A stretch of DNA of 64,000 bases from Salegentibacter salegens (lineage in GTDB: Bacteria; Bacteroidota; Bacteroidia; Flavobacteriales; Flavobacteriaceae): contig NZ_LT670848.1 in assembly GCF_900142975.1 (NCBI RefSeq), positions 2,480,001-2,544,000 of the forward strand. The letters are read 5' to 3'. Below, piece after piece: positions 1-64,000 of this stretch. Position numbers and translations under genes: made by a program. Under the pieces are notes generated by a model, which was given only the letters and a program-made list of their open reading frames with translations, was not told where the DNA came from and did not search any database. Positions within the stretch are counted from its first letter, which is position 1. Each line of letters opens with the position of its first letter.

Positions 1-2
1 TC

Positions 3-95
3 CTTAAAAGACCGGTAATTATTAATAACGAAGAAATTTTTATAGGAAATTCTAAGAAAACCGTCGCGGCGGCCAAAGCAGCGGTACATGGATAA
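3..95 (+). CDS. C-terminus of an ArsC/Spx-like protein (partial)
   Basis: The window opens inside a plus-strand reading frame whose last 30 codons end at the TAA at 93-95. The tail begins LKRPVIINNEEIFIG and ends AAAKAAVHG. An L-x-RP followed by an isoleucine-glycine turn is typical of the C-terminus of arsenate reductase (ArsC)/Spx-family thioredoxin-fold proteins. The stop lies 8 bases inside the next gene, so the two are probably translationally coupled. The catalytic N-terminus is outside the window, so the family call rests on a short motif. Confidence 0.55.
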   Translation, partial: LKRPVIINNEEIFIGNSKKTVAAAKAAVHG

Positions 96-987
96 CAAAC
101 GTATTCTGGCCATTTTAGCGGCCATTGGTGCAAGTGCGATCTACGGACTTAACCATACCATCGCCAAAGGGGTTATGCCCACTTATATTGAACCTTTCGG
201 GTTTATTTTTTTACGCGTTTTTGGTGCGGCCGTTCTATTCTGGGGAATTAGCTGGTTAGGTCCTAAAGAAAAGATCGCTACTTCAGATTGGCCCCGGATT
301 TTAGGTTGTGCCATTTTTGGAATGGTCATTAATATGCTGTTCTTCTTTAAAGGCTTAAGTCTCTCTACCCCAATAAATAGTTCGGTAATTGTCACGCTTT
401 CGCCGGTTATGGTGCTAATTCTAGCTTCTATTCTCATTCGGGAAAGAATTACTTTGCTTAAAACCCTCGGAATTATTGTAGGCCTGGCGGGTGCCCTTGT
501 TTTGGTGCTTTTTAGCGCCGCTAGCACCGGCAACGCACCCAATATTCCTATGGGAAATGTGCTTTTTATAGTAAACGCCTTTAGCTACGGCCTCTACCTT
601 ATCCTGGTAAAACCACTAACCAAAAAGTATCACGCGCTTACCTTAATGAAGTGGTTATTTTTTATCGCTGTAATTATCAATTTCCCTATTACTATTGGCG
701 AATTTACCGAAGTAAACTGGACGAGTTTACCTTTTGATGCTATTTGGAAAATGGCCTTTGTAGTGGCGGGAACTACCTTTTCTACTTATTTGCTGAATAT
801 TTATGCGCTAAAACAACTTTCAGCTTCTACCATAAGCGTTTTTATTTATATGCAACCACTTATTGCAATTACCTATGCAATTTTAACCGGCGCAGATGAA
901 CTGAATATGGTAAAAGTAGTAGCGGCAATCCTGGTATTTGTAGGAGTGTATATGGTAACTAAAAAGAAAACTGAAATAAGGGCTTAA
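88..987 (+). CDS. EamA/DMT-family transporter
   Basis: A 299-residue polytopic membrane protein with two homologous halves of about five hydrophobic helices each, the layout of the EamA (DUF6) drug/metabolite transporter superfamily. The first half contains the GLNHTIAKGV and PINSSVIVTLSP segments, and the second ends with the helix IYMQPLIAITYAILTG and a lysine-rich tail. Such proteins export or exchange small metabolites through the inner membrane, but the substrate cannot be read from sequence. The ATG overlaps the end of the preceding ArsC-like frame by 8 bases, suggesting an operon. Length is normal for the family. Confidence 0.9.
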   Translation: MDNKRILAILAAIGASAIYGLNHTIAKGVMPTYIEPFGFIFLRVFGAAVLFWGISWLGPKEKIATSDWPRILGCAIFGMVINMLFFFKGLSLSTPINSSVIVTLSPVMVLILASILIRERITLLKTLGIIVGLAGALVLVLFSAASTGNAPNIPMGNVLFIVNAFSYGLYLILVKPLTKKYHALTLMKWLFFIAVIINFPITIGEFTEVNWTSLPFDAIWKMAFVVAGTTFSTYLLNIYALKQLSASTISVFIYMQPLIAITYAILTGADELNMVKVVAAILVFVGVYMVTKKKTEIRA

Positions 988-1095
988 TTAATCTTCCAGT
1001 TTTTCAGCGAGTTTTTGTAGATAATTCTTATTCTTTTTAATTGCCGAAAGTGAAGCGGTATAAGTATTCACCATTCCCACAGCCGGAAAACTCAA
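988..1095 (-). pseudogene. 3' fragment of membrane-protein gene split by IS1595-family element
   Basis: On the minus strand this segment reads in frame as 35 codons, beginning LSFPAVGMVNTYTASLSA and ending KLAEKLED before a TAA at 990-988. If the insertion element (1104-2152) and one copy of its 8-bp target duplication are removed, this frame joins exactly and without a shift to the frame that runs down from 2635. It is therefore the displaced C-terminus of that gene. It converges tail to tail with the EamA gene, with adjoining stop codons. Confidence 0.85.
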
Positions 1096-1103
1096 TTTTC
1101 CTT
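1096..1103. repeat. Target-site duplication, left copy
   Basis: The octamer TTTTCCTT lies directly outside the left end of the insertion element and is repeated exactly at 2153-2160. Eight base pairs is the usual duplication length for the IS1595 family. Confidence 0.9.
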
Positions 1104-1106
1104 AGC

Positions 1107-1137
1107 TTTGTTCTAAGATGAATATGTCTTATATTTG
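1107..1137 (+). promoter_or_regulatory. Transposase promoter, -33 box inside the terminal repeat
   Basis: TTTG at 1107-1110 and TATATTTG at 1130-1137 are separated by 19 bases, a good match to the Bacteroidota sigma-factor consensus (TTTG and TAnnTTTG). The -33 box lies within the left inverted repeat. The transposase ATG follows 18 bases after the -7 box. Confidence 0.7.
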
Positions 1138-1154
1138 TGTAAAACTATATAGAT

Positions 1155-2150
1155 ATGATACCTTCAGATTTCAGGGATTTTTTCGTTAATAGTCCAGCGA
1201 CTGTTCAACAAGAGATAGTGGCTTCGTTGCTATCATTGTCTTTGCAAGAAAGTGAAGTAAAGGACAGCAACGAGGCAAAAGCAGTTACCTGTCCTCATTG
1301 CTCAGAAAAGCGTGTTCGTGCCAATGGCAAGCTCAAAGGCGTTCAACGCTATGTTTGCAATGGCTGTAAGAAGAATTTCAGTGAGACCACAGGTAAGTTT
1401 TGGTATAATATAAAAAAGAAAGAGAAGTTAAATCGGTATTTATACTGTTTGTTGTCGGGCTACAGTATCAGGAAAAGTGCAGAAGAGACGGAGATATCAA
1501 TTCAAACGTCCTTTGATTGGAGACATAAATTGCTCACGTCATTTTCCAGTGTTTCGGTAGAAGAGTTTCAGGGCATAGTCGAAAGCGATGACCTGTTCTT
1601 TGCCTACTCAGAAAAAGGAGGACGTCATTTAGGTAGAAAACCGAAAATGCGAGGAGAAAAAGCAAGCAAAGCAGGCATAAGTGATGAAAAAGTAGCTGTA
1701 GTGGCAACTTGTGATAGATCTGGAAACAAAGACTTTAAAGTGGCCACAAGAGGTCGTATCAGTAAAGAGGATCTGAATAGAATACTTAAAGGGAAACTTG
1801 ATAAAGCTGACGTACTCTGCAGCGACAGCCATAGAAGTTATGGTGCTTTTGCAAAAGCCAACACAATTGCCCATAAAAAGTTCAACACCTCAAAGGGACA
1901 GCGAACCGTAGATAAGGTGTACCATGTCCAGAATGTAAACAATATGGATATGAGATTGAGAAAGTTCATGGATTCTTTCAATGGGGTAGCTACAAAATAC
2001 TTACAGAATTACTTGAATTGGTTCTTGGTACTTGAAAAAATCAAGAACTCAACCAGTAAAATGGCAACAGTTACAGCCATTGCCTTTGCTTCAAATAGCG
2101 CATGGTACGAGTACAAACAACAACTATTCAATATGCTAATTAGAACTTAG
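1155..2150 (+). CDS. IS1595-family transposase
   Basis: A 331-residue transposase. The N-terminal third holds a zinc ribbon with paired CPHC and CNGC motifs (about residues 46-71), followed by a helical DNA-binding region and a DDE-type catalytic domain. The catalytic aspartates lie in ESDDLFFAYSEKG and in CSDSHRSY. The region HVQNVNNMDMRLRKFMD followed by FNGVATKYLQNYLNWF is the signature of the ISXO2-like/IS1595 family, which moves by cut-and-paste transposition. The stop codon is inside the right inverted repeat. The gene appears complete. Confidence 0.93.
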   Translation: MIPSDFRDFFVNSPATVQQEIVASLLSLSLQESEVKDSNEAKAVTCPHCSEKRVRANGKLKGVQRYVCNGCKKNFSETTGKFWYNIKKKEKLNRYLYCLLSGYSIRKSAEETEISIQTSFDWRHKLLTSFSSVSVEEFQGIVESDDLFFAYSEKGGRHLGRKPKMRGEKASKAGISDEKVAVVATCDRSGNKDFKVATRGRISKEDLNRILKGKLDKADVLCSDSHRSYGAFAKANTIAHKKFNTSKGQRTVDKVYHVQNVNNMDMRLRKFMDSFNGVATKYLQNYLNWFLVLEKIKNSTSKMATVTAIAFASNSAWYEYKQQLFNMLIRT

Positions 2151-2152
2151 CC

Positions 2153-2160
2153 TTTTCCTT
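2153..2160. repeat. Target-site duplication, right copy
   Basis: TTTTCCTT directly outside the right end of the IS1595-family element, identical to 1096-1103. Confidence 0.9.
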
Positions 2161-2635
2161 TTGCAATAGAATTTGCCAGAAGTATTTGTAAATAATTATA
2201 AGTGATTATAATTTGCTGAAGTAAATCGGTTCTTTTTCTCCTGAAACCCAGTTTTTCAGCAGTTCTATCGTTTAAGATATAACTTGTGCCTTCAAGTGTG
2301 ATCTCTGCAGCTTCTTTTTCATTATAAGATTCTGTGAGTTTTATAAGGCCTAAAATATATTGTCTTAAAATATATCTTATTCGTTGTTTAGCCTTCCAGT
2401 TTTTATCAATCACGTAATAATAATCAAACAAAGTTCCACCGTGGATTATGATCTTCCCATTTTTCTCTTTTTCAGTAATAAAAAGCGGGGAATAATAGAT
2501 TAATTTCCCCTGCTTTTTTCCTTGTGGCGTATCTATAAACGGAGCTAGAACAGATAGGATTAGTGGTGCTAAAAGTAAAGGCAGAAAATACCATTCCAGC
2601 ATTAGTGCAATAACTATAAATCCCAGAAATATCAA
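2153..2635 (-). pseudogene. 5' part of membrane-protein gene interrupted by IS1595-family element
   Basis: The frame encodes a protein with two adjoining hydrophobic segments at the N-terminus (IFLGFIVIALMLEWYFLPLL, then a second helix) and a basic, mostly alpha-helical soluble remainder. It reads 161 codons to the insertion point; the element then adds a glycine and a stop at 2147. Rejoined to 988-1095 it would give about 196 residues. The first start is a TTG at 2635, but the frame stays open upstream to about 2740 without an ATG, so the true start is uncertain. I do not recognise the family. It lies downstream of the thioesterase gene on the same strand. Confidence 0.75.
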
Positions 2636-2746
2636 AAAAGCAAGCCCGGAAAATCTAAGGATTTCCCGGGTTTGTTCTTTTTGTGGTTTTATATAAAATT
2701 GATGTTTTTCGATGTGGGAATTTAAGCAATTCTGGTGAAGAAGTGT

Positions 2747-3241
2747 TTAAAATCCTAACTTTTCAGGATCCAAATGTTGGGGTCTTTTTCCAAATCGCCT
2801 GGTATCTTCTTTGGTTAAGATTTTAAAATCATCGGTATGGTCTAAACTATCTAAATTATCACGCAGGGCTTTAGGCAATTTGGTGAGTTTTCTTTCCTTT
2901 AAATCTATCCAGGCACCCATCATTTCACAACTGGCAAAATTTCGGCCTTTTTCATCATAAAAATTATGCAAAAATTCAAAGTACATACCATCTTCAGCCA
3001 GCCCCTTTAATTGCAATGTCACCTTTATTGGCTTGCCAGCAAAAACTTCTTTAAAATAATAAACGTGCTCGTAAAAAACCACCGGGCCAATATTATTCTT
3101 TGCTAAATCCTCCTGGCCAAAACCGTTTTCCATTAAAAATGCCATTCGGGTATGACTCATAAAATTTACATAAGCCGTATTGGCCAAGTGCCTGTTTGCA
3201 TCTATATCACTCCAGCGTATTTCAAATTCTTTGGTATACAT
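2747..3241 (-). CDS. Acyl-CoA thioesterase, 4HBT hotdog fold
   Basis: A 164-residue single hotdog-domain protein like the YbgC/FadM group of acyl-CoA thioesterases, which hydrolyse fatty acyl-CoA in the cytoplasm. The N-terminal signature is RWSDIDANRHLANTAYVNF, with the expected acidic residue and asparagine, followed by the helix that begins SHTRMAFL. I chose the ATG at 3241 (MYTKEFEIRW) because the family normally begins only a few residues before the RW-x-D motif; an upstream ATG at 3271 would add ten residues. Its acyl chain preference is unknown. Confidence 0.85.
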   Translation of the reverse strand: MYTKEFEIRWSDIDANRHLANTAYVNFMSHTRMAFLMENGFGQEDLAKNNIGPVVFYEHVYYFKEVFAGKPIKVTLQLKGLAEDGMYFEFLHNFYDEKGRNFASCEMMGAWIDLKERKLTKLPKALRDNLDSLDHTDDFKILTKEDTRRFGKRPQHLDPEKLGF

Positions 3242-3311
3242 TCTATCTATTTTTTTAATAAAATTAAGCATAAATATTATGCACGCATAATTATTTTAAA
3301 ATTTTACATCC

Positions 3312-3319
3312 TTAACTTT
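3312..3319 (+). promoter_or_regulatory. -7 promoter box of the YheT-like gene
   Basis: TAACTTTG fits the TAnnTTTG consensus. It ends only 7 bases before the ATG at 3327, so transcription would start at or just before the start codon. This favours the ATG over the in-frame TTG at 3318, which is part of the box. Confidence 0.6.
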
Positions 3320-3326
3320 GCCTAAT

Positions 3327-4313
3327 ATGCCTATAACTAAAACCAAATATATAGCAACGGGAATTTTTAAAAACGCCCATGTATCCAGTATTTTTGCTGC
3401 TACTTTACGAAAAGTAAAGTTTAGTTTTAGTGCAAAAGATCGCATAGAATTAAGCGATGGTGATTTCCTGGATTTGGAACGTAGCTTTTATTCGGCTAAA
3501 AATGATAAAATAATCATTTTGTTGCACGGGCTTGCCGGAAATGCCAATAGACCTTATATGCTGGGGATGGCAAAGCATTTTCAGGAAAACGGCTGGGATA
3601 TAGCTTCCATGAATTTTAGAAGTTGCAGTGGTGAAATAAATCGACTCTACCGCAGTTACCACGCTGGAGCTACCGAAGATTTAGAAGCGGTGATAAACCA
3701 TCTTCAGCAGGAACAGAAGTATAAAAAAATCGCTTTGGTAGGTTTTAGTTTGGGTGGTAATTTAATGCTAAAATACTTAGGAGAACAAAACAATATTCCT
3801 TCAGAAATTAAATCGGCAGTGGCGGTGTCTACCCCTTGCGACCTGGGAGCTTCCCTGGAAGAACTCAACAAAACCCATAATTTTATCTATTCAAAACGAT
3901 TTATAAAAAACCTGAAAAAGGAATTACAGTTTAGACAAACTCATTTTCCTTCAAAAATAAGCAAAGAGGAGATCACCCAATGTAACTCGCTGCTCGCCAT
4001 AGACGAACTTTACACCAGCAGAGCCCACGGCTTTAAAGATGCTTCAGATTATTATAAAAAGTGTAGTTGTATAGGCTTTTTACCCGAAATTAATATCCCC
4101 ACGCTTCTGCTTAATGCAAAAAATGATACTTTTCTTTCATCAAATTCCTATCCGGTAGAGGTTGCAAAAAATTCTAAATTTCTTCATCTTGAAATTCCTA
4201 AACACGGTGGCCACGTGGGGTTTTTTCAGCGTAAAAAACCTTATTACCACGAACAGCGAGCATTGGAATTTATAACCCAAAGGGAATCAACAAATTCAAA
4301 ATCTGGAAAATAG
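3327..4313 (+). CDS. YheT-family alpha/beta hydrolase
   Basis: A 328-residue alpha/beta hydrolase of the YheT/embryogenesis-associated EMB8 type. It shows the oxyanion segment LLHGLAGNANRPYM, the nucleophile elbow GFSLGGNLMLKYLG, the cap-region motif NFRSCSGEINR, and a late histidine in KHGGHVGFF, completing a Ser-Asp-His triad. No signal peptide is present, so it is cytoplasmic or membrane-associated. The substrate is not known; members act as esterases or lipases on short acyl esters. The ATG at 3327 is preferred over the TTG at 3318 because of the promoter position. Confidence 0.88.
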   Translation: MPITKTKYIATGIFKNAHVSSIFAATLRKVKFSFSAKDRIELSDGDFLDLERSFYSAKNDKIIILLHGLAGNANRPYMLGMAKHFQENGWDIASMNFRSCSGEINRLYRSYHAGATEDLEAVINHLQQEQKYKKIALVGFSLGGNLMLKYLGEQNNIPSEIKSAVAVSTPCDLGASLEELNKTHNFIYSKRFIKNLKKELQFRQTHFPSKISKEEITQCNSLLAIDELYTSRAHGFKDASDYYKKCSCIGFLPEINIPTLLLNAKNDTFLSSNSYPVEVAKNSKFLHLEIPKHGGHVGFFQRKKPYYHEQRALEFITQRESTNSKSGK

Positions 4314-4325
4314 CCTTTGGCCGGC

Positions 4326-4355
4326 TTTGCCCTGCTACAGAATTGATTATCTTTG
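4326..4355 (+). promoter_or_regulatory. Promoter of the yicC-gmk-nadD operon
   Basis: TTTG at 4326-4329 and TATCTTTG at 4348-4355 are 18 bases apart, and the yicC ATG at 4376 follows with a short leader. This closely fits the flavobacterial promoter consensus. Confidence 0.7.
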
Positions 4356-4375
4356 CGCAAGCTTAAAAATCACGC

Positions 4376-5233
4376 ATGATTCAGTCAATGACAGGTTTTG
4401 GAAAAAGCATAACGCAACTTCCATCCAAAAAAGTAACCGTTGAGATCAAGTCGCTAAACAGCAAAAACCTTGATGTAAACGCCAGGATTCCTTCGCAATA
4501 CCGCGAAAAAGAACTTCAACTAAGAAATACAATTTCTAAATCGCTTACCCGCGGAAAAGTGGATTTTTCCCTTTTTGTGGAAGTAACCGGTGAAGAAACT
4601 ACGGCCTCTGTAAACAGAGGCGTAGTAAAAAATTATATGCAACAATTAAAAAGTATTGTTGAAGGTAACGATACCGAATTGCTTAAAATGGCAGTAAGAA
4701 TGCCAGATGCGGTAACTACAGAACGAGAAGAAATAGACGAATCTGAGTTTAAAGCAATAGAAGCCGCGGTGATTGAAGCCCTGGAAGAGATTAACCAGTT
4801 TAGAACAGACGAAGGTGAAGCTTTGGAAAAAGACCTGAAACTTAGGGTGAATAATATTGCTGCTTTGCTAAAGGAAGTATTAAGAATTGATCCGGAAAGG
4901 GTTGATGCAGTAAAGGAACGCCTAAGAAAAGGAGTGGCCGATCTTAAAGAGAATGTAGACGAAAACCGTTTTGAACAGGAATTGGTTTACTATATTGAAA
5001 AATTTGACATTACCGAAGAAAAAGTAAGACTGGAAAATCATCTTTCTTATTTTAACGAAAGCATAAATTCCCAGGATTCCAACGGGAGAAAGCTTGGTTT
5101 TATTTCCCAGGAAATGGGTCGGGAGATCAATACAATTGGCAGTAAATCTAACTTTGCCCCTATGCAACAGCTCGTGGTGCAAATGAAGGATGAGCTTGAA
5201 AAAATTAAAGAACAACTTTTAAACGTACTCTAA
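4376..5233 (+). CDS. YicC-family endoribonuclease/RNA-decay protein
   Basis: A 285-residue protein beginning MIQSMTGFGKS, the hallmark of the YicC/YloC family, with the conserved C-terminal DUF1732 segment (GRKLGFISQEMGREINT, then a lysine-rich end). E. coli YicC is a stress-induced ribonuclease that promotes decay of the small RNA RyhB. The gene is followed directly by guanylate kinase (gmk), an arrangement widely conserved among bacteria and seen here with no gap between stop and start. Length is normal for the family. Confidence 0.92.
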   Translation: MIQSMTGFGKSITQLPSKKVTVEIKSLNSKNLDVNARIPSQYREKELQLRNTISKSLTRGKVDFSLFVEVTGEETTASVNRGVVKNYMQQLKSIVEGNDTELLKMAVRMPDAVTTEREEIDESEFKAIEAAVIEALEEINQFRTDEGEALEKDLKLRVNNIAALLKEVLRIDPERVDAVKERLRKGVADLKENVDENRFEQELVYYIEKFDITEEKVRLENHLSYFNESINSQDSNGRKLGFISQEMGREINTIGSKSNFAPMQQLVVQMKDELEKIKEQLLNVL

Positions 5234-5827
5234 ATGAGCGATGGTAAACTTATCGTATTCTCGGCACCTTCAGGATCGGGAAAAACCACGATAGTCCAAC
5301 ATTTATTAAAGCACAAAGAATTAGATCTTGAGTTTTCTATCTCTGCCACTTCTCGTGAACCAAGAGGCGAGGAAAAAGACGGCCAGCATTATTACTTTCT
5401 TTCTTTAGAAGACTTTAAAAAGAAGATAAAAAACGACGAATTCCTGGAATGGGAAGAAGTTTACCGCGATAATTTCTACGGAACTTTAAAAAGTGAAGTA
5501 GAACGCATCTGGTCTCACGGAAAAAACGTGATTTTTGATATTGATGTGGTAGGCGGGCTGGATATAAAAAACATCTATCCAGAAAAAACCCTGGCTGTCT
5601 TTGTAAAGCCACCTAGTATTGAAGAGTTAAAAATCAGGTTGAAAAAGCGTAAGACTGAGAGTGATGATAAAATTAATATGCGTGTGGCAAAAGCCTCTAT
5701 TGAACTGGCAACGGCTCCGCAATTCGATTTTATTATTGAAAATCATCATTTAGATACCGCGCTTCAGGAAGCTTACGACCTTGTGGCTTCTTATGTAGGC
5801 GTAAAAAATTCGGCTAAAAATGAATAG
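5234..5827 (+). CDS. gmk: Guanylate kinase
   Basis: A 197-residue guanylate kinase converting GMP and ATP to GDP and ADP in purine nucleotide synthesis. The P-loop APSGSGKTT lies at residues 11-19. The GMP-binding region contains SATSREPRGEEKDGQHYYF, and the lid shows LKIRLKKRKTES. The ATG directly follows the yicC stop, and the 3' end overlaps nadD by 8 bases, so the three genes are likely one transcript. No unusual features. Confidence 0.97.
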   Translation: MSDGKLIVFSAPSGSGKTTIVQHLLKHKELDLEFSISATSREPRGEEKDGQHYYFLSLEDFKKKIKNDEFLEWEEVYRDNFYGTLKSEVERIWSHGKNVIFDIDVVGGLDIKNIYPEKTLAVFVKPPSIEELKIRLKKRKTESDDKINMRVAKASIELATAPQFDFIIENHHLDTALQEAYDLVASYVGVKNSAKNE

Positions 5828-6404
5828 GAAAGTCGGTTTGTTTTTTGGGACTTTCAATCCAATTCATATCGGGCATCTTATTATTGCCAACCACATGGCT
5901 GAATTTTCAGATTTAGATGAAGTTTGGTTGGTGGTGACGCCGCATAATCCGCATAAAATTAAAAGCACGCTTTTGAAAAACCATCATCGCCTGGAAATGG
6001 TTTATAAAGCCTGTGAAGCTTATGAGCATTTAACGGCTTCTAATGTAGAATTTAGTTTACCTCAACCCAATTACACCAGTACTACCCTGGCGCATCTTCA
6101 GGAGAAATATCCTACCAACGAGTTTTGCCCAATCATGGGAGAAGACAACCTGAAAACTTTCCATAAGTGGAAGAATTACGAGGTGATTTTAGAAAATCAT
6201 CAAATTTACGTTTACCCTAGAATTTCTGGCGGAAAGGTGGAGAATGAATTTAAAGATCATCCAAAAATTACCCGGATAATGGCTCCGGTGGTAGAAATTT
6301 CTTCAACTTTTATTAGAAAAGCGGTAAAAGAAGGAAAATTTATAAAACCCATGTTGCCCGATGCGGTTTGGGATTACATTCAACTGATGAATTTTTTTAA
6401 ATAG
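5820..6404 (+). CDS. nadD: Nicotinate-nucleotide adenylyltransferase
   Basis: A 194-residue nucleotidyltransferase that adenylates nicotinate mononucleotide in NAD synthesis. The N-terminal GLFFGTFNPIHIGH contains the GxFxPxHxGH active-site signature (residues 10-19), and the C-terminal SSTFIRKAVKEGK is the ISSTxIR nucleotide-binding motif. It overlaps gmk by 8 bases and is the last gene of the operon. It runs tail to tail towards the LysM gene, with an inverted-repeat element between them. Confidence 0.96.
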   Translation: MNRKVGLFFGTFNPIHIGHLIIANHMAEFSDLDEVWLVVTPHNPHKIKSTLLKNHHRLEMVYKACEAYEHLTASNVEFSLPQPNYTSTTLAHLQEKYPTNEFCPIMGEDNLKTFHKWKNYEVILENHQIYVYPRISGGKVENEFKDHPKITRIMAPVVEISSTFIRKAVKEGKFIKPMLPDAVWDYIQLMNFFK

Positions 6405-6417
6405 CCTGAATAAAACA

Positions 6418-6551
6418 AAAGACTGTTTAAAAAATCTTATGTTAGCTGTTCTGGTTAGCTGATTGAACCTACTTTTTTCATGGTGGAACTACAAGCTATA
6501 GGACGTCGTCTGCCCTCAATGTAACAACCTCAAAAACTTTAAACAGTCTTT
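6418..6551. repeat. MITE-like element with 14-bp inverted ends
   Basis: AAAGACTGTTTAAA at 6418-6431 and its exact complement at 6538-6551 enclose 106 bases with no convincing reading frame. It sits between the convergent nadD and LysM genes. Its ends resemble those of the element at 29133-29265 (both fit AGRCTGTYTRAAAA), which also lies between convergent genes. It could be a miniature transposable element, a bidirectional terminator, or both. Confidence 0.6.
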
Positions 6552-6556
6552 AATCT

Positions 6557-7060
6557 TTATTTCTTATCCAGGCGCGGAATTCGTAAAACCTGCCCCGGAA
6601 ATATTTTATCGGGATCTTTAAGCATTGGTTTATTGGCTTCAAAAATCATGGTGTATTTATTGGCATCGCCATAATGTTCTTTGGCTATTTTGCTTAAATT
6701 TTCCCCTCTTTCTACCGTATGAAAACCAGATTCTGGCTCTTCAACCTTCACGGCCAATCTATCGTCTACCTTCGCAATTCCGTGAGAATTACCAATTACA
6801 AGTACTATTTTTTCACGCACAGCCTGTGAATCTGCCAGGCCATAAACTATAGCCGTATTATCTTCAATATCAATTACCGGGTTTTCCACCTTTAAATCCA
6901 GCTCTTTTATTGTATTTAAGAGCTTTTCTGCTGCTTTTGCATTCTCTTTTCGTATTATTTCTTTCTTCGCTTCAGAAATTTCTATGTTCTCTTCTTCCTG
7001 CTCCTTTTCTTTTCCGAAGATTTTTTCCCCGGCATCTTTTATAAATGAAAATATTCCCAT
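6557..7060 (-). CDS. BON and LysM domain protein (Kbp/YgaU-like)
   Basis: A 167-residue protein resembling E. coli Kbp (YgaU), a cytoplasmic potassium-binding protein. It starts MGIFSFIKDAGEKIFG, as Kbp homologues do, followed by a charged linker, a BON domain (about residues 42-105, with VIDIEDNTAIVYGLADS) and a C-terminal LysM domain (about 113-163, HTVERGENLSKIAKEHYGD through GQVLRIP). No signal peptide is seen. The K+ role is inferred from the domain order only. Confidence 0.87.
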   Translation of the reverse strand: MGIFSFIKDAGEKIFGKEKEQEEENIEISEAKKEIIRKENAKAAEKLLNTIKELDLKVENPVIDIEDNTAIVYGLADSQAVREKIVLVIGNSHGIAKVDDRLAVKVEEPESGFHTVERGENLSKIAKEHYGDANKYTMIFEANKPMLKDPDKIFPGQVLRIPRLDKK

Positions 7061-7230
7061 GTCGCTGATTACTAAGTTAGTGAAAAGAAAAGTACAAAAC
7101 GAAAATTGTATTCTCCTTACTCTTAGTCCTAAATTTTTGTTAGATTTTCACTCACTAATTGAGATATAAATCTTCCGGGGCTTGCCCAGATGTATTTACT
7201 GCTCGAAGAAAAGCTGATCTCAATTAAAAC

Positions 7231-7273
7231 GAAAACCGCAAACTACAATAGAAATTGTGAGTTTGCGGTTTTC
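7231..7273. other. Strong orphan hairpin in divergent intergenic region
   Basis: GAAAACCGCAAAC at 7231-7243 pairs perfectly with 7261-7273, and the inner ACAAT/ATTGT extends the stem. The 445-base gap between the divergent LysM and gpsA genes (7061-7505) holds no gene that could end here on either strand. The hairpin may end a small RNA or be a dispersed repeat. I see nothing coding in the rest of the gap. Confidence 0.5.
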
Positions 7274-7478
7274 AACTAAATAACCAACCAAAAAAACTAA
7301 GAAAATCTGTCTTCATTTAAAAGAAGACTTCGTCGTCTATAGGAGAACGCAAAAAATTACCTGGAATTGTAAAATGGTTAATTTTATAGATGTTAAAGTT
7401 TTGTCTTCATTTCTTTGTTTATTCATTAAGATTCTGGTTTATAAACACAGTCTTTTTAGATATACTTAGAAAATTGCT

Positions 7479-7486
7479 TATTTTTG
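7479..7486 (+). promoter_or_regulatory. -7 box of the gpsA promoter
   Basis: TATTTTTG matches TAnnTTTG and lies 19 bases before the gpsA ATG. A clear -33 TTTG is not evident. Confidence 0.45.
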
Positions 7487-7505
7487 AATTACAGAAAACC
7501 AACCT

Positions 7506-8501
7506 ATGGATAAGTCTCCAAAGTTTGCCGTAATTGGCGGCGGTAGCTGGGCTACTGCAATAGTAAAAATGCTAAGTGAAAATGTAGATACCATTTATTG
7601 GTATATGCGTAGCACCTACGCTATTGAGCATATTAAAAGACAAGAGCATAACCCTAATTACCTTAGCTCTGTTGAATTTGATAACGATCAATTAGAACTA
7701 AGCAGTGATATTAATAAAACAATTGCAGCTGCCGATTATATTATTTTCGCTATCCCATCGGCGTTTTTAAAGCGCGAATTAGACGCTTTAACGGTTTCCC
7801 TGGAAGATAAGATTATATTCTCTGCCATTAAAGGAATTGTGCCAGAGAGCAGCCTTATAGTAGGCGAACATTTTGAAGAATTTCATCACGTTCCCGCCGA
7901 TAATATTGGAGTAATTACAGGTCCTTGTCACGCCGAAGAAGTAGCCCTGGAAAGACTTTCTTATCTCACTATTGCTTGTACTGACGAGGAAAAAGCAAAA
8001 ATTGTAGCTAAAAACCTGGATAGTGAATACATTAAATGCAAAATAAGCGATGATGTTACCGGTACCGAATATGCCGCAATGCTGAAGAATATTTACGCCA
8101 TTGCTGCCGGAATTGCCCACGGATTGGGTTATGGAGACAACTTCCAGAGTGTGTTAATGAGCAATGCCATTAAAGAAATGAAACGCTTTATTAAGAAAGT
8201 ACATAGTATGAAGCGTAACATAAACGATTCTGCTTACCTGGGAGACCTTTTAGTAACAGGATACTCTGTATTTAGCCGAAACCGTATGTTCGGAAATATG
8301 ATTGGAAAAGGCTACACCGTAAAAAGTGCACAAATGGAAATGAGTATGATTGCAGAAGGCTATTATGCTACCGAAAGTGCATATAAAATAAACAAAGATA
8401 AAGGTGCAAAAACGCCTATTATAAACGCTGTCTACGGAATTCTTTACGAAGGAAAAAATCCTAAAAAAGTGATCAAAAAACTAGCAGAAAAACTGACATA
8501 A
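7506..8501 (+). CDS. gpsA: Glycerol-3-phosphate dehydrogenase [NAD(P)+]
   Basis: A 331-residue cytoplasmic dehydrogenase that reduces dihydroxyacetone phosphate to sn-glycerol-3-phosphate for phospholipid synthesis. The N-terminal Rossmann motif AVIGGGSWATA is the GxGxW/A form of this family. Later come SAIKGIVPES, GPCHAEEVALE and the catalytic-lysine segment TGTEYAAMLKNIYAIAAG, all in the correct order. The gene is monocistronic, with its own promoter, and ends against the convergent hypothetical gene at 8502. Confidence 0.95.
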   Translation: MDKSPKFAVIGGGSWATAIVKMLSENVDTIYWYMRSTYAIEHIKRQEHNPNYLSSVEFDNDQLELSSDINKTIAAADYIIFAIPSAFLKRELDALTVSLEDKIIFSAIKGIVPESSLIVGEHFEEFHHVPADNIGVITGPCHAEEVALERLSYLTIACTDEEKAKIVAKNLDSEYIKCKISDDVTGTEYAAMLKNIYAIAAGIAHGLGYGDNFQSVLMSNAIKEMKRFIKKVHSMKRNINDSAYLGDLLVTGYSVFSRNRMFGNMIGKGYTVKSAQMEMSMIAEGYYATESAYKINKDKGAKTPIINAVYGILYEGKNPKKVIKKLAEKLT

Positions 8502-8897
8502 TTATTCGGCTAAAATTCCTTTATTTGGGATAATTGAAATTTCGCGCAAAGCTTTTTCGTTTACGCTGTTTTGTCTGAAAACATATTTCTTCTCGTACAT
8601 TTTACCTTCAGAAAAGAAAGTCACCTGAAATTGATTATTCAGGGCAAGCACTTCCTCCTGGATAAATTCGATTTTAGCGAAAGATTTGGCCGGTAAATGT
8701 TCCAGTTTATGGCGAATAGTAGAAGTTTCTTTGTTTTTATCAAATCCCTTACTCACAATTAAAGCCATTTCAATAGCTTCATCCCTATCGTTTATAAGAT
8801 ATGCATTCCACTCATCTACTTTAAAAGCCTCGTTATAGACTTTTACAGCCGCTACATAAACTTTTTCAACCTTTGGTATATCAATGTCTTTCTTCAC
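8502..8897 (-). CDS. Conserved hypothetical protein, 131 aa
   Basis: A soluble, charged 131-residue protein that I do not recognise as a named family; it looks like a single alpha/beta domain without signal peptide or membrane helix. It starts with GTG at 8897, whose G is shared with the TAG of the upstream 55-residue membrane-protein gene, so the two are translationally coupled. Both lie just downstream of pheS on the same strand. Databases may carry the pheS name over to such neighbours, but no synthetase motif is present here. Confidence 0.75.
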   Translation of the reverse strand: MKKDIDIPKVEKVYVAAVKVYNEAFKVDEWNAYLINDRDEAIEMALIVSKGFDKNKETSTIRHKLEHLPAKSFAKIEFIQEEVLALNNQFQVTFFSEGKMYEKKYVFRQNSVNEKALREISIIPNKGILAE

Positions 8898-9064
8898 TAA
8901 TCTTCAATCTTATTTTTAGCCCACTTGAATAATCCCCAAAGAATAAGTGCGGCAATAACTAATAAAATGGCACCTAAAGCCAGTTCAATTATCTCTACTG
9001 CAACCAAAATAATAATTACCCCAAGGGCAAGAATCCCGAAAATGACCAAACCAATTTTTTTCAT
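8897..9064 (-). CDS. Small two-helix membrane protein, 55 aa
   Basis: A short frame starts ATG at 9064 and encodes MKKIGLVIFGILALGVI, a hydrophobic hairpin of two helices separated by VEIIELALG, and a basic end KWAKNKIED. It sits between pheS and the GTG-started hypothetical gene and overlaps the latter by one base, which strongly suggests a real coupled gene. The function is unknown; it resembles small inner-membrane proteins generally. Confidence 0.7.
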   Translation of the reverse strand: MKKIGLVIFGILALGVIIILVAVEIIELALGAILLVIAALILWGLFKWAKNKIED

Positions 9065-9106
9065 AAGAATGTTATTTTGCTTTAGCTTTCGGCCAAGGCA
9101 GGTTAA

Positions 9107-10126
9107 TTAAAACGACGATTTAAACTGCTCAAGGAATCTTAGGTCGTTTTCATAGAACATTCTTATATCGCCTATTTGATAAAGCAACATCGCGATGCGT
9201 TCTATTCCCATTCCAAAAGCAAATCCCGAATATTCTTTAGGATCTATATTACAATTTCTAAGCACATTGGGATCTACCATCCCGCAGCCCATAATTTCAA
9301 GCCAACCGGTTCCCTTGGTAATTCTATAATCGGTTTCGGTTTCAAGGCCCCAGTAAATATCTACCTCGGCACTTGGCTCGGTAAACGGAAAATAAGAAGG
9401 CCTTAACCTAATCTTTGATTTTCCGAATAATTGTTCTGTAAAATAAAGCAAAGTTTGCTTAAGATCGGCAAAGCTTACATTTTTATCAATATAAAGTCCT
9501 TCTACCTGGTGAAAAATACAATGGGAACGTCCTGAAATTGCCTCGTTTCTAAAAACTCTTCCAGGAGAAATTGTTCTAATTGGGGGTTTGTTATTTTCCA
9601 TATAACGCACCTGCACCGAAGAAGTGTGCGTACGCAATAATATATCTGGATCTGTTTGAATAAAAAAAGTATCCTGCATATCACGAGCCGGGTGATATTC
9701 CGGAAGGTTTAGTGCTGTAAAATTATGCCAGTCGTCTTCCATTTCGGGCCCTTCAGAAACATTAAAACCAATGTTTGAAAAGATCTCAATAATCTGGTTT
9801 TTTACAATAGAAATAGGATGTCTCGCACCAATCTCTACAGGTTCTCCCGGTCTGGAAAGGTCGCCGTAAACTCCGCTTTCTTCCTGTTTGCTTTCCAGCA
9901 TTTCTTTAAGCTGTGCAACTTTAGCCTCAGAAGCTTTTTTAAGGGAATTCACTGCCTGGCCAAATTCCTTTTTTTGCTCGTTAGGCACTTCTTTAAATGA
10001 AGCGAAGAAATCGTTTAAAATTCCTTTTTTACCAAGATATTTTATTCTGAAAGCTTCTACTTCTTTCGCCGATTCGGTTTTAAAAGCTTCTACTTCACCA
10101 ATATGTTGCTTTATTTTATCTATCAT
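9107..10126 (-). CDS. pheS: Phenylalanyl-tRNA synthetase alpha subunit
   Basis: A 339-residue class II synthetase catalytic subunit that charges tRNA-Phe together with PheT, which is not in the window. The N-terminal coiled coil (residues 1-80) precedes the catalytic core, with motif 2 around [19 protein letters not shown] and motif 3 in [14 protein letters not shown]. The segment GRPHP is replaced by GARHPIS, as in Bacteroidota. The C-terminal NDLRFLEQF is the usual subunit end. Length is typical. Confidence 0.97.
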
Positions 10127-10192
10127 GAGATCCTGTTCTTTTCAGAAGGGCAAATTTAGTAAAAATGTAGTTTTAGGCAGCACGTGGCGCCT

Positions 10193-10549
10193 TTAATCTA
10201 TGTACTCGTTATTGATAAAATAATTTACAATGGCTTCTTTCATTAAAACCGATTGCTCACCGGCCTTCAAGGTGGGTAATTGTTCTAAAATTTTATAATG
10301 CGGCCATCCTTCTTCATCAAAATAATCAAATTCATAATATCCGTAAGGTTCCAGCAAACGGCAAATAGCAATATGCATTAAATCAATTTTATGGTCTTTT
10401 TTGAATTTCTTGTGAGGCTGGCCCAATTCCTGAACGCCAATTACATAAATTATCGCATCCAGCTCCATTGATTCTCCATCGGCAAACTGGTTAGAAAGTT
10501 TCTTTTGCAAACCTTCCCACCTGCCTTTCAAATTTTCGTCTCGTGTCAT
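10193..10549 (-). CDS. Conserved hypothetical protein, 118 aa
   Basis: A 118-residue acidic soluble protein with no signal peptide and no motif that I can assign. The middle contains a tyrosine-rich stretch, EPYGYYEFDYFDEEGWPHY. It lies 66 bases upstream of pheS on the same strand and may be cotranscribed. Its sequence texture and codon use match the surrounding genes, so it is probably a real flavobacterial core gene of unknown role. Confidence 0.75.
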   Translation of the reverse strand: MTRDENLKGRWEGLQKKLSNQFADGESMELDAIIYVIGVQELGQPHKKFKKDHKIDLMHIAICRLLEPYGYYEFDYFDEEGWPHYKILEQLPTLKAGEQSVLMKEAIVNYFINNEYID

Positions 10550-10639
10550 GCTGCAAAGATAATGTCTTAGTATTTGAAAATACTCCCCTAACAGATTTGA
10601 TTTCTTTCAATTTTAGCTGCTAAAAACTTACCTAAGGTA

Positions 10640-10692
10640 TTTTACTCGATAATCGAGATTTAATGCTTTGTCCCGACATTTCGGGATACCTC
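10640..10692. repeat. Dispersed palindromic repeat (CTCGATAATCGAG family)
   Basis: The 13-base palindrome CTCGATAATCGAG at 10645-10657 is followed by ATTTAATGC, a TCCCGA/TCGGGA hairpin (10671-10686) and CCTCG. Relatives lie at 16937-16979, 41736-41780 and 51063-51106. Here the repeat is in the reverse orientation relative to the downstream gene. It lies about 100 bases before cvpA. Confidence 0.7.
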
Positions 10693-10730
10693 GAAATTGA
10701 ATTTTTTTTTTCAATGAATGCCTCGTAACC

Positions 10731-10758
10731 TTGCTCCGAGGTAGTTTACCTATATTTG
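10731..10758 (+). promoter_or_regulatory. Promoter of the cvpA-like gene
   Basis: TTG at 10731-10733 and TATATTTG at 10751-10758 are spaced by 17 bases. The ATG at 10763 begins 5 bases after the -7 box, so the transcript is probably leaderless or nearly so. Confidence 0.6.
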
Positions 10759-10762
10759 AAAT

Positions 10763-11308
10763 ATGAACACAGTAGATATTGTCCTGGCTTTAATCCTGCT
10801 TTACGGACTCGTTAGAGGTTTTTTTAGAGGCCTACTGGCCGAAATTGCTTCCCTGGTAGGTATTGTAGCCGGTATTTATGGGGCCATTCATTTTTCGCAT
10901 ATTTTAAGCGATTTCTTTTCTGAAAATATGAATTGGGATTCAGATTATGTTAACCTTATCGCTTTCGCCATCACTTTTGTGCTTATTGTTTTTCTAATCT
11001 CCCTTGCCGGAAAGATTTTAACTAAAATGGCCGGTTTTGCCGCCCTTGGCATTGTGAATAAATTGCTTGGCGCTGCTTTTGGCTTATTAAAAATGGCGTT
11101 TTTAGCGAGTGTGGTTATTATGTTTTTTGGCGCTACAAACGAAGAAATAGATTTGGTAAGTGAAGAAAGCCTGGAGGAATCTAAATTATATGCTCCTGTA
11201 AAAACTATAGCTCCGGCAATACTCCCTTCTATTATAAGAGAAGCCAGAGAAAGGGATATATTAAATGAAGAAAATGATTTCTTCGGAAATAAAAAAGAGG
11301 AAGTCTAA
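10763..11308 (+). CDS. CvpA-family membrane protein
   Basis: A 181-residue inner-membrane protein with four hydrophobic helices. The start, VDIVLALILLYGLVRGFFRG, is the typical CvpA signature, and the C-terminal third is polar and cytoplasmic. E. coli CvpA is needed for colicin V production and for tolerance of bile-type stress. The gene stands alone, preceded by a strong promoter and ended by a hairpin that overlaps its stop codon. Confidence 0.9.
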   Translation: MNTVDIVLALILLYGLVRGFFRGLLAEIASLVGIVAGIYGAIHFSHILSDFFSENMNWDSDYVNLIAFAITFVLIVFLISLAGKILTKMAGFAALGIVNKLLGAAFGLLKMAFLASVVIMFFGATNEEIDLVSEESLEESKLYAPVKTIAPAILPSIIREARERDILNEENDFFGNKKEEV

Positions 11309-11328
11309 CGTGTAGACTTCCTCTTTTT
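11292..11328. terminator. Bidirectional terminator, cvpA / sulP
   Basis: A perfect 16-bp stem (11292-11307 with 11313-11328) has a 5-base loop and A/T-rich ends on both sides. It overlaps the cvpA stop codon and lies just after the end of the convergent SulP gene, so it can serve both. Confidence 0.9.
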
Positions 11329-11353
11329 AAAAACTAGTTTTTAACTTACAGGT

Positions 11354-12913
11354 TTAAAGCGGAACATCTAAGCCAAAGTATCTCCTGAAACTATCAGGGT
11401 TTGTCACTTCCCCTTTACCGGACAATAGTTTAATGGTGATATCCTTACGTTTTGCTTTTACAGCGAATTCATCTAAAATTTCTAAAACATCATAATCCAG
11501 CACCCTGGTTTTTCTTACATCAAGAATTACCGTAGAGTTATCAGGGATTTCATTTAATTCTCTTAGAATGGCGCCTTTGTTTAAGAAAGATAGCTCTTCT
11601 GCGAGAGTAATCTTGTACTGGCCATCATTAACATCGTACCCTTCTTTATGCAGAAAGTGAGAGTTTTTGTAGCTATTAATTAAAATAACCCCAATACCTA
11701 CTGCAAGTCCAAGTCCTATACCCATTAAAAGATCTAAAAATACAACACCAAGAATGGTAATTATAAAAGGAAGAAATTGCCCTTTTCCTAATTTAAACAT
11801 TTGCTTGAATAAAGCCGGTTTAGCCAACTTGTAACCTACCAGCAGAAGAACTGCGGCAAGTACGGCCAAAGGAATCATATTTAAGACTGTTGGAATAGCG
11901 ATAATGGAGAAAAGGATAAGAAAACCGTGTAAAATGGCAGACAATTTTGTTCTACCACCAGATTGTGCATTGGTAGAACTCCTTACAATTACCTGTGTAA
12001 CCGGCAAACCACCGATAAGTCCAGATATCATATTACCAGCTCCCTGTGCATAAAGCTCACGGTTGGTGTTTGTGGTTCTTTTTAAAGGGTCTATTTTATC
12101 TATGGCTTCAACACTTAATAAAGTTTCTAAACTGGCAACAATGGCAATGGTTATTGCAACAATCCATACTTCAGAATTAGCGATCTCAGCAAAGTTAGGC
12201 ATAGAAAATTGCCCAAAGAAAGAGGCAGCACTATCTGGTACAGGTACGGTTACTAATTGAAAATCCTGGATCCCAAAAGCAGGACCATCTACTACAATAT
12301 AGTAAACTACCCCCATAGCAACGGCTACTAGAGGTCCTGGAACAATGCTGAATAATTTGCTCTTTTTTGTAAGCACTTTTTCCCACAATAGTAAGATTGC
12401 CAGGGCAACAAGAGTGATTAATATACTACCATAATGAAGGTTATTAGCTATTTTACCAAATGCAGAACCAATTCCGCCGTCGATAGAGAAAATTTCTAAA
12501 TCACTGGAAAAGCCCAGGACGTTTGGAATTTGTGAAATAGCAATGGTAATACCTATACCGGCGAGCATACCCTTAATTACCGATGAAGGGAAATAATACC
12601 CAATAATACCGGCTTTTAAAGCTCCCATTACAATTTGAAGAAGCCCGGCTATTACAACGGCAACCAGGAATATTTCATAGCTACCAAGTGATTGAATGGC
12701 TCCTAAAACAATAACTGCAAGGCCGGCAGCAGGACCACTTACCCCTAATTGAGAATTTGAAATACTCCCTACAACTATACCTCCAACCATACCGGCAATT
12801 AAACCGGCAAACAATGGGGCTCCACTGGCAAGTGCAATTCCCAAACACAACGGAATGGCTACAAAAAATACTACAATACTTGCCGGGAAATCTTTATTAA
12901 GATGTTTAAACAT
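11354..12913 (-). CDS. SulP-family anion transporter with STAS domain
   Basis: A 519-residue protein with about 11-12 membrane helices followed by a C-terminal STAS domain (about residues 440-519). The first helices contain PASIVVFFVAIPLCLGIALASGAP and the family segments GLIAGMVGG and SGPAAGLAV. SulP proteins carry sulfate, bicarbonate or other anions, usually with protons or Na+. Several marine bacterial members are bicarbonate carriers, but the substrate cannot be decided here. It lies downstream of a small signal-peptide protein on the same strand. Confidence 0.9.
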   Translation of the reverse strand: MFKHLNKDFPASIVVFFVAIPLCLGIALASGAPLFAGLIAGMVGGIVVGSISNSQLGVSGPAAGLAVIVLGAIQSLGSYEIFLVAVVIAGLLQIVMGALKAGIIGYYFPSSVIKGMLAGIGITIAISQIPNVLGFSSDLEIFSIDGGIGSAFGKIANNLHYGSILITLVALAILLLWEKVLTKKSKLFSIVPGPLVAVAMGVVYYIVVDGPAFGIQDFQLVTVPVPDSAASFFGQFSMPNFAEIANSEVWIVAITIAIVASLETLLSVEAIDKIDPLKRTTNTNRELYAQGAGNMISGLIGGLPVTQVIVRSSTNAQSGGRTKLSAILHGFLILFSIIAIPTVLNMIPLAVLAAVLLLVGYKLAKPALFKQMFKLGKGQFLPFIITILGVVFLDLLMGIGLGLAVGIGVILINSYKNSHFLHKEGYDVNDGQYKITLAEELSFLNKGAILRELNEIPDNSTVILDVRKTRVLDYDVLEILDEFAVKAKRKDITIKLLSGKGEVTNPDSFRRYFGLDVPL

Positions 12914-13083
12914 ATGACGCTTTATTAATTGAGACCTAAGTAAAATTTTAACTTAGAAGTGTCTCTATAATCTAATTTCTAAAAATGTTGAATAGAATTT
13001 TTGATAACATTCTAAATACGAATGCCATAGATTCTGCAGAAGGTGCAGAAAGTTCATAAAAATTCAGAAAAAGTTAAATTAGA

Positions 13084-13374
13084 TTAAGCGTTCTTGGGTG
13101 GCGGGAAGATAACGTCTAAAAATACCACAGGATAACTTTCGGTATAAAAATCTCCGGTATAATCCTGTTCCTGAAGAAAATGTATACTGGCATAATTGGT
13201 ATGTTGCTCTTCAAAATTAAATTCCAGGTTAATCTGGTTTTTTGAAGAACTTTCCTCTTCATTTACATTAAAGGCAAAAGAAACATCTACAGAATTATCT
13301 ATGTAGGCAACAATGCTAGGCGTTGCTATAAATGCCAGAAAAATAAATGTTAGTATGTAGACCGGTGTTTTCAC
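13084..13374 (-). CDS. Small exported or membrane-anchored hypothetical protein, 96 aa
   Basis: A 96-residue protein beginning MKTPVYILTFIFLAFIATPSIVA when read from a GTG at 13374, clearly a signal peptide or N-terminal anchor. The mature part is acidic and aromatic and ends VFLDVIFPPPKNA. No known domain is recognised. It lies about 170 bases upstream of the SulP gene and in the same orientation. No ATG is available nearby. Confidence 0.65.
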   Translation of the reverse strand: MKTPVYILTFIFLAFIATPSIVAYIDNSVDVSFAFNVNEEESSSKNQINLEFNFEEQHTNYASIHFLQEQDYTGDFYTESYPVVFLDVIFPPPKNA

Positions 13375-13452
13375 AGCGGCAAAAATAACAAGAAATGCTT
13401 CTAACTAGCAAGAAATACTCATACTTTAATGTTAAACTAATATCAATATTTC

Positions 13453-14202
13453 TTATAGTCGCTTCAAATTATTATTCTCTGTCCATCCCTGTGTTCCATT
13501 AGACAGCTCTAATTTTACCCATCCCTGGTAATCTTCCAGTACTTTGGCTTTTGTGCCTTCATGCAAGTTAAAAGCGGTATCAGCCCGCTGGGAAGGTTCA
13601 TTCTTTATGGCTGCTTCTTCAGTAAAAATAATAGCGAATTGATTGTTGAATTGAATCTCCTGCTGATGGAATGCAAAGAATACTGAAATTCCGCCTAATA
13701 AAAATATAAAGATCGCAAATCCAAACAACGCCCGCTTTATAAGAGGTTTTCTACTAAAATAATAGAATATGAAAAGTACCGCAAAAATTACTGATAACGC
13801 AATTGAAAAGTAAGCCCAGGTATTATAGGAAAAGGTAGAAAGAAATTGATTAATTCTTTTTTCAAAACCCGTTTCTTCAATAACCGGAATATCATCTATA
13901 GTCATGCTACGCGCAAATTCTATATTATTCTGCACATCCTCATCGGTAGGATCTAACTGCAAAGCCTTCTCGTAATAATAGATACTTGGGGCCACATTAT
14001 TTAATTTATAATGTGCATTTCCAAGATTATAATAGGTTGCTACTGAAGTTTTCCCATTTTCGAGTATTTCTTCATATTTGGCTATGGCCGTGTCAAAATC
14101 ATCGTTTGTGTAGGCTTCATTTGCTTCCTCAAAAAGCGTTGGGTTTTGCGCCTGAGTTGCAGCCGAAACAAATATTAGGAAAATTAATACCAGCTTTTTC
14201 AT
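13453..14202 (-). CDS. batE: BatE: TPR and SH3-domain membrane protein
   Basis: A 249-residue protein at the end of the Bat operon. It has a signal peptide (1-18), TPR repeats (about 20-105, with ATYYNLGNAHYKLNN), two membrane helices (about 129-150 and 158-177) and a bacterial SH3-like domain at the end (about 195-249, containing GWVKLELSNGTQGW). In Bacteroides fragilis the bat genes contribute to aerotolerance; the biochemical role of BatE is not known. It starts one base after the stop of batD, which supports coupling. Confidence 0.88.
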   Translation of the reverse strand: MKKLVLIFLIFVSAATQAQNPTLFEEANEAYTNDDFDTAIAKYEEILENGKTSVATYYNLGNAHYKLNNVAPSIYYYEKALQLDPTDEDVQNNIEFARSMTIDDIPVIEETGFEKRINQFLSTFSYNTWAYFSIALSVIFAVLFIFYYFSRKPLIKRALFGFAIFIFLLGGISVFFAFHQQEIQFNNQFAIIFTEEAAIKNEPSQRADTAFNLHEGTKAKVLEDYQGWVKLELSNGTQGWTENNNLKRL

Positions 14203-14203
14203 A

Positions 14204-15958
14204 CTAAATCTCTTTATCCAGTTTTGAAATTACTTTTACAGCCTTATCGTAATCTTCCTGCTGCGCAGAATTTGATGCCGGCGTGTACCTGGCAAACTCA
14301 CAACTTTTTAAAACCTCAATAAAATCAGTAGACGTTTCATCAGGAACATTTTTCTCCTTCAATATTTCTAAAATACGATCTTTACTCATTTCAGAAGTTT
14401 GAATATGGAGTTTCGCTTTTAGGTAATTGTGCATTGCCCGCTCCAGGGATTCATAAAAAGTTTGCTGATCGCCAAGGTTCTTCTTCGCTTCAGAAAGATA
14501 TTTTCTCGCCAGTTTATTCGCTTTTTTAAGTCTATTTCCCTGAACATCTGCAGCAATAGCTTCTCTCTTTTTTCCGAATAAAATAAAGAGTGGAATCACG
14601 GCAAATGGTAAAAGAAGAGAACCCCAATAAGTCCATGACCTAAAAAAGGCTTGCTGCTCTAATGGCTTAAGATTGGTTTGAGTTTTTATAAACCTAAATT
14701 GTTCTAAAGGTAAATTAACCGCTTGTTTATTATTTTCTGCAATTCCGCCTCCAGAAGTATTAACCGGACCTTCTTCTACATCTATCACAATTTCTTGAGA
14801 AGACAGGCTTTTATAAGTTTCGCTCTGCGGATCAAAATAAGAGAAATTTAGCGGCTTAATTGGATACTGACCCTTGCGTGTTGGCACAATAGTGTAGTTG
14901 TCTATAATACTCCCCTGTTTCCCGTTAAGCGTTGTGGTAACGTTTTCTATTCTTTCAGGGCTATACATTTCTAATGAAGATGGCACTTCTAGCGCGGGTA
15001 ATTCAAATAAATTTAAATTCCCATTTCCCCTAATTTCCACTTTAGCCTCCAATGATTCTGATGATTTTAGCTTTTCTTTAGTAGTACTCACATCCATGCT
15101 AAATTTTCCAACCGCGCCGGTAAATCCTGCAGGTTTACCATCGGGTAAAGACTTAACATCTATAGTCCTGGTACCGGCAGCGACTGTTTTATTTATGGTT
15201 TTGTAAATTCTACTACCAAAAATATCCCGCCTGTCACTGGGCACATCTACCGAAACTGACAAGGTAAGGGGTTCCAGTTCCAGCTCTCCCGTTTTCTGCG
15301 GATATAGCACCGCTTTTTTAAGTACTACGTAGCGGTAAGGTTGCCCTTTGTACTCGCCATTTTCAGGCCTTAACTCCCTTATTTCGATATTTTGACTCCA
15401 GAAATCTGAAAACTTAGGACTATCTACTTCCCTAAAATTGCTCACGCTAATTCGCGGACTTACAAATAGCTTATAAACTACGGTAATTCCTTCATTTAAA
15501 TAAGGATTGGGATTAGAAATTTCGGCCACCAAATGAAGGTTGTCTGAAGCAATTAGATCTGAATTATCACCATCGGTAGGTTGATCTACCGCAGCGGTAA
15601 CCTGAATGTCTATAGGGGTTGTTTTATAAATTTTATCGTCTATGGTAATCTCTGCCTGGGTAATGGTTTTACTGCCACGAGAAATGGGCTGTAGGTAATA
15701 GGAATAGGTTTTAGAATAAGTACGGTCACCATTAATCCAACGATTGCTCACCGACTGGTTTGGGCCACCTACAACGGTAAAACCATCAAAAGAAGGAGGC
15801 CGAAAATTATCGCCATCCTGGTTCATTTCAAAATCTACCCTAAGGCGTTCGTTTACCCCAAGTTTGTCCTTGCTCACTTTGGCTTCGAACTTCACCTGGG
15901 CCTGTAAACCAAAGCCGGTAAAAAATAAAATGCTAAGTATTAAAAATTTCAACTTCAT
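14204..15958 (-). CDS. batD: BatD: oxygen-tolerance membrane protein
   Basis: A 584-residue protein with a signal peptide (1-20), a large extracytoplasmic region of immunoglobulin-like beta domains (about 22-440), one membrane helix around residue 455 (SLLLPFAVIPLFILFG) and a basic helical cytoplasmic tail. This is the architecture of the BatD family. The strongly repeated use of SLEAKVEIRGNGNLN-type strands fits the repeated domains. It probably scaffolds BatA and BatB at the membrane. It lies 59 bases downstream of batC. Confidence 0.92.
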   Translation of the reverse strand: MKLKFLILSILFFTGFGLQAQVKFEAKVSKDKLGVNERLRVDFEMNQDGDNFRPPSFDGFTVVGGPNQSVSNRWINGDRTYSKTYSYYLQPISRGSKTITQAEITIDDKIYKTTPIDIQVTAAVDQPTDGDNSDLIASDNLHLVAEISNPNPYLNEGITVVYKLFVSPRISVSNFREVDSPKFSDFWSQNIEIRELRPENGEYKGQPYRYVVLKKAVLYPQKTGELELEPLTLSVSVDVPSDRRDIFGSRIYKTINKTVAAGTRTIDVKSLPDGKPAGFTGAVGKFSMDVSTTKEKLKSSESLEAKVEIRGNGNLNLFELPALEVPSSLEMYSPERIENVTTTLNGKQGSIIDNYTIVPTRKGQYPIKPLNFSYFDPQSETYKSLSSQEIVIDVEEGPVNTSGGGIAENNKQAVNLPLEQFRFIKTQTNLKPLEQQAFFRSWTYWGSLLLPFAVIPLFILFGKKREAIAADVQGNRLKKANKLARKYLSEAKKNLGDQQTFYESLERAMHNYLKAKLHIQTSEMSKDRILEILKEKNVPDETSTDFIEVLKSCEFARYTPASNSAQQEDYDKAVKVISKLDKEI

Positions 15959-16017
15959 CTATAAAAATTCCTTTCTTTAGGATAAGTATGATTTGGGAAA
16001 GAAATGTATCAAAAATT

Positions 16018-17001
16018 TTACCAATCTTTCTCAGATTGCACTTTGGCACCTTTTTGCTTTTCCGCATTTATTTTATCCTGCACCTTTCTTTCTTCATTAT
16101 TCATCGCCTCCAGCAAACTTTGAATTTGTTCTGGTGACAATTGTCCCTGAGCCGGTTGGGGTTGGGGCTGGCCTTGCTCTGGTTCCTGCTGCTCTTCTTC
16201 CTGATCACCCTGGCCATCTTGTTGCTCCTGCTCATCCTGGTCGCCTTCCTGTTCCTCCTGTTCCTGATCTTGTTGATCCTGGTCACCTTCGTTATCTCCC
16301 TCACCATTTTGATCCTGCTGATCTTCGTTTTCCTGATCCTGATTCTGATCCTGATTTTCCTGATCCTGCTCGTCCTGGTCTTCATTCTCATCATCGCCAC
16401 CGTCCTGGTTTTCGTCCTGATTTTCCTGTTCCTCTTCCAGCATTTTTTTAGCCAGCGCTAAATTATACCGGGTTTCATCGTCGGTGGGATCATTTCGCAA
16501 TGCATCTTTATAGGCATCTACCGCTTCCTGATACATTTTTTGCTTCATATAAGCATTCCCTAAATTATGGTTGGCTTTGTGTCTGGTAGTTTTGTTCTCA
16601 GCAACCTCAGCCGCCTGTTTATAGCGTTGAGCCGCCTGCGGTGTATTCTCCCGGGTATAATACATATTACCCATATTATATCGCGCATCGCTGTTTTCAG
16701 GATCTTTTGCGATTGCTTTTCTATATGCAGCCTCAGCTTCAGGAAAATTATTCTCTCCTAAAGCTACATCAGCATCCTGCATAAATTGCCGTGCTTCCTT
16801 TTGGGCTTTTTCTCTTTCTTTATCACTTTGTTGCTGGGCTATTACCGGAAATCCAAGTACCAACCCAAAAAACACACATAAACTAACTCGAAGAAAGCTC
16901 AAAAAGAATTGAGAGCCAGGTGAATATTTGGATTTGGCGGCAAACCCCATAGTATTTAAATCTCGATTATCGAGTAATATGTTTGCTGAAAAACCTCTCA
17001 T
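16018..17001 (-). CDS. batC: BatC: TPR protein with acidic glutamine-rich tail
   Basis: A TPR protein with a signal peptide (about residues 31-56 of this frame), three TPR units (about 70-190, including DARYNMGNMYYTREN and KANHNLGNAYMKQK) and an unusual low-complexity tail of E, Q, N and D (about 190-275) before a helical end. The ATG at 17001 follows batB by 4 bases, but residues 7-20 are encoded by a dispersed palindromic repeat, so the ATG at 16950 (MGFAAKSKY) may be the functional start. The TPR part and operon position identify it as BatC. Confidence 0.85.
   Translation of the reverse strand: MRGFSANILLDNRDLNTMGFAAKSKYSPGSQFFLSFLRVSLCVFFGLVLGFPVIAQQQSDKEREKAQKEARQFMQDADVALGENNFPEAEAAYRKAIAKDPENSDARYNMGNMYYTRENTPQAAQRYKQAAEVAENKTTRHKANHNLGNAYMKQKMYQEAVDAYKDALRNDPTDDETRYNLALAKKMLEEEQENQDENQDGGDDENEDQDEQDQENQDQNQDQENEDQQDQNGEGDNEGDQDQQDQEQEEQEGDQDEQEQQDGQGDQEEEQQEPEQGQPQPQPAQGQLSPEQIQSLLEAMNNEERKVQDKINAEKQKGAKVQSEKDW
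16937..16979. repeat. Palindromic repeat inside the 5' end of batC
   Basis: CTCGATTATCGAG at 16962-16974 is preceded by GGCAAACCCCATAGTATTTAAAT, matching the repeats near trxA and the PfkB gene. It lies within the extended batC frame and adds residues LLDNRDLNT to the translated N-terminus. Confidence 0.7.
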
Positions 17002-17005
17002 TGAA

Positions 17006-18052
17006 TCACTCCTCTATTTTTCTTTTTTCGTTGAATAAATTCAGCTTTCTTATCCAGCTGGTTTTTCTTTCTAGCATAAATACATCCAGCAATAGCAATA
17101 GGATTGCCAAACCTACAAACCACTGAAACTGGGATTTATAATCGGCAAATTGTTTGGCTTCAAATTCTGTTTTTTCAATAGTAAGCAACTCTTCCTGGAC
17201 TTTTTTGGTTACTTCAGCAGTTACGCTTCCATCTATATATTCGCCATTTGTTTCTTTAGCAATTTCCTGAAGTATTGCCGGGTCAAGTTTTGTAATTACT
17301 GTTTCTCCCTGGCTATCTTTTTTATAATTCTGAACCACTCCATTCCGTTTTATAGGAATTGGGCCTCCCTTGGTGGTTCCTACTCCTATGGTGTAAATTC
17401 TAATTCCGGCTTCAGCTGCCTGTTCGGCCATATCTTCAACATTCCCTGCGTGATCCTCTCCATCACTTAGAATAAACATCACCCGGTTAGTTTGCTGGTT
17501 ATCGTCAAAAAAACCGGTTGCCAACTCTATGGCCTCACTAATCGCTGTACCCTGCGACGAAATCATATCGGTATTTAAGCTTTCCAGGAACATTTCTGCC
17601 GATCCGTAATCGGTGGTAATTGGCAACTGCGGAAAAGCGCTCCCTGCATAGGCTATAATTCCAACCCGGTCACTTCCCAAATTTCCAATTATTTGTCTAA
17701 CCAATTGCTTCGATTTCTCTAATCTATTGGGTGCAATATCTTCGGCCTCCATACTTTTTGAAACATCTACAGCAAAAACAATGTCTACCCCTTCGCGTTT
17801 TACGGTTTCTAACTGAGAACCTAGCTTAGGATTTACAAGCCCAAAAATTAAGCTGGCAAGTGAGCCAAGAATGAACAATAACTTTAAAACAGGCTTAAAT
17901 GCCGATTTGTTTGGTGATAAAAAACTTAGAAGTTCAGGTTTGGCAAACCTGGAGCGTGCGCGCTTCTGCCAAAGCCTAAAAATAAGGTATAGCAAGATTA
18001 CCACCGGAATAAGCAGTAAAAGCCATAAATATATTTTCTCTTCTAAGATCAT
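17006..18052 (-). CDS. batB: BatB: von Willebrand factor A membrane protein
   Basis: A 348-residue protein with two N-terminal membrane helices (about 7-27 and 58-76), a VWA domain (about 85-290) and a C-terminal helix (about 310-330). The metal-dependent adhesion site is intact: DVSKSM, a later threonine, and SDGEDHAGN. Such domains bind partners through a divalent metal. It is one of two paralogous VWA proteins in the operon; batA lies 20 bases upstream. Interaction with MoxR and BatA is inferred from the conserved operon. Confidence 0.93.
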   Translation of the reverse strand: MILEEKIYLWLLLLIPVVILLYLIFRLWQKRARSRFAKPELLSFLSPNKSAFKPVLKLLFILGSLASLIFGLVNPKLGSQLETVKREGVDIVFAVDVSKSMEAEDIAPNRLEKSKQLVRQIIGNLGSDRVGIIAYAGSAFPQLPITTDYGSAEMFLESLNTDMISSQGTAISEAIELATGFFDDNQQTNRVMFILSDGEDHAGNVEDMAEQAAEAGIRIYTIGVGTTKGGPIPIKRNGVVQNYKKDSQGETVITKLDPAILQEIAKETNGEYIDGSVTAEVTKKVQEELLTIEKTEFEAKQFADYKSQFQWFVGLAILLLLLDVFMLERKTSWIRKLNLFNEKRKIEE

Positions 18053-18072
18053 TAAACCTTCTTTTCCAATTT

Positions 18073-19077
18073 TTAAATAAAGCCTCTAAATACCGTATAC
18101 CGCAAGATTATTTCAAAAAGCAATAATCCTAAAGCCAGTAAAGCATAAGGCCTGAATTTTTCGGTATAATTATAGTATCTGAATTCTTCTATTTCAGATT
18201 TTTCGAGGCTGTCTATTTCTTCATAAATCTCCTCGAGAGTTTCATTATCAGTTGCCCTAAAATATTTTCCGCCGGTATCTGCAGCGATTTGCTGTAATAA
18301 AGCTTCATCTATTTCAACTTTTTGAACCCCATATTGAAACCTTCCGTTAGGTAAAACTCCTACCGGTGTAAGCGCATTCCCATTACTTCCCACGCCAATG
18401 GTATAGGTTTTTATCCCAAATTCTACGGCCAGCTCACTGGCGATTTTTGGATCTATAAACCCGGAATTATTTACACCATCAGTCAGCAAAATTATCACCT
18501 TACTTTCAGCATCGCTATCTTTTAAGCGGTTTACCGAAGTTGCCAGGCCTGAGCCGATTGCCGTCCCACTTTGCAAAATATTACTGTATTCAATTTCTTC
18601 AATTGCTCTTAAAGCAATACTTTTATCACTGGTAATAGGCGTTTTTGTGAAACTTTCCCCCGCAAAAAGTACAAGACCAATTCTATCTGTAGGACGATTT
18701 TCTATAAATTCAGCACCTACTTCTTTTACAGATTCCAGGCGATTAGGTTCAAAATCCCTGGCCAGCATACTTGCTGAAACATCTATGGCCATTACAATAT
18801 CTATACCCCTAATATTGCTGCTTTGTGTGGTCACATCTACCGTTCTTGGCCGCGCCATTGCTACAATTAATAAAGCTAAAGCCAGTAACCGCAGTACAAA
18901 AAGTATGGGTTTTAATTTTGAAAGCAGCGATTGCTTTACTTTAAAACCTTTAACGCTAGACATTCTAAGTTCTGGAGTTTGCTGCTTTCGTTTCCAGAAA
19001 TACCAGGCCGTTGCATGCAAAAGCAGCAATAACAGCCAGAAAAATTCTGGATTTTCGAATGTATGGTTAGCAAACAT
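18073..19077 (-). CDS. batA: BatA: von Willebrand factor A membrane protein
   Basis: A 334-residue paralogue of BatB with the same plan: N-terminal membrane helices, a VWA domain with metal-binding DVSASM and LTDGVNNSG, and a C-terminal membrane helix (LLALGLLLFEIILRYTVF). The start is the ATG at 19077, whose A is shared with the TGA of the preceding gene; a TTG at 19080 is less likely. The segment RTDRIGLVLFAGE is typical of BatA. Confidence 0.93.
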   Translation of the reverse strand: MFANHTFENPEFFWLLLLLLHATAWYFWKRKQQTPELRMSSVKGFKVKQSLLSKLKPILFVLRLLALALLIVAMARPRTVDVTTQSSNIRGIDIVMAIDVSASMLARDFEPNRLESVKEVGAEFIENRPTDRIGLVLFAGESFTKTPITSDKSIALRAIEEIEYSNILQSGTAIGSGLATSVNRLKDSDAESKVIILLTDGVNNSGFIDPKIASELAVEFGIKTYTIGVGSNGNALTPVGVLPNGRFQYGVQKVEIDEALLQQIAADTGGKYFRATDNETLEEIYEEIDSLEKSEIEEFRYYNYTEKFRPYALLALGLLLFEIILRYTVFRGFI

Positions 19078-20711
19078 CAATTAGACTGATTTCTTAATTC
19101 TATAGAATTTTCTACTCGTTGTAAAATTTCTTCGGCATACTCATCGTCTTCGTCAAAAACTACCATAACCTGCTGAAAACCGCTATTTTCACCAAAGTTT
19201 AGTATAGCATATTCCTTTTTAATTGGGCCGCCGGTAATTGGGTTTTCAAGATCAAAAGTTCCAAAAACCTTTATTCCTTTGGCGTTATTTATAGTAGAAA
19301 ATTCTTCTTCTTTCATAATAATATTACGGGCACCCTGACTCTCCAGGTTTTCATAAATTCCGTCTACCGCTTTTTCCAAATCAAAATCGCCTTGTGGGTT
19401 AACCGGCCCTGTAATAAGTAAAATATATAGATTGCCTTCCAGGGTGCCTGAATCAAAGGTTTCACTGCCCAACAACATTTCCTGGAGCTCGTCTCCTCTT
19501 TTTACATCGTGCCTCATTAAAACTTCGGGTGTGGTAATTGTAACGGTGGGAGTTCCATACTCACTTTTAATCCAATCGCCTTCAAGCAATTCCTTGGTTT
19601 CATTCCCAAATACTGAATCTTTTACGAAACCGAAACCTTTAGTATTTACTAAAATAGCAACCACTATAATTCCCAGAATAAGAATGCCTCCTATAACCGC
19701 AATAATTCTTCTTTTTCTTCTCTTTAAAAGTATTTCCCTGCGATAATTTTCATCCTGCATCAATTCTTCCTCGGTAGGTTCAGGAACCACCTGCCTAATG
19801 TCTTTAATTAAATGCTCGACTTTGGTGCGATCGCTTTTTGCAGTAATTACATCGGGTCGCGAATTGGCAAATTTGGCCAAATCGGCTCGTCTTAATAGTT
19901 GCTGAAGATTGTCTATAGATTTATCTTTCAGGCTTAACTCCCCAGCCTGTTTTTTCAGCTCCAAATAAGCGATAAGGTCTGAAGTTGTGCTTTCCAACGC
20001 CCTGTCATAGATTTTCCTATCCAGGTATTTCCTTACAATAAAGGTGAGTTGTGAATAATACTCTTTAATCTCTCTGTCTTGCAGTAAAGATGAATTGTCC
20101 AGCTGTTTCAGCTCAAACATAGCCTGCTCGTAAGGCGGTAATTCTGGCTCGGCTTCTTTTCTCTTTTTTCTTCTTTTGAAGAAATAAAATGCAAGCCCAA
20201 TCAAAGCCAATATAGCAAGTAACCACCAAACCCAGTTTGGAATACTAAAAGGTTTTGGTACATCTACCGCCGGTTTTATAGGATACATTTTCTGCCGGGT
20301 GGTATCAACCTTTACATCGGCAACCTCAACCCTAAAAGAATCGGTTAAGTATTCCCGGTTTTGAATAATAATTTTTTGCTGCGGAATAGTATATGCTCCT
20401 GAATCGAACTGGGTAAGCGAATATTTCTTTAAAAGTCTAAAACGGCCTTCTACCGTAGTAGTATCGGAACCTAAAGACTCTACCATTTCCATAGGATCAA
20501 AAGTTTGCCCTTCAGGAAAAACCACCAGATTGGTTGAATCGGTTTCTACTTCAATACTAAAAATAATTTGCTCTCCGATTTTGATGGAAGAAGAATCTAT
20601 TTTAGCATTTATTTGAGGTTCCTGGGCAAAAGCCTGAAAAGATAACAACAGAAAAAGCAGCAAGGCTGCCGCTTTATAAATATTTAATGTTGTTGTTAAT
20701 CTATTATTCAT
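19077..20711 (-). CDS. BatD-like two-helix membrane protein
   Basis: A 544-residue protein between the DUF58 and batA genes. It has a signal peptide (about 1-29), a beta-rich BatD-like domain (about 30-150), a membrane helix near 162-183 followed by RRKKRKE, a helical cytoplasmic part, a second helix near 340-360 and a C-terminal extracytoplasmic domain of about 180 residues. I cannot name this last domain. The position and first domain suggest a membrane adaptor for the MoxR/VWA machinery. It overlaps batA by one base and starts 6 bases after the DUF58 gene. Confidence 0.8.
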   Translation of the reverse strand: MNNRLTTTLNIYKAAALLLFLLLSFQAFAQEPQINAKIDSSSIKIGEQIIFSIEVETDSTNLVVFPEGQTFDPMEMVESLGSDTTTVEGRFRLLKKYSLTQFDSGAYTIPQQKIIIQNREYLTDSFRVEVADVKVDTTRQKMYPIKPAVDVPKPFSIPNWVWWLLAILALIGLAFYFFKRRKKRKEAEPELPPYEQAMFELKQLDNSSLLQDREIKEYYSQLTFIVRKYLDRKIYDRALESTTSDLIAYLELKKQAGELSLKDKSIDNLQQLLRRADLAKFANSRPDVITAKSDRTKVEHLIKDIRQVVPEPTEEELMQDENYRREILLKRRKRRIIAVIGGILILGIIVVAILVNTKGFGFVKDSVFGNETKELLEGDWIKSEYGTPTVTITTPEVLMRHDVKRGDELQEMLLGSETFDSGTLEGNLYILLITGPVNPQGDFDLEKAVDGIYENLESQGARNIIMKEEEFSTINNAKGIKVFGTFDLENPITGGPIKKEYAILNFGENSGFQQVMVVFDEDDEYAEEILQRVENSIELRNQSN

Positions 20712-20717
20712 TTGTTT

Positions 20718-21584
20718 TTAACCTCTTCTTTTAAAATAGCCCAGTAATTTTTTTACGTAACTCTCGTCTACGCGATTATTGATCACCCCTGCACCGCTAA
20801 GCGTAAAGCTTTCGTTAAAATAAGCTGCTCTTCCGCGATAATATTCAGCATAATTTTTTCTAACCGATTTTGAGCCGGTATTTACAGTAACATACTCGCC
20901 TGTTTCTTCATCCAACATTTGTACCAGACCTAAATTGGGAATCTCTTCTTCAGCCGAATCGTAAACCCTAATTCCCGTAACATCGTGTTTATTGCCTGCA
21001 ATCTTTAAAGTTTGCTGATAATCGTCGTCCATAAAATCTGAAAGCATAAAGACAATCGCCTTTTTCTTCATCACATTAGACAGATATTTTATAGCGACAG
21101 CTATATCGGTTTTCTTAGACTTTGGCTTAAACTCTATTAGCTCTCTTATAATGCGCAATACATGATAACGTCCTTTTTTAGGCGGAATATAAAGTTCTAT
21201 TTGATCTGAAAAAAGCATCAGCCCAATCTTGTCATTGTTTTGAGTAGCCGAAAAAGCCAGAGTAGCCGCAATTTCGGTAATTACATCCTTTTTGAGCTGA
21301 TTTTGTGTTCCGAAGAATTCTGAACCCGAAACATCTACCATAAGCATCATGGTAAGCTCGCGCTCTTCTTCAAAAACCTTTATAAAGGGTTCGCTGTAGC
21401 GTGCAGTTACGTTCCAGTCTATATTTCTAACATCATCGCCAAATTGGTATTGTCGCACTTCGCTAAAAGTCATCCCACGGCCTTTAAAAGTAGAATGATA
21501 CTCCCCGCCAAAAACGTGATCGCTCAAACGCCGGGTTTTTATTTCAATCTTTCTTACTTTTTTTAAAAGCTCTTTGGTGTCCAT
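20718..21584 (-). CDS. DUF58 (VWA-like) protein of the Bat operon
   Basis: A 288-residue cytoplasmic protein with the DUF58 signature GDDVRNIDWNVTARYSEPF followed by a VWA fold whose first metal motif is DVSGSEFFG. DUF58 proteins nearly always occur next to a MoxR ATPase and are thought to be its adaptor or substrate. Here it lies 68 bases downstream of moxR and directly before the BatD-like gene. No signal peptide is seen. Length is normal. Confidence 0.93.
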   Translation of the reverse strand: MDTKELLKKVRKIEIKTRRLSDHVFGGEYHSTFKGRGMTFSEVRQYQFGDDVRNIDWNVTARYSEPFIKVFEEERELTMMLMVDVSGSEFFGTQNQLKKDVITEIAATLAFSATQNNDKIGLMLFSDQIELYIPPKKGRYHVLRIIRELIEFKPKSKKTDIAVAIKYLSNVMKKKAIVFMLSDFMDDDYQQTLKIAGNKHDVTGIRVYDSAEEEIPNLGLVQMLDEETGEYVTVNTGSKSVRKNYAEYYRGRAAYFNESFTLSGAGVINNRVDESYVKKLLGYFKRRG

Positions 21585-21652
21585 TAGGAAGCGGTTGTGT
21601 TTTTACACAGCAAATAATTGGAAAATGCAAAAATTAGGTGAAAAAATGAGAT

Positions 21653-22657
21653 TTATGGTACTTCTATCTCGTTTACTATTTTATGCACAATATCTTCTGA
21701 AGTTACGTTTTCGGCCTCAGCCTCGTAGGTAATTCCAATTCTGTGACGAAGTACATCTAAAACCACCGCTCTAACGTCTTCAGGAATTACATATCCCCTG
21801 CGTTTTATAAAAGCATAACATTTTGAAGCTCTTGCCAGGTTTATACTTCCCCTTGGCGAAGCGCCAAAACTTATTAAAGGTTTTAGATCTTTTAAATTAT
21901 ATTTTTCAGGATTTCGAGTTGCAAAAATAATATCGAGAATATATTTTTCAATCTTTTCATCCATATAAACTTCCCTGGCGGCTTGTTGAGCACGTAAAAT
22001 TTGCTCGATGCTCACCACAGGATTTACCTTTGGAAATTCTCCTCTAAGATTAGCTCGCATAATTAATTGCTCGTCGTTAATTTCGGGATAATCTATAACG
22101 GTTTTCAACATGAAACGGTCTACCTGAGCTTCAGGCAAAGGATAAGTCCCTTCCTGCTCCACCGGGTTTTGCGTAGCCATTACTAAAAACGGCTTATCTA
22201 AAATAAAAGTTTCTTCCCCAATGGTCACCTGCTTTTCCTGCATAGCTTCCAGTAAAGCCGATTGTACTTTTGCAGGGGCCCTGTTAATCTCATCTGCCAG
22301 GACGAAATTCGCAAAAATAGGTCCTTTTTTAATGCTGAAATCATTCAGCTTCATATTATAAATCATGGTTCCCACAACATCTGCAGGTAAAAGATCTGGT
22401 GTAAACTGAATTCGACTAAAACTGCCGTGAACGGCTTGGGAAAGTGTATTAATAGCCAGGGTTTTTGCCAAACCGGGAACACCTTCAAGCAAAATATGTC
22501 CCTGCCCCAATAAACCTATAAGCAAGCGCTCGATCATATGCTTCTGCCCTACTATAACCTTATTGACTTCTGTGTTAAGTAAATCTACAAAAGCACTTTC
22601 CCTCTCTATTTTTTCATTTAAACTTGCAATATCTACAGAGGCGTTGTTATCTATCAT
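21653..22657 (-). CDS. MoxR-family AAA+ ATPase
   Basis: A 334-residue AAA+ ATPase that heads the Bat operon. Walker A is EGVPGLAKT, Walker B is VLADEINRAPAK, and sensor 1 is MATQNPVEQEGTYPLPEAQ, with the arginine finger region in DRFMLK. MoxR proteins act as chaperones that mature or remodel VWA-containing partners, which are encoded directly downstream. The start is the ATG at 22657. I see no clear TAnnTTTG box directly upstream. Confidence 0.95.
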   Translation of the reverse strand: MIDNNASVDIASLNEKIERESAFVDLLNTEVNKVIVGQKHMIERLLIGLLGQGHILLEGVPGLAKTLAINTLSQAVHGSFSRIQFTPDLLPADVVGTMIYNMKLNDFSIKKGPIFANFVLADEINRAPAKVQSALLEAMQEKQVTIGEETFILDKPFLVMATQNPVEQEGTYPLPEAQVDRFMLKTVIDYPEINDEQLIMRANLRGEFPKVNPVVSIEQILRAQQAAREVYMDEKIEKYILDIIFATRNPEKYNLKDLKPLISFGASPRGSINLARASKCYAFIKRRGYVIPEDVRAVVLDVLRHRIGITYEAEAENVTSEDIVHKIVNEIEVP

Positions 22658-22742
22658 TTTATGCGTATTTAAGACCTTAAATTCGTGGCCGCAAATTGGA
22701 AAATTATTAGCGTTTAGGCTGTTAATGTATGGTTAAAAAACA

Positions 22743-22774
22743 AAAGAGCGGCCAAAAATAGCCGCTCTTTTTTT
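22743..22774 (-). terminator. Terminator of the DUF4382 lipoprotein gene
   Basis: AAAGAGCGGC (22743-22752) pairs with 22761-22770 around an 8-base loop. Read on the minus strand it follows the lipoprotein gene and precedes a T-rich run; the T run on the plus strand would also allow function in that direction. Confidence 0.8.
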
Positions 22775-22792
22775 ATGAGGTATTTATTCTAA

Positions 22793-23611
22793 TTATTCTA
22801 AGTAAATAGTTTGAAGATCGTTTACTTCACCTTGTTCTACTTCTACATTGTCCTCGGTTATCATTTCCAGGCCGGTTTCAGCATCTGGTGTGATGGTTAC
22901 CTGGTAGGTTCCTGCAGGAACACCGTGTAGCGCAAAATTCCCACCTTCATCGGTATAAGCTGAGATAGTATTACTTGCATTCTGGGCTTTTACCAAAGAT
23001 CTAGTTTCGTTAGGATGCACTTCACCAACAATGGAACCGGTATTAGCCATAGCTGACATTCTAATTACAGGTTTTAGTATATATCCTGAATTTCCCGTTA
23101 CCACAACAGATTCATCTACATCAAAATCCAGAAGGTATTCGTAACTTACTCCTGCCTCCAATTCCTTTTGTACATTTAATTTTAATCCAGATTGTTGTGC
23201 GCTTGGCGTAGCCATAGGGATTTCGTCTCCATCTATTACTACAGCATTGTCAGGTCCTAAAACCAATCTTATTTGATCAAGATAACCTGCAGGAATTTCA
23301 ACATCGGCTAATAATTGTGATACTCCTCCGGTTAATTGTAACAGGTCATAACGGCCTGTTTCTACATTAGCAAGGCTTTCCCACGCTCCTTCTTCTTCAC
23401 CAACTTCGGCTTCAGCTTTAATCATTACATCCTGAACATCTACCCAAACTTGATCGTAGTCTCCGGGAGCATCTGTCATTCTAACCGTTAACTGGGCGTT
23501 TCCTTCTTCTACTCCATTTTCATCATCATCACTACAACTGGTAAATCCAAAAGCAACTACTGCTGCAAGCAATAAGCTTTTTAATTTAAGGTTCTTCATC
23601 GTTCTTTTCAT
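22793..23611 (-). CDS. DUF4382 domain lipoprotein
   Basis: A 272-residue exported lipoprotein. From the ATG at 23611 it reads MKRTMKNLKLKSLLLAA and a lipobox ending FTSC, then an acidic linker and a DUF4382 domain (about 40-185, starting AQLTVRMTDAPGDYDQV), followed by a carboxypeptidase-regulatory-like beta domain (about 190-272, GNFALHGVPAGTYQVTI). A second ATG at 23599 is also possible. The frame remains open a further 118 codons upstream but that extension runs antisense into the SDR gene and is rejected. The function is unknown; such proteins face the periplasm or cell surface. Confidence 0.87.
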   Translation of the reverse strand: MKRTMKNLKLKSLLLAAVVAFGFTSCSDDDENGVEEGNAQLTVRMTDAPGDYDQVWVDVQDVMIKAEAEVGEEEGAWESLANVETGRYDLLQLTGGVSQLLADVEIPAGYLDQIRLVLGPDNAVVIDGDEIPMATPSAQQSGLKLNVQKELEAGVSYEYLLDFDVDESVVVTGNSGYILKPVIRMSAMANTGSIVGEVHPNETRSLVKAQNASNTISAYTDEGGNFALHGVPAGTYQVTITPDAETGLEMITEDNVEVEQGEVNDLQTIYLE

Positions 23612-23765
23612 AAATAGGTTTATTAATTGTTTAGAGAGGAAAACGCAGCATAATCGATTTAATTTTATACAAGTACTGAGATTAACTAAATTTAACAGGA
23701 TTTTAAATTGGATATGTAAGGACAACCTAGTTTCTTGTAGACACTTAATTGACACAAAAAAATTT

Positions 23766-24515
23766 ATGAAAACAGCATTAATTACCGGCGCCACCAGCGG
23801 AATTGGAAGAGCTACCGCCAGAGCCCTCGCAAGAGAGGGCATTAATCTTGTTCTTTGCGGAAGAAGAGAAGAACGCCTGGATGAGTTAAAGAAAGAATTA
23901 TCTAAAAGGGTGGCTGTCTCTACACTTTGCTTTGACGTTCGGGATAGAGAACAGGTTTTTAACAAAATAAAAAGTCTTCCAGAGAAATTTAGTGAAATAA
24001 ATATTCTTATAAATAATGCTGGAAATGCCCACGGTTTAGACTCAATCCAGGAGGGAAATATAGACGATTGGGATGCAATGCTGGATATTAACGTGAAAGG
24101 CTTGCTCTACGTGAGCAAAGCGATTTTCCCTAAGATGATACATCAGGGTAGTGGGCATATCATCAATATTGGTTCTACCGCCGGGAAAGAAGTTTACCCA
24201 AACGGTAATGTTTACTGCGCCAGTAAATATGCAGTAGATGCCCTAAACCAGGCAATGCGAATAGACCTCAACAAACATGGAATTAGAGTTGGCGCCGTAA
24301 ACCCCGGACTTACCCAAACAGAATTTAGCGAAGTGAGATTTAAAGGCGACTCCGAAAAGGCGAAAAGTGTTTATGATGGTTTTCAACCACTACGCCCAGA
24401 AGATATAGCCGATATAATCAGGTTTGTGGTCACAAGACCTTATCATGTAAATATTGCAGATTTAGTGGTGATGCCTACGGCGCAGGCGAATAGCACTACG
24501 GTGAATAAGAATTAA
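23766..24515 (+). CDS. SDR-family NAD(P)-dependent oxidoreductase
   Basis: A 249-residue classical short-chain dehydrogenase. The cofactor motif is TGATSGIGRA (residues 8-17), followed by NNAG, the catalytic serine in INIGSTAGKE, and YCASK. The sequence is closest in style to the YdfG group, which oxidises serine, 3-hydroxy acids and similar small alcohols, but substrate specificity cannot be decided. It is divergent from the DUF4382 gene and is followed by a terminator-like hairpin. Confidence 0.92.
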   Translation: MKTALITGATSGIGRATARALAREGINLVLCGRREERLDELKKELSKRVAVSTLCFDVRDREQVFNKIKSLPEKFSEINILINNAGNAHGLDSIQEGNIDDWDAMLDINVKGLLYVSKAIFPKMIHQGSGHIINIGSTAGKEVYPNGNVYCASKYAVDALNQAMRIDLNKHGIRVGAVNPGLTQTEFSEVRFKGDSEKAKSVYDGFQPLRPEDIADIIRFVVTRPYHVNIADLVVMPTAQANSTTVNKN

Positions 24516-24534
24516 TATTTCTTGAGATTTACTT

Positions 24535-24566
24535 CCTGCAAGGTTTTAAAAACCTTGTAGGTTTAG
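24535..24566 (+). terminator. Hairpin after the SDR gene
   Basis: CCTGCAAGGTTT (24535-24546) pairs with AAACCTTGTAGG (24550-24561), followed by a T-rich stretch. Similar AAGGTTTTAAAAACCTT hairpins are common intergenic elements in flavobacteria, so this may be a mobile repeat that also terminates transcription. Confidence 0.7.
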
Positions 24567-24647
24567 TTTTTGGAATACCTTAGGAATAAAAATATTGAAA
24601 AGTGATACGGTTTAACGCAGATGCGTAATAGGAATAACTAAAGAGAG

Positions 24648-24667
24648 ATTTCCGCCTTCGCGGAAAT
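24648..24667. repeat. Short palindrome before the AlbA_2 gene
   Basis: ATTTCCGC and GCGGAAAT form a perfect 8-bp stem with a CTTC loop, 12 bases before the ATG at 24680. It resembles the short GAGATTTCCGC-type intergenic repeats of this family and could influence translation of the gene that follows. Confidence 0.55.
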
Positions 24668-24679
24668 GACAAAGGTAAT

Positions 24680-25686
24680 ATGATTAACAAACGGCTTTTA
24701 ATAAAAAACCTACTCGCCCACAATGACGAGAACAGCTTTTACGACAAAAAGCTAAAGCTTAATATTGGCGAAAGAGAAGGAAAAGCCAAGTTTTTAAAAC
24801 ACGTTTGCGCACTCTCCAATTCTAATCCCGAGAACAATTCTTATATCGTTATTGGGGTTCAGGATGAAGACAATAGCATTGTAGGCACCGACTTTTTTGA
24901 TGACAGCAAAATTCAGAATCTCGTAAATGCTTATTTAAGCAATCCGCCGTTAATTTCTTATGAAAATATTCCCTTTCCACATTTGCCGGGGAATCTCGTG
25001 GTTGGTTTGGTAAGTATAAGACCCAATCACGGGAAAATATGTTCGCTTAGAAAGAATATCTGGAAATATTATGGTGGTTCGGTTTTTCTTCGAGATGGCA
25101 GCATTAGTATGCCAAAAGTTTTTGACATTCAAATTACCGATGTGAATTCAGAAATAGTAAATTCTATAGAAAAACATTCCCATAATAATATTGAATTAAC
25201 CCTGGACGGGGTCTTCGATTTTCTTCAGAAAAGAAAAGATTACAACGCCACTTATAAGGTTTTTAAAGAATATTTTGTAGTGTGTTGGGCAGGAAAAAAG
25301 ATTCAGGCAAAAAACGAAACATTTTATTCCCGCGTAGATATAGAATTAATAAATGAGCAGGTAAAGTTATTTTATTCAGATCTTGACCAGGTAAGCATCA
25401 GTCTTACCGAGGAGCAATTTAAAATCCTGGAATATGTGCAATTGGGACTACACGATAAATATCGATTTTATCCATTAGAAGAGGTAATTATTCGTTTTAA
25501 AGACAGTGTAAGTTATGATATTGAAAGCAAGTTGTTATTTGAACCACCCGAATTCGACAAAAAAACGCTTTATCATATTTACAACATAAACAGCAAGCTT
25601 TTGGAAAGGCTTAAAAAGAAACTTCCATTAGACAAACAACAAACAAAAGATCTTAAAAATTTGCCTTCAACTTATTTACTTTGTTA
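24680..25686 (+). pseudogene. AlbA_2-type putative DNA/ATP-binding gene, 5' part, broken by IS4 element
   Basis: The first 335 codons show an N-terminal domain of the AlbA_2 (divergent AAA-4, schlafen-related) type: the segments REGKAKFLKHVCALSNS and YIVIGVQDEDNSIVGTDFF match this fold. A longer helical C-terminal region follows. The IS4-family element enters at 25687; translation then runs into the element and stops at 25795. Removing the element and one target copy restores a continuous frame with 27084-27213, giving 378 residues. The function of the intact protein is unknown; related domains occur in regulators and defence proteins, but nothing here supports defence. Confidence 0.85.
25678..25686. 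repeat. Target-site duplication of the IS4 element, left copy
   Basis: ACTTTGTTA borders the left end of the element and is repeated exactly at 27075-27083. Nine base pairs lies within the usual range for the IS4 family. Confidence 0.9.
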
Positions 25687-27074
25687 CACACTCATCCGAA
25701 AGTTTTTGACTTTAAACCTAAAACCTTCGGCCACCCCTATTTTCAGGCTTCAATTAGGGCTAATGGGAGAAAATAAGTCTGGATCTACCCTATAGTGGAG
25801 TTTGGTCTGACCCCTTATTCTTTTCGCCCCTTCTCCTACGGTATTGCAGGCATAATCGAGGGTAAGATAAAAACATAGACAGATCCTGATCTTTTCCACG
25901 AAATTGGAAAATGCATGTTCTTTTTTGGCTATTGTCCTCACAATTATCTGGAGCAGCAAATAGGTTATGAGCGCGATGTATATTTGTGATTTTACGGCGT
26001 TCTCACTGGTTCCAAGGAAGGTCTTTATTTGGAGGTTCTGTTTTATCGCCTTAAAAAAAAGTTCAATATCCCATCGTTTTTTATAAAGGTCCGCGATGGT
26101 CCTGGCGCTCCAATCCAAGTTGTTGGTGATTATTTCTATCACTTTGTTCTCGTCCTGCTTATAAACGTGCACCAACCGGAGAGGGTGTTCCGCAATGCCT
26201 GTTTCCACGGCCTTCTTGCTTGGTAAAACGATGATCTCGTCTTTTAGGATATCCTGATCGCTACCTTCGGGGAGCTCCAGTTCTTCCAAGGTTTGATAGA
26301 CCGTATTGATCTTGATGCGAGTGACAAAAACATTTTCTGCCGCGATCCTCTGGCGCATCAACAGAAAATCGAAGTACGCCCTGTCCTCCACGATGACCGT
26401 TCCCTTTCGGAAAACGGATTGGGCCAGTCCTTTGCTGTCATGGAGCTTTGCCTCTGTTATATTGACCATATCGGGGATCATCATGGCATCGTCCCAGCAG
26501 GTATGTATTTTTATACCTCCTTTAGCTGTCCGAAACTTTGCCCAATCGAACATGGACAGACATAGACTGATCGTGGTGCTGTCGATCAATTTTATGTCAC
26601 GGTCTTTGATTTCCTTGATTATATGAGACTGTCCGTGCTTCGACAATAGTCGGCCATAGTGCCCTAACAACCGGTAATATAAGCTCTCGAAGACTTTATA
26701 ACTCCTCTTTTTGTTGCCATCGCTCATGGTAGAACGCGCTGGGCTCTGCTCAAGACCCAAATCCGAAATAAATGTTTCGCTGACCCCGATACCAGTGGAA
26801 ATGTCACTAAGAGTGTAGCATTTATTCAGCTGTCCGAAAGTTTGGGCAACGAATTGATCGTAGGTCTTATATCTGCTGCACCCCTTGTCGCCATTGTGCT
26901 CATCGGCACAACGCGTGAGCATCCAGCGAGGACATAGGTCAATTATTTGTCGAAGAAGAGGTTTGTTTGTATTTTTAGTGCGCCTGAAGAGTCCCATAAA
27001 AATTATTTTTTTTGTCCAAAACAAAAATAAGGGATTCTCAGGCTATTTTATTTTTCAACTTTCGGATGGTTGTG
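25687..27074 (-). mobile_element. IS4-family insertion sequence, 1388 bp
   Basis: The ends are imperfect 18-bp inverted repeats: CACACTCATCCGAAAGTT at the left, and CACAACCATCCGAAAGTT on the complement at the right, differing at two bases. A 9-bp target duplication flanks it and one minus-strand transposase gene fills it. Both ends and the gene are intact, so the insertion looks recent. It interrupts the AlbA_2-type gene. Confidence 0.93.
25750..26997 (-). CDS. IS4-family transposase
   Basis: A 415-residue DDE transposase when started at the ATG at 26997 (MGLFRRTKN); a start at 27024 would add nine residues. An N-terminal DUF4372-type domain precedes the RNase H-like catalytic core. The catalytic residues are in LIDSTTISLC, VEDRAYFDF and the IS4 signature YKKRWDIELFFKAIK, with the glutamate and spaced lysine present. 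The frame is complete and should be functional. Confidence 0.94.
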   Translation of the reverse strand: MGLFRRTKNTNKPLLRQIIDLCPRWMLTRCADEHNGDKGCSRYKTYDQFVAQTFGQLNKCYTLSDISTGIGVSETFISDLGLEQSPARSTMSDGNKKRSYKVFESLYYRLLGHYGRLLSKHGQSHIIKEIKDRDIKLIDSTTISLCLSMFDWAKFRTAKGGIKIHTCWDDAMMIPDMVNITEAKLHDSKGLAQSVFRKGTVIVEDRAYFDFLLMRQRIAAENVFVTRIKINTVYQTLEELELPEGSDQDILKDEIIVLPSKKAVETGIAEHPLRLVHVYKQDENKVIEIITNNLDWSARTIADLYKKRWDIELFFKAIKQNLQIKTFLGTSENAVKSQIYIALITYLLLQIIVRTIAKKEHAFSNFVEKIRICLCFYLTLDYACNTVGEGAKRIRGQTKLHYRVDPDLFSPISPN

Positions 27075-27083
27075 ACTTTGTTA
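27075..27083. repeat. Target-site duplication of the IS4 element, right copy
   Basis: ACTTTGTTA, identical to 25678-25686, directly outside the right inverted repeat. Confidence 0.9.
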
Positions 27084-27213
27084 TTTAAATAATTTTGAGC
27101 AGGCGATAGAAAAACTGGAAGAAGCAAAACCATATTTAAAAGAATACAGTCAGGAAGTTTATAACTATTACAAAGAAAGTATGCGAATTTTAAGAAAAGT
27201 AAAATACAATTAA
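27084..27213 (+). pseudogene. 3' part of the AlbA_2-type gene
   Basis: This segment has no start codon of its own. It continues the AlbA_2 frame as LNNFEQAIEKLEEAKPYL through MRILRKVKYN, a charged helical end, and stops with TAA one base before the phosphoesterase ATG. It is therefore the displaced C-terminus. The tight spacing suggests that the AlbA_2 gene and the phosphoesterase formed an operon before the insertion. Confidence 0.85.
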
Positions 27214-27214
27214 T

Positions 27215-27943
27215 ATGGGCAGAAGTATTGCTATTGGAGACATTCACGGCGGATTAAAAGCTTTAATACAACTCCTTGAAAAAATTGAAGTCACCCCAGA
27301 TGATGAGTTAATTTTTCTAGGTGATTATGTAGACGGCTGGAGTGATTCTGCTAACGTGGTTTCTTATCTTATAGAATTTGCCAGGCAAAACACCTGTATT
27401 TTCATCCGTGGAAATCACGACGATCTTACCCATCGTTGGCTTGAATCAGGTGAACTTAACGAAAAATGGCTCGAACATGGCGGCCAATCAAGTATTGATG
27501 CGTATAGAAATTTTTCTTCGGAAGAAATAGAAAAACATATCGAGTTTTTTAATCAAATGGTGAATTATTATATCGATAAGAAAAACAGGCTCTTTGTGCA
27601 CGCCGGCTTCACCAACCAACACGGGCCCGAACAGGAATATCATGACACTGGTTTTTATTGGGATAGAACCTTATGGGAAATGGTACTTTCTTTAGATAAA
27701 AATATAAAACCAGATGATATAAATTATCCAAAACGCTTAAGGCTTTTTAATGAAATCTTTATTGGGCATACCCCGGTAACCCGAATTAATAAAGATGCCC
27801 CGGTAAAACGGGCAAACATCTGGAATGTAGATACCGGTGCCGCTTTTATGGGGAAATTATCGGCTATAGATGTAAATTCAAAGGAAATTTGGCAAAGTGA
27901 GCCGGTTTTTAAACTATATCCTGATGAGGAAGGTAGAAATTAA
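27215..27943 (+). CDS. Metallophosphoesterase (Ser/Thr phosphatase type)
   Basis: A 242-residue calcineurin-like phosphoesterase. The metal-binding motifs are in order: GDIHGG, GDYVDGW, RGNHDD, a histidine in FVHAGF, and GHTPV, matching the PPP-family bacterial phosphatases such as PrpA and ApaH. The substrate could be phosphoproteins, nucleotides or diadenosine polyphosphates. The gene starts one base after the AlbA_2 remnant, so the upstream IS insertion might reduce its transcription. Length is normal. Confidence 0.92.
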   Translation: MGRSIAIGDIHGGLKALIQLLEKIEVTPDDELIFLGDYVDGWSDSANVVSYLIEFARQNTCIFIRGNHDDLTHRWLESGELNEKWLEHGGQSSIDAYRNFSSEEIEKHIEFFNQMVNYYIDKKNRLFVHAGFTNQHGPEQEYHDTGFYWDRTLWEMVLSLDKNIKPDDINYPKRLRLFNEIFIGHTPVTRINKDAPVKRANIWNVDTGAAFMGKLSAIDVNSKEIWQSEPVFKLYPDEEGRN

Positions 27944-27976
27944 GACGATTTTACCAGAAAACGCCTTTACTCTTTA

Positions 27977-27984
27977 TATCTTTG
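27977..27984 (+). promoter_or_regulatory. -7 box of the desaturase promoter
   Basis: TATCTTTG fits TAnnTTTG. The resulting leader before the ATG at 28107 would be about 115 bases, longer than for other genes here. Confidence 0.5.
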
Positions 27985-28106
27985 TACTTTAAAGATTTTG
28001 ACTTTTACTTAAGCTAAATTATATTAGTGAAAACTTTAAGCATAATTTTTGTAGCATAATTATAAATATAGCAGGATCCCTAAATGCCTGTTCCAATAAA
28101 TATAAA

Positions 28107-29111
28107 ATGGCCCTCGACAATATTAGATTAGAAGTAATGAACACCGTTGAGAAAGAGGTAGACGGTTTCATAGAAAAATACCTTATCCCGGTAGAAGAAA
28201 TCTGGCAACCTACAGATTTGCTTCCCAATTTACAGGGAGAAGATTATATGAATGAACTTACCCAAATTAGGGAAGAAGCTAAAGAACTTGAATACGATTT
28301 TTGGGTGGTTTTAGTTGCCGATATGGTTACCGAAGAAGCTTTGCCCACCTACGAGTCCTGGCTTATGGATATGGAAGGTGTAAAGCAACACGGCAAAAGC
28401 CGTGGGGAAGAAAACGCCTGGTCTAAATGGGTTCGCCACTGGACGGGAGAAGAAAACCGACACGGAGACACACTTAACAAGTACCTTTATCTTTCGGGCC
28501 GGGTAAATATGCGTGAAATCGAAAAAACTACGCAATATTTAATAAGTGATGGTTTTGATATTGGAACCGGTCGTGATCCTTATAAAAACTTTGTATATAC
28601 CAGTTTTCAGGAATTAGCTACCAATATTTCACACAAACGTGTTGGCCAGTTGGCCAAAAAGAAAGGCAATAAAATGCTCGGGAAAATGTGTAATATTATT
28701 GCCGGAGACGAAATGAGGCATTATATGGCTTACCGGGAATTTGTAAAAACAATCTTTGAACACGATCCCAGCCAAATGATGTTGGCTTTTCACGATATGA
28801 TGAAAAAAAAGATCGTTATGCCCGCACAGTTTTTGCGTGAAAGCGGACAGGGAATTGCTGAAGCTTTTGAGAACTTCTCTAATGCAGCGCAAAGACTTGG
28901 CGTATATACTACTTACGATTATATAGAGATTCTTGAAAAACTTAATAGCTACTGGGAAATAGATAAAATGCGCTCCCTAACTGATGAAGCTGAAAAAGCC
29001 AGGGATTATTTAATGAAATTACCAGATAGAATGCGAAGAATTGCAGACCGTATGGCCATTCCGCAAGATCAACATACTTTTAAATGGGTTGAAGCTAACG
29101 GAAGGTTGTAA
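28107..29111 (+). CDS. Acyl-ACP desaturase
   Basis: A 334-residue soluble di-iron fatty-acid desaturase of the stearoyl-ACP desaturase (FA_desaturase_2) family, which introduces a double bond into saturated acyl-ACP. The two iron-binding motifs are EENRHGD and DEMRHYM, with the usual spacing, and the family segment WVRHWTGEENRH is present. In bacteria without membrane helices this enzyme adjusts lipid fluidity. It needs an electron donor such as ferredoxin, which is not encoded nearby. It ends against a convergent DUF1232 gene. Confidence 0.95.
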   Translation: MALDNIRLEVMNTVEKEVDGFIEKYLIPVEEIWQPTDLLPNLQGEDYMNELTQIREEAKELEYDFWVVLVADMVTEEALPTYESWLMDMEGVKQHGKSRGEENAWSKWVRHWTGEENRHGDTLNKYLYLSGRVNMREIEKTTQYLISDGFDIGTGRDPYKNFVYTSFQELATNISHKRVGQLAKKKGNKMLGKMCNIIAGDEMRHYMAYREFVKTIFEHDPSQMMLAFHDMMKKKIVMPAQFLRESGQGIAEAFENFSNAAQRLGVYTTYDYIEILEKLNSYWEIDKMRSLTDEAEKARDYLMKLPDRMRRIADRMAIPQDQHTFKWVEANGRL

Positions 29112-29132
29112 TTACCGAAAATATTATAAAAT

Positions 29133-29265
29133 AAGAGGCTGTCTGAAAAGTTTGTTCTCGTCAAGCTGAACTCGTTTCAGCTTCTAACATGTTATTTAAT
29201 TATCAACAAATTAGATCCTGAAATAAATTCAGGATGACGATTTATAACTTTTCAAACAGCCTCTT
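29133..29265. repeat. MITE-like intergenic element with nested hairpins
   Basis: Ends of 20 bp (29133-29152 and 29246-29265) are inverted and differ at one base; they start AAGAGGCTGTCTG. Inside are two perfect 8-bp stems, AAGCTGAA/TTCAGCTT at 29163-29183 and ATCCTGAA/TTCAGGAT at 29215-29235. It lies between the convergent desaturase and DUF1232 genes. No coding frame is evident. Confidence 0.7.
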
Positions 29266-29300
29266 TTTATTGAGCTATTACAATTAGTGACCAATAGATT

Positions 29301-29693
29301 TTAAGCGCCATCTCTCTTCCAAACTTTATAAGTTATTAAATCTTTCTCAATAAGATTTAAACAAAAAGCAATCACCGCAGCATCGTCTAAATAACCGATA
29401 ATTGGAATAAAATCGGGGATTAGATCTATTGGCGACAGCACGTAAAGAAGAGCGCCACCAATAGCGGCAATTACATTAAATGGAACTTCCCTGTAATTTC
29501 CATTGGCATAATCTTTAAGTAAACTAAAAAGTATCATAGCATCATCTAAATAACGCTGTAACTTTCCTTTATTCTCGAATTTAGATTTTATAGCTTCTTC
29601 ATCTTCCAGTACATTATCTATATCACCTTCCTCAAATTCGTCCTGCCGTTTTTTATGTTCTTTCTTAATTGTCTCTTTATCTATTTTGCTCAT
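29301..29693 (-). CDS. DUF1232 (YkvA-family) membrane protein
   Basis: A 130-residue protein from the ATG at 29693 (MSKIDKETIKKEHKKR); an upstream start at 29717 would add eight residues. A charged N-terminal region (to about residue 65) precedes the DUF1232 core, in which VIAAIGGALLYVLSPIDLIPDFIP contains the family signature YxxSPxDLIPDxIP, then GYLDDAAVIAFCL. These proteins have one or two membrane segments; the function is unknown. Confidence 0.9.
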   Translation of the reverse strand: MSKIDKETIKKEHKKRQDEFEEGDIDNVLEDEEAIKSKFENKGKLQRYLDDAMILFSLLKDYANGNYREVPFNVIAAIGGALLYVLSPIDLIPDFIPIIGYLDDAAVIAFCLNLIEKDLITYKVWKRDGA

Positions 29694-29766
29694 AACTCTA
29701 TTTTTGAATAACAGCAAAATATAAAATTTCGAGTATAAATACCATAAATTAAGACCGAATTATAAT

Positions 29767-30630
29767 TTACTCTAAATCCTCTAAAACTTTTTTCGCATTT
29801 TCATTATCTGGGTTTAACTCTAAAGATTTTTGATAAGCTTTTATACTTGCTTTTTCTTCATCTAATTTCAGTAAAATTTCGCCATAACTATCCCAGGTAT
29901 TTGAAGCTTTGGGATATAACTCTGTATTTAGCTGCAACACTTTTAAAGCCTCTTTAAGCTTGTTCTCTGCAATTAACTGGTAGCCAAAACTATTAATGGT
30001 ATTTTCAGACACATTGTAATCACTTTGTTTTCCTTTTTTAAACTGTGACTCAATTAAAGAGATCGTCTTATCAATATCCAAATTATCGGTATAAAACAAA
30101 GATACCTGCTTCAAACTTTTTAGCCTGGCATTTTCACGTTGCTGGGCAAGGCTTGGTACACGGTAATAGCTTCGCTCTGTATCAGTAACTTTGGTAGTAT
30201 CCATTTTATATTTCTTTGGTTTACCATTTTCCACCACGTGTTGGGTGCCGTAAATTTGCGGTTCTCCCCGTCGCATCAAATCACGATCTACTGCAGCAGC
30301 ATACCACCAGCGGTTTAAGGTAGAATCTAATGCTATGGCCTTTTTAAAACTTTCTACCGCCCTACCAGAAGCCATGGTATCCCTGCCGTGCTGAAAAATA
30401 ATGCCCGCATTAAAATAATCTTTTGCCGTACTTAAATTTCCATTCTCAAACCATTGGGTTGCTTTGGCCAGCCTAATACTATCGTTGGCATTAATTATTT
30501 TCCAGTCAGTCCCAGACAAACGCTCCTCCTGGTCGGCATTGGCCATTTCCTGTAATTCTTCGTTATGCTGTGCATTTAAAGAATTAAAGACAAAGAATGT
30601 ACAAAACATGATACTGTAGAAATATCTCAT
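29767..30630 (-). CDS. Exported TPR-repeat protein
   Basis: A 287-residue protein with a signal peptide (MRYFYSIMFCTFFVFNSLNAQ) and TPR-like helical repeats, clearest at the end, where ASNTWDSYGEILLKLDEEKASIKAYQKSLELNPDNENAKK is a canonical unit (about 240-280). It is probably periplasmic and mediates protein contacts. The middle contains a non-TPR segment with YRVPSLAQQREN. Partners are unknown. It is the downstream neighbour of the ALDH gene but is separated from it by a terminator. Confidence 0.8.
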   Translation of the reverse strand: MRYFYSIMFCTFFVFNSLNAQHNEELQEMANADQEERLSGTDWKIINANDSIRLAKATQWFENGNLSTAKDYFNAGIIFQHGRDTMASGRAVESFKKAIALDSTLNRWWYAAAVDRDLMRRGEPQIYGTQHVVENGKPKKYKMDTTKVTDTERSYYRVPSLAQQRENARLKSLKQVSLFYTDNLDIDKTISLIESQFKKGKQSDYNVSENTINSFGYQLIAENKLKEALKVLQLNTELYPKASNTWDSYGEILLKLDEEKASIKAYQKSLELNPDNENAKKVLEDLE

Positions 30631-30701
30631 AATTTATAATTTGAAAAGATTACTTTATAATAAATACGATATAAAAATTTAGATGTTACATTTTGAAAAT
30701 C

Positions 30702-30739
30702 AAAAAAACCTCACAGATTTTTAAATGCTATGAGGTTTT
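30702..30739 (-). terminator. Terminator downstream of the ALDH gene
   Basis: On the minus strand, AAAACCTCA at 30705-30713 pairs with TGAGGTTTT at 30731-30739, followed by a T run of seven. It ends transcripts coming from the ALDH gene. Confidence 0.75.
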
Positions 30740-30775
30740 GAGATTTTAGGAATTAAGACTTCCAATTAGGCCAAC

Positions 30776-30875
30776 TCCGTCATTCTGTCCCAAAGCTTCG
30801 GGATTATTTCAGAATTTAAGTTGTTTTTATCTACATGTTAGACCCTGAAACAAGTTCAGGGTGACGATTATAACA
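30776..30875. repeat. Degenerate copy of the CTGAA-type intergenic repeat
   Basis: Two hairpins are present, ATTCTG/CAGAAT with inner TCCC/GGGA (30782-30815), and ACCCTGAA/TTCAGGGT (30842-30862, loop ACAAG). The second closely resembles a hairpin in the 29133 element. A further degraded relative, TCCCGAAACAAGTTTAGGAT, is at 45401-45420. It lies between the ALDH gene and its terminator. Confidence 0.6.
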
Positions 30876-30886
30876 GCCTTAAAAAG

Positions 30887-32440
30887 CTACAAATCGAATT
30901 TGATTCCCTGCGCCAATGGTAATTCAGTGGTGTAATTAATAGTATTTGTTTGTCTGCGCATATAGACTTTCCAGGCATCAGACCCAGATTCTCTTCCTCC
31001 ACCGGTTTCTTTTTCACCGCCAAAAGCACCACCAATTTCAGCACCAGATGTTCCAATATTCACATTCGCAATCCCGCAATCTGAACCTTCTACCGAAAGA
31101 AAACGTTCGGCTTCTCTTAAATTGTTGGTCATTATTGCTGAAGAAAGCCCCTGCACTACGCCGTTTTGTAATTCCAGGGCGTTAGAAACATCTCCAGAAT
31201 ATTTCATAATATAAAGCACCGGTGCAAAAGTTTCGTGCTGTACGATTTTAAATTCATTTTTTGCTTCGGCAATGGCTGGTTTTACATAGCATCCGCTTTC
31301 ATAACCTTCGCCTTCCAAAACGCCACCTTCAACTAAGATATTACCGCCTTCTTCCACAACTTTATCTAAAGCACTTTGATAATTTTTTACCGCATCTTTA
31401 TCGATAAGCGGCCCCACGTGATTATTTTCGTCTAATGGATTTCCAATACGCAACTGCTTATAAGCTTTTACAATAGCATCTTTTACTTTATCGTAAATAG
31501 ATTCGTGAATAATTACCCGCCTGGTAGAAGTACAACGCTGTCCACAAGTACCCACGGCACCGAAAACTGCACCAATTACCGTATTTTTAATATCGGCATC
31601 TGGCGTAACTATTATTGCGTTATTTCCTCCTAATTCAAGTAGCGATTTTCCTAATCTTGCGGCTACGGCCTGGGCAACTATTTTTCCCATTCTAATAGAA
31701 CCGGTAGCCGAAATTAAAGGCACTCGTTTATCATTGGACATCATTTCACCCACTTTATAATCACCGGTGATTAATGAAGAAATCCCTGCCGGAACATTAT
31801 TTTCAGCAAAAACGCGCGCGGCGATATTTTGGCATGCTACGGAAGTTAATGGAGTTTTCTCTGATCCTTTCCAAATACAGGCATCACCACAAACCCAGGC
31901 TAAAGCCGTATTCCACGACCAAACTGCAACCGGAAAGTTAAATGCCGAGATAATCCCAACCACACCAAGCGGATGGTATTGCTCGTACATTCTATGCCCG
32001 GGACGTTCAGAATGCATGGTTAATCCGTGTAACTGCCGCGAAAGTCCCACTGCGAAATCGCAGATATCTATCATTTCCTGGACTTCACCCAAACCTTCCT
32101 GGTAAGATTTTCCCATTTCGTAGGAAACCAATTTCCCTAAAGGTTCTTTTAGTCTTCTTAATTCATCATTGAACTGCCGAACCACTTCACCTCGTTGAGG
32201 TGCTGGCCAGGTGCGCCATTCTTTAAAACCTGCTTCAGCGGTAGTAATTACTTTTTCGTAATCTTCTTTTGTTGTTGCTTTTACTTTTCCTATTAAAACC
32301 CCGTCTACAGGAGAATAAGATTCAATTACTTCACCACTACTAAAAAAATCTTCTCCGGTAGAAGTTCCATTATTGGTTTCCTGCAAACCAAGATCTTTCA
32401 AAGCTTGTTTAATTCCGAATTTTTCTGCTACTTCACTCAT
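30887..32440 (-). CDS. Aldehyde dehydrogenase, ALDH7 type
   Basis: A 517-residue NAD-dependent aldehyde dehydrogenase resembling the ALDH7/antiquitin (AmaB) group, which oxidises alpha-aminoadipate semialdehyde in lysine breakdown. Features include ISAFNFPVAVWSWN, ELGGNNAII with the general base, and the catalytic cysteine in GTCGQRCTSTRR. The next gene upstream on the same strand encodes 3-hydroxyanthranilate dioxygenase, so a role as 2-aminomuconate-semialdehyde dehydrogenase is also possible from context, although the sequence style favours ALDH7. Confidence 0.88.
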   Translation of the reverse strand: MSEVAEKFGIKQALKDLGLQETNNGTSTGEDFFSSGEVIESYSPVDGVLIGKVKATTKEDYEKVITTAEAGFKEWRTWPAPQRGEVVRQFNDELRRLKEPLGKLVSYEMGKSYQEGLGEVQEMIDICDFAVGLSRQLHGLTMHSERPGHRMYEQYHPLGVVGIISAFNFPVAVWSWNTALAWVCGDACIWKGSEKTPLTSVACQNIAARVFAENNVPAGISSLITGDYKVGEMMSNDKRVPLISATGSIRMGKIVAQAVAARLGKSLLELGGNNAIIVTPDADIKNTVIGAVFGAVGTCGQRCTSTRRVIIHESIYDKVKDAIVKAYKQLRIGNPLDENNHVGPLIDKDAVKNYQSALDKVVEEGGNILVEGGVLEGEGYESGCYVKPAIAEAKNEFKIVQHETFAPVLYIMKYSGDVSNALELQNGVVQGLSSAIMTNNLREAERFLSVEGSDCGIANVNIGTSGAEIGGAFGGEKETGGGRESGSDAWKVYMRRQTNTINYTTELPLAQGIKFDL

Positions 32441-32500
32441 TAATTTGTAAATTTTATCTGTTCTTTTGTGTGTTTTATGCTAAAATATAAAAAATTTAAT

Positions 32501-33043
32501 CTATTCCGTTTCGGCTACAAAACGTTCATCTACCGGCATTACCTCCCCGCAATTATCGCAGGTTCGTAATTCTTTACTTCCGTAGAAATGTTTAAAATGC
32601 TTTAAAAAATCTTTTTCGATATCTTCCAGCGGGAAATAAACTTCATACAATTTATGGTTACAATTGTCACAAAACCATAAAAGCCCGTCTTTACCCTCTA
32701 ACTGAAGCCTTTTTCGCTCCACAACCAGCCCAATAGAACCTTCTTTTCTAACCGGTGAATGTGGCACTTTGCCGGGATGTAAATACATATCGCCCGGGCC
32801 TAACTGCATCGTTTTTTTCTTACCATCTTCCTGAATATGCACTTCTATTTCACCTTCCAACTGGTAAAAAAGCTCCTCAGTCTCGTTATAATGATAATCC
32901 TTGCGCGCATTTGGACCGGCCACTACCATCACAATATAATCTTCAGATTCTTTGTAGAGATTTCGATTTCCCACCGGCGGTTTAAGAGATTCCCGGTTTT
33001 GATCAATCCATTTGTTAAGATTAAAAGGTTTATTTACTGCCAT
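32501..33043 (-). CDS. nbaC: 3-hydroxyanthranilate 3,4-dioxygenase
   Basis: A 180-residue cupin dioxygenase that opens the ring of 3-hydroxyanthranilate in the kynurenine pathway. The iron-site residues are visible in DYHYNETEELFYQLEGE and in HPGKVPHSPVR. The C-terminal rubredoxin-like metal site consists of CDNCNHK and CDNCGEV, as in the bacterial enzymes. It lies 60 bases upstream of the ALDH gene on the same strand, which suggests cotranscription. The other kynurenine genes are not in the window. Confidence 0.94.
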   Translation of the reverse strand: MAVNKPFNLNKWIDQNRESLKPPVGNRNLYKESEDYIVMVVAGPNARKDYHYNETEELFYQLEGEIEVHIQEDGKKKTMQLGPGDMYLHPGKVPHSPVRKEGSIGLVVERKRLQLEGKDGLLWFCDNCNHKLYEVYFPLEDIEKDFLKHFKHFYGSKELRTCDNCGEVMPVDERFVAETE

Positions 33044-33112
33044 GATTTCATATTTATATTCCTTAAAATTACAACTTAAAGCTTAGACAAAAGAGCCATT
33101 TTCTTATCTTTT

Positions 33113-33196
33113 TGGGCGCCTTAACGGGCTATTCGCTGCAAGTCCTCGTCGCCTATTGGCTCCTGTGGGCTTTACGCTGCTATCCCTGGCGCAAAA
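33113..33196. repeat. GC-rich palindromic intergenic repeat
   Basis: A GC-rich island in AT-rich surroundings. GCGCC-TTAACGGGCTATTCGCTGC at the left is matched by the imperfect complement of CGCTGCTATCCCTGGCGC at the right, with a GCC-TATT-GGC hairpin in the middle. ACGGGCTAT...GCTGC-type repeats are frequent between genes in Bacteroidota genomes. It lies upstream of the asparaginase gene. Confidence 0.6.
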
Positions 33197-33242
33197 TGAA
33201 AAACTTTACAAAATGCTTATCTTCGGCTTAAAATCACATTTT

Positions 33243-34319
33243 ATGAAAAAAATATTCTTTTTATTCAGCTTATCTCTCTTTTTAGCCTGCAATATTTCAG
33301 TTGAAACAGAAACAGACAAAAATCAAACTTCCGAAGCCGAAAAAGTTCAGGATTCCGTAGAAAATTTCGGCATTGTAATTCACGGTGGTGCCGGGACTAT
33401 ACTTAAAGAAAATATGAGCGACTCTTTAGAACAGGCTTATAAAGAAAAACTGGAAGAAGCCATAAGAACAGGTCACGAAATTCTTGCCAATGGCGGAACT
33501 GCAATTGAAGCCGTACAGCGAACTATAAATGTGATGGAAAATTCACCACTTTTCAATGCCGGGAAAGGAGCCGTTTTTACCAACGAAGGCAAAAATGAGC
33601 TGGACGCTTCTATTATGGATGGCGAAACTTTAAATGCCGGTGCAGTATCTGGAGTCACCACGGTTAAAAATCCAATAAATTTAGCTTGGGAAGTGATGGA
33701 AAATTCAGAGCACGTGATGCTTTCAGGAAAAGGCGCTGAGCAATTTGCTGAAGAACGCAATTTAGAAATTGTAGATCCTGAATATTTTTATACCGAAAAC
33801 CGATTCAAAAGTTTAGAACGTTTAAAAGCAAGAAAATCGGAAAAAACAGAATTGGATCACGACGGGAAAACTGCTTTTGTAGATCCTTTTATAAAAGATT
33901 CTAAATTCGGCACGGTGGGTTGCGCCGCTTTAGATAAAAACGGAAACCTGGCCGCAGGAACCTCTACCGGCGGAATGACGAATAAAAAATGGGGGCGTAT
34001 AGGCGATGCTCCAATAATTGGAGCCGGAACTTATGCCAACAACAAAACCGCAGCGATCTCAGCCACCGGCTGGGGCGAGTTTTTTATACGAGGAGTTGTG
34101 GCTTATGATATTTCAGCATTAATGGAATATAAAGAAATGAGCCTTGCCGAAGCTTCAAAAGAAGTAATCCAGAATAAAAATCCCGATCTCGGCGGTAGCG
34201 GCGGGATCATCGCAATAGATCATCAGGGGAATGTTTCTATGGAATTTAATACCGCCGGGATGTACCGTGCAAAAATGAATAAAGACGGAGAATTGAAAAT
34301 AGGAATCTACAGCGAATAA
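33243..34319 (+). CDS. Isoaspartyl peptidase/L-asparaginase lipoprotein (Ntn hydrolase)
   Basis: A 358-residue precursor started at the ATG at 33243, giving a lipoprotein signal ending LFLAC. It belongs to the N-terminal nucleophile asparaginase family: GIVIHGGAGT at the start of the mature domain, and the autocleavage site at the threonine in SKFGTVGCAALDKNGN, followed by STGGMTNKKWGRIGD. Processing gives alpha and beta subunits that hydrolyse asparagine or isoaspartyl dipeptides. The lipoprotein signal implies action in the periplasm. Upstream start codons in the frame fall in a dispersed repeat and are rejected. Confidence 0.92.
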   Translation: MKKIFFLFSLSLFLACNISVETETDKNQTSEAEKVQDSVENFGIVIHGGAGTILKENMSDSLEQAYKEKLEEAIRTGHEILANGGTAIEAVQRTINVMENSPLFNAGKGAVFTNEGKNELDASIMDGETLNAGAVSGVTTVKNPINLAWEVMENSEHVMLSGKGAEQFAEERNLEIVDPEYFYTENRFKSLERLKARKSEKTELDHDGKTAFVDPFIKDSKFGTVGCAALDKNGNLAAGTSTGGMTNKKWGRIGDAPIIGAGTYANNKTAAISATGWGEFFIRGVVAYDISALMEYKEMSLAEASKEVIQNKNPDLGGSGGIIAIDHQGNVSMEFNTAGMYRAKMNKDGELKIGIYSE

Positions 34320-34342
34320 ATTTTTCTTTCACATTTTTTAAG

Positions 34343-34368
34343 GCCCAACCAAAAAAGTTGGGCTTTTT
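34343..34368 (+). terminator. Terminator of the asparaginase gene
   Basis: GCCCAAC (34343-34349) pairs with GTTGGGC (34357-34363), followed by a T run, 24 bases after the stop codon. Confidence 0.85.
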
Positions 34369-34393
34369 CTTTTTAACGCAATTTTAAATTTTG

Positions 34394-34417
34394 TTAGTTC
34401 GGAAATTCCCGAACTAA
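34394..34417. promoter_or_regulatory. Operator-like palindrome before the phospholipase gene
   Basis: A 24-bp palindrome with arms TTAGTTCGG and CCGAACTAA; only one symmetric base pair fails to match. It lies just upstream of the -7 box at 34421. A second 24-bp sequence with the same outer arms precedes the GbsR/MarR regulator gene (35311-35334). The likely binding protein is that regulator. Confidence 0.75.
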
Positions 34418-34420
34418 TTA

Positions 34421-34428
34421 TAGTTTTG
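34421..34428 (+). promoter_or_regulatory. -7 box of the phospholipase A promoter
   Basis: TAGTTTTG fits TAnnTTTG, 11 bases before the ATG at 34440. The operator palindrome ends 3 bases upstream, so a bound protein would block the polymerase. Confidence 0.55.
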
Positions 34429-34439
34429 CATTTTCCTAA

Positions 34440-35294
34440 ATGCATTACAAAATGAGGAATAAGTACAAGGTAATTTTAATATTGGTATTCACTTTTTGCT
34501 GTGGGCAGGTTTTTTCCCAACGTTTATCACGAGAAAAAATAAACGATACAATTGAGAAAATGCCTACTCTTTCTATTCATAAGGACAACTATTTTATTAC
34601 CGGAATTCCCACAAATAAGGACATCGCTTCTAAAACTGCAGATGCAAAATATCAAATTAGCTTTAAAGCACTGGTGACGCGTAATACTTTGCCATTCGAT
34701 ACGCATTTGTTTATTACGTATACCCAAAAGGCTTTTTGGAATGTTTATGAGTTTTCAAGTCCTTTTCGCGAACTTAATTTTAATCCGGGTATAGGGTTAG
34801 GAAAACCTGTTTATAATAAAAAAGATCGTTTGGCAGGAATGGCGTATTTACAGCTGGAGCACGAATCTAACGGGCGGGATAGTATTTATTCCCGCAGCTG
34901 GAATTCCCTTTCGCTAAGTTACCATACCGCGATAAATAAAAACCTGTTGCTTAGCGTAAAAGGCTGGTTGCCATTTCGATACAAAAAAGACAATCCCGAG
35001 CTAATAGATTATGTTGGCTATGGTAAATTAAGCCTTACTTATAACTTAATTCCAGATAAATTACTCGTAGACCTTATGCTTAGAAAAGGAATAAAAGACT
35101 GGAATGGAACCTTGCGAACCAGGTTGCTTTACAAACCCTTTGATTCCTCTAATTTACATTTAATGTTGGAGTGGTATAAAGGAAATGCTGAAAGCCTCAT
35201 CAACTTTGAAGAGAACCGGAGTATGATTCGCGCCGGATTTGTATTAAAGTCAGACGAGTTAAATTTTCTCAAATCATTGCCGGATGCATTTTAA
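34440..35294 (+). CDS. pldA: Outer-membrane phospholipase A (OMPLA, PldA-like)
   Basis: A 284-residue protein with a signal peptide (about 1-26, ending GQVFSQ) and a beta-barrel with the OMPLA active-site motif HESNGRDSIYSRSWN, containing the catalytic histidine and serine and the later asparagine. The enzyme hydrolyses phospholipids that reach the outer leaflet of the outer membrane, helping restore asymmetry. The C-terminus is a short terminal strand rather than the usual final aromatic residue. The gene shares an operator-like palindrome with the downstream regulator and efflux operon. Confidence 0.9.
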   Translation: MHYKMRNKYKVILILVFTFCCGQVFSQRLSREKINDTIEKMPTLSIHKDNYFITGIPTNKDIASKTADAKYQISFKALVTRNTLPFDTHLFITYTQKAFWNVYEFSSPFRELNFNPGIGLGKPVYNKKDRLAGMAYLQLEHESNGRDSIYSRSWNSLSLSYHTAINKNLLLSVKGWLPFRYKKDNPELIDYVGYGKLSLTYNLIPDKLLVDLMLRKGIKDWNGTLRTRLLYKPFDSSNLHLMLEWYKGNAESLINFEENRSMIRAGFVLKSDELNFLKSLPDAF

Positions 35295-35310
35295 CAAATC
35301 TTTTAATTTC

Positions 35311-35334
35311 TTAGTTCGGTTTTTTCGGAACTAA
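35311..35334. promoter_or_regulatory. Operator-like palindrome before the GbsR/MarR regulator
   Basis: TTAGTTCGG at 35311-35319 and GGAACTAA at 35327-35334 form a 24-bp pseudo-palindrome with the same length and outer arms (TTAGTTC/GAACTAA) as 34394-34417. TAATTTCG at 35339-35346, one mismatch from TAnnTTTG, is a likely -7 box. Autoregulation is inferred. Confidence 0.75.
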
Positions 35335-35358
35335 ACATTAATTTCGCGCCTTCAATTT

Positions 35359-35853
35359 ATGAAAATGAATAAAACAGACTTAGAAGCACAAAAAATACGG
35401 TTAATTGAAAAATTGGGTGTTCAGTTTGAAAAAGAGCATCAGTTAGCTCCAGTCGCAGCCAGGATCTTTGCCACGCTTATTGTTACCGGTAAGAAAGGAA
35501 TCACTTTTGACCAACTGGTAAACGATTTAAATGCGGGTAAAAGTACAGTTTCTACTCATTTAGAACATTTGCAAACCACAAATCGCATTGAATATTACAC
35601 CAAATCTGGAGATAGAAAGCGGTATTTTATAGTGAAACCGGACCTGATGGAAAATCATATCGATGAGGTAACCGCAAAGTGGGAAGCACAAAAATGCATT
35701 CATAAAGAAGTGTTGGAATACAAACTGAAAAGCAACGAATTGAATAAAGAAAATCCACCTTTTGATATGGAATTTCAGCAAAGCCTGTTAGACTTTTTAG
35801 ATGAAGCCACCGCAGCGCTTAATAAATTAAAGAAGAACATCAACAACCATTAA
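35359..35853 (+). CDS. GbsR/MarR-family transcriptional regulator
   Basis: A 164-residue winged-helix regulator of the GbsR/MarR type. The recognition region is GITFDQLVNDLNAGKSTVSTHLEHLQ (about residues 47-74), followed by the wing YYTKSGDRKRYF and a helical C-terminal half, probably for dimerisation. It starts the RND efflux operon and lies 16 bases before the adaptor gene. A palindrome just upstream and its copy before pldA are probably its binding sites. The inducer is unknown. Confidence 0.88.
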   Translation: MKMNKTDLEAQKIRLIEKLGVQFEKEHQLAPVAARIFATLIVTGKKGITFDQLVNDLNAGKSTVSTHLEHLQTTNRIEYYTKSGDRKRYFIVKPDLMENHIDEVTAKWEAQKCIHKEVLEYKLKSNELNKENPPFDMEFQQSLLDFLDEATAALNKLKKNINNH

Positions 35854-35869
35854 TATACATTAAAAAGCA

Positions 35870-37003
35870 ATGAAAAAGATAATTTATTTCAGTCTGTTTA
35901 TAAGCGCTGCCATTTTCACTTCGTGTTCCAACGGGAAAGAAGAACAACAAGCGCAGGCGGCGGCACAGGCACAAGGCCCACAACCTTATCCGGTATTAGC
36001 AGTACAAACAAAGACAGTTACCGGTTATACTTCTTATCCCACCAGCATAGAAGGTGTTGTAAACAGTGAAGTGAGAGCAAAAGTTTCTGGTTATATAACA
36101 GATGTTTTGGTAGATGCAGGTGAGAAAGTAAAAAAAGGACAAAGGCTCTTTAAGCTTGAAACCGAATCTTTATCTGGCGATGCTGAAGCCGCACAGGCAA
36201 ACGTGAACGTAGCTCGGGTTGAAGTTGAAAAACTAAAACCTCTGGTAGAAAAAGATATTATTAGTGAGGTGCAACTTGAAACTGCAAAAGCACAACTTTC
36301 CCAGGCCCAGGCTAACTACAACAGTATCACGGCCAATATTGATTACGCAAATATTAAAAGCCCGGTAGACGGGTATGTTGGGAACATTAATTTTAGAAAT
36401 GGCGCTTTGGTTTCACCTGGCGATCCCACTCCCCTTACCACGGTTTCGCAAACCGACGAGGTTTATGCCTTCTTTTCTATGAACGAAAAAGATTATATGA
36501 ATTTTCTCCAGGAAACTTCTGGCAGTAGTATAGAAGAAAAGATAGCAAATTTTCCAGAGGTTAGCTTAATACTAGCCAATGGTAAGGAGTATAAAGAAAA
36601 AGGGGAAATACAAACAATATCAGGACAAATTGATCCCTCTACAGGTACAGTGACCTTTAGGGCGAAATTTCCTAATCCAAATCAACTATTATCCAACGGG
36701 AATAGTGGTAAGGTTCGTATTCCACAAATTTATGAAGACGTAATTGTTGTTCCCGAAATTTCAAGTTTTGAACAACAGGGTAGAACTTACGTTTACAAGG
36801 TTCAGGGCGATAGTATGGCCGTTTCTACACCAATTACAGAAACTTCAAGAGTAAATAATCTTATTGTAGTTGATTCCGGCCTTGAGAAAGGCGATAAAAT
36901 TGTTGCCCAGGGCGTAGCAAAATTAAGAAATAACACTCCAATAAAACCGCAAGAAATTCCTTTTGATAGTATTGCGAATTCTATTAATACAGTATTTAAA
37001 TAA
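35870..37003 (+). CDS. RND efflux periplasmic adaptor (AcrA/MexA-like)
   Basis: A 377-residue membrane-fusion protein. A lipobox ends FTSC, so the protein is lipid-anchored, followed by QA-rich linker residues. The barrel-sandwich motif SGYITDVLVDAGEKVKKGQ, coiled-coil hairpin (about 100-150, EKLKPLVEKDIISEVQLE) and beta-barrel domains are in normal order. It links the pump at 37013 to the outer-membrane factor at 40177. Spacing of 16 and 9 bases supports a single operon. Confidence 0.95.
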   Translation: MKKIIYFSLFISAAIFTSCSNGKEEQQAQAAAQAQGPQPYPVLAVQTKTVTGYTSYPTSIEGVVNSEVRAKVSGYITDVLVDAGEKVKKGQRLFKLETESLSGDAEAAQANVNVARVEVEKLKPLVEKDIISEVQLETAKAQLSQAQANYNSITANIDYANIKSPVDGYVGNINFRNGALVSPGDPTPLTTVSQTDEVYAFFSMNEKDYMNFLQETSGSSIEEKIANFPEVSLILANGKEYKEKGEIQTISGQIDPSTGTVTFRAKFPNPNQLLSNGNSGKVRIPQIYEDVIVVPEISSFEQQGRTYVYKVQGDSMAVSTPITETSRVNNLIVVDSGLEKGDKIVAQGVAKLRNNTPIKPQEIPFDSIANSINTVFK

Positions 37004-37012
37004 GACTTTAAG

Positions 37013-40000
37013 ATGCTAAAGAAATTTATTGAAAGACCGGTATTATCCACGGTCGTTTCCATCATAATTGTGGTATTGGGTGTGCTGGGAATCTCAACAC
37101 TTCCCGTAACGCAATATCCAGATATTGCACCTCCAACGGTTCAGGTTTCAGCCAACTTCCCGGGGGCCAATGCTCAAACAGTATTGGAAAGTGTAATTAT
37201 TCCTATTGAAGAGCAAATTAACGGGGTTGAGGGAATGGATTATATTACCTCAACGGCCAGTAACAACGGTAGCGCCAGCATACAGGTGTTTTTTGACCAG
37301 GGAGTAGATCCAGATATTGCCGCGGTAAACGTTCAAAACCGTGTGGCGAGGGCTACGCCTTTACTGCCGCAGGAGGTTACACAATCTGGGGTAACAACTC
37401 AAAAAGAACAAACCAGTGCCTTGATGTTCTTTACTGTTGTTTCAGACAACGAAGAATATGACGCAACTTTTATTCAGAATTATTTGAATATTAATGTTAT
37501 TCCCGAATTACAGCGTATTAACGGGGTTGGTAACGTAAATGTTTTCGGTGCCAAGAAATATGCAATGCGCATCTGGCTTCAGCCTGAAAAATTAGCGGCT
37601 TATAATTTAATTCCTTCAGATGTTATTGGGGCGATTAATGAACAAAGTCAGGAAGCCGCAGCAGGATCTTTAGGCCAAAATAATGCTCAAGCTTTTGAAT
37701 ATGTACTGCGCTATAGCGGAAGATACCAGGACGAAGACCAATACCGAAATATTATTATAAAAGCCCTGGATAACGGGCAATACCTAAGGTTAGATGATGT
37801 TGCAGAAGTTGAACTTGATGCCGAAGGTTACAATGTTATAGGTTATACCAACGGAAAACCCGGGGTGAATATGGCTGTGTACCAAACGCCAGGTTCTAAT
37901 GCCCAGGAAATTATTGAAAATATTCACCAGAAGCTGGACGAAATGGAAGAAGACTTTCCAACCGGGCTTTCGGTATATATAAATTTTGATACCAATGAAT
38001 TTCTTACAGCTTCTATAGATAAAGTGGTTGTAACGCTTATTGAAGCGTTTATACTGGTATTTATTGTAGTGTTTATATTTCTTCAGGATTTTAGGTCTAC
38101 CCTTATTCCTGCCATTGCGGTACCAGTTTCCATAATTGGTACGTTCTTTTTCTTAAACCTGTTTGGGTACTCTATAAACTTACTAACGCTATTTGCGCTG
38201 GTACTCGCTATTGGTATTGTGGTAGATGATGCCATTGTAGTAGTAGAAGCCGTACACGCTAAAATGGAGGAAGGAGCTAAAGATGCCATAAGCGGTACAA
38301 GAAAAGCGATGGACGAAATTACCGGGGCGATTATTTCTATTACGCTGGTAATGGGTGCGGTATTTATTCCCGTAACTTTTATCACAGGACCCACAGGAGT
38401 TTTCTACGAACAATTTGGTGTGACTTTAATTGTAGCTATTGCAATTTCAGCAGTTAACGCTTTAACTTTAAGTCCTGCGCTTTGTGCCATTTTCTTAAAA
38501 CCACATCGTGAAGATGAAGAACATAAGAAAAATAATTTTTTACAGCGCTTTTTTAGTTCGTTTAATACCGCTTTTAAAGTAACTACTGATAAATATGTGA
38601 ATTCCCTTTCATTTTTAAGTAAACATAAGTGGATTACAGGGCTAATTCTTGTAGCTGCGGTACTTGCTATATTTTGGGGAGCTAAGACTACTCCAACCGG
38701 TTTTGTACCAGATGAAGACCGTGGAATATTATTTGTAAATGTTGAATTACCTGCCGGTGCATCTTTAGACAGAACCGTGGGAATTACTTCAGAATTAGAG
38801 AAAAAAGCACAACAAATAGAAGGTGTACAGGGTGTTTCTTTAGTAAATGGTTATAGTTTAATTGGTGGAGCAGGTAGTAACTATGCACTTGGTTTTATTA
38901 AATTAGACGACTGGAGTGAACGTGAAGAAGATCACCTATCGGTAGAATCTATACAGGGACAATTGTTCCAGATTGGCGCTTCATTTACTGATGCCGAAAT
39001 GTTATTCTTCTCTCCCCCCAGTATTCCAGGTTTTGGAGTTTCAGGAGGTTTTGAAGCCAAATTATTAGATAGATCGGGTGGTAGTTTCCAGGAACTGGAC
39101 AACCAAACCCAAAATTATATTGCAGCACTTTCCCAAAGACCAGAAATTAAATATGCTCAAAGTTCTTTCAATACAAACTATCCGCAGTATGAAATGGATT
39201 TAAATATTCCGAAAGCCAAAGAAGCGGGCGTGGATATTTCTACCATCTTCTCTACCCTGCAAGGTTATATTGGAAGTATTTACGCAGCAGATTTCTCTAG
39301 ATTTGGTAAGCAATATCGCGTTTATGTACAGGCTTTACCAGAAGACCGTGCGACTACCGATGATTTGAATTCTTTATTTGTAAGAAATTCTAATGGAGAA
39401 ATGGCGCCTTTAAGCGAATTTGTAAGCTTAAAACGTGTTTACGGTCCGCAATCGGTAACCAGGTTTAACCTGTTTAACTCGGCCACCATAAACGGTGCGC
39501 CTGCCCCGGGCTATTCTTCGGGAGATGCTATTGCAGCAGTGCAGGAAGTAAGTGCAGAATCGCTACCCTCTAATTTTAGCGTAGATTATAGCGGACTTAC
39601 CAGGGAAGAAGTTTCTGCAGGTTCACAGACTACTTTTATCTTGATTTTAAGTATCCTGTTTGTTTACTTTATTCTTTCAGCTCAATATGAAAGTTACCTC
39701 ATTCCTTTCGCAGTTTTACTTTCACTGCCGGTTGGAGTAATGGGGTCTTATTTGGTCACTAAATTTACAGGACTTCAGGCAAATATTTATTTCCAAATTG
39801 CTTTAATAATGCTGATAGGACTACTGGCTAAAAACGCAATTCTTATTGTAGAATTTGCCATGCAACGTAGAAAGGCCGGCTTGTCTATAGTAGATGCTGC
39901 CCTGGATGGCGCCAGGGTTCGTTTAAGGCCCATTTTAATGACTTCCTTTGCATTTATTATTGGTTTATTGCCTTTGGTTTTTGCAGGAGGCACAGGAGCA

Positions 40001-40174
40001 GCTGGTAACCGTTCTATTGGTACAGGAGCTGTAGGAGGCTTATTAATAGGTACCATTCTTGGAGTTTTTATTATTCCAATTCTTTATATCATTTTCCAAC
40101 ATTTAGAGGAAAAAATAACCGGTGTGCCCGAAGCAGCTAAAACAGAAAATAAATCAATTTCTGAAAAAGAATAA
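37013..40174 (+). CDS. RND efflux pump inner-membrane permease (AcrB-like)
   Basis: A 1053-residue protein of the HAE1 family with 12 membrane helices in two repeats and two large periplasmic loops. It starts KKFIERPVLSTVVSIIIVV and contains the proton-relay aspartates in ALVLAIGIVVDDAIVVVE. Late in the sequence, LLAKNAILIVEFAM is the second-repeat signature. Such pumps export drugs, dyes, detergents or lipids with the proton gradient. The substrate is not readable from sequence, but co-regulation with a phospholipase suggests membrane-active compounds. Confidence 0.96.
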   Translation: MLKKFIERPVLSTVVSIIIVVLGVLGISTLPVTQYPDIAPPTVQVSANFPGANAQTVLESVIIPIEEQINGVEGMDYITSTASNNGSASIQVFFDQGVDPDIAAVNVQNRVARATPLLPQEVTQSGVTTQKEQTSALMFFTVVSDNEEYDATFIQNYLNINVIPELQRINGVGNVNVFGAKKYAMRIWLQPEKLAAYNLIPSDVIGAINEQSQEAAAGSLGQNNAQAFEYVLRYSGRYQDEDQYRNIIIKALDNGQYLRLDDVAEVELDAEGYNVIGYTNGKPGVNMAVYQTPGSNAQEIIENIHQKLDEMEEDFPTGLSVYINFDTNEFLTASIDKVVVTLIEAFILVFIVVFIFLQDFRSTLIPAIAVPVSIIGTFFFLNLFGYSINLLTLFALVLAIGIVVDDAIVVVEAVHAKMEEGAKDAISGTRKAMDEITGAIISITLVMGAVFIPVTFITGPTGVFYEQFGVTLIVAIAISAVNALTLSPALCAIFLKPHREDEEHKKNNFLQRFFSSFNTAFKVTTDKYVNSLSFLSKHKWITGLILVAAVLAIFWGAKTTPTGFVPDEDRGILFVNVELPAGASLDRTVGITSELEKKAQQIEGVQGVSLVNGYSLIGGAGSNYALGFIKLDDWSEREEDHLSVESIQGQLFQIGASFTDAEMLFFSPPSIPGFGVSGGFEAKLLDRSGGSFQELDNQTQNYIAALSQRPEIKYAQSSFNTNYPQYEMDLNIPKAKEAGVDISTIFSTLQGYIGSIYAADFSRFGKQYRVYVQALPEDRATTDDLNSLFVRNSNGEMAPLSEFVSLKRVYGPQSVTRFNLFNSATINGAPAPGYSSGDAIAAVQEVSAESLPSNFSVDYSGLTREEVSAGSQTTFILILSILFVYFILSAQYESYLIPFAVLLSLPVGVMGSYLVTKFTGLQANIYFQIALIMLIGLLAKNAILIVEFAMQRRKAGLSIVDAALDGARVRLRPILMTSFAFIIGLLPLVFAGGTGAAGNRSIGTGAVGGLLIGTILGVFIIPILYIIFQHLEEKITGVPEAAKTENKSISEKE

Positions 40175-40176
40175 CA

Positions 40177-41583
40177 ATGAGAAAGAACAGTATATATAAA
40201 CTTTTGCTTGGGGGAGCCCTACCATTTTTACTGGTTTCCTGCTTTGCAGCCAAAGATTATGAACGTCCCGAAATAGAAGAGATTTCTGAAGAATTGTATA
40301 GAACAGATAATCTTCCGCAGGATTCCTTAAATATGGCAACTATTTCCTGGACCGAAATTTTTACCGATCCTATTCTGAAAAACCATATTGAAGAGGGGCT
40401 GGAGAATAATATAGACATCCGCATTGCCATACAACAAATGCTGGCAGCCGAAGCTTACGTAAAACAAGGGAAAGCAAGTTATTTTCCCACTTTAAATGCG
40501 GGACCGTCTGTAAGCCATCAAATTCTATCTCCAAACAGCCAATTTGGTTCTTTCTTTGACGGAAGTATTACCCAATACGATATCACCGGAAACCTCTCAT
40601 GGGAAGCTGATATCTGGGGAAAAATAAGAAGTAACGACCGCGCTTTTACCGCAGCTTACCTACAAAGTGAAGCTGCCCATAAAGCGGTAAAGACTCAGCT
40701 TATTTCCAATATTGCTAATAATTATTATCAATTGCTTAGTCTTGACGAGCAGCTTAGAATTGCCCAGGAAACCCTGGAGACCAGGAAAAGCAGTTTGGAA
40801 ACTACAGAGGCTCTTAAAGATGCCGGGAATGTGACTGAAGTTGGGGTACAGCAAACCAAAGCCCAGTTGCATACGGCCGAAGCTTTGGTAGTACAGCTTA
40901 AAAACCAAATACGCCTGCTGGAGAATTCTTTTTCAATATTATTGGGCGCAGGGCCACAGGAAATAGAACGAACTGACTTAGCAAAACAAAATATTGTAAG
41001 TCCGTTGAATACAGGAGTGCCTTCACAACTGCTAAGAAACAGGCCAGATGTGATTGCCGCCGAGTACGGACTTATAAATGCTTTTGAACTTACTAATGCG
41101 GCTCGCGCTAACTTCTATCCTTCGCTTACGTTAACCGCTTCAGGTGGTTTTCAAAGTTTAGAACTGGATAAATTATTAAATGCCAATTCCCTTTTTGCCA
41201 ATTTAGGGGCTTCACTTTTGCAGCCAATTATCAATAAGCGGCAAATAAGAACCCAGTATGAAGTTTCGCAGGCACAACAAGAAGAAGCATTGCTAAACTT
41301 TAAACAAGCCATTTTGGTGGCCGGCAGGGAAGTTTCAGATGCACTTTCTAATTACCAGGCAAGTACCGAGCGCATAGATATTCTTGAAAACGAATATGAA
41401 GCTTACAATAAGGCTTCAGGCTATTCAGAAGAATTATTGAATAACGGTCTTATAAATTACCTGGAAGTCTTAACCGCAAGGGAAAATGCTTTAAATTCTC
41501 AGCTAAACCTTATAAATGCTGAATACAATAAATTGAATTCCATCGTAAATCTTTATAAAGCCCTTGGTGGAGGCTGGCAATAA
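40177..41583 (+). CDS. RND efflux outer-membrane factor (NodT/OprM-like lipoprotein)
   Basis: A 468-residue TolC-type channel with a lipobox ending LLVSC. It has the two homologous halves of the OEP family, including NIDIRIAIQQMLAAEAYVKQG in the first and LLRNRPDVIAAEYGLINA in the second, and DILENEYEAYNKASGYSEELL near the end. It completes the tripartite pump and begins 3 bases after the permease stop codon. It is followed by a terminator hairpin. Length is normal. Confidence 0.95.
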   Translation: MRKNSIYKLLLGGALPFLLVSCFAAKDYERPEIEEISEELYRTDNLPQDSLNMATISWTEIFTDPILKNHIEEGLENNIDIRIAIQQMLAAEAYVKQGKASYFPTLNAGPSVSHQILSPNSQFGSFFDGSITQYDITGNLSWEADIWGKIRSNDRAFTAAYLQSEAAHKAVKTQLISNIANNYYQLLSLDEQLRIAQETLETRKSSLETTEALKDAGNVTEVGVQQTKAQLHTAEALVVQLKNQIRLLENSFSILLGAGPQEIERTDLAKQNIVSPLNTGVPSQLLRNRPDVIAAEYGLINAFELTNAARANFYPSLTLTASGGFQSLELDKLLNANSLFANLGASLLQPIINKRQIRTQYEVSQAQQEEALLNFKQAILVAGREVSDALSNYQASTERIDILENEYEAYNKASGYSEELLNNGLINYLEVLTARENALNSQLNLINAEYNKLNSIVNLYKALGGGWQ

Positions 41584-41617
41584 GTTGTGTTGAATTTGTT
41601 TTGTTAATTGTTGAATA

Positions 41618-41652
41618 AACAGCTCCAGAATTAAATTTTGGGGCTGTTTTTT
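41618..41652 (+). terminator. Terminator of the RND efflux operon
   Basis: AACAGCTCCAGAA (41618-41630) pairs with TTTTGGGGCTGTT (41636-41648) with two G-T wobbles, followed by a T run. It lies 35 bases after the outer-membrane-factor stop codon. Confidence 0.85.
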
Positions 41653-41735
41653 GTTGATATTGAAATTTATTTTCGACTAAGCCAGTAAACTCCCTCCGGG
41701 CAAGCCCACGAGGCATTTATAAGAAAAATATTTTG

Positions 41736-41780
41736 GTTTGAGGCAAACCTCGAAGCATTTAAATCTCAATTATCGAGTAA
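41736..41780. repeat. Dispersed palindromic repeat before thioredoxin
   Basis: GAGGCAAACCTCG is followed by AAGCATTTAAAT and CTCAATTATCGAGTAA (one mismatch in the palindrome at 41765-41777). A related CGGGCAAGCCCACGAGGCATTTATAA occurs just upstream at 41697-41722. It ends 37 bases before the trxA start. Confidence 0.7.
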
Positions 41781-41816
41781 ATTCAGTAACTTTAAGAAAG
41801 CATAAAATTTATAAAA

Positions 41817-42116
41817 ATGAAAAGTAGTTTTAGTGAAATTATAAAGAACGAAACACCTGTTTTGGTAGACTTTTATGCCGATTGGTGTGGTCCATGCAAA
41901 ACATTGGCGCCAATTTTAAAAGACGTAAAGGCAGAATTAGGTGACAAAGTGAAAATTGTAAAGATAGATGTAGATAAAAACCAGGAGCTGGCAGGAAAAT
42001 ACCAGGTGCGCGGTGTTCCTACAATGATGCTTTTTAAAAATGGACAACAACTTTGGAGACAATCTGGGGTTTTGCAAAAAGCTGAAATTATTGAAGTGAT
42101 TAATTCTAAATCATAA
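41817..42116 (+). CDS. Thioredoxin
   Basis: A 99-residue thioredoxin with the redox site ADWCGPCK (cysteines 24 and 27), the cis-proline in VRGVPTMMLF and no signal peptide, so it acts as a cytoplasmic disulfide reductant. It is short but complete. Several thioredoxin paralogues are usual in flavobacteria, so this need not be the main one. A palindromic repeat lies directly upstream, and TAACTTTA at 41788-41795 is only a weak promoter candidate. Confidence 0.95.
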   Translation: MKSSFSEIIKNETPVLVDFYADWCGPCKTLAPILKDVKAELGDKVKIVKIDVDKNQELAGKYQVRGVPTMMLFKNGQQLWRQSGVLQKAEIIEVINSKS

Positions 42117-42147
42117 AGCAAAGAAGAAACTATTTAACCTAATACTT

Positions 42148-42429
42148 TCAGGCAAGCACTTCCTGAAATTCAGGGGTTTTTTCTATTACATTTTTAGCAA
42201 AAGGACATAGCGGAATTACTTTTAGCTTATTTTCTTTTGCAAAGTCTACGGTGGCTTTTATTAATTTCTTGCCCACACCCTGTCCTTTAAAGTCAGGCTC
42301 AACTTCAGTGTGGTCTATTATAAATTTACTTTGTCCTGCCCAGGTATATTCTATTTTTCCAGCTATTTTTTCATTTTCTAAAGCTTGAAAAAAGCCTTTC
42401 TTAATTTCATCAACTTGTTCAATCTTCAT
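42148..42429 (-). CDS. GNAT N-acetyltransferase (YjdJ/NATD1 type)
   Basis: A 93-residue mini-GNAT started at the ATG at 42429 (MKIEQVDEIKKG); a 5' extension to 42507 has no support. The acetyl-CoA loop is VEPDFKGQGVGKKLIKATVDFA, and CPFAKNVIEKTPEF is the conserved C-terminal cysteine-tryptophan-type segment of the YjdJ family. The substrate is unknown. It lies downstream of the YciI-like lipoprotein gene on the same strand. Confidence 0.9.
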   Translation of the reverse strand: MKIEQVDEIKKGFFQALENEKIAGKIEYTWAGQSKFIIDHTEVEPDFKGQGVGKKLIKATVDFAKENKLKVIPLCPFAKNVIEKTPEFQEVLA

Positions 42430-42460
42430 AATTCGAATATTTAGGTTTTTTCGTCTGGAT

Positions 42461-42961
42461 TTAATCGAGTTTTCCTCCCTTTGCGGTCCACCAGGGATGA
42501 ACTTCAACTTTTAATCTGCCCGCTTTTACCATAGGATCCTGGTTTGCCAAACTATCGGCTTCTTGCTGCGTAGCCGTATTATAAACAGCAATTCCCCGAA
42601 TATCCCCGTCATCACCAAAGGGACCAATTAAGCTTGCGTAGCCTTCTTCTGCCATTCTGCTTAAATAAGCCAGGTGTTCCTTTTGTAGGTTTGCCGCTTC
42701 AGTAGAATCCTGGCTGCGGTTTTCACCTTTTTTCAGAAAAACCATATAATATTGTTGCATAAGATAAGTGCTATCGCCGGCTTCATATCTAAAGGTTTGA
42801 TAACCTTTCTCTTTTAAATCATTTTCTACCGAATCCACACTCATCTCAGGTTTTTTCGCTTCTACTTCTTCAGGCCCGGGAATGCCTCTTTCCTGATCGG
42901 GAATTTCTTTGCAGGAGATTAGTAAAATTGGGAAAACGAGCACAAAAATTAGTTTCTTCAT
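42461..42961 (-). CDS. YciI-like domain lipoprotein
   Basis: A 166-residue lipoprotein with a signal ending LLISC, an acidic linker and a C-terminal YciI-like domain (about 75-166) with YMVFLKKGENR, HLAYLSRMAEEG, LIGPFGDDGDIRGIAVY and DPMVKAGRLKVEVHPW, typical of this ferredoxin-like fold. Its function in the envelope is unknown. It starts 9 bases after the CYTH gene and is probably cotranscribed with it. Confidence 0.85.
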   Translation of the reverse strand: MKKLIFVLVFPILLISCKEIPDQERGIPGPEEVEAKKPEMSVDSVENDLKEKGYQTFRYEAGDSTYLMQQYYMVFLKKGENRSQDSTEAANLQKEHLAYLSRMAEEGYASLIGPFGDDGDIRGIAVYNTATQQEADSLANQDPMVKAGRLKVEVHPWWTAKGGKLD

Positions 42962-42970
42962 ATTAAAGCT

Positions 42971-43438
42971 TTACCAGTTTTCATAAGGATTTTTACTTAA
43001 TTGTGAATTGTAATATTTTATATCTCCTGTTACTTCTTCTCCCAACCATTCCGGTTTTTGAAAAGTATCGGTTTCATTATTCAATTCAATTTCTGCAACG
43101 GTTAAACCTTCGTTTTCACCATAAAATTCGTCAATTTCAAACACAAAATCTCCTGATTTCACCAAATAGCGGGTTTTCTCTATAATTCCCGGTTCACAGA
43201 GATTAAATAGCGCTTCGGCTTCCTTTATATCAATTTCCTTTTCCCACTCAAAACGTGTAAGTCCGTTTTTAGAAGATTTCCCTTTAATTGTTATAAAAGC
43301 TTTATTTCCTGTAATTCTTAAGCGAACTGTACGCTCTGGATCGGTATTCAAAAAACCTTGTTTTATACTGAAATTCTCATAAGATTCCTTTTTAAAATCC
43401 TGGGACAGCACAAGGTATTTACGTTCAATTTCCTGCAT
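42971..43438 (-). CDS. CYTH-domain phosphatase/adenylyl cyclase-like protein
   Basis: A 155-residue single-domain CYTH protein. The EIERKYLV start is the ExExK signature, followed by the charged strands TVRLRITGNKAFITIK and EWEKEID that form the tunnel. CYTH proteins hydrolyse triphosphates such as tripolyphosphate or thiamine triphosphate, and some cyclise ATP; the single small domain favours inorganic triphosphatase activity. The ATG abuts the stop codon of the next gene upstream. Confidence 0.9.
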   Translation of the reverse strand: MQEIERKYLVLSQDFKKESYENFSIKQGFLNTDPERTVRLRITGNKAFITIKGKSSKNGLTRFEWEKEIDIKEAEALFNLCEPGIIEKTRYLVKSGDFVFEIDEFYGENEGLTVAEIELNNETDTFQKPEWLGEEVTGDIKYYNSQLSKNPYENW

Positions 43439-44104
43439 TTAATTATTGTGTGCTATATTTTTAATTTCATCTGAAGGAATTCTTTTTACGTCTAACTCTG
43501 GCTTATTTGCAATAGCAACCATTGCTATTGCAATACTTTCAGCCGAAATAGATTTGTATTTTCTTAAAGTTCCCAGGAAAAAAGGGTTGATGAAATTGAG
43601 CATTATTTTCCCTACTTTTTCAAAACTTCGGCTCTCTTTTCGCTCACCAGTAATAAGGGAAGGTTGTAAAATATAGGTGTGCTTAATTTCCTGTTCTAGA
43701 ACTTCCTTTTCCATCTTCCCCTTCGTACGGTTATAAAATACGCGGCTTTTGGGATTTGCACCAAGTGCGGAAACTACCAGAAAAGTGGCTATATTGTTTT
43801 CTTTACAAAGTTTGGCCGCGGTAACCGGGATTCCGCGATCAATTTTTGTGTAAGTTTCATGATCTGGGGTTTTACTTTTTGTAGTTCCCACACAACAAAA
43901 AACCTGATCTCCGGTAAATTTATCTTTGTGGTCTTCTAATTTAAAGAGATCTATTAAGTGTTCTTCGATTTTAGGATTGTTTATTTCTACTGAATTCCTT
44001 GAGAAAAGTTTGATCTTTTCATACCTGTCATCCTCAAGTAACTGTTGAAGTAACATTCTTCCGGTTAGGCCGGTAGCTCCTAAAATTATTGCTGTTTTTG
44101 GCAT
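43439..44104 (-). CDS. NAD(P)-binding oxidoreductase (HTATIP2-like)
   Basis: A 221-residue atypical short-chain dehydrogenase started at the ATG at 44104 (MPKTAIILGATGLTG). The GATGLTGRMLLQQLL motif binds NAD(P), and VFCCVGTTKSK, FLVVSALGANPKS and YNRTKGKMEKEV follow as in the HTATIP2/TIP30 group. Its substrate is not known. The sequence of 14 codons upstream of the ATG is probably leader. Confidence 0.88.
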   Translation of the reverse strand: MPKTAIILGATGLTGRMLLQQLLEDDRYEKIKLFSRNSVEINNPKIEEHLIDLFKLEDHKDKFTGDQVFCCVGTTKSKTPDHETYTKIDRGIPVTAAKLCKENNIATFLVVSALGANPKSRVFYNRTKGKMEKEVLEQEIKHTYILQPSLITGERKESRSFEKVGKIMLNFINPFFLGTLRKYKSISAESIAIAMVAIANKPELDVKRIPSDEIKNIAHNN

Positions 44105-44259
44105 TCTTTTTTTATTTTTTGGGTCGTTATTAATTGATAGAATCAATAATACTAACTTTCGGTAAAGAATATAAACAAAATAAGTCGCCCAGATGTACGC
44201 ACTAACGAAATTTTAAGAAGCTTGCGCAATGTAGCATACCAAAACTATATTCGTTTCTT

Positions 44260-44267
44260 TAACTTTG
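44260..44267 (+). promoter_or_regulatory. -7 box of the dinB promoter
   Basis: TAACTTTG fits TAnnTTTG and ends one base before the ATG at 44269. Transcription starting 5-7 bases downstream would begin past that ATG, near the GTG second codon. I see no LexA-like palindrome. Confidence 0.5.
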
Positions 44268-44268
44268 T

Positions 44269-45375
44269 ATGGTGAACGCAAAACTTCCTCTTCGTAAAAT
44301 TATTCATATAGATATGGATGCGTTCTACGCTTCGGTAGAGCAACTGGACAACCCCGATTTACGCGATAAGGCTCTTGCTGTGGGCGGAAGTTCACAAAGA
44401 GGCGTAGTTAGTGCCGCCAGCTACGAAGCGCGTAAATTTGGCGTTAAAAGTGCCATGAGTAGCGTAATTGCCAAACGCAACTGCCCGCACCTAATTTTTG
44501 TAAAACCACGTTTTGAACGGTACCGGGAAATTTCACAGCGCATTCGGGAAATTTTTTTTGAATACACCGATCTTGTAGAGCCACTTTCTTTAGATGAAGC
44601 CTATCTTGATGTTACAGAAAATAAAAAAGGAAATCCCAGCGCAAGTCTTATTGCGAAGGAAATTCGTGAGAAAATTAAAGAAAAAACAGGCTTAAATGCT
44701 TCGGCGGGAATTTCTATCAATAAATTTATAGCCAAAATTGCCAGCGATTTTAATAAGCCTAACGGACAAAAAACCGTAAATCCTGAAGAAGTTGAAGAGT
44801 TTCTGGAAGTTTTGGATATCAGAAAATTTCACGGCGTAGGAAAAGTTACTGCAGAAAAAATGTATATGCTGGGCATTTTTACCGGAAAGGATCTAAAGCA
44901 GAAATCCCAGGAGTTTTTAACTGAAAAATTCGGGAAAAGCGGTGCTCATTATTATAATGTGGTGCGCGGTATTCATTTAAGCGAGGTAAAAACAAACCGA
45001 ATACGCAAATCGCTTGGAGCTGAACGTACGTTTAACGAGAATATTTCTTCGGAAATTTTTATGCTGGAAAGACTCGAAAATATTGCCGAAGAAATAGAAC
45101 GACGGCTCAAAAAAAGCAACGTTGCCGGCAAAACCCTTACCCTGAAGATAAAATACAGTGATTTCACCCTGCAGACTCGCAGTAAAACCATCTCATTCTA
45201 CATTTCGAGCAAGGAGCTTATTTTAGAAAACGCAAAAGAATTATTGTACCAGGAAAAAATGAAAAATTCGGTTCGCCTTTTGGGAATTTCTCTTTCTAAT
45301 TTAAACACCGATAAAAGCGAAAAGAAACCAAAAGAGGAAAAAGAAATTGAGGTGCAGTTGAAGTTTGAGTTTTGA
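44269..45375 (+). CDS. dinB: DNA polymerase IV
   Basis: A 368-residue Y-family translesion polymerase. The catalytic carboxylates are in HIDMDAFYASVEQ and SLDEAYLDVT; the helix-hairpin-helix GVGKVTAEKMYMLGIFT and a little-finger domain follow. No C-terminal clamp motif is obvious, though the end EIEVQLKFEF resembles a short beta-clamp-binding tail. The -7 box nearly touches the start codon, so the GTG at 44272 or a leaderless start is possible. Confidence 0.95.
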   Translation: MVNAKLPLRKIIHIDMDAFYASVEQLDNPDLRDKALAVGGSSQRGVVSAASYEARKFGVKSAMSSVIAKRNCPHLIFVKPRFERYREISQRIREIFFEYTDLVEPLSLDEAYLDVTENKKGNPSASLIAKEIREKIKEKTGLNASAGISINKFIAKIASDFNKPNGQKTVNPEEVEEFLEVLDIRKFHGVGKVTAEKMYMLGIFTGKDLKQKSQEFLTEKFGKSGAHYYNVVRGIHLSEVKTNRIRKSLGAERTFNENISSEIFMLERLENIAEEIERRLKKSNVAGKTLTLKIKYSDFTLQTRSKTISFYISSKELILENAKELLYQEKMKNSVRLLGISLSNLNTDKSEKKPKEEKEIEVQLKFEF

Positions 45376-45439
45376 AGTGAGAACTTCTAATTCTTAGGTC
45401 CCGAAACAAGTTTAGGATAACATTTTCAATTACAAAAAA

Positions 45440-45479
45440 AAAGCCACGAATACACTAAAATTAGTGCTGTCGTGGCTTT
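45440..45479. terminator. Bidirectional terminator between dinB and pyk
   Basis: AAAGCCACGA pairs with TCGTGGCTTT, with an inner CACTAA/TTAGTG stem, flanked by A and T runs on both sides. It lies between the convergent dinB and pyk genes. Confidence 0.88.
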
Positions 45480-45499
45480 ATTCTTTATAAAAATATAAA

Positions 45500-46930
45500 T
45501 TATTCTATTTCTGAAACTCTTAAAGTATTTACCATACCTTTTTCACCAATTGGCATCGCGGCCAGGTTAATGGTATAATCGCCGATTTCTACAAATGATT
45601 TTTCTTTTGCAATTCGGTTAATATCGTCTATAGTTTCATCTGTACTTACAAACTTATCGTAATGGAAAGCTTTTACACCCCATAATAAACTTAGTTGTGA
45701 AAGGATTCTATTATTAGAAGTAAACACTAAAATATGAGCTTCCGGTCTCCAGGCTGAAATTTGAAATGCTGTATACCCACTATTGGTCAGGGTACAAATC
45801 GCTTTAGCTTTAATTTCATTAGCCATATGGGCCGCGTGATAACAAACCGCCTTGGTAATATAGCGTTTGGTGCGTACGTGTGGCGGATCGTGAGGAACTT
45901 TAATCAGTGGAGAGTTTTCAACAGTTTCCAAAATTTGAGTCATTTTTTCAATCACCTGTACCGGGTATTGCCCTACTGAAGTTTCGCCACTAAGCATTAC
46001 CGCATCGGCACCATCCATCACAGAGTTTGCAACGTCGTTAACTTCGGCTCTGGTTGGTGTAAGACTGGTAATCATCGTTTCCATCATTTGCGTAGCGATA
46101 ATTACAGGAATTCTTGCTTTTTTGGCGGTAAGCACTAATTTCTTTTGAATTAATGGCACCTCCTGTGCAGGAATTTCTACTCCTAAATCTCCACGCGCAA
46201 CCATTAAACCATCACAGTAAGCCACAATCTTATCGATATTGGCCACACCTTCTGGTTTTTCAATTTTAGCTATAATTGGGATTTTATATTTGCTATGCTT
46301 TTTAATTAGATCCTGAAGTTCTTTTAAATCTTCGGCGTGTCGCACAAAAGAAAGTGCCATCCAGTCTACCTGCATTTCACAGGCAAAAATGGCATCATTT
46401 ACATCTTTTTCGGTTAAAGCAGGAAGGGAAATATTGGTATTTGGAAGGTTTACACCTTTCTTAGATTTTAAAGGCCCACCTTGAATAACCCGGGTTTTAA
46501 CTTCATCTTTTTTATTGGTACTTACTACTTCAAAAATAAGTTTACCATCGTCTAAAAGAATACGCTCTCCCGCTGATACATCTTGCGGAAAAGTTTCGTA
46601 ATTCATATAAACGCGTTCTGCGGTTCCTTTAAATTCTTTTCCAGTAGCAAAAATAATTTCATCACCTTCTGAAACTACTACCTCATCTTTCATTACTCCT
46701 ACCCGAAGTTTAGGACCTTGTAAATCTCCAAGAATTGCGGCATTGTAGCCTTTTTCTTTGTTCAGGTCTCTAATCATTTTAATGCGTTCTCTTACATCGT
46801 CATAATTAGCATGGGAAAAGTTAACTCTAAAAACGTTTACTCCAGCCTGGAGCATTTTATCTAGGGTTTCTTTAGAACTCGTCGCTGGCCCTAAGGTTGC
46901 AACTATTTTAGTCTTCTTATTTGTTGGCAT
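45500..46930 (-). CDS. pyk: Pyruvate kinase
   Basis: A 476-residue glycolytic enzyme converting phosphoenolpyruvate and ADP to pyruvate and ATP. The start TKIVATLGPATSSKE, the catalytic-lysine segment IIAKIEKPEGV, the magnesium-binding GLMVARGDLGVEIP and TQMMETM are all intact, followed by the regulatory C-terminal domain. Its start overlaps the stop codon of the IPExxxVDY gene by one base, so the two are coupled. Confidence 0.97.
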   Translation of the reverse strand: MPTNKKTKIVATLGPATSSKETLDKMLQAGVNVFRVNFSHANYDDVRERIKMIRDLNKEKGYNAAILGDLQGPKLRVGVMKDEVVVSEGDEIIFATGKEFKGTAERVYMNYETFPQDVSAGERILLDDGKLIFEVVSTNKKDEVKTRVIQGGPLKSKKGVNLPNTNISLPALTEKDVNDAIFACEMQVDWMALSFVRHAEDLKELQDLIKKHSKYKIPIIAKIEKPEGVANIDKIVAYCDGLMVARGDLGVEIPAQEVPLIQKKLVLTAKKARIPVIIATQMMETMITSLTPTRAEVNDVANSVMDGADAVMLSGETSVGQYPVQVIEKMTQILETVENSPLIKVPHDPPHVRTKRYITKAVCYHAAHMANEIKAKAICTLTNSGYTAFQISAWRPEAHILVFTSNNRILSQLSLLWGVKAFHYDKFVSTDETIDDINRIAKEKSFVEIGDYTINLAAMPIGEKGMVNTLRVSEIE

Positions 46931-47418
46931 TATTCAAAAATTAAATTTTGTTTAGATTTTAATAAATCTGTGTCAATTTTATAAACTGCTATTACCTGCG
47001 GTATCTGGCTTATGGCATTTACTAGCAAATTGAGGTCTTTTTGATTTAGGTCCTCATCAATTTTAAGAAAGAAATCTACCTTTTTATATTCAGGTACCAG
47101 GTTTACCTGCAAGGGTCTAACTTCTTCTTCTTCAAATAAAGAACCAGAACTCAATATTTTTTTAGGTTCTCCTTTAAATTTATTGGCAACAAGGTGATAA
47201 GACCTGAAATTTGCCAAGTCTTTAAAGGTATAATGGGCGTAGAATGCTTCTACCGATTTATGGTTGAAGTCTATATCCCTGCGTTCTCTCTTTAATTGAA
47301 GTTTAAGATGCATATTTAATAAATAGGCCATCTTAAATTCTTCTAAATCACCATATAGTGCTATTAAGCCAAAATCATCTTCTTCTACATCCTCAAGCAG
47401 CATTTTATGAGATTGCAT
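46930..47418 (-). CDS. IPExxxVDY-family protein
   Basis: A 162-residue acidic protein resembling the IPExxxVDY family named in Bacteroidota (usually found between rnc and pyk). The order acpP-fabF-rnc-this gene-pyk is conserved in the phylum and is seen here. I see no enzyme motif, signal peptide or membrane helix. The family motif itself is degenerate in this copy, so the call rests partly on gene order. Its function is unknown. Confidence 0.75.
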   Translation of the reverse strand: MQSHKMLLEDVEEDDFGLIALYGDLEEFKMAYLLNMHLKLQLKRERRDIDFNHKSVEAFYAHYTFKDLANFRSYHLVANKFKGEPKKILSSGSLFEEEEVRPLQVNLVPEYKKVDFFLKIDEDLNQKDLNLLVNAISQIPQVIAVYKIDTDLLKSKQNLIFE

Positions 47419-47531
47419 AGCTTTTAATTTAAGGTTAAAGATAAGATAAGATTGAGAAAAATGAAGGTTTATCCTGCCGAAACTTCATATTTATCTACGA
47501 AAACGTTATAGTTTGCGCTAATTTCACAATT

Positions 47532-48263
47532 TTAAGTGATTTTATTTTGAAGTGCATAATAGGCCCTTTTTGCGGTTTTTTCTTCGGCCTTCTTTTTTGA
47601 GGTTGCTCTTGCTTTTGCCACCACCTTCTCATCTAAGCGTAATTTTACGGCAAAATGTTTTATCTCGTCGTTCCCGGTATCTTCATAAACTTCAAAATCA
47701 AACTCACGCTTTTCTTTTTGGCACCATTCTATAAACAAACTTTTGTAGCTTATTACCTGCCCTTCTAATTGCTCTATATCTACATAAGGATCTATCACTC
47801 TTTCGTAAATAAAACGCTTGCAATATTTATAACCTCTATCCAGATATATTGCGCCAATTAAAGCTTCGAATAAATTTCCATGAATATTGGATCCAAATTG
47901 ATCTTTTGGAATATTGGTTTGAACGTGATCTATAAGTTTAAGGTCTTTTCCAAGTTCATTTAAATGCTTTCGGCTAACCACTTTAGAGCGCATTTTGGTA
48001 AGATAACCTTCGTTACCGCCGGGAACTGCTTTAAAAAGATGCGATGCAATTACAGCGCTTAAAATCGCGTCACCAAGGAACTCAAGACGTTCAAAACTCA
48101 CGGCATTTCCCTTTTCATCTTTAATATTGAGGGAACGGTGGGTAAATGCTTTGCGGTAGTGAAGAATATTTTTAGGCTTAAACCCCAGTATTTTGTATAA
48201 AACTGAAAAAAAATTCCCGCCTTTATCAGAACGGGAATTTAATATATTTCGAAGAACGCCCAT
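47532..48263 (-). CDS. rnc: Ribonuclease III
   Basis: A 243-residue double-stranded RNA endonuclease that processes rRNA precursors and mRNAs. The catalytic signature ERLEFLGDAILSAVIA and the second acidic motif LFEALIGAIYLDRGY are intact, followed by a C-terminal double-stranded RNA-binding domain (about 165-240) with AKARATSKKKAEEKTAKRA. It follows fabF by nine bases, so the two are in one operon with acpP. Confidence 0.96.
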   Translation of the reverse strand: MGVLRNILNSRSDKGGNFFSVLYKILGFKPKNILHYRKAFTHRSLNIKDEKGNAVSFERLEFLGDAILSAVIASHLFKAVPGGNEGYLTKMRSKVVSRKHLNELGKDLKLIDHVQTNIPKDQFGSNIHGNLFEALIGAIYLDRGYKYCKRFIYERVIDPYVDIEQLEGQVISYKSLFIEWCQKEKREFDFEVYEDTGNDEIKHFAVKLRLDEKVVAKARATSKKKAEEKTAKRAYYALQNKIT

Positions 48264-48272
48264 AATTAAAGG

Positions 48273-49526
48273 TTATTCATCAAATCTTTTAAACAATACA
48301 CAAGCGTTGTGACCTCCAAATCCAAACGTGTTGCTCATTACCACCTTTACATCACGTTCCTGGGCCTTGTTTAAGGTAAGGTTCAATTCAGGATCAATAT
48401 TTTCGTCTTTGTGTTCGTGGTTAATAGTAGGTGGTACTATTCCATGTTTCATAGACAAAATTGCGGAAATTGCTTCTATAGCTCCCGCAGCACCAAGCAA
48501 ATGCCCGGTCATTGATTTTGTTGAATTGATGTTCATTGTTTTGGCATGTTCGCCAAAAACCTTACTTATCGCTTTCAATTCGGCTACATCTCCTAATGGA
48601 GTAGAAGTTCCGTGAGTGTTAATGGCGTCTACATCTTCGGGTTTCATTTCTGCATTTCGAAGACAATTTTCCATAACTGCCACAACTCCATTTCCTTCAG
48701 GATGTGGTGCCGTCATATGGTAAGCATCAGAAGATAAACCTCCTCCAAGTACTTCAGCATAAATTTTAGCTCCCCTGGCCTTGGCATGTTCATATTCTTC
48801 AAGAATAAGTGTACCAGCACCTTCTCCTAATACAAATCCGTCCCGTGTAGCATCAAAAGGTCTTGAAGCTGTTTCGGGGTTATCGTTTTGTGTAGAGAGA
48901 GCGTGCATAGCATTAAAGCCACCCATACCAGCCATAGTTACCGCAGCTTCAGAACCTCCGGAAACAATAATATCACTATGTCCCAGTCTTATATTATTTA
49001 ATGCATCTATCATGGCATTAGCCGCAGATGCACAAGCTGAAACGGTAGTATAATTTGCTCCCATAAACCCATGACGAATAGAGATATTACCGGGGGCAAT
49101 ATCTGCAATCATCTTAGGAATAAAGAAAGGATTAAACCTTGGTGTACCATCTCCCGTCGCAAAGTTTATCACTTCGTTCTGAAAAGTTTCCAATCCACCA
49201 ATTCCGGCCCCCCATATTACACCAACGCGATACTTGTTTACAGTATCCAGGTTGATGCCGGAATCTTTTATTGCTTCATCTGAAGCTACAATGGCATATT
49301 GGGCAAACCTGTCCAGCCTTCTTACTTCCTTACGGTCAAAGAAATCGAGCGGGTCAAAATTTTTGAGTTCACAAGCGAATTTGGTTTTGAATTTTTCAGT
49401 ATCGAAATAGGTAATAGGTGCACCACCACTTTTTCCGGCTACCAAAGCCTCCCAATATTCTTCAATATTGTTACCAATGGGGGTTAGGGCTCCCAAGCCC
49501 GTTACTACAACTCGCTTCAACTCCAT
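48273..49526 (-). CDS. fabF: 3-oxoacyl-[ACP] synthase II
   Basis: A 417-residue condensing enzyme of type II fatty-acid synthesis. I start it at the ATG at 49526 (MELKRVVVTGLGALTP) because family members begin there; the frame is open 12 codons further. The catalytic cysteine is in TVSACASAANAM, and the two histidines are in NTHGTSTPLGD and SMTGHLLGAAG. It elongates acyl chains carried by the ACP encoded 16 bases upstream. Confidence 0.97.
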   Translation of the reverse strand: MELKRVVVTGLGALTPIGNNIEEYWEALVAGKSGGAPITYFDTEKFKTKFACELKNFDPLDFFDRKEVRRLDRFAQYAIVASDEAIKDSGINLDTVNKYRVGVIWGAGIGGLETFQNEVINFATGDGTPRFNPFFIPKMIADIAPGNISIRHGFMGANYTTVSACASAANAMIDALNNIRLGHSDIIVSGGSEAAVTMAGMGGFNAMHALSTQNDNPETASRPFDATRDGFVLGEGAGTLILEEYEHAKARGAKIYAEVLGGGLSSDAYHMTAPHPEGNGVVAVMENCLRNAEMKPEDVDAINTHGTSTPLGDVAELKAISKVFGEHAKTMNINSTKSMTGHLLGAAGAIEAISAILSMKHGIVPPTINHEHKDENIDPELNLTLNKAQERDVKVVMSNTFGFGGHNACVLFKRFDE

Positions 49527-49542
49527 ATGGTCTATACTCTTT

Positions 49543-49779
49543 TTATTTTTTTGCGTCTTCAATATAAGAAATTGCCTGACCTACTGTGGCAATGTTCTCA
49601 GCCTGGTCATCAGGAATCTGGATGTCGAATTCTTTTTCGAATTCCATGATCAATTCCACAGTGTCCAATGAATCAGCACCCAGATCGTTTGTGAAGCTTG
49701 CTTCGTTAACAACCTCGTTCTCGTCAACACCTAACTTGTCAACGATAATCGCTTTTACTCTTGATGCAATGTCTGACAT
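49543..49779 (-). CDS. acpP: Acyl carrier protein
   Basis: A 78-residue acidic four-helix protein that carries growing fatty acids on a phosphopantetheine arm. The attachment serine is Ser37 in [15 protein letters not shown]. It is the first gene of the acpP-fabF-rnc operon and is divergent from purN. Length and sequence are typical. Confidence 0.97.
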
Positions 49780-49927
49780 AATACTTTTATTTTAATTTTG
49801 ATTAGGTGGCAAAAATAAAAAACTTTATTTTAAAACCGATTTTTACTTTAAAAATGTGATCGTAATTTACATAAATTTAGTTGAAAGGACTTAATTTTAC
49901 ATTCTAATAATTGTTAACAAGCTTATT

Positions 49928-50527
49928 TTGAGCCATCCAACCCATACCACGAAAAAAAAAATAGTTGTCTTTGCTTCCGGTTCTGGAACAAATGCCGAAA
50001 ATATCATTAAATATTTTCAAAAACTACCAGATGCCAGTGTGGTGGCGGTGTTCTCGAATAAAAGATCGGCCAAAGTGCTCCAAAGAGCACATGATCTAAA
50101 TGTTAAAGCTCTTCATTTTGATCGCGATGCACTTTATAATAGTAACGAAGTTCTGCATATTTTAGAAGATATAAATCCAGATTTAATTGTTTTAGCCGGA
50201 TTTATGTTGATTTTCCCTCAAGACATTTTAAACCGATTTCCAAATAAGATTGTAAACATACATCCCGCGCTACTTCCAAAATATGGCGGAAAAGGAATGT
50301 ATGGCATGAATGTTCACAAAACCATTATTCAGAATAAAGAAAAAGAAAGCGGGATTAGCATTCATTTTGTAAATGAAAATTATGATGAAGGCGAAGTGAT
50401 CTTCCAGGCAAAAACAGAAATTTTAGGAGAAGATACGCCTGAAACGCTCGCAGAAAAAATTCATAAGCTGGAATACAAACATTTCCCTGAAATTATTCAG
50501 CAATTACTTCAAAAGAAACCGCAGTAG
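49928..50527 (+). CDS. purN: Phosphoribosylglycinamide formyltransferase
   Basis: A 199-residue enzyme of purine synthesis that transfers a formyl group from 10-formyltetrahydrofolate to glycinamide ribonucleotide. The start is followed by VVFASGSGTNAENII (substrate loop), and the catalytic motif is NIHPALLPKYGGKGMYG with the later aspartate in ENYDEGEVIFQ. No ATG is available, so a TTG at 49928 (MSHPTHTT) is used tentatively. The last base of its TAG is shared with the rnhA start. Confidence 0.95.
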   Translation: MSHPTHTTKKKIVVFASGSGTNAENIIKYFQKLPDASVVAVFSNKRSAKVLQRAHDLNVKALHFDRDALYNSNEVLHILEDINPDLIVLAGFMLIFPQDILNRFPNKIVNIHPALLPKYGGKGMYGMNVHKTIIQNKEKESGISIHFVNENYDEGEVIFQAKTEILGEDTPETLAEKIHKLEYKHFPEIIQQLLQKKPQ

Positions 50528-50994
50528 TGCAAACAGCCCAGGTACACATTTATACCGATGGCGCCGCGAGAGGAAATCCCGGCCCCGGCGGTTACGGCAT
50601 TGTGATGGAATGGGTAGGCAAATCCTATCGCAAAGAATTCGCAAAAGGCTTTAAACACACCACTAATAACAGGATGGAGCTACTAGCAGTAATTGACGCA
50701 CTAAAAAAGCTGAAAAAGCCCGGCGTTGCTGCCATTGTCTTTACCGATTCAAAATATGTGGCTGATGCGGTAAACAAAAAATGGGTCTTTGGCTGGGAAA
50801 AGAAAAATTTTAAAGACCGAAAAAATACCGATCTCTGGATAGAGTTTTTAAAAGAAATTAGAAAACATACTGTAAGTTTTAGGTGGATAAAGGGACATAA
50901 TGACCATCCGCAAAACGAACGCTGCGACGCTTTAGCGGTGGCCGCTTCAAAAGAAAAAAGACTTTTAATAGATGAAGGTTTTCAGCAAAGTTAA
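50527..50994 (+). CDS. rnhA: Ribonuclease HI
   Basis: A 155-residue enzyme that cuts the RNA of RNA-DNA hybrids. The catalytic residues are in IYTDGAARGNPGPGGYG, NNRMELLAVI, FTDSKYV and KGHNDHPQNERCDALA, which gives the complete D-E-D-D set. It starts with GTG at 50527, overlapping the purN stop by one base. Length is typical of the single-domain bacterial form. Confidence 0.96.
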   Translation: MQTAQVHIYTDGAARGNPGPGGYGIVMEWVGKSYRKEFAKGFKHTTNNRMELLAVIDALKKLKKPGVAAIVFTDSKYVADAVNKKWVFGWEKKNFKDRKNTDLWIEFLKEIRKHTVSFRWIKGHNDHPQNERCDALAVAASKEKRLLIDEGFQQS

Positions 50995-51062
50995 AACATC
51001 TTCCTATTAAATTAAACTATCTCGAAGCGAGACCCAGGAATGGTTGAAAAATAAATCTTGAT

Positions 51063-51106
51063 TTCGAGGCAAGTCTCGCAGTATTTAAATCTCGATTATC
51101 GAGTAA
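51063..51106. repeat. Dispersed palindromic repeat before the PfkB gene
   Basis: CGAGGCAAGTCTCG, then CAGTATTTAAAT and the perfect palindrome CTCGATTATCGAG (51091-51103) followed by TAA. It has the same orientation relative to the downstream gene as the copy before trxA. The segment 51014-51029 (AACTATCTCGAAGCGAGAC) shows a related short inverted repeat. Confidence 0.75.
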
Positions 51107-51113
51107 TTTTGAT

Positions 51114-51143
51114 TGAACCCTTGAAAAACAAACTGTATATTTG
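51114..51143 (+). promoter_or_regulatory. Promoter of the PfkB kinase gene
   Basis: TTG at 51114-51116 and TATATTTG at 51136-51143 are spaced by 19 bases. The ATG is at 51167, leaving a short leader. Confidence 0.65.
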
Positions 51144-51166
51144 CAGCACATTTTTTAAACCAATTT

Positions 51167-52090
51167 ATGAGTAAATTACTGATTGTAGGCACGGTAGCCT
51201 TTGATGCAATTGAAACCCCATTTGGGAAAACCGATAAAATTCTTGGAGGTGCAGGCACCTATATTGGGCTTTCGGCCTCACAGTTTAATGTAGACAGCGC
51301 AGTGGTATCTATTGTGGGAGACGATTTTCCACAAAAATACCTTGACCTGCTTACGAAAAACAATATAAATATTGATGGAATTGAAGTGGTTCCCGGCGGA
51401 AAAACCTTCTTTTGGAGCGGCCGTTACCATAACGATCTAAATTCCAGAGATACCTTAGATACCCAATTAAATGTACTTGCCAATTTTAACCCGGTAGTAC
51501 CAAATGCTTATAAAGATGCTGAAATTGTGATGTTGGGCAACCTGCATCCTTTGGTGCAACTTAGCGTTCTAGCACAAATTGAATCTCCGAAACTTGCTAT
51601 CCTGGATACGATGAATTTTTGGATGGATAATGCTTTGGAAGATTTAATGAAAGTAATTGCCAAAGTAGATGTAATCACTATTAACGATGAAGAGGCAAGA
51701 CAAATTTCTGGCGAATATTCTTTAGCAAAAGCTGCTAAAAAGATCGCTACTATGGGACCAAAATATGTAGTGATTAAAAAAGGAGAACACGGCGCTTTAT
51801 TATTTCACGAAGAGCAGGTGTTTTTTGCGCCCGCCCTTCCTTTGGAAGAAGTTTTTGACCCAACCGGCGCCGGGGATACTTTTGCAGGCGGTTTTGCAGG
51901 TTATCTCGCAAAAACCGGAAACATTAGCTTTGAAAATATGAAAAATGCCATTATTTACGGCTCCAATCTCGCATCTTTTTGTGTAGAGAAATTTGGAACC
52001 GAAAGGATGGAGGAGCTTTCGGGCGAGGAAGTTAATTCGCGCCTCGCAGAGTTTAAGAAATTAACTCAATTTGAAATAGCATTAACCTAA
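51167..52090 (+). CDS. PfkB-family carbohydrate/nucleoside kinase
   Basis: A 307-residue ribokinase-like sugar kinase. The N-terminal GGAGTYIGLSASQF segment and the catalytic signature DPTGAGDTFAGGFAGYLAKTG, with the base aspartate in GAGD, are intact. The substrate could be adenosine, inosine or a sugar; the neighbouring purN and purF-like genes favour a nucleoside, but this is inference. It is followed by a terminator and then the purF-like gene. Confidence 0.9.
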   Translation: MSKLLIVGTVAFDAIETPFGKTDKILGGAGTYIGLSASQFNVDSAVVSIVGDDFPQKYLDLLTKNNINIDGIEVVPGGKTFFWSGRYHNDLNSRDTLDTQLNVLANFNPVVPNAYKDAEIVMLGNLHPLVQLSVLAQIESPKLAILDTMNFWMDNALEDLMKVIAKVDVITINDEEARQISGEYSLAKAAKKIATMGPKYVVIKKGEHGALLFHEEQVFFAPALPLEEVFDPTGAGDTFAGGFAGYLAKTGNISFENMKNAIIYGSNLASFCVEKFGTERMEELSGEEVNSRLAEFKKLTQFEIALT

Positions 52091-52094
52091 ACTT

Positions 52095-52122
52095 ATGCCC
52101 TGAATTTTCAGGGCATTTTTTA
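52095..52122 (+). terminator. Terminator of the PfkB kinase gene
   Basis: ATGCCCTGAA pairs with TTCAGGGCAT around a TT loop, followed by a T run. It lies just after the stop codon and 30 bases before the next gene. Confidence 0.88.
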
Positions 52123-52151
52123 TATAAAGCAGGATTGAAAATCCTTTTATT

Positions 52152-54050
52152 ATGAGTGACGCCTTAAAACACGAATGTGGAATTGCCCAAATACGATTGT
52201 TAAAACCCCTGGAATACTATAAAGAAAAATATGGTACCGCCTTTTATGGGATTAACAAAATGTATCTAATGATGGAAAAACAGCATAACCGCGGCCAGGA
52301 TGGCGCCGGTTTTGCCAACATTAAATTAAATACAGCTCCCGGAGATCGCTATATAAGCCGAATAAGATCTAATGCGGCGCAACCCATCCAGGATATATTT
52401 GAGCAGATAAATGGTAGAATCAACGACGAGATTAAAGCCAACCCTGAATATGCCGATAATGTTTCGCTTCAGAAGAAAAACCTTCCTTATGTAGGGGAAG
52501 TTTACCTTGGGCACGTTCGCTATGGCACTTTTGGCAAAAACAGCATAGAAAGTGTACACCCATTTCTTCGGCAAAATAACTGGATGCACCGTAATCTTAT
52601 TGTGGCAGGGAATTTTAATATGACCAATGTAAACCAGCTTTTTAATAACCTGGTAGAATTAGGTCAACATCCAAAAGAAAAAGCCGACACCGTTACGGTA
52701 ATGGAAAAAATTGGGCACTTTTTAGATTCTGAGGTGCAAAAGCTTTACAAGAAATTAAAAAAAGAGGGATATTCTAAAGTTTCTGCTTCGCCAATAATTG
52801 CAGAAAAACTAAACGTTGCTAAAATTCTTAGAAAATCGTCTAAAAACTGGGATGGTGGTTATGCCATGGCCGGTTTACTGGGGCACGGCGATTCTTTCGT
52901 ACTGCGTGATCCTGCGGGCATACGGCCTGCTTATTATTACAAAGATGATGAAGTGGTAGTTATAGCTTCAGAAAGACCGGTAATTCAAACCGCTTTTAAT
53001 GTAGATTTTGATGAAGTACATGAGCTTCCGCCAGGACACGCCATTATCACCAAAAAAAGCGGAGAGGTAAATATTACCCAAATCCTGGAACCTCTGGAAC
53101 GAAAAGCCTGCTCGTTTGAGCGTATTTATTTTTCCCGTGGAAGCGATGCCGAAATCTATAAAGAACGAAAAATGCTTGGGCGTTTATTGATGCCTGAAGT
53201 CCTGAAATCTATAGAGCACGATACCATAAATACGGTTTTCTCGTTTATTCCAAATACTGCGGAAACCAGTTTCTACGGAATGGTTGAAGCGGCTCAGGAT
53301 GAACTGAATAAACAGAAAAACGACGCGATTCTTGCTGAAAAAGATACGTTAACTGATGCACGACTAAAGGAAATTTTAGCTCACCGTTTACGCACCGAGA
53401 AAATTGCGATCAAAGATGTAAAGCTTAGAACCTTTATTACCGAAGACAGCAGCAGGGACGACCTTGTAGCCCATGTTTATGATGTGACCTACGGGGTGGT
53501 TAAACCAGAAGATAGCCTGGTAATTATAGATGACAGTATTGTTAGGGGAACCACGTTAAAGAAAAGCATCATTAAAATGATGGACAGGTTAAACCCAAAA
53601 CAAATTGTGGTAGTCTCTTCTGCACCGCAAATTCGTTATCCCGATTGCTACGGGATTGATATGGCGCGCCTGGAAGGTCTCGTTGCTTTTAGGGCAGCGC
53701 TGGAGCTTTTAAAAGATAACAACCAATACGATATTGTAGAAAAGGTTTACGACAAATGTAAATTACAGGTAGATCTCGCCGATGTGGATGTAAAGAATTT
53801 CGTAAAAGAAATCTACGAACCTTTTACCAATGAGCAAATTTCAGATAAAATTTCAGAACTACTTTGTGATACCGATGTAAAAGCTAAAGTAAAAGTGATT
53901 TACCAAACGGTAGATAATTTGCATACCGCCTGTCCTAAGAACCTGGGTGACTGGTATTTCACAGGCAATTATCCCACATTTGGTGGTAACCGGGTAGTGA
54001 ATAGAGCTTTTATTAATTTTTACGAAGGAAACGAAGGGAGAGCCTACTAA
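52152..54050 (+). CDS. Amidophosphoribosyltransferase-like protein (long PurF form)
   Basis: A 632-residue protein with an N-terminal class II glutamine amidotransferase domain, whose catalytic cysteine is Cys9 after a short propeptide (MSDALKHE), and a C-terminal phosphoribosyltransferase domain with the PRPP loop VIIDDSIVRGTTLKKS. This is the first step of purine synthesis: PRPP and glutamine to phosphoribosylamine. It is over 100 residues longer than classical PurF, with insertions in both halves and an additional C-terminal region, as in the long form of many Bacteroidota. It may coexist with a standard PurF elsewhere. Confidence 0.88.
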   Translation: MSDALKHECGIAQIRLLKPLEYYKEKYGTAFYGINKMYLMMEKQHNRGQDGAGFANIKLNTAPGDRYISRIRSNAAQPIQDIFEQINGRINDEIKANPEYADNVSLQKKNLPYVGEVYLGHVRYGTFGKNSIESVHPFLRQNNWMHRNLIVAGNFNMTNVNQLFNNLVELGQHPKEKADTVTVMEKIGHFLDSEVQKLYKKLKKEGYSKVSASPIIAEKLNVAKILRKSSKNWDGGYAMAGLLGHGDSFVLRDPAGIRPAYYYKDDEVVVIASERPVIQTAFNVDFDEVHELPPGHAIITKKSGEVNITQILEPLERKACSFERIYFSRGSDAEIYKERKMLGRLLMPEVLKSIEHDTINTVFSFIPNTAETSFYGMVEAAQDELNKQKNDAILAEKDTLTDARLKEILAHRLRTEKIAIKDVKLRTFITEDSSRDDLVAHVYDVTYGVVKPEDSLVIIDDSIVRGTTLKKSIIKMMDRLNPKQIVVVSSAPQIRYPDCYGIDMARLEGLVAFRAALELLKDNNQYDIVEKVYDKCKLQVDLADVDVKNFVKEIYEPFTNEQISDKISELLCDTDVKAKVKVIYQTVDNLHTACPKNLGDWYFTGNYPTFGGNRVVNRAFINFYEGNEGRAY

Positions 54051-54125
54051 GTGCACTTTAACAAGTTTTTCTGCCGTTCGTCTAAAATGATTTTTTAGAG
54101 GATTAAGATTATATACATTAGCAGA

Positions 54126-54201
54126 ACCATAAACATAAGTAGGTTAAGTTCATGGTAGATTTGGGGCAAAAAAAGGTGGATCTAAAAATCCGCCTTTTTT
54201 T
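54126..54201 (+). ncRNA. Putative small RNA, copy 1 of a tandem pair
   Basis: About 76 bases starting ACCATAAACATAAG, with a 5' stem ACCAT/ATGGT and an intrinsic terminator GGTGGAT-CTAAAA-ATCCGCC followed by Ts. A nearly identical copy lies 245 bp downstream at 54371-54445. TACATTAG upstream could be a weak -7 box. The interval 54051-54517 has no plausible protein gene. Duplication and terminator support a transcribed RNA. Confidence 0.65.
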
Positions 54202-54370
54202 ATTTTTACCCGATTTTGAAATTCTTCAGAAATAAACAATTCCCACAGCCAACAAATCTAAAAACCCAATTTTTCTTACATTAAATATTGAATTTCAATA
54301 CTTTAACAGGTAATTACGCCGTTAATCTAAAAAATTTGCGAGCAAGATTTATTCAACATACTTTAGACTC

Positions 54371-54445
54371 ACCATAACATAAGTAGGTTAAGTTCATGGT
54401 AGATTTGGGGCAAAAAAAGGTGGATCTAAAAATCCGCCTTTTTTT
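54371..54445 (+). ncRNA. Putative small RNA, copy 2 of a tandem pair
   Basis: About 75 bases nearly identical to 54126-54201; the main difference is one A missing in the loop of the 5' hairpin. TTG at 54336-54338, then 20 bases, then TACTTTAG at 54359-54366 closely resembles a flavobacterial promoter. The 70 bases upstream are about 60 percent identical to those before copy 1, without gaps. It ends in the same terminator hairpin and T run. Confidence 0.68.
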
Positions 54446-54464
54446 ATTTAACATTCTTGCAAAA

Positions 54465-54491
54465 AAAAGACCGCTCAAATGGCGGTCTTTT
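54465..54491 (-). terminator. Terminator of the superoxide dismutase gene
   Basis: AAAAGACCGC pairs with GCGGTCTTTT, with A and T runs on both sides, just beyond the superoxide dismutase stop codon. It could also serve transcripts from the plus strand. Confidence 0.85.
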
Positions 54492-54517
54492 TAATATATT
54501 GAATAATAACTTAGTTA

Positions 54518-55126
54518 TTATTTCTGCTTTGCATATCTGCTTCCTACTTCTTTCCAGTCTATTACATTAAAAAATGCATCTATATAATCTGGTCTACGGT
54601 TTTGATAGTTTAGGTAATAAGCATGTTCCCAAACATCAAGCCCTAAAATAGGAGTTCCTCCACAGCCAATTCCAGGCATTAATGGATTATCCTGATTTGC
54701 TGTAGAGCAAATCTCTACTTTTCCACCTTCGTGAACACAAAGCCAGGCCCATCCAGAACCAAACTGTCCCGCAGCTGCTTTAGAAAATTCATCTTTAAAA
54801 GCTTCAAAAGAACCAAATGCGGTATCAATTGCTTTTGCAAGTTCACCTTCTGGTTTTCCGCCACCATCTGGAGACATCACTTCCCAAAATAATCTATGGT
54901 TATAAAATCCGCCACCGTTATTTCTTACAGCGGTATTAGATTTATCAAGATTTTCAAGGATATTCTCAATGGTTTTTCCATCAAGATCGGTGCCTTCTAT
55001 TGCAGCGTTTAATTTTTTAGTGTAACCTGCGTGGTGTTTTCCATGGTGAATTTCCATGGTCTTCGCATCTATATGTGGTTGTAATGCATCAAATGCATAT
55101 TTTAACTTTGGTAACTCAAAAGCCAT
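54518..55126 (-). CDS. Superoxide dismutase (Fe/Mn family)
   Basis: A 202-residue dismutase converting superoxide to hydrogen peroxide and oxygen. Metal ligands lie in [11 protein letters not shown], the histidine of FYNHRLFW, and DVWEHAYY with both aspartate and histidine. The sequences GGGFYNH and TANQDNP are features of the Mn-type or cambialistic enzymes rather than strict Fe-enzymes, but metal choice is an inference. No signal peptide is present, so it is cytoplasmic. It is divergent from the RecB-like gene. Confidence 0.96.
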
Positions 55127-55292
55127 TTGTATATATTTTTTAGTGATTAGTAATAAAATTCACTCAAATTTAGGTATTAAGCTATTTAATAGAAACAATT
55201 TAATGTTATAAAATACTTAAAAGCCGGGAGAGAATACAAAACATTTTTATTTTACCTTTAAAATTCAAAATCTTCCTAAAAATCTAGCTTTT

Positions 55293-58200
55293 TTGACTAA
55301 TAATTTCACTATTTATAATGCTTCTGCGGGATCGGGTAAAACCTTTACCCTGGTTAAAGAATATTTATTACTGCTTTTTAAAAGCAAAAAGCCCGATGCT
55401 TACAAAAATATTCTCGCTATCACTTTTACTAATAAAGCGGTAGATGAAATGAAGTCCAGAATTATAAGCAGTCTAAGGGATTTTACTGGAGCAGAAACCT
55501 CGTCTATAAACAACCCACTTTTTAAAATTATTGCTGAGGAAATCGGTTTATCTGAAGCAGAGCTTAAAACCAGGGCTGCGAAGATCCTAAAAAGTATTAT
55601 CCATAATTACGCAGCTTTTGAAGTTTCTACCATAGACGGATTTACACACAGGGTGCTTAGAACTTTCGCTAAAGACCTGGGATTACCGGTAAATTTTGAG
55701 ATTGCTCTTAACACACGGCAGATTCTTATGGAAGCCGTAGATAGGCTTATAAGCAAAGCCGGTACCGATAAAGAGCTTACAAAAGTTCTTATTTCTTTTG
55801 CAATTAGTAAAACAGATGATGATAAAAGTTGGGATATTGCCAAAGACCTTTTCGAAATTTCTGAATTGCTAATTGGCGAAAACCATCAGGAAGCACTCAA
55901 AAAGCTAAAAGGTAAAACACCCGAAGATTTCCAGAGTTTTAAGGCACGAATAACTTCAGAAATTAAAAAGACTGAAGCTATAATTGCGGAAACCAGTACT
56001 GAATTTTTTGACCTTGTTGAAAGTAATAATATTGAAGAAAAGGACTTTAGCGGCGGATACGTTTATAAACATTTTGTGAAGCTAAGAGATCAAAAGTCTA
56101 TAGACGGTTTTGAAAAATCATGGATGCTAAAGCTGGAAAGCGCTCCGCTTTATGCGAAGTCAAATAAAAATCAGGCTGTTAAGGATGCGTTAGATAGTAT
56201 TCAATCTTTAATAGTTAGTCTTTTTGAAATTTCTAAAAGAGCCTATCTAAACCTTGATTTTCTTGAGGCAATTAGAAAAAATCTAACTCAACTTTCGCTA
56301 CTTAATGCGATAAACCAGGAAGTAGAACTTATAAAGAAAGAGCGCAACCTAATTCTTATTTCAGAATTTAACCCAAAAATAAGCGCACAGGTGAAAGACC
56401 AACCGGCGCCATTTATTTACGAAAGGCTTGGGGAGCGTTACCAAAATTATTTTATAGATGAATTTCAGGACACTTCGCAAATGCAGTGGGAAAACCTGAT
56501 TCCACTTATAGACAACAAACTTTCTTCTGAAAATATCCAGGATCCTGCCAGCGCTATGCTGGTTGGAGATGCCAAGCAATCTATTTACCGTTGGCGCGGC
56601 GGAAAAGCCGAGCAATTTATAGACCTTTGTTTAGATACCAATCCCTTTAGTATCGAAAAATATGTAGAAAATTTGCCAGATAATTACCGTAGCGGAAGCC
56701 AGATTGTAAACTTCAACAACAGTTTATTCAATTATGCTTCAGGCACCTTACAACATCCGGCTTATTCTAATTTGTTCCAGGAAAGCAGTCAAAATCCTAA
56801 AAAAGGAGATTTTGGATACGTAAATATCGACTTTATCGAAGCCGAAAATGCCGCGGAAGAACACGAAATTTATCCTGAAAAAATCCTGGAAATTATTCAG
56901 AATTTAGAGCAGAAAAAGTTTAAAAAAGGAGATATCTGTATCTTAACCCGTAAAAAGAAAGAAGGCATCACCATTGCAAGCTATTTGAGCGAAAATAATA
57001 TTCCCGTTGTTTCTTCTGAAACCTTGTTAGTTGCCAATTCTTCCGAAGTGAACTTTATCGCTCATTTATTAGAGTTTTCTTTAAGTCCTAAAGACAACAC
57101 TTTAAAACTGGAACTTTTTGATTTCCTGGCCGATTTCCTGGAGATAGAAAACCGCTACCCGATAATCTCAGCCAATTTACCCAAAGACGGGAAGTCATTT
57201 TTTAATTGGCTAAAGGATTACAATATTGATTTTGACCTTGACGAAATCAGGCATCTTTCAGTTTATGAAGCCGCTGAATATATTATTAGAAGTTTTTCCC
57301 TGGTAGAAACTTCTAATGCTTATGTTCAGTTTTTTCTCGATTTTATCTTTGAAAGCACGCAAAAGGCAACCGCAGGCATAGCTGATTTTATCGATTTATG
57401 GAAACAGGAAATAGAGAGCTTAAGCATTGTAGTTCCCAAAGCTGAAGATGCCGTACAAATAATGACCATTCATAAATCTAAAGGCCTGGAATTCCCGGTA
57501 GTGATCTATCCTTATGCCAATTCCGATTCCAAAAGCACTCGTATGGATTCACTTTGGTTGCCTATGGAGCCTCCATTAGACGAAATTCCTATGAATTACC
57601 TCAGCGCATCAGATAAAATGCTGAATTGGGGCCCAAAGGCTTCCGATATTTATACTGAATTAATTCATCAAAAAGAACTGGATACTTTAAATGTACTATA
57701 TGTAGCCTGCACCCGTGCTTCGCAGCAATTGTATTTGCTGAGCAAAAAAGAAATAGATGCAAAAGGCAATGAAAAAGCCTATAAAACTTCAGGATTATTA
57801 ATCGGTTATTTAAAAGAAATTGGGAGGTGGGATGCCAATATAAATACTTATGAATTTGGCGAAATTGGGATTCCGAAAGCCTCAGCAGAAACACATTCAG
57901 AAAATATTATTTCAGAAAAATTTTACTCTTCAGCAACGCAAAATAAAGCGGTGAATATAGTTACCAAATCGGGAATGTTATGGGACAGTAAACAAGAAGA
58001 AGCAATTGAAAAAGGAGAGATTCTGCACGAATTATTGGCGCAAATAGATTTTAAAGAGCAGGTAAAACCTGTTGTGACCCAAGCCGTAAATAATGGAATA
58101 ATCACAAAAGATTCCGCAGAAAAAATAGAAAAATTACTTCTTGAAATCACCAATCATCCACAACTTTCAGAATACTACGCAAAGAGCGCTACAAGTTTTA

Positions 58201-58424
58201 ACGAACGCGATATTTTAACGCCCGAAGGCAAAAGATTAAGGCCAGACCGCATTAATTTTTCGGGGAAAACCGTGAATATTATAGACTATAAAACCGGAAA
58301 GTTTGACATTTCCCACGAAGCTCAAATTAACAGCTATGCCGGGATTTTAGAAGATATGGGTTACAAAATAGGAAGTAAAAACCTTGTTTATACAAATAAA
58401 GCGCTTAAGGTGCGCCTTGTTTAA
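55293..58424 (+). CDS. RecB/AddA-like helicase-nuclease
   Basis: A 1043-residue UvrD/Rep-family protein. Walker A is NASAGSGKTFTLVKEY near the N-terminus, followed by ITFTNKAVDEMK, the DEFQDTSQMQWENL motif II and AKQSIYRWRGG. The C-terminal PD-(D/E)XK nuclease shows RLRPDRINF and IIDYKTGKFD. This is the helicase-nuclease subunit of an AddAB/RecBCD-type complex acting at double-strand breaks. The likely partner starts at 61327. A TTG at 55293 gives the correct start for this family. Confidence 0.92.
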   Translation: MTNNFTIYNASAGSGKTFTLVKEYLLLLFKSKKPDAYKNILAITFTNKAVDEMKSRIISSLRDFTGAETSSINNPLFKIIAEEIGLSEAELKTRAAKILKSIIHNYAAFEVSTIDGFTHRVLRTFAKDLGLPVNFEIALNTRQILMEAVDRLISKAGTDKELTKVLISFAISKTDDDKSWDIAKDLFEISELLIGENHQEALKKLKGKTPEDFQSFKARITSEIKKTEAIIAETSTEFFDLVESNNIEEKDFSGGYVYKHFVKLRDQKSIDGFEKSWMLKLESAPLYAKSNKNQAVKDALDSIQSLIVSLFEISKRAYLNLDFLEAIRKNLTQLSLLNAINQEVELIKKERNLILISEFNPKISAQVKDQPAPFIYERLGERYQNYFIDEFQDTSQMQWENLIPLIDNKLSSENIQDPASAMLVGDAKQSIYRWRGGKAEQFIDLCLDTNPFSIEKYVENLPDNYRSGSQIVNFNNSLFNYASGTLQHPAYSNLFQESSQNPKKGDFGYVNIDFIEAENAAEEHEIYPEKILEIIQNLEQKKFKKGDICILTRKKKEGITIASYLSENNIPVVSSETLLVANSSEVNFIAHLLEFSLSPKDNTLKLELFDFLADFLEIENRYPIISANLPKDGKSFFNWLKDYNIDFDLDEIRHLSVYEAAEYIIRSFSLVETSNAYVQFFLDFIFESTQKATAGIADFIDLWKQEIESLSIVVPKAEDAVQIMTIHKSKGLEFPVVIYPYANSDSKSTRMDSLWLPMEPPLDEIPMNYLSASDKMLNWGPKASDIYTELIHQKELDTLNVLYVACTRASQQLYLLSKKEIDAKGNEKAYKTSGLLIGYLKEIGRWDANINTYEFGEIGIPKASAETHSENIISEKFYSSATQNKAVNIVTKSGMLWDSKQEEAIEKGEILHELLAQIDFKEQVKPVVTQAVNNGIITKDSAEKIEKLLLEITNHPQLSEYYAKSATSFNERDILTPEGKRLRPDRINFSGKTVNIIDYKTGKFDISHEAQINSYAGILEDMGYKIGSKNLVYTNKALKVRLV

Positions 58425-58455
58425 AAGAAATGTAAGTTTGTAAAAAATTAGAATT

Positions 58456-59649
58456 ATGTACGGATCAATAAAACAACATTTAGAAAAAGAGCTGGAACAA
58501 ATTAAAGAAGACGGCCTTTTTAAAAAAGAACGAATAATTACCGGCCCACAAGATGCGGTGATCAAAATTTCTACCGGGCAGGAAGTAATTAACTTTTGCG
58601 CCAATAATTATTTGGGACTTTCTTCCCATCCCGAGGTTATAAAAGCCGCTAAAGATACTATGGATTCCCACGGTTTTGGGATGTCTAGTGTTAGATTTAT
58701 TTGCGGAACCCAGGATATTCATAAAGAACTGGAGCAAAAAATAGCCGATTTCTACGGAACGGAAGACACCATTCTTTATGCTGCGTGTTTTGATGCAAAC
58801 GGAGGAATTTTTGAACCACTTTTAACCAAAGAAGATGCAATAATTTCAGATTCGCTAAACCACGCTTCTATTATTGATGGGGTGCGTTTATGTAAAGCGG
58901 CAAGATATCGTTATCAAAATGGCGATATGGCCGATTTAGAAAAACAACTTAAAGACGCCAACGAAAAAGGAGCAAGATTTAAACTTATCGTAACCGATGG
59001 TGTTTTCTCTATGGATGGTCTTGTAGCTCCTTTAGATAAAATTTGTGACCTGGCTGATAAGTATGATGCGATGGTAATGATAGATGAATGCCACGCTACT
59101 GGTTTTATTGGAGAAAAAGGAATTGGAACCCTGGAAGAAAAAGGAGTGATGGACAGAGTGGATATTATCACCGGAACATTAGGAAAAGCACTTGGTGGAG
59201 CTATGGGCGGTTACACCACAGCTAAAAAAGAAATTATAGAATTACTTAGACAACGTTCAAGACCTTACTTATTTTCAAACTCCCTTGCTCCTTCTATAGT
59301 TGGTGCTTCAATTAAGGTTTTTGAAATGTTGGAAAAAGACAACAGTCTGCGGGAAAAACTAAAGAGCAATACGCAATATTTCAAAAAAGGAATTAAAGAT
59401 GCCGGTTTTGATATTATAGATGGAGAGTCGGCTATTGTTCCTGTAATGCTTTACGATGCCAAATTATCTCAAAAAATGGCAGAGAGATTACTGGAAGAAG
59501 GTATTTATGTAATAGGATTCTTTTATCCCGTAGTTCCAAAAGAAAAGGCCAGGATAAGAGTACAGTTATCTGCCGCCCACGAGCAGGAACATTTAGATAA
59601 AGCCATTGCAGCCTTTACCAAGGTGGGTAAAGAATTAGACGTAATTTAG
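58456..59649 (+). CDS. kbl: Glycine C-acetyltransferase (2-amino-3-ketobutyrate CoA ligase)
   Basis: A 397-residue PLP-dependent enzyme of the alpha-oxoamine synthase group, interconverting 2-amino-3-oxobutyrate and CoA with glycine and acetyl-CoA in threonine breakdown. The phosphate-binding area shows [14 protein letters not shown] residues ([15 protein letters not shown]) and the PLP lysine in [14 protein letters not shown]. Its partner threonine dehydrogenase is not nearby. It lies 31 bases after the RecB-like gene. Confidence 0.96.
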
Positions 59650-59777
59650 TTTCAATGTTAAAGAATAGCTTAAATTTATAATGAAAAATTAGCAAAAAGA
59701 AGGCTTTACAAATCTTAAAAAGCTCTCAAAAACGCCATTATCTAAGGGTTTATTAAGAAAACTTTATTATTTTATGC

Positions 59778-59808
59778 TTTGCCAATAAGCTTTAACAGTC
59801 TACTTTTG
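59778..59808 (+). promoter_or_regulatory. Strong promoter of the OmpA gene
   Basis: TTTG at 59778-59781, 19 bases, then TACTTTTG at 59801-59808. The ATG is at 59843, leaving about a 30-base leader. It is the best match to the flavobacterial consensus in the window, as expected for an abundant protein. Confidence 0.8.
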
Positions 59809-59842
59809 TTAACAATTAACACTTAAAACTAAACTATTGAAT

Positions 59843-61264
59843 ATGAAACATCTTAGCAAAATTTTATTCGCTACAATGTTGGTTCTGGGTATTACTTCGG
59901 TAACTGCACAGGATGCAAACAATCCCTGGTCTGTAGGGATCCAAACCAACGCGGTAGACTTTCATCCTACCAGTGATGTAGGAGGAACTTTTGACGATTA
60001 TTTTAACGTTGGAGATCACTGGAATATCTTGCCATCTATGTCAAGATTAACCGTAGGTCGTTATATTGGAAGTGGTTTTGTATTTGAACTTGCGGGTTCT
60101 GTAAACCAAATAGAACAATATGGCGCTGAAAGCGTTCCACAAATGGCATATTATGCAATTGATGGATCTTTTAACTATAGCTTAAGAGCCTTACTAAATG
60201 ATGGTTGGCTTGATCCTGTTGTTGGTATTGGTGGTGGTTACACCAGCATTGCTGATAATGGTGACTACCCTATTTCAGATCTTGGCGCAGCAACTCTTAA
60301 CGGTAAATTCGGATTAAACTTCTGGTTTACTGATAATGTTGCTTTAACTCTTGAATCTAACTACAAGCACGTGTTTGATGTTGATGGTGCAACACACTTT
60401 CAACACGCAGGTGGTGTGAAATTTATGTTTGGCGGAACCGATTCTGACGGTGACGGTATTTACGATAAAGACGATGAATGTCCAGAAACTCCAGGTTTAC
60501 CTGAGTTTAACGGATGTCCAGATTCTGACGGTGATGGAATTGAAGACCGTATGGACGCTTGTCCTAACGAAGCTGGTTTAGCTGAATTTGATGGTTGTCC
60601 TGATACCGATGGTGACGGAATTGCTGATCCAAATGATGACTGTCCTGAAGTAGCCGGATTGGCTGAACTTAATGGATGTCCTGATGCTGATGGTGACGGA
60701 GTTGCTGATAACGAAGATGACTGTCCTAATGAAGCTGGTCCTGCTGAAAACAACGGATGTCCTTACGAAGATATGGATGGTGACGGTGTTTTAGATAAAG
60801 ACGATGAATGTCCAGAAGTTGCTGGAACTGCAGCTAACAATGGATGTCCAGAGCCAGACGTAGAAGTTATTTCGGAATTGAATGAATATTCTAAAACTGT
60901 ATTGTTCGAACTTAACAAAGCAACAGTAACAGCAGATTCTGAAGAGGCTTTACAGTCTATCGCTGATATTATGAACGAATATTCAAATACAATCTTCCAT
61001 ATTGAAGGGCATACCGATAGTACTGGTAGCGCCGAATATAACGAGAAACTATCTCGTGAGCGTGCTGCTTCAGTAGAGAAATGGTTAGAAGAAAATGGTG
61101 TACCAAGCAACAGATTAACTTCTGAAGGTTATGGTGAAGAAAGACCAATTGCTACTAACAATACCGCTGCCGGAAGACAGGATAACCGTAGAGTTGAAAT
61201 CTCTTTAGATAAAAATAAAGAAGTAAAAGATTCTGAATCTTCTATGGAAGACGATAATCAATAA
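59843..61264 (+). CDS. OmpA-family outer-membrane protein with TSP type 3 repeats
   Basis: A 473-residue precursor. A signal peptide ends TSVTAQD, then a beta-barrel (about 25-195), five calcium-binding thrombospondin type 3 repeats (about 200-336), and a C-terminal peptidoglycan-binding OmpA domain (about 350-455) with FHIEGHTDSTGSAEYNEKLSRERA. The ATG at 59843 is preferred over a TTG two codons upstream because it gives a normal signal peptide. The protein anchors the outer membrane to the wall and is probably abundant. It ends EDDNQ after an acidic tail. Confidence 0.93.
   Translation: MKHLSKILFATMLVLGITSVTAQDANNPWSVGIQTNAVDFHPTSDVGGTFDDYFNVGDHWNILPSMSRLTVGRYIGSGFVFELAGSVNQIEQYGAESVPQMAYYAIDGSFNYSLRALLNDGWLDPVVGIGGGYTSIADNGDYPISDLGAATLNGKFGLNFWFTDNVALTLESNYKHVFDVDGATHFQHAGGVKFMFGGTDSDGDGIYDKDDECPETPGLPEFNGCPDSDGDGIEDRMDACPNEAGLAEFDGCPDTDGDGIADPNDDCPEVAGLAELNGCPDADGDGVADNEDDCPNEAGPAENNGCPYEDMDGDGVLDKDDECPEVAGTAANNGCPEPDVEVISELNEYSKTVLFELNKATVTADSEEALQSIADIMNEYSNTIFHIEGHTDSTGSAEYNEKLSRERAASVEKWLEENGVPSNRLTSEGYGEERPIATNNTAAGRQDNRRVEISLDKNKEVKDSESSMEDDNQ
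60440..60850 (+). repeat. Tandem TSP3-coding repeats within ompA
   Basis: Five units of 27-29 codons, each encoding D-x-D-G-D-G-x-x-D-x-x-D-x-C-P followed by an NGCP-type end. The DNA repeats share GATGGTGACGGA-like cores, so this is an internal tandem array prone to slippage or recombination. Confidence 0.9.
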
Positions 61265-61288
61265 TTAGTTAGATAATTATTATAGAAA

Positions 61289-61316
61289 AACGCTCCGGTT
61301 TCCGGGGCGTTTTTTA
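61289..61316 (+). terminator. Terminator of the OmpA gene
   Basis: AACGCTCCGG pairs with CCGGGGCGTT around a TTT loop with one G-T pair, followed by a T run. It lies between the OmpA stop codon and the next start codon. Confidence 0.9.
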
Positions 61317-61326
61317 TTTTTAGGCT

Positions 61327-64000
61327 ATGGTATCTTTTATTTCAGGAGTTCTTAAGGAGCTCATTTCTTCAGGAGAAAATATTTCAGAAATTATCTTTAT
61401 TCTTCCCAGCAAACGTGCGGGAAGTTTTCTATTAAAAGAACTTTCTGCCTTGAGCGAAAATCACATTTTTGCGCCTAAAGTTTATAGCATTGAAGAGTTT
61501 ACAGAAGTTATTTCAGAAACCAAAACCGTAGATAACACCCTTAGCCTTTTTGAATTTTATAATGTCTACAAAAAAATCACGCCCCAGCAAGAACAGGAAG
61601 ATTTTGAAACTTTTACGGCCTGGGCCCAAAGTCTTATTCACGATTTTAATGAAATAGACCGTTATTTAATAGACTATAAAAGCTTTTTTAATTACCTGGC
61701 AGATATTCAGGACCTAAAACACTGGTCTATCCAGGAGCCCAAAACCGAACTTATAAATAATTATTTATCGTTTTGGAATAGTCTTCCGGCATTTTATGAA
61801 GCTTTAAAGGAGGAACTATTATCAAAAAACACAGGCTACCAGGGCTTGATTTATAGAAAAGCTTCAGAAAATATTCCGAATTACGCCAGGGAGAATTCCT
61901 CTAAACACGTTTTTATAGGTTTTAATGCGCTAAATACTGCAGAGCAACTAATCGTTCAACATCTATTAGAAAACGATTGTGCAGAGATCTACTGGGATTT
62001 AGATGAGGTTTTTGTAAAAGATAGGCAACACGATGCTTCGCTCTTTATAAATCAATATTTAAAAGACTGGCCGGTTTATCGCGAAAAACAGGCAAAATTG
62101 AATGTAAATGAATACCATAAGCCGAAAAATATTCAGGTTACCGGCATACCAAAAAATGTAGGACAGGCAAAATATTTAGGAGAGTTACTGGCGAATTTAG
62201 ATGAAGAAACACTTCAGGAAACCGCCGTGGTTTTAGGAGAAGAAGACCTTTTGCTGCCGGTGTTAAACAGTTTACCACCCAATGTACAGGATTTGAACAT
62301 CACCATGGGATTTCCACTTAAAAATGCGCCCATCGCTTCTCTTTTTGACAGGCTGTTCCAGATACATCAAAACACTGCTTCAACCTATTATTATAAAGAT
62401 GTGATTTCAGTTATAAATCATCCTGCACTCCACGAAATCTTAAAACAGGAAACCGAAGTTTTTATAGAAAAAATTCAGTCAGAAAATACGGTAAACCTAT
62501 CTTCCGAAGAAATTATAAATTCCTTTTCTACTGAAGCAAAACCTTTATTAAAAGCCTGTTTTAGAAAATGGGATAACTCGCCTAAAAAAGCATTAGAGGC
62601 TTTTCAGGAAATTATAAACCAGGTTAAAATTCATTTAAAAAGCAGCGATAATAAGCTTGGGCTGGAGTTTATATATCATTTTCATGTGCTATGTAATAAG
62701 CTTGACAACCTCAACGAAGCTTATCCGCATCTAAAAAGTATTAAGTCGCTTTACCAGTTTTATAAAGAAATAATGAGTACCCAAAGCCTGGATTTCCAGG
62801 GAAGGCCTTTTAAAGGTTTACAGCTTATGGGAATGCTGGAATCTCGCGCTTTAGATTTTAAAAATGTGATTATTTGCTCGGTTAACGAAGGCGTTTTACC
62901 TTCGGGAAAATCGGGGAGTTCTTTTATTCCTTTCGACTTAAAACAAACTTACAAACTACCTACTTACAAAGAAAAAGACGCGGTTTACACCTACCACTTT
63001 TACAGGCTTTTGCAACGAGCTCAAAATGTACATTTGCTCTACAACACAGAAACCGACGGATTAAATTCCGGAGAAAAGAGCAGGTTCCTTACTCAACTGG
63101 AAATTGAAAAACAACCGGCGCATCAGCTCACACACGCGATGGTGAGCCCTAAGGTTCCGGCGATTAAAAATGACCTTCGGGAAGTGAAAAAAACTCCGGA
63201 AATTATGGAAAAAATAAAGTCGCTCGCTGCTTACGGCTTCTCCCCTTCTGCTTTGACTTCCTATATTCGAAATCCCCTGGATTTTTACAGGCAATACGTT
63301 CTTGGGGTTCGCGATAGCGAAGAAGTGGAAGAAACGGTGGCATATAATACCCTGGGAACGGTAGTGCACGATAGTCTTGAGAATTTCTATAAACCGCTGG
63401 AGAACCAAATCCTCACAGAAGAAAATATAAAAACATTCAAGGCGCGAATTGAAGAAGAGATTACACTTCAGTTTAAAAAATCTTATATGAACGGGCCAGT
63501 AAACCAGGGCAAAAACCTGTTAATTTATGAAGTGGCCAAACGGTATCTTCGTAATTTTCTAAACCTGGAATTAAACCGACTTAAAACCGAAGAAATTAAA
63601 ATCCTAAAAATTGAGAAAACTTTAAAATCTGAAATTAGGATAGAGCAGCTTGATTTTCCGATCTTTATGCGCGGAAAAGTGGATCGTGTGGAAAGTACAA
63701 ATGGCACCACCAGAATTATTGATTATAAGACTGGAAAGGTTACCCAGGATAAAATTGAAATTGTAGATTGGGCAGATCTCACTTCAGATTACGATAAATA
63801 CAGCAAAAGTTTTCAGGTTTTGGCGTATACGAAAATGATGCAAGACCAAAACTCGCTGGAACTACCGGTTGAAGCGGGCATCATTTCATTTAAAAATTTA
63901 AAAAGCGGATTCCTGAAATTCGGAAAGAAAGATAAACCAAGAACAAAAAATAAAGAAACGGCTATAAATAAGGAGATTCTAGAGGCATTTGAGATAGAAT
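61327..64000 (+). CDS. RecC/AddB-like protein with PD-(D/E)XK nuclease (partial)
   Basis: The frame from the ATG at 61327 stays open to the window end, giving at least 891 residues. It begins MVSFISGVLKELISSG and then IIFILPSKRAGSFLLKEL, an inactivated-helicase-like region, and later shows QLMGMLESRALDFKNVIICS, a helicase-motif remnant. The nuclease part includes SPSALTSYIRNPLDFYRQYV and GKVDRVE with IIDYKTGK. This matches the AddB/RecC-type partner of the helicase at 55293. The C-terminus is outside the window. Confidence 0.88.
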   Translation, partial: MVSFISGVLKELISSGENISEIIFILPSKRAGSFLLKELSALSENHIFAPKVYSIEEFTEVISETKTVDNTLSLFEFYNVYKKITPQQEQEDFETFTAWAQSLIHDFNEIDRYLIDYKSFFNYLADIQDLKHWSIQEPKTELINNYLSFWNSLPAFYEALKEELLSKNTGYQGLIYRKASENIPNYARENSSKHVFIGFNALNTAEQLIVQHLLENDCAEIYWDLDEVFVKDRQHDASLFINQYLKDWPVYREKQAKLNVNEYHKPKNIQVTGIPKNVGQAKYLGELLANLDEETLQETAVVLGEEDLLLPVLNSLPPNVQDLNITMGFPLKNAPIASLFDRLFQIHQNTASTYYYKDVISVINHPALHEILKQETEVFIEKIQSENTVNLSSEEIINSFSTEAKPLLKACFRKWDNSPKKALEAFQEIINQVKIHLKSSDNKLGLEFIYHFHVLCNKLDNLNEAYPHLKSIKSLYQFYKEIMSTQSLDFQGRPFKGLQLMGMLESRALDFKNVIICSVNEGVLPSGKSGSSFIPFDLKQTYKLPTYKEKDAVYTYHFYRLLQRAQNVHLLYNTETDGLNSGEKSRFLTQLEIEKQPAHQLTHAMVSPKVPAIKNDLREVKKTPEIMEKIKSLAAYGFSPSALTSYIRNPLDFYRQYVLGVRDSEEVEETVAYNTLGTVVHDSLENFYKPLENQILTEENIKTFKARIEEEITLQFKKSYMNGPVNQGKNLLIYEVAKRYLRNFLNLELNRLKTEEIKILKIEKTLKSEIRIEQLDFPIFMRGKVDRVESTNGTTRIIDYKTGKVTQDKIEIVDWADLTSDYDKYSKSFQVLAYTKMMQDQNSLELPVEAGIISFKNLKSGFLKFGKKDKPRTKNKETAINKEILEAFEIE

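What the first reader, a model, noticed from the sequence alone, without database searches (positions are those of the whole stretch)
54056..54445. Tandem pair of putative small RNAs between purF and superoxide dismutase
Two near-identical ~75-base units, 245 bp apart, each have a 5' stem (ACCAT/ATGGT), a conserved unpaired core (AAGTAGGTTAAGTTC, then AGATTTGGGG) and an intrinsic terminator. The promoter regions are related but more diverged than the RNAs, so selection has kept the transcribed part. No protein frame explains the conservation. Twin sRNAs often act additively or on different targets.
Basis: partly seen in the sequence, partly recalled or inferred. Interest (0 to 1): 0.75.

Follow-up and report, generated by a model that had tools for sequence, protein, structure and literature searches.

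The report
Flavobacterial multi-copy small RNA family
Two near-identical stretches between a purF-like gene and the superoxide dismutase gene belong to an apparently uncatalogued family of short RNAs that many Flavobacteriaceae carry at this same spot in one to six copies; they look like regulators, but what they control is unknown.

Summary
Confirmed, and larger than reported. The window holds two ~75-nt RNA genes (54126-54201, 54371-54445), identical over 74 bases, with no Rfam match at gathering. The family was found in 30 of 37 genomes of the own bacterial family; in wider samples every positive genome was of that family (40 of 296 in the order, 26 of 296 in the phylum). Of 118 contig stretches with copies, 114 have the purF-like and/or sodA gene beside them. 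Copies have their own sigma-A-type -7 box, which places the 5' end at [AG]CCAT, a 5' hairpin with little covariation, an unpaired G-rich tail and a strongly covarying terminator. About half carry a direct repeat at -69/-49 resembling LytTR response-regulator sites; a LytTR gene beside the S6 gene has such a repeat in 18 of 30 orthologues. In many clusters copies are ordered A-B(n)-C, and C has a different, conserved promoter. Best reading: LytTR-controlled sibling sRNAs acting in trans. No target was found; tests for start-codon pairing were negative. Expression could not be tested.

The parts
54126..54201 (+). sRNA copy 1 (predicted 76 nt, type A): 5' hairpin, unpaired AGATTTGGGG tail, terminator
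   Evidence: 5' end from the -7 box
54371..54445 (+). sRNA copy 2 (predicted 75 nt, type A)
   Evidence: 5' end from the -7 box
54114..54121 (+). -7 box of copy 1, TACATTAG
54359..54366 (+). -7 box of copy 2, TACTTTAG
54057..54087 (+). direct repeat upstream of copy 1 (TTTAAC / TTCGTC, 20 bp apart; contains CCGTTCGTC)
54302..54332 (+). direct repeat upstream of copy 2 (TTTAAC / TTAATC, 20 bp apart)
54168..54201 (+). intrinsic terminator hairpin of copy 1
54412..54445 (+). terminator hairpin of copy 2
52152..54050 (+). upstream neighbour, purF-like gene (632 aa)
54518..55126 (-). downstream convergent neighbour, Fe/Mn superoxide dismutase (sodA)

Best explanation
The two units are sibling genes of a family of ~75-nt regulatory RNAs of Flavobacteriaceae. 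Each is transcribed on its own from a sigma-A-type promoter, most likely raised by a LytTR-type response regulator bound to the direct repeat at -69/-49, and ends at its own intrinsic terminator. The RNA has a 5' hairpin with loop AGUAGG, an unpaired (A)GAUUUGGGG tail and the terminator. Most likely it acts in trans by pairing of loop and tail with several mRNAs; extra copies raise dosage, and different promoters (type C against A and B) let different signals make nearly the same RNA. Shown by sequence: family, synteny, promoter box, terminator, outer hairpin, repeat. Inferred: transcription, LytTR control, action in trans. Unknown: targets.
For: Distribution; synteny of 114 of 118 stretches; -7 box: TAnnTT at -12 in 258 of 304 copies, T at -8 in 303 of 304, TAnnTTn[GA] in 81 of 81 model-derived copies; position as mapped for F. 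psychrophilum sigma-A (PMC9723704); structure 95.0% of cells paired, no shuffle of 500 as high; repeat pair in 161 of 303 upstream regions against 0.3% in shuffled ones and 48 of 81 model-derived copies; LytTR gene with the same kind of repeat in 18 of 30 orthologues against 59 of 1000 random windows; co-occurrence 28/2/2/5. The RNA pairs better than shuffles with sense mRNA windows.
Against: No expression data. No target: in-register start-codon pairing is no better than seed shuffles, the genome pattern barely exceeds its control, there is no preference for starts over internal windows. The half-site pattern was written after looking at the sequences. 142 of 303 upstream regions, among them all 39 of type C, lack the pair; 12 of 30 LytTR orthologues lack it (one, L313, was read in a wrong frame and counts as a miss), and in the own strain that LytTR gene is cut short. 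The co-occurrence test ignores relatedness.
Confidence: 0.6

Rival explanations
1. Protein-sequestering sRNA: the near-invariant hairpin and GGGG tail bind and titrate an RNA-binding protein, and copy number sets the capacity.
For: Letters are kept even in the stem, where compensatory changes are rare (5 of 11 hairpin pairs never vary, 1 has changes on both sides); multi-copy clusters; failed target tests.
Against: No partner protein is known; the RRM_1 family of RbpB, the partner of FopS, has no match in the own genome. The RNA is short, with one such site.
Confidence: 0.22
2. Cis-acting element: transcription terminators or insulators between the convergent purF-like and sodA genes, with the conserved 5' part transcribed only as part of the purF-like gene's 3' UTR.
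For: Position between convergent genes; conserved neighbours.
Against: The terminator stem varies while the 5' part is conserved, the reverse of what insulation needs; nearly every copy has a promoter box at a fixed distance; a further hairpin with a T-run lies next to sodA at 54461-54494; isolated copies without either neighbour exist.
Confidence: 0.08
3. Distant member of the Bacteroides FopS family, with the UUCAUGGU/AGAUUU segment as seed for translation starts.
For: The FopS model aligns UUCAUGGU and AGAUUU to the same order of segments; both are multi-copy with a terminator.
Against: 19.3 bits against a gathering score of 56, E 0.27; two enterobacterial families score slightly higher in the same search, so the match is not significant. 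FopS model: 0 of 148 phylum genomes over cut-off while the Bacteroides control is positive. RRM_1 absent in the own genome. Start-codon tests negative.
Confidence: 0.06

Closest known systems
FopS (RF04319), 14 paralogous sRNAs of Bacteroides thetaiotaomicron (PMC11697453; passages and sections 10 and 14 read)
   Same: Multi-copy paralogues of similar length, sigma-A-type promoters, intrinsic terminator, a similar UUCAUGGU..AGAUUU segment in the weak alignment.
   Different: Not a significant match; clustered and syntenic rather than spread over the genome as's passages; 5' hairpin instead of a single-stranded 5' stretch; no RRM_1 protein in the own genome.
Rfp18 and other Rfp sRNAs of Flavobacterium psychrophilum (PMC9723704; abstract, part of section 15 and passages read)
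   Same: sRNAs of the same bacterial family.
   Different: Rfp18 is described with a third stem-loop as its pairing region; this RNA has two hairpins. Sequences of the Rfp RNAs are in supplements that I could not read, so one of them could be this RNA.
Sibling sRNA sets such as LhrC, the Cia-dependent csRNAs, Qrr and OmrA/B (named in PMC11697453 section 14)
   Same: Several near-identical sRNA genes, some controlled by a response regulator.
   Different: No sequence relation shown; the weak csRNA match (29.4 bits against 57) is to another part of the window, 54413-54492.
LytTR direct-repeat promoters and the AlgR core site CCGTTCGTC (PMC4064291 and PMC6193735; passages read)
   Same: Copy 1 contains CCGTTCGTC; half-sites 20 bp apart, close upstream of the promoter.
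   Different: Half-sites are diverged in many copies; binding not tested.

Membership tests
FopS (RF04319) | Reaches the Rfam gathering score (56 bits) | tested here: not met
   19.3 bits, 18.8 bits
FopS (RF04319) | Single-stranded 5' R1 seed | tested here: inconclusive
   Similar letters, but here half of them lie in the 3' arm of a hairpin
FopS (RF04319) | RRM_1 partner protein (RbpB) in the genome | tested here: not met
   No PF00076 match in the own genome; Bacteroides control positive
Flavo-1 and any other Rfam 15 family | Match at the gathering score | tested here: not met
   0 matches in the window
Sibling sRNAs (functional class) | Several near-identical genes, each with promoter and terminator | tested here: met
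Sibling sRNAs (functional class) | Expressed and regulating in trans | not testable with these tools
   No expression data; target tests negative
LytTR-regulated promoter | Direct repeat with 11-13 bp between 9-bp half-sites, just upstream of the promoter | tested here: met
   20 bp start to start in 144 of the 161 pairs; true for about half of the copies, for none of type C
LytTR-regulated promoter | Binding and control by a LytTR protein | not testable with these tools
   Only correlation
Rfp18 | Same sequence and three stem-loops | tested here: inconclusive
   Two hairpins here; Rfp18 sequence not available to me

The most novel reading that the evidence does not exclude
The region between the purF-like gene and sodA of Flavobacteriaceae is an ordered RNA regulatory array: type A first, type B amplified in the middle, type C last. 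LytTR-driven promoters (A, B) and a second, conserved promoter (C) feed almost the same RNA, so that two signals meet in one sRNA pool; and the segment shared with FopS would make this one branch, by descent or convergence, of a Bacteroidota-wide sRNA theme.
Probability: 0.2. Interest if true: 0.8.

Novelty: new member of a known kind. Interest (0 to 1): 0.6.

Why it matters
sRNA regulation in Flavobacteriaceae is little explored. A syntenic, near-invariant, widely kept sRNA with a candidate response regulator offers one deletable locus and a first handle on sRNA networks of this phylum outside Bacteroides. If it is expressed, it belongs in Rfam.

Tried and rejected
Start-codon pairing in register: not supported as a general mechanism (30 forward and 21 reverse matches, two of them the sRNA genes, against 20 and 21 for the control). 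Of 19 matches that I read out of 51, one (L277) opens a long frame at the matched ATG with few open codons before it. Preference for starts over internal windows: none (25 of 80 shuffles at least as good). SusC/TonB-receptor starts (27 of 30 fetched loci usable): better than sampled genes (0 of 100 shuffles) but not than signal-peptide-like genes (14 of 100). purF-like and sodA starts as targets: ranks 73 and 221 of 362. A lipoprotein candidate (L252:18631): by eye the pairing is kept in 4 of the 7 start regions printed, of 8 loci with a match; one of the 7 shows a doubtful start. FopS membership: rejected by score; the one sub-threshold match (L186) contains a stretch complementary to a possible translation start and is probably chance. 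Viral contigs: no exact match to the core pattern. An ECF-type promoter was considered because of AAC..CGTCTA and set aside because the sigma-A-type box sits at the fixed distance from the RNA. A first synteny count dropped loci numbered below 100 through a naming error and is replaced. The 304 copies (225 from the scan, 79 from the earlier loci) were gathered with core-sequence patterns, so their core conservation is partly by construction; the model-derived set of 81 is fairer, though its model was built from the pattern set. 5 of the 56 non-redundant copies (longer 3' ends) were left out of alignment A1. Searches were made for this check.

Full report
Observation. Two units at 54126-54201 and 54371-54445 are identical over 74 of 74 bases. 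They lie between a purF-like ORF (52152-54050, +; Pfam finds a glutamine amidotransferase domain) and an Fe/Mn superoxide dismutase ORF (54518-55126, -). Each has a 5' hairpin, an unpaired tail with GGGG and a terminator hairpin. In the own genome only these two copies match well; the next match has E 0.0036 over 23 bases.

Family and distribution. BLAST with copy 1 over 60 genomes found all 15 of the genus and 30 of 37 of the bacterial family at E 1e-8 or better (tally). A covariance model built from 51 of 56 non-redundant copies found 40 of 296 genomes of the order and 26 of 296 of the phylum; the samples overlap, and every positive is of the own family. At least 10 family members in the order sample show no match; these large searches use stricter filters that lose weak matches. 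Viral contigs gave none. A contig of 449,050 bases in both the unnamed G001 and Salegentibacter flavus (L069) suggests that the window's genus is Salegentibacter (inference).

Synteny. Of the 118 stretches, 80 hold PurF-like and SodA matches, 21 PurF-like only, 13 SodA only and 4 neither; in two of the four (L069, L122) the copy is at the edge of the stretch. 218 of 219 copies beside the purF-like gene are on its strand within 1.5 kb downstream, the remaining one further downstream; all 208 copies beside sodA are on the strand opposite to it. Copies per stretch: 54 with one, 27 two, 20 three, 11 four, 5 five, 1 six; the median of 171 spacings, 30 model-derived loci added, is 207 bp. Isolated copies elsewhere occur in some genomes (L019, L038, L040-L043, L045, L047, L048).

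Structure. On 51 sequences the named structure forms standard pairs in 95.0% of cells (shuffled mean 89.4); 94 cells are changed on both sides (shuffled mean 31.3; 0 of 500 as high); slid versions are 28-52% paired. Most of the covariation is in the terminator. In the 5' hairpin 98.8% of cells pair, 5 of 11 pairs never vary, 3 vary on one side, 1 on both. In 28 of 81 model-derived sequences TTA replaces TAA and breaks one inner pair. So the outer hairpin is well kept, the inner helix doubtful, and the letters themselves constrained.

Promoter. Of 304 copies aligned on the predicted start, 258 have TAnnTT and 227 TAnnTTnG at -12 to -5, and 303 have T at -8; 81 of 81 model-derived copies have TAnnTTn[GA]. 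This is the place of the sigma-A box TAnnTTTG in F. psychrophilum (PMC9723704 section 15). Half-sites TT[TCA][AG][ACT]C, a pattern written after looking at the sequences, stand as a pair in 161 of 303 unique upstream regions (144 at 20 bp) against 0.3% of shuffled ones, and in 48 of 81 model-derived copies. Copy 1 contains CCGTTCGTC, the AlgR core site (PMC4064291 passages); spacing and place fit LytTR repeats (PMC6193735 passages). The strict dual motif occurs in the own genome only at these two places (2 forward, 0 reverse; reversed control 1 and 1).

Candidate regulator. The own genome has 8 LytTR-domain matches. Of these loci only the one next to the ribosomal protein S6 gene has such a repeat in the intergenic stretch before the regulator (L183). 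Of 30 orthologues, 18 have a repeat pair in the 330 bases examined, 16 of them at nearly the same place, against 59 of 1000 random windows of the own genome. One orthologue (L313) was read in a wrong frame and counts as a miss; within the genus 8 of 14 have the pair. Presence goes with the sRNA in the family (28 both, 2 sRNA only, 2 regulator only, 5 neither; Fisher p 0.0009), without correction for relatedness. In the own genome the LytTR domain is cut at profile position 68 of 98, just before a Mutator-family transposase gene, so this strain may lack a working copy. All of this is correlation.

Sub-types. By the bases after GATTTGGG: A (GGGGC), B (GGGGA), C (GGGACG). Of 64 stretches with two or more copies, 23 are A-A, 13 A-B-C, 11 A-B-B-C, 4 A-B-B-B-C, the rest other orders; C, where present, is last, next to sodA. 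C lacks the repeat (0 of 39) but shares CaCAATACCAGTAaTTTAGT upstream (mean information 1.44 bits at -35 to -13 against 0.2 and 0.3 in A and B).

Function. Base pairing in trans is the default for such RNAs and was not shown. In 400 kb of the own genome plus the window (362 genes) the tail does not pair in register with start codons better than seed shuffles (187, 380, 333 and 83 of 500 as good for maximum, top 5, top 15 and mean). Free pairing with start regions is better than in shuffles on average (0 of 60) but not for the best gene (29 of 60). It is also better for internal windows (1 of 80) and not for the antisense strand (20 of 80), with no preference for starts (25 of 80). SusC-like starts exceed sampled genes but not signal-peptide-like genes. 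Protein sequestration therefore stays a serious rival.

Known relatives. No Rfam family matches at gathering. FopS aligns with a shared UUCAUGGU..AGAUUU at 19.3 bits (gathering 56), which is not significant; STnc370 and sraA score slightly higher. Paper searches (listings) and the parts of PMC9723704 that I read showed no description of this RNA. Its supplementary sRNA table could not be read, so an earlier detection in F. psychrophilum is possible.

Verdict. Real, conserved and, as far as these searches go, undescribed as a family: a new member of the known kind 'sibling sRNAs', with an attractive but unproven LytTR control and an ordered cluster.

Noticed in passing
L183:1063-3012 (G000:C1, about 985,830-987,780); orthologues L298-L326: The LytTR response regulator beside the S6 gene is cut at its C-terminus in the own genome, next to a Mutator-family transposase gene; intact-length relatives exist in other genomes of the genus. 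A second LytTR fragment (L181) lies beside a copy of the same transposase.
   Followed up: partly
38 type C upstream regions, e.g. L063:3345, L068:1979, L147:3992: Type C copies share a long conserved promoter stretch (TTTTATTTc.CaCAATACCAGTAaTTTAGT) unlike that of A and B; a separate regulator is likely.
   Followed up: partly
L019, L040-L043 (Salegentibacter relatives): Isolated extra copies away from the cluster share another upstream stretch (CTACAAA..AAGAAGGCATT..GGGCT.AAAG), as if dispersed by duplication.
   Followed up: no
G309:C4:179088-180128; L011: Recent tandem growth: five copies about 242 bp apart in G309; in L011 a third copy is preceded by a partial sRNA fused to the promoter repeat.
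   Followed up: no
L186:1501-1569: Sub-threshold FopS match (43.9 bits) in another family of the order; it contains a stretch complementary to a possible translation start, followed by a terminator-like hairpin; probably chance.
   Followed up: partly
window 54461-54494: GACCGC/GCGGTC hairpin flanked by an A-run and a T-run between copy 2 and sodA, so it could terminate transcription in both directions.
   Followed up: no
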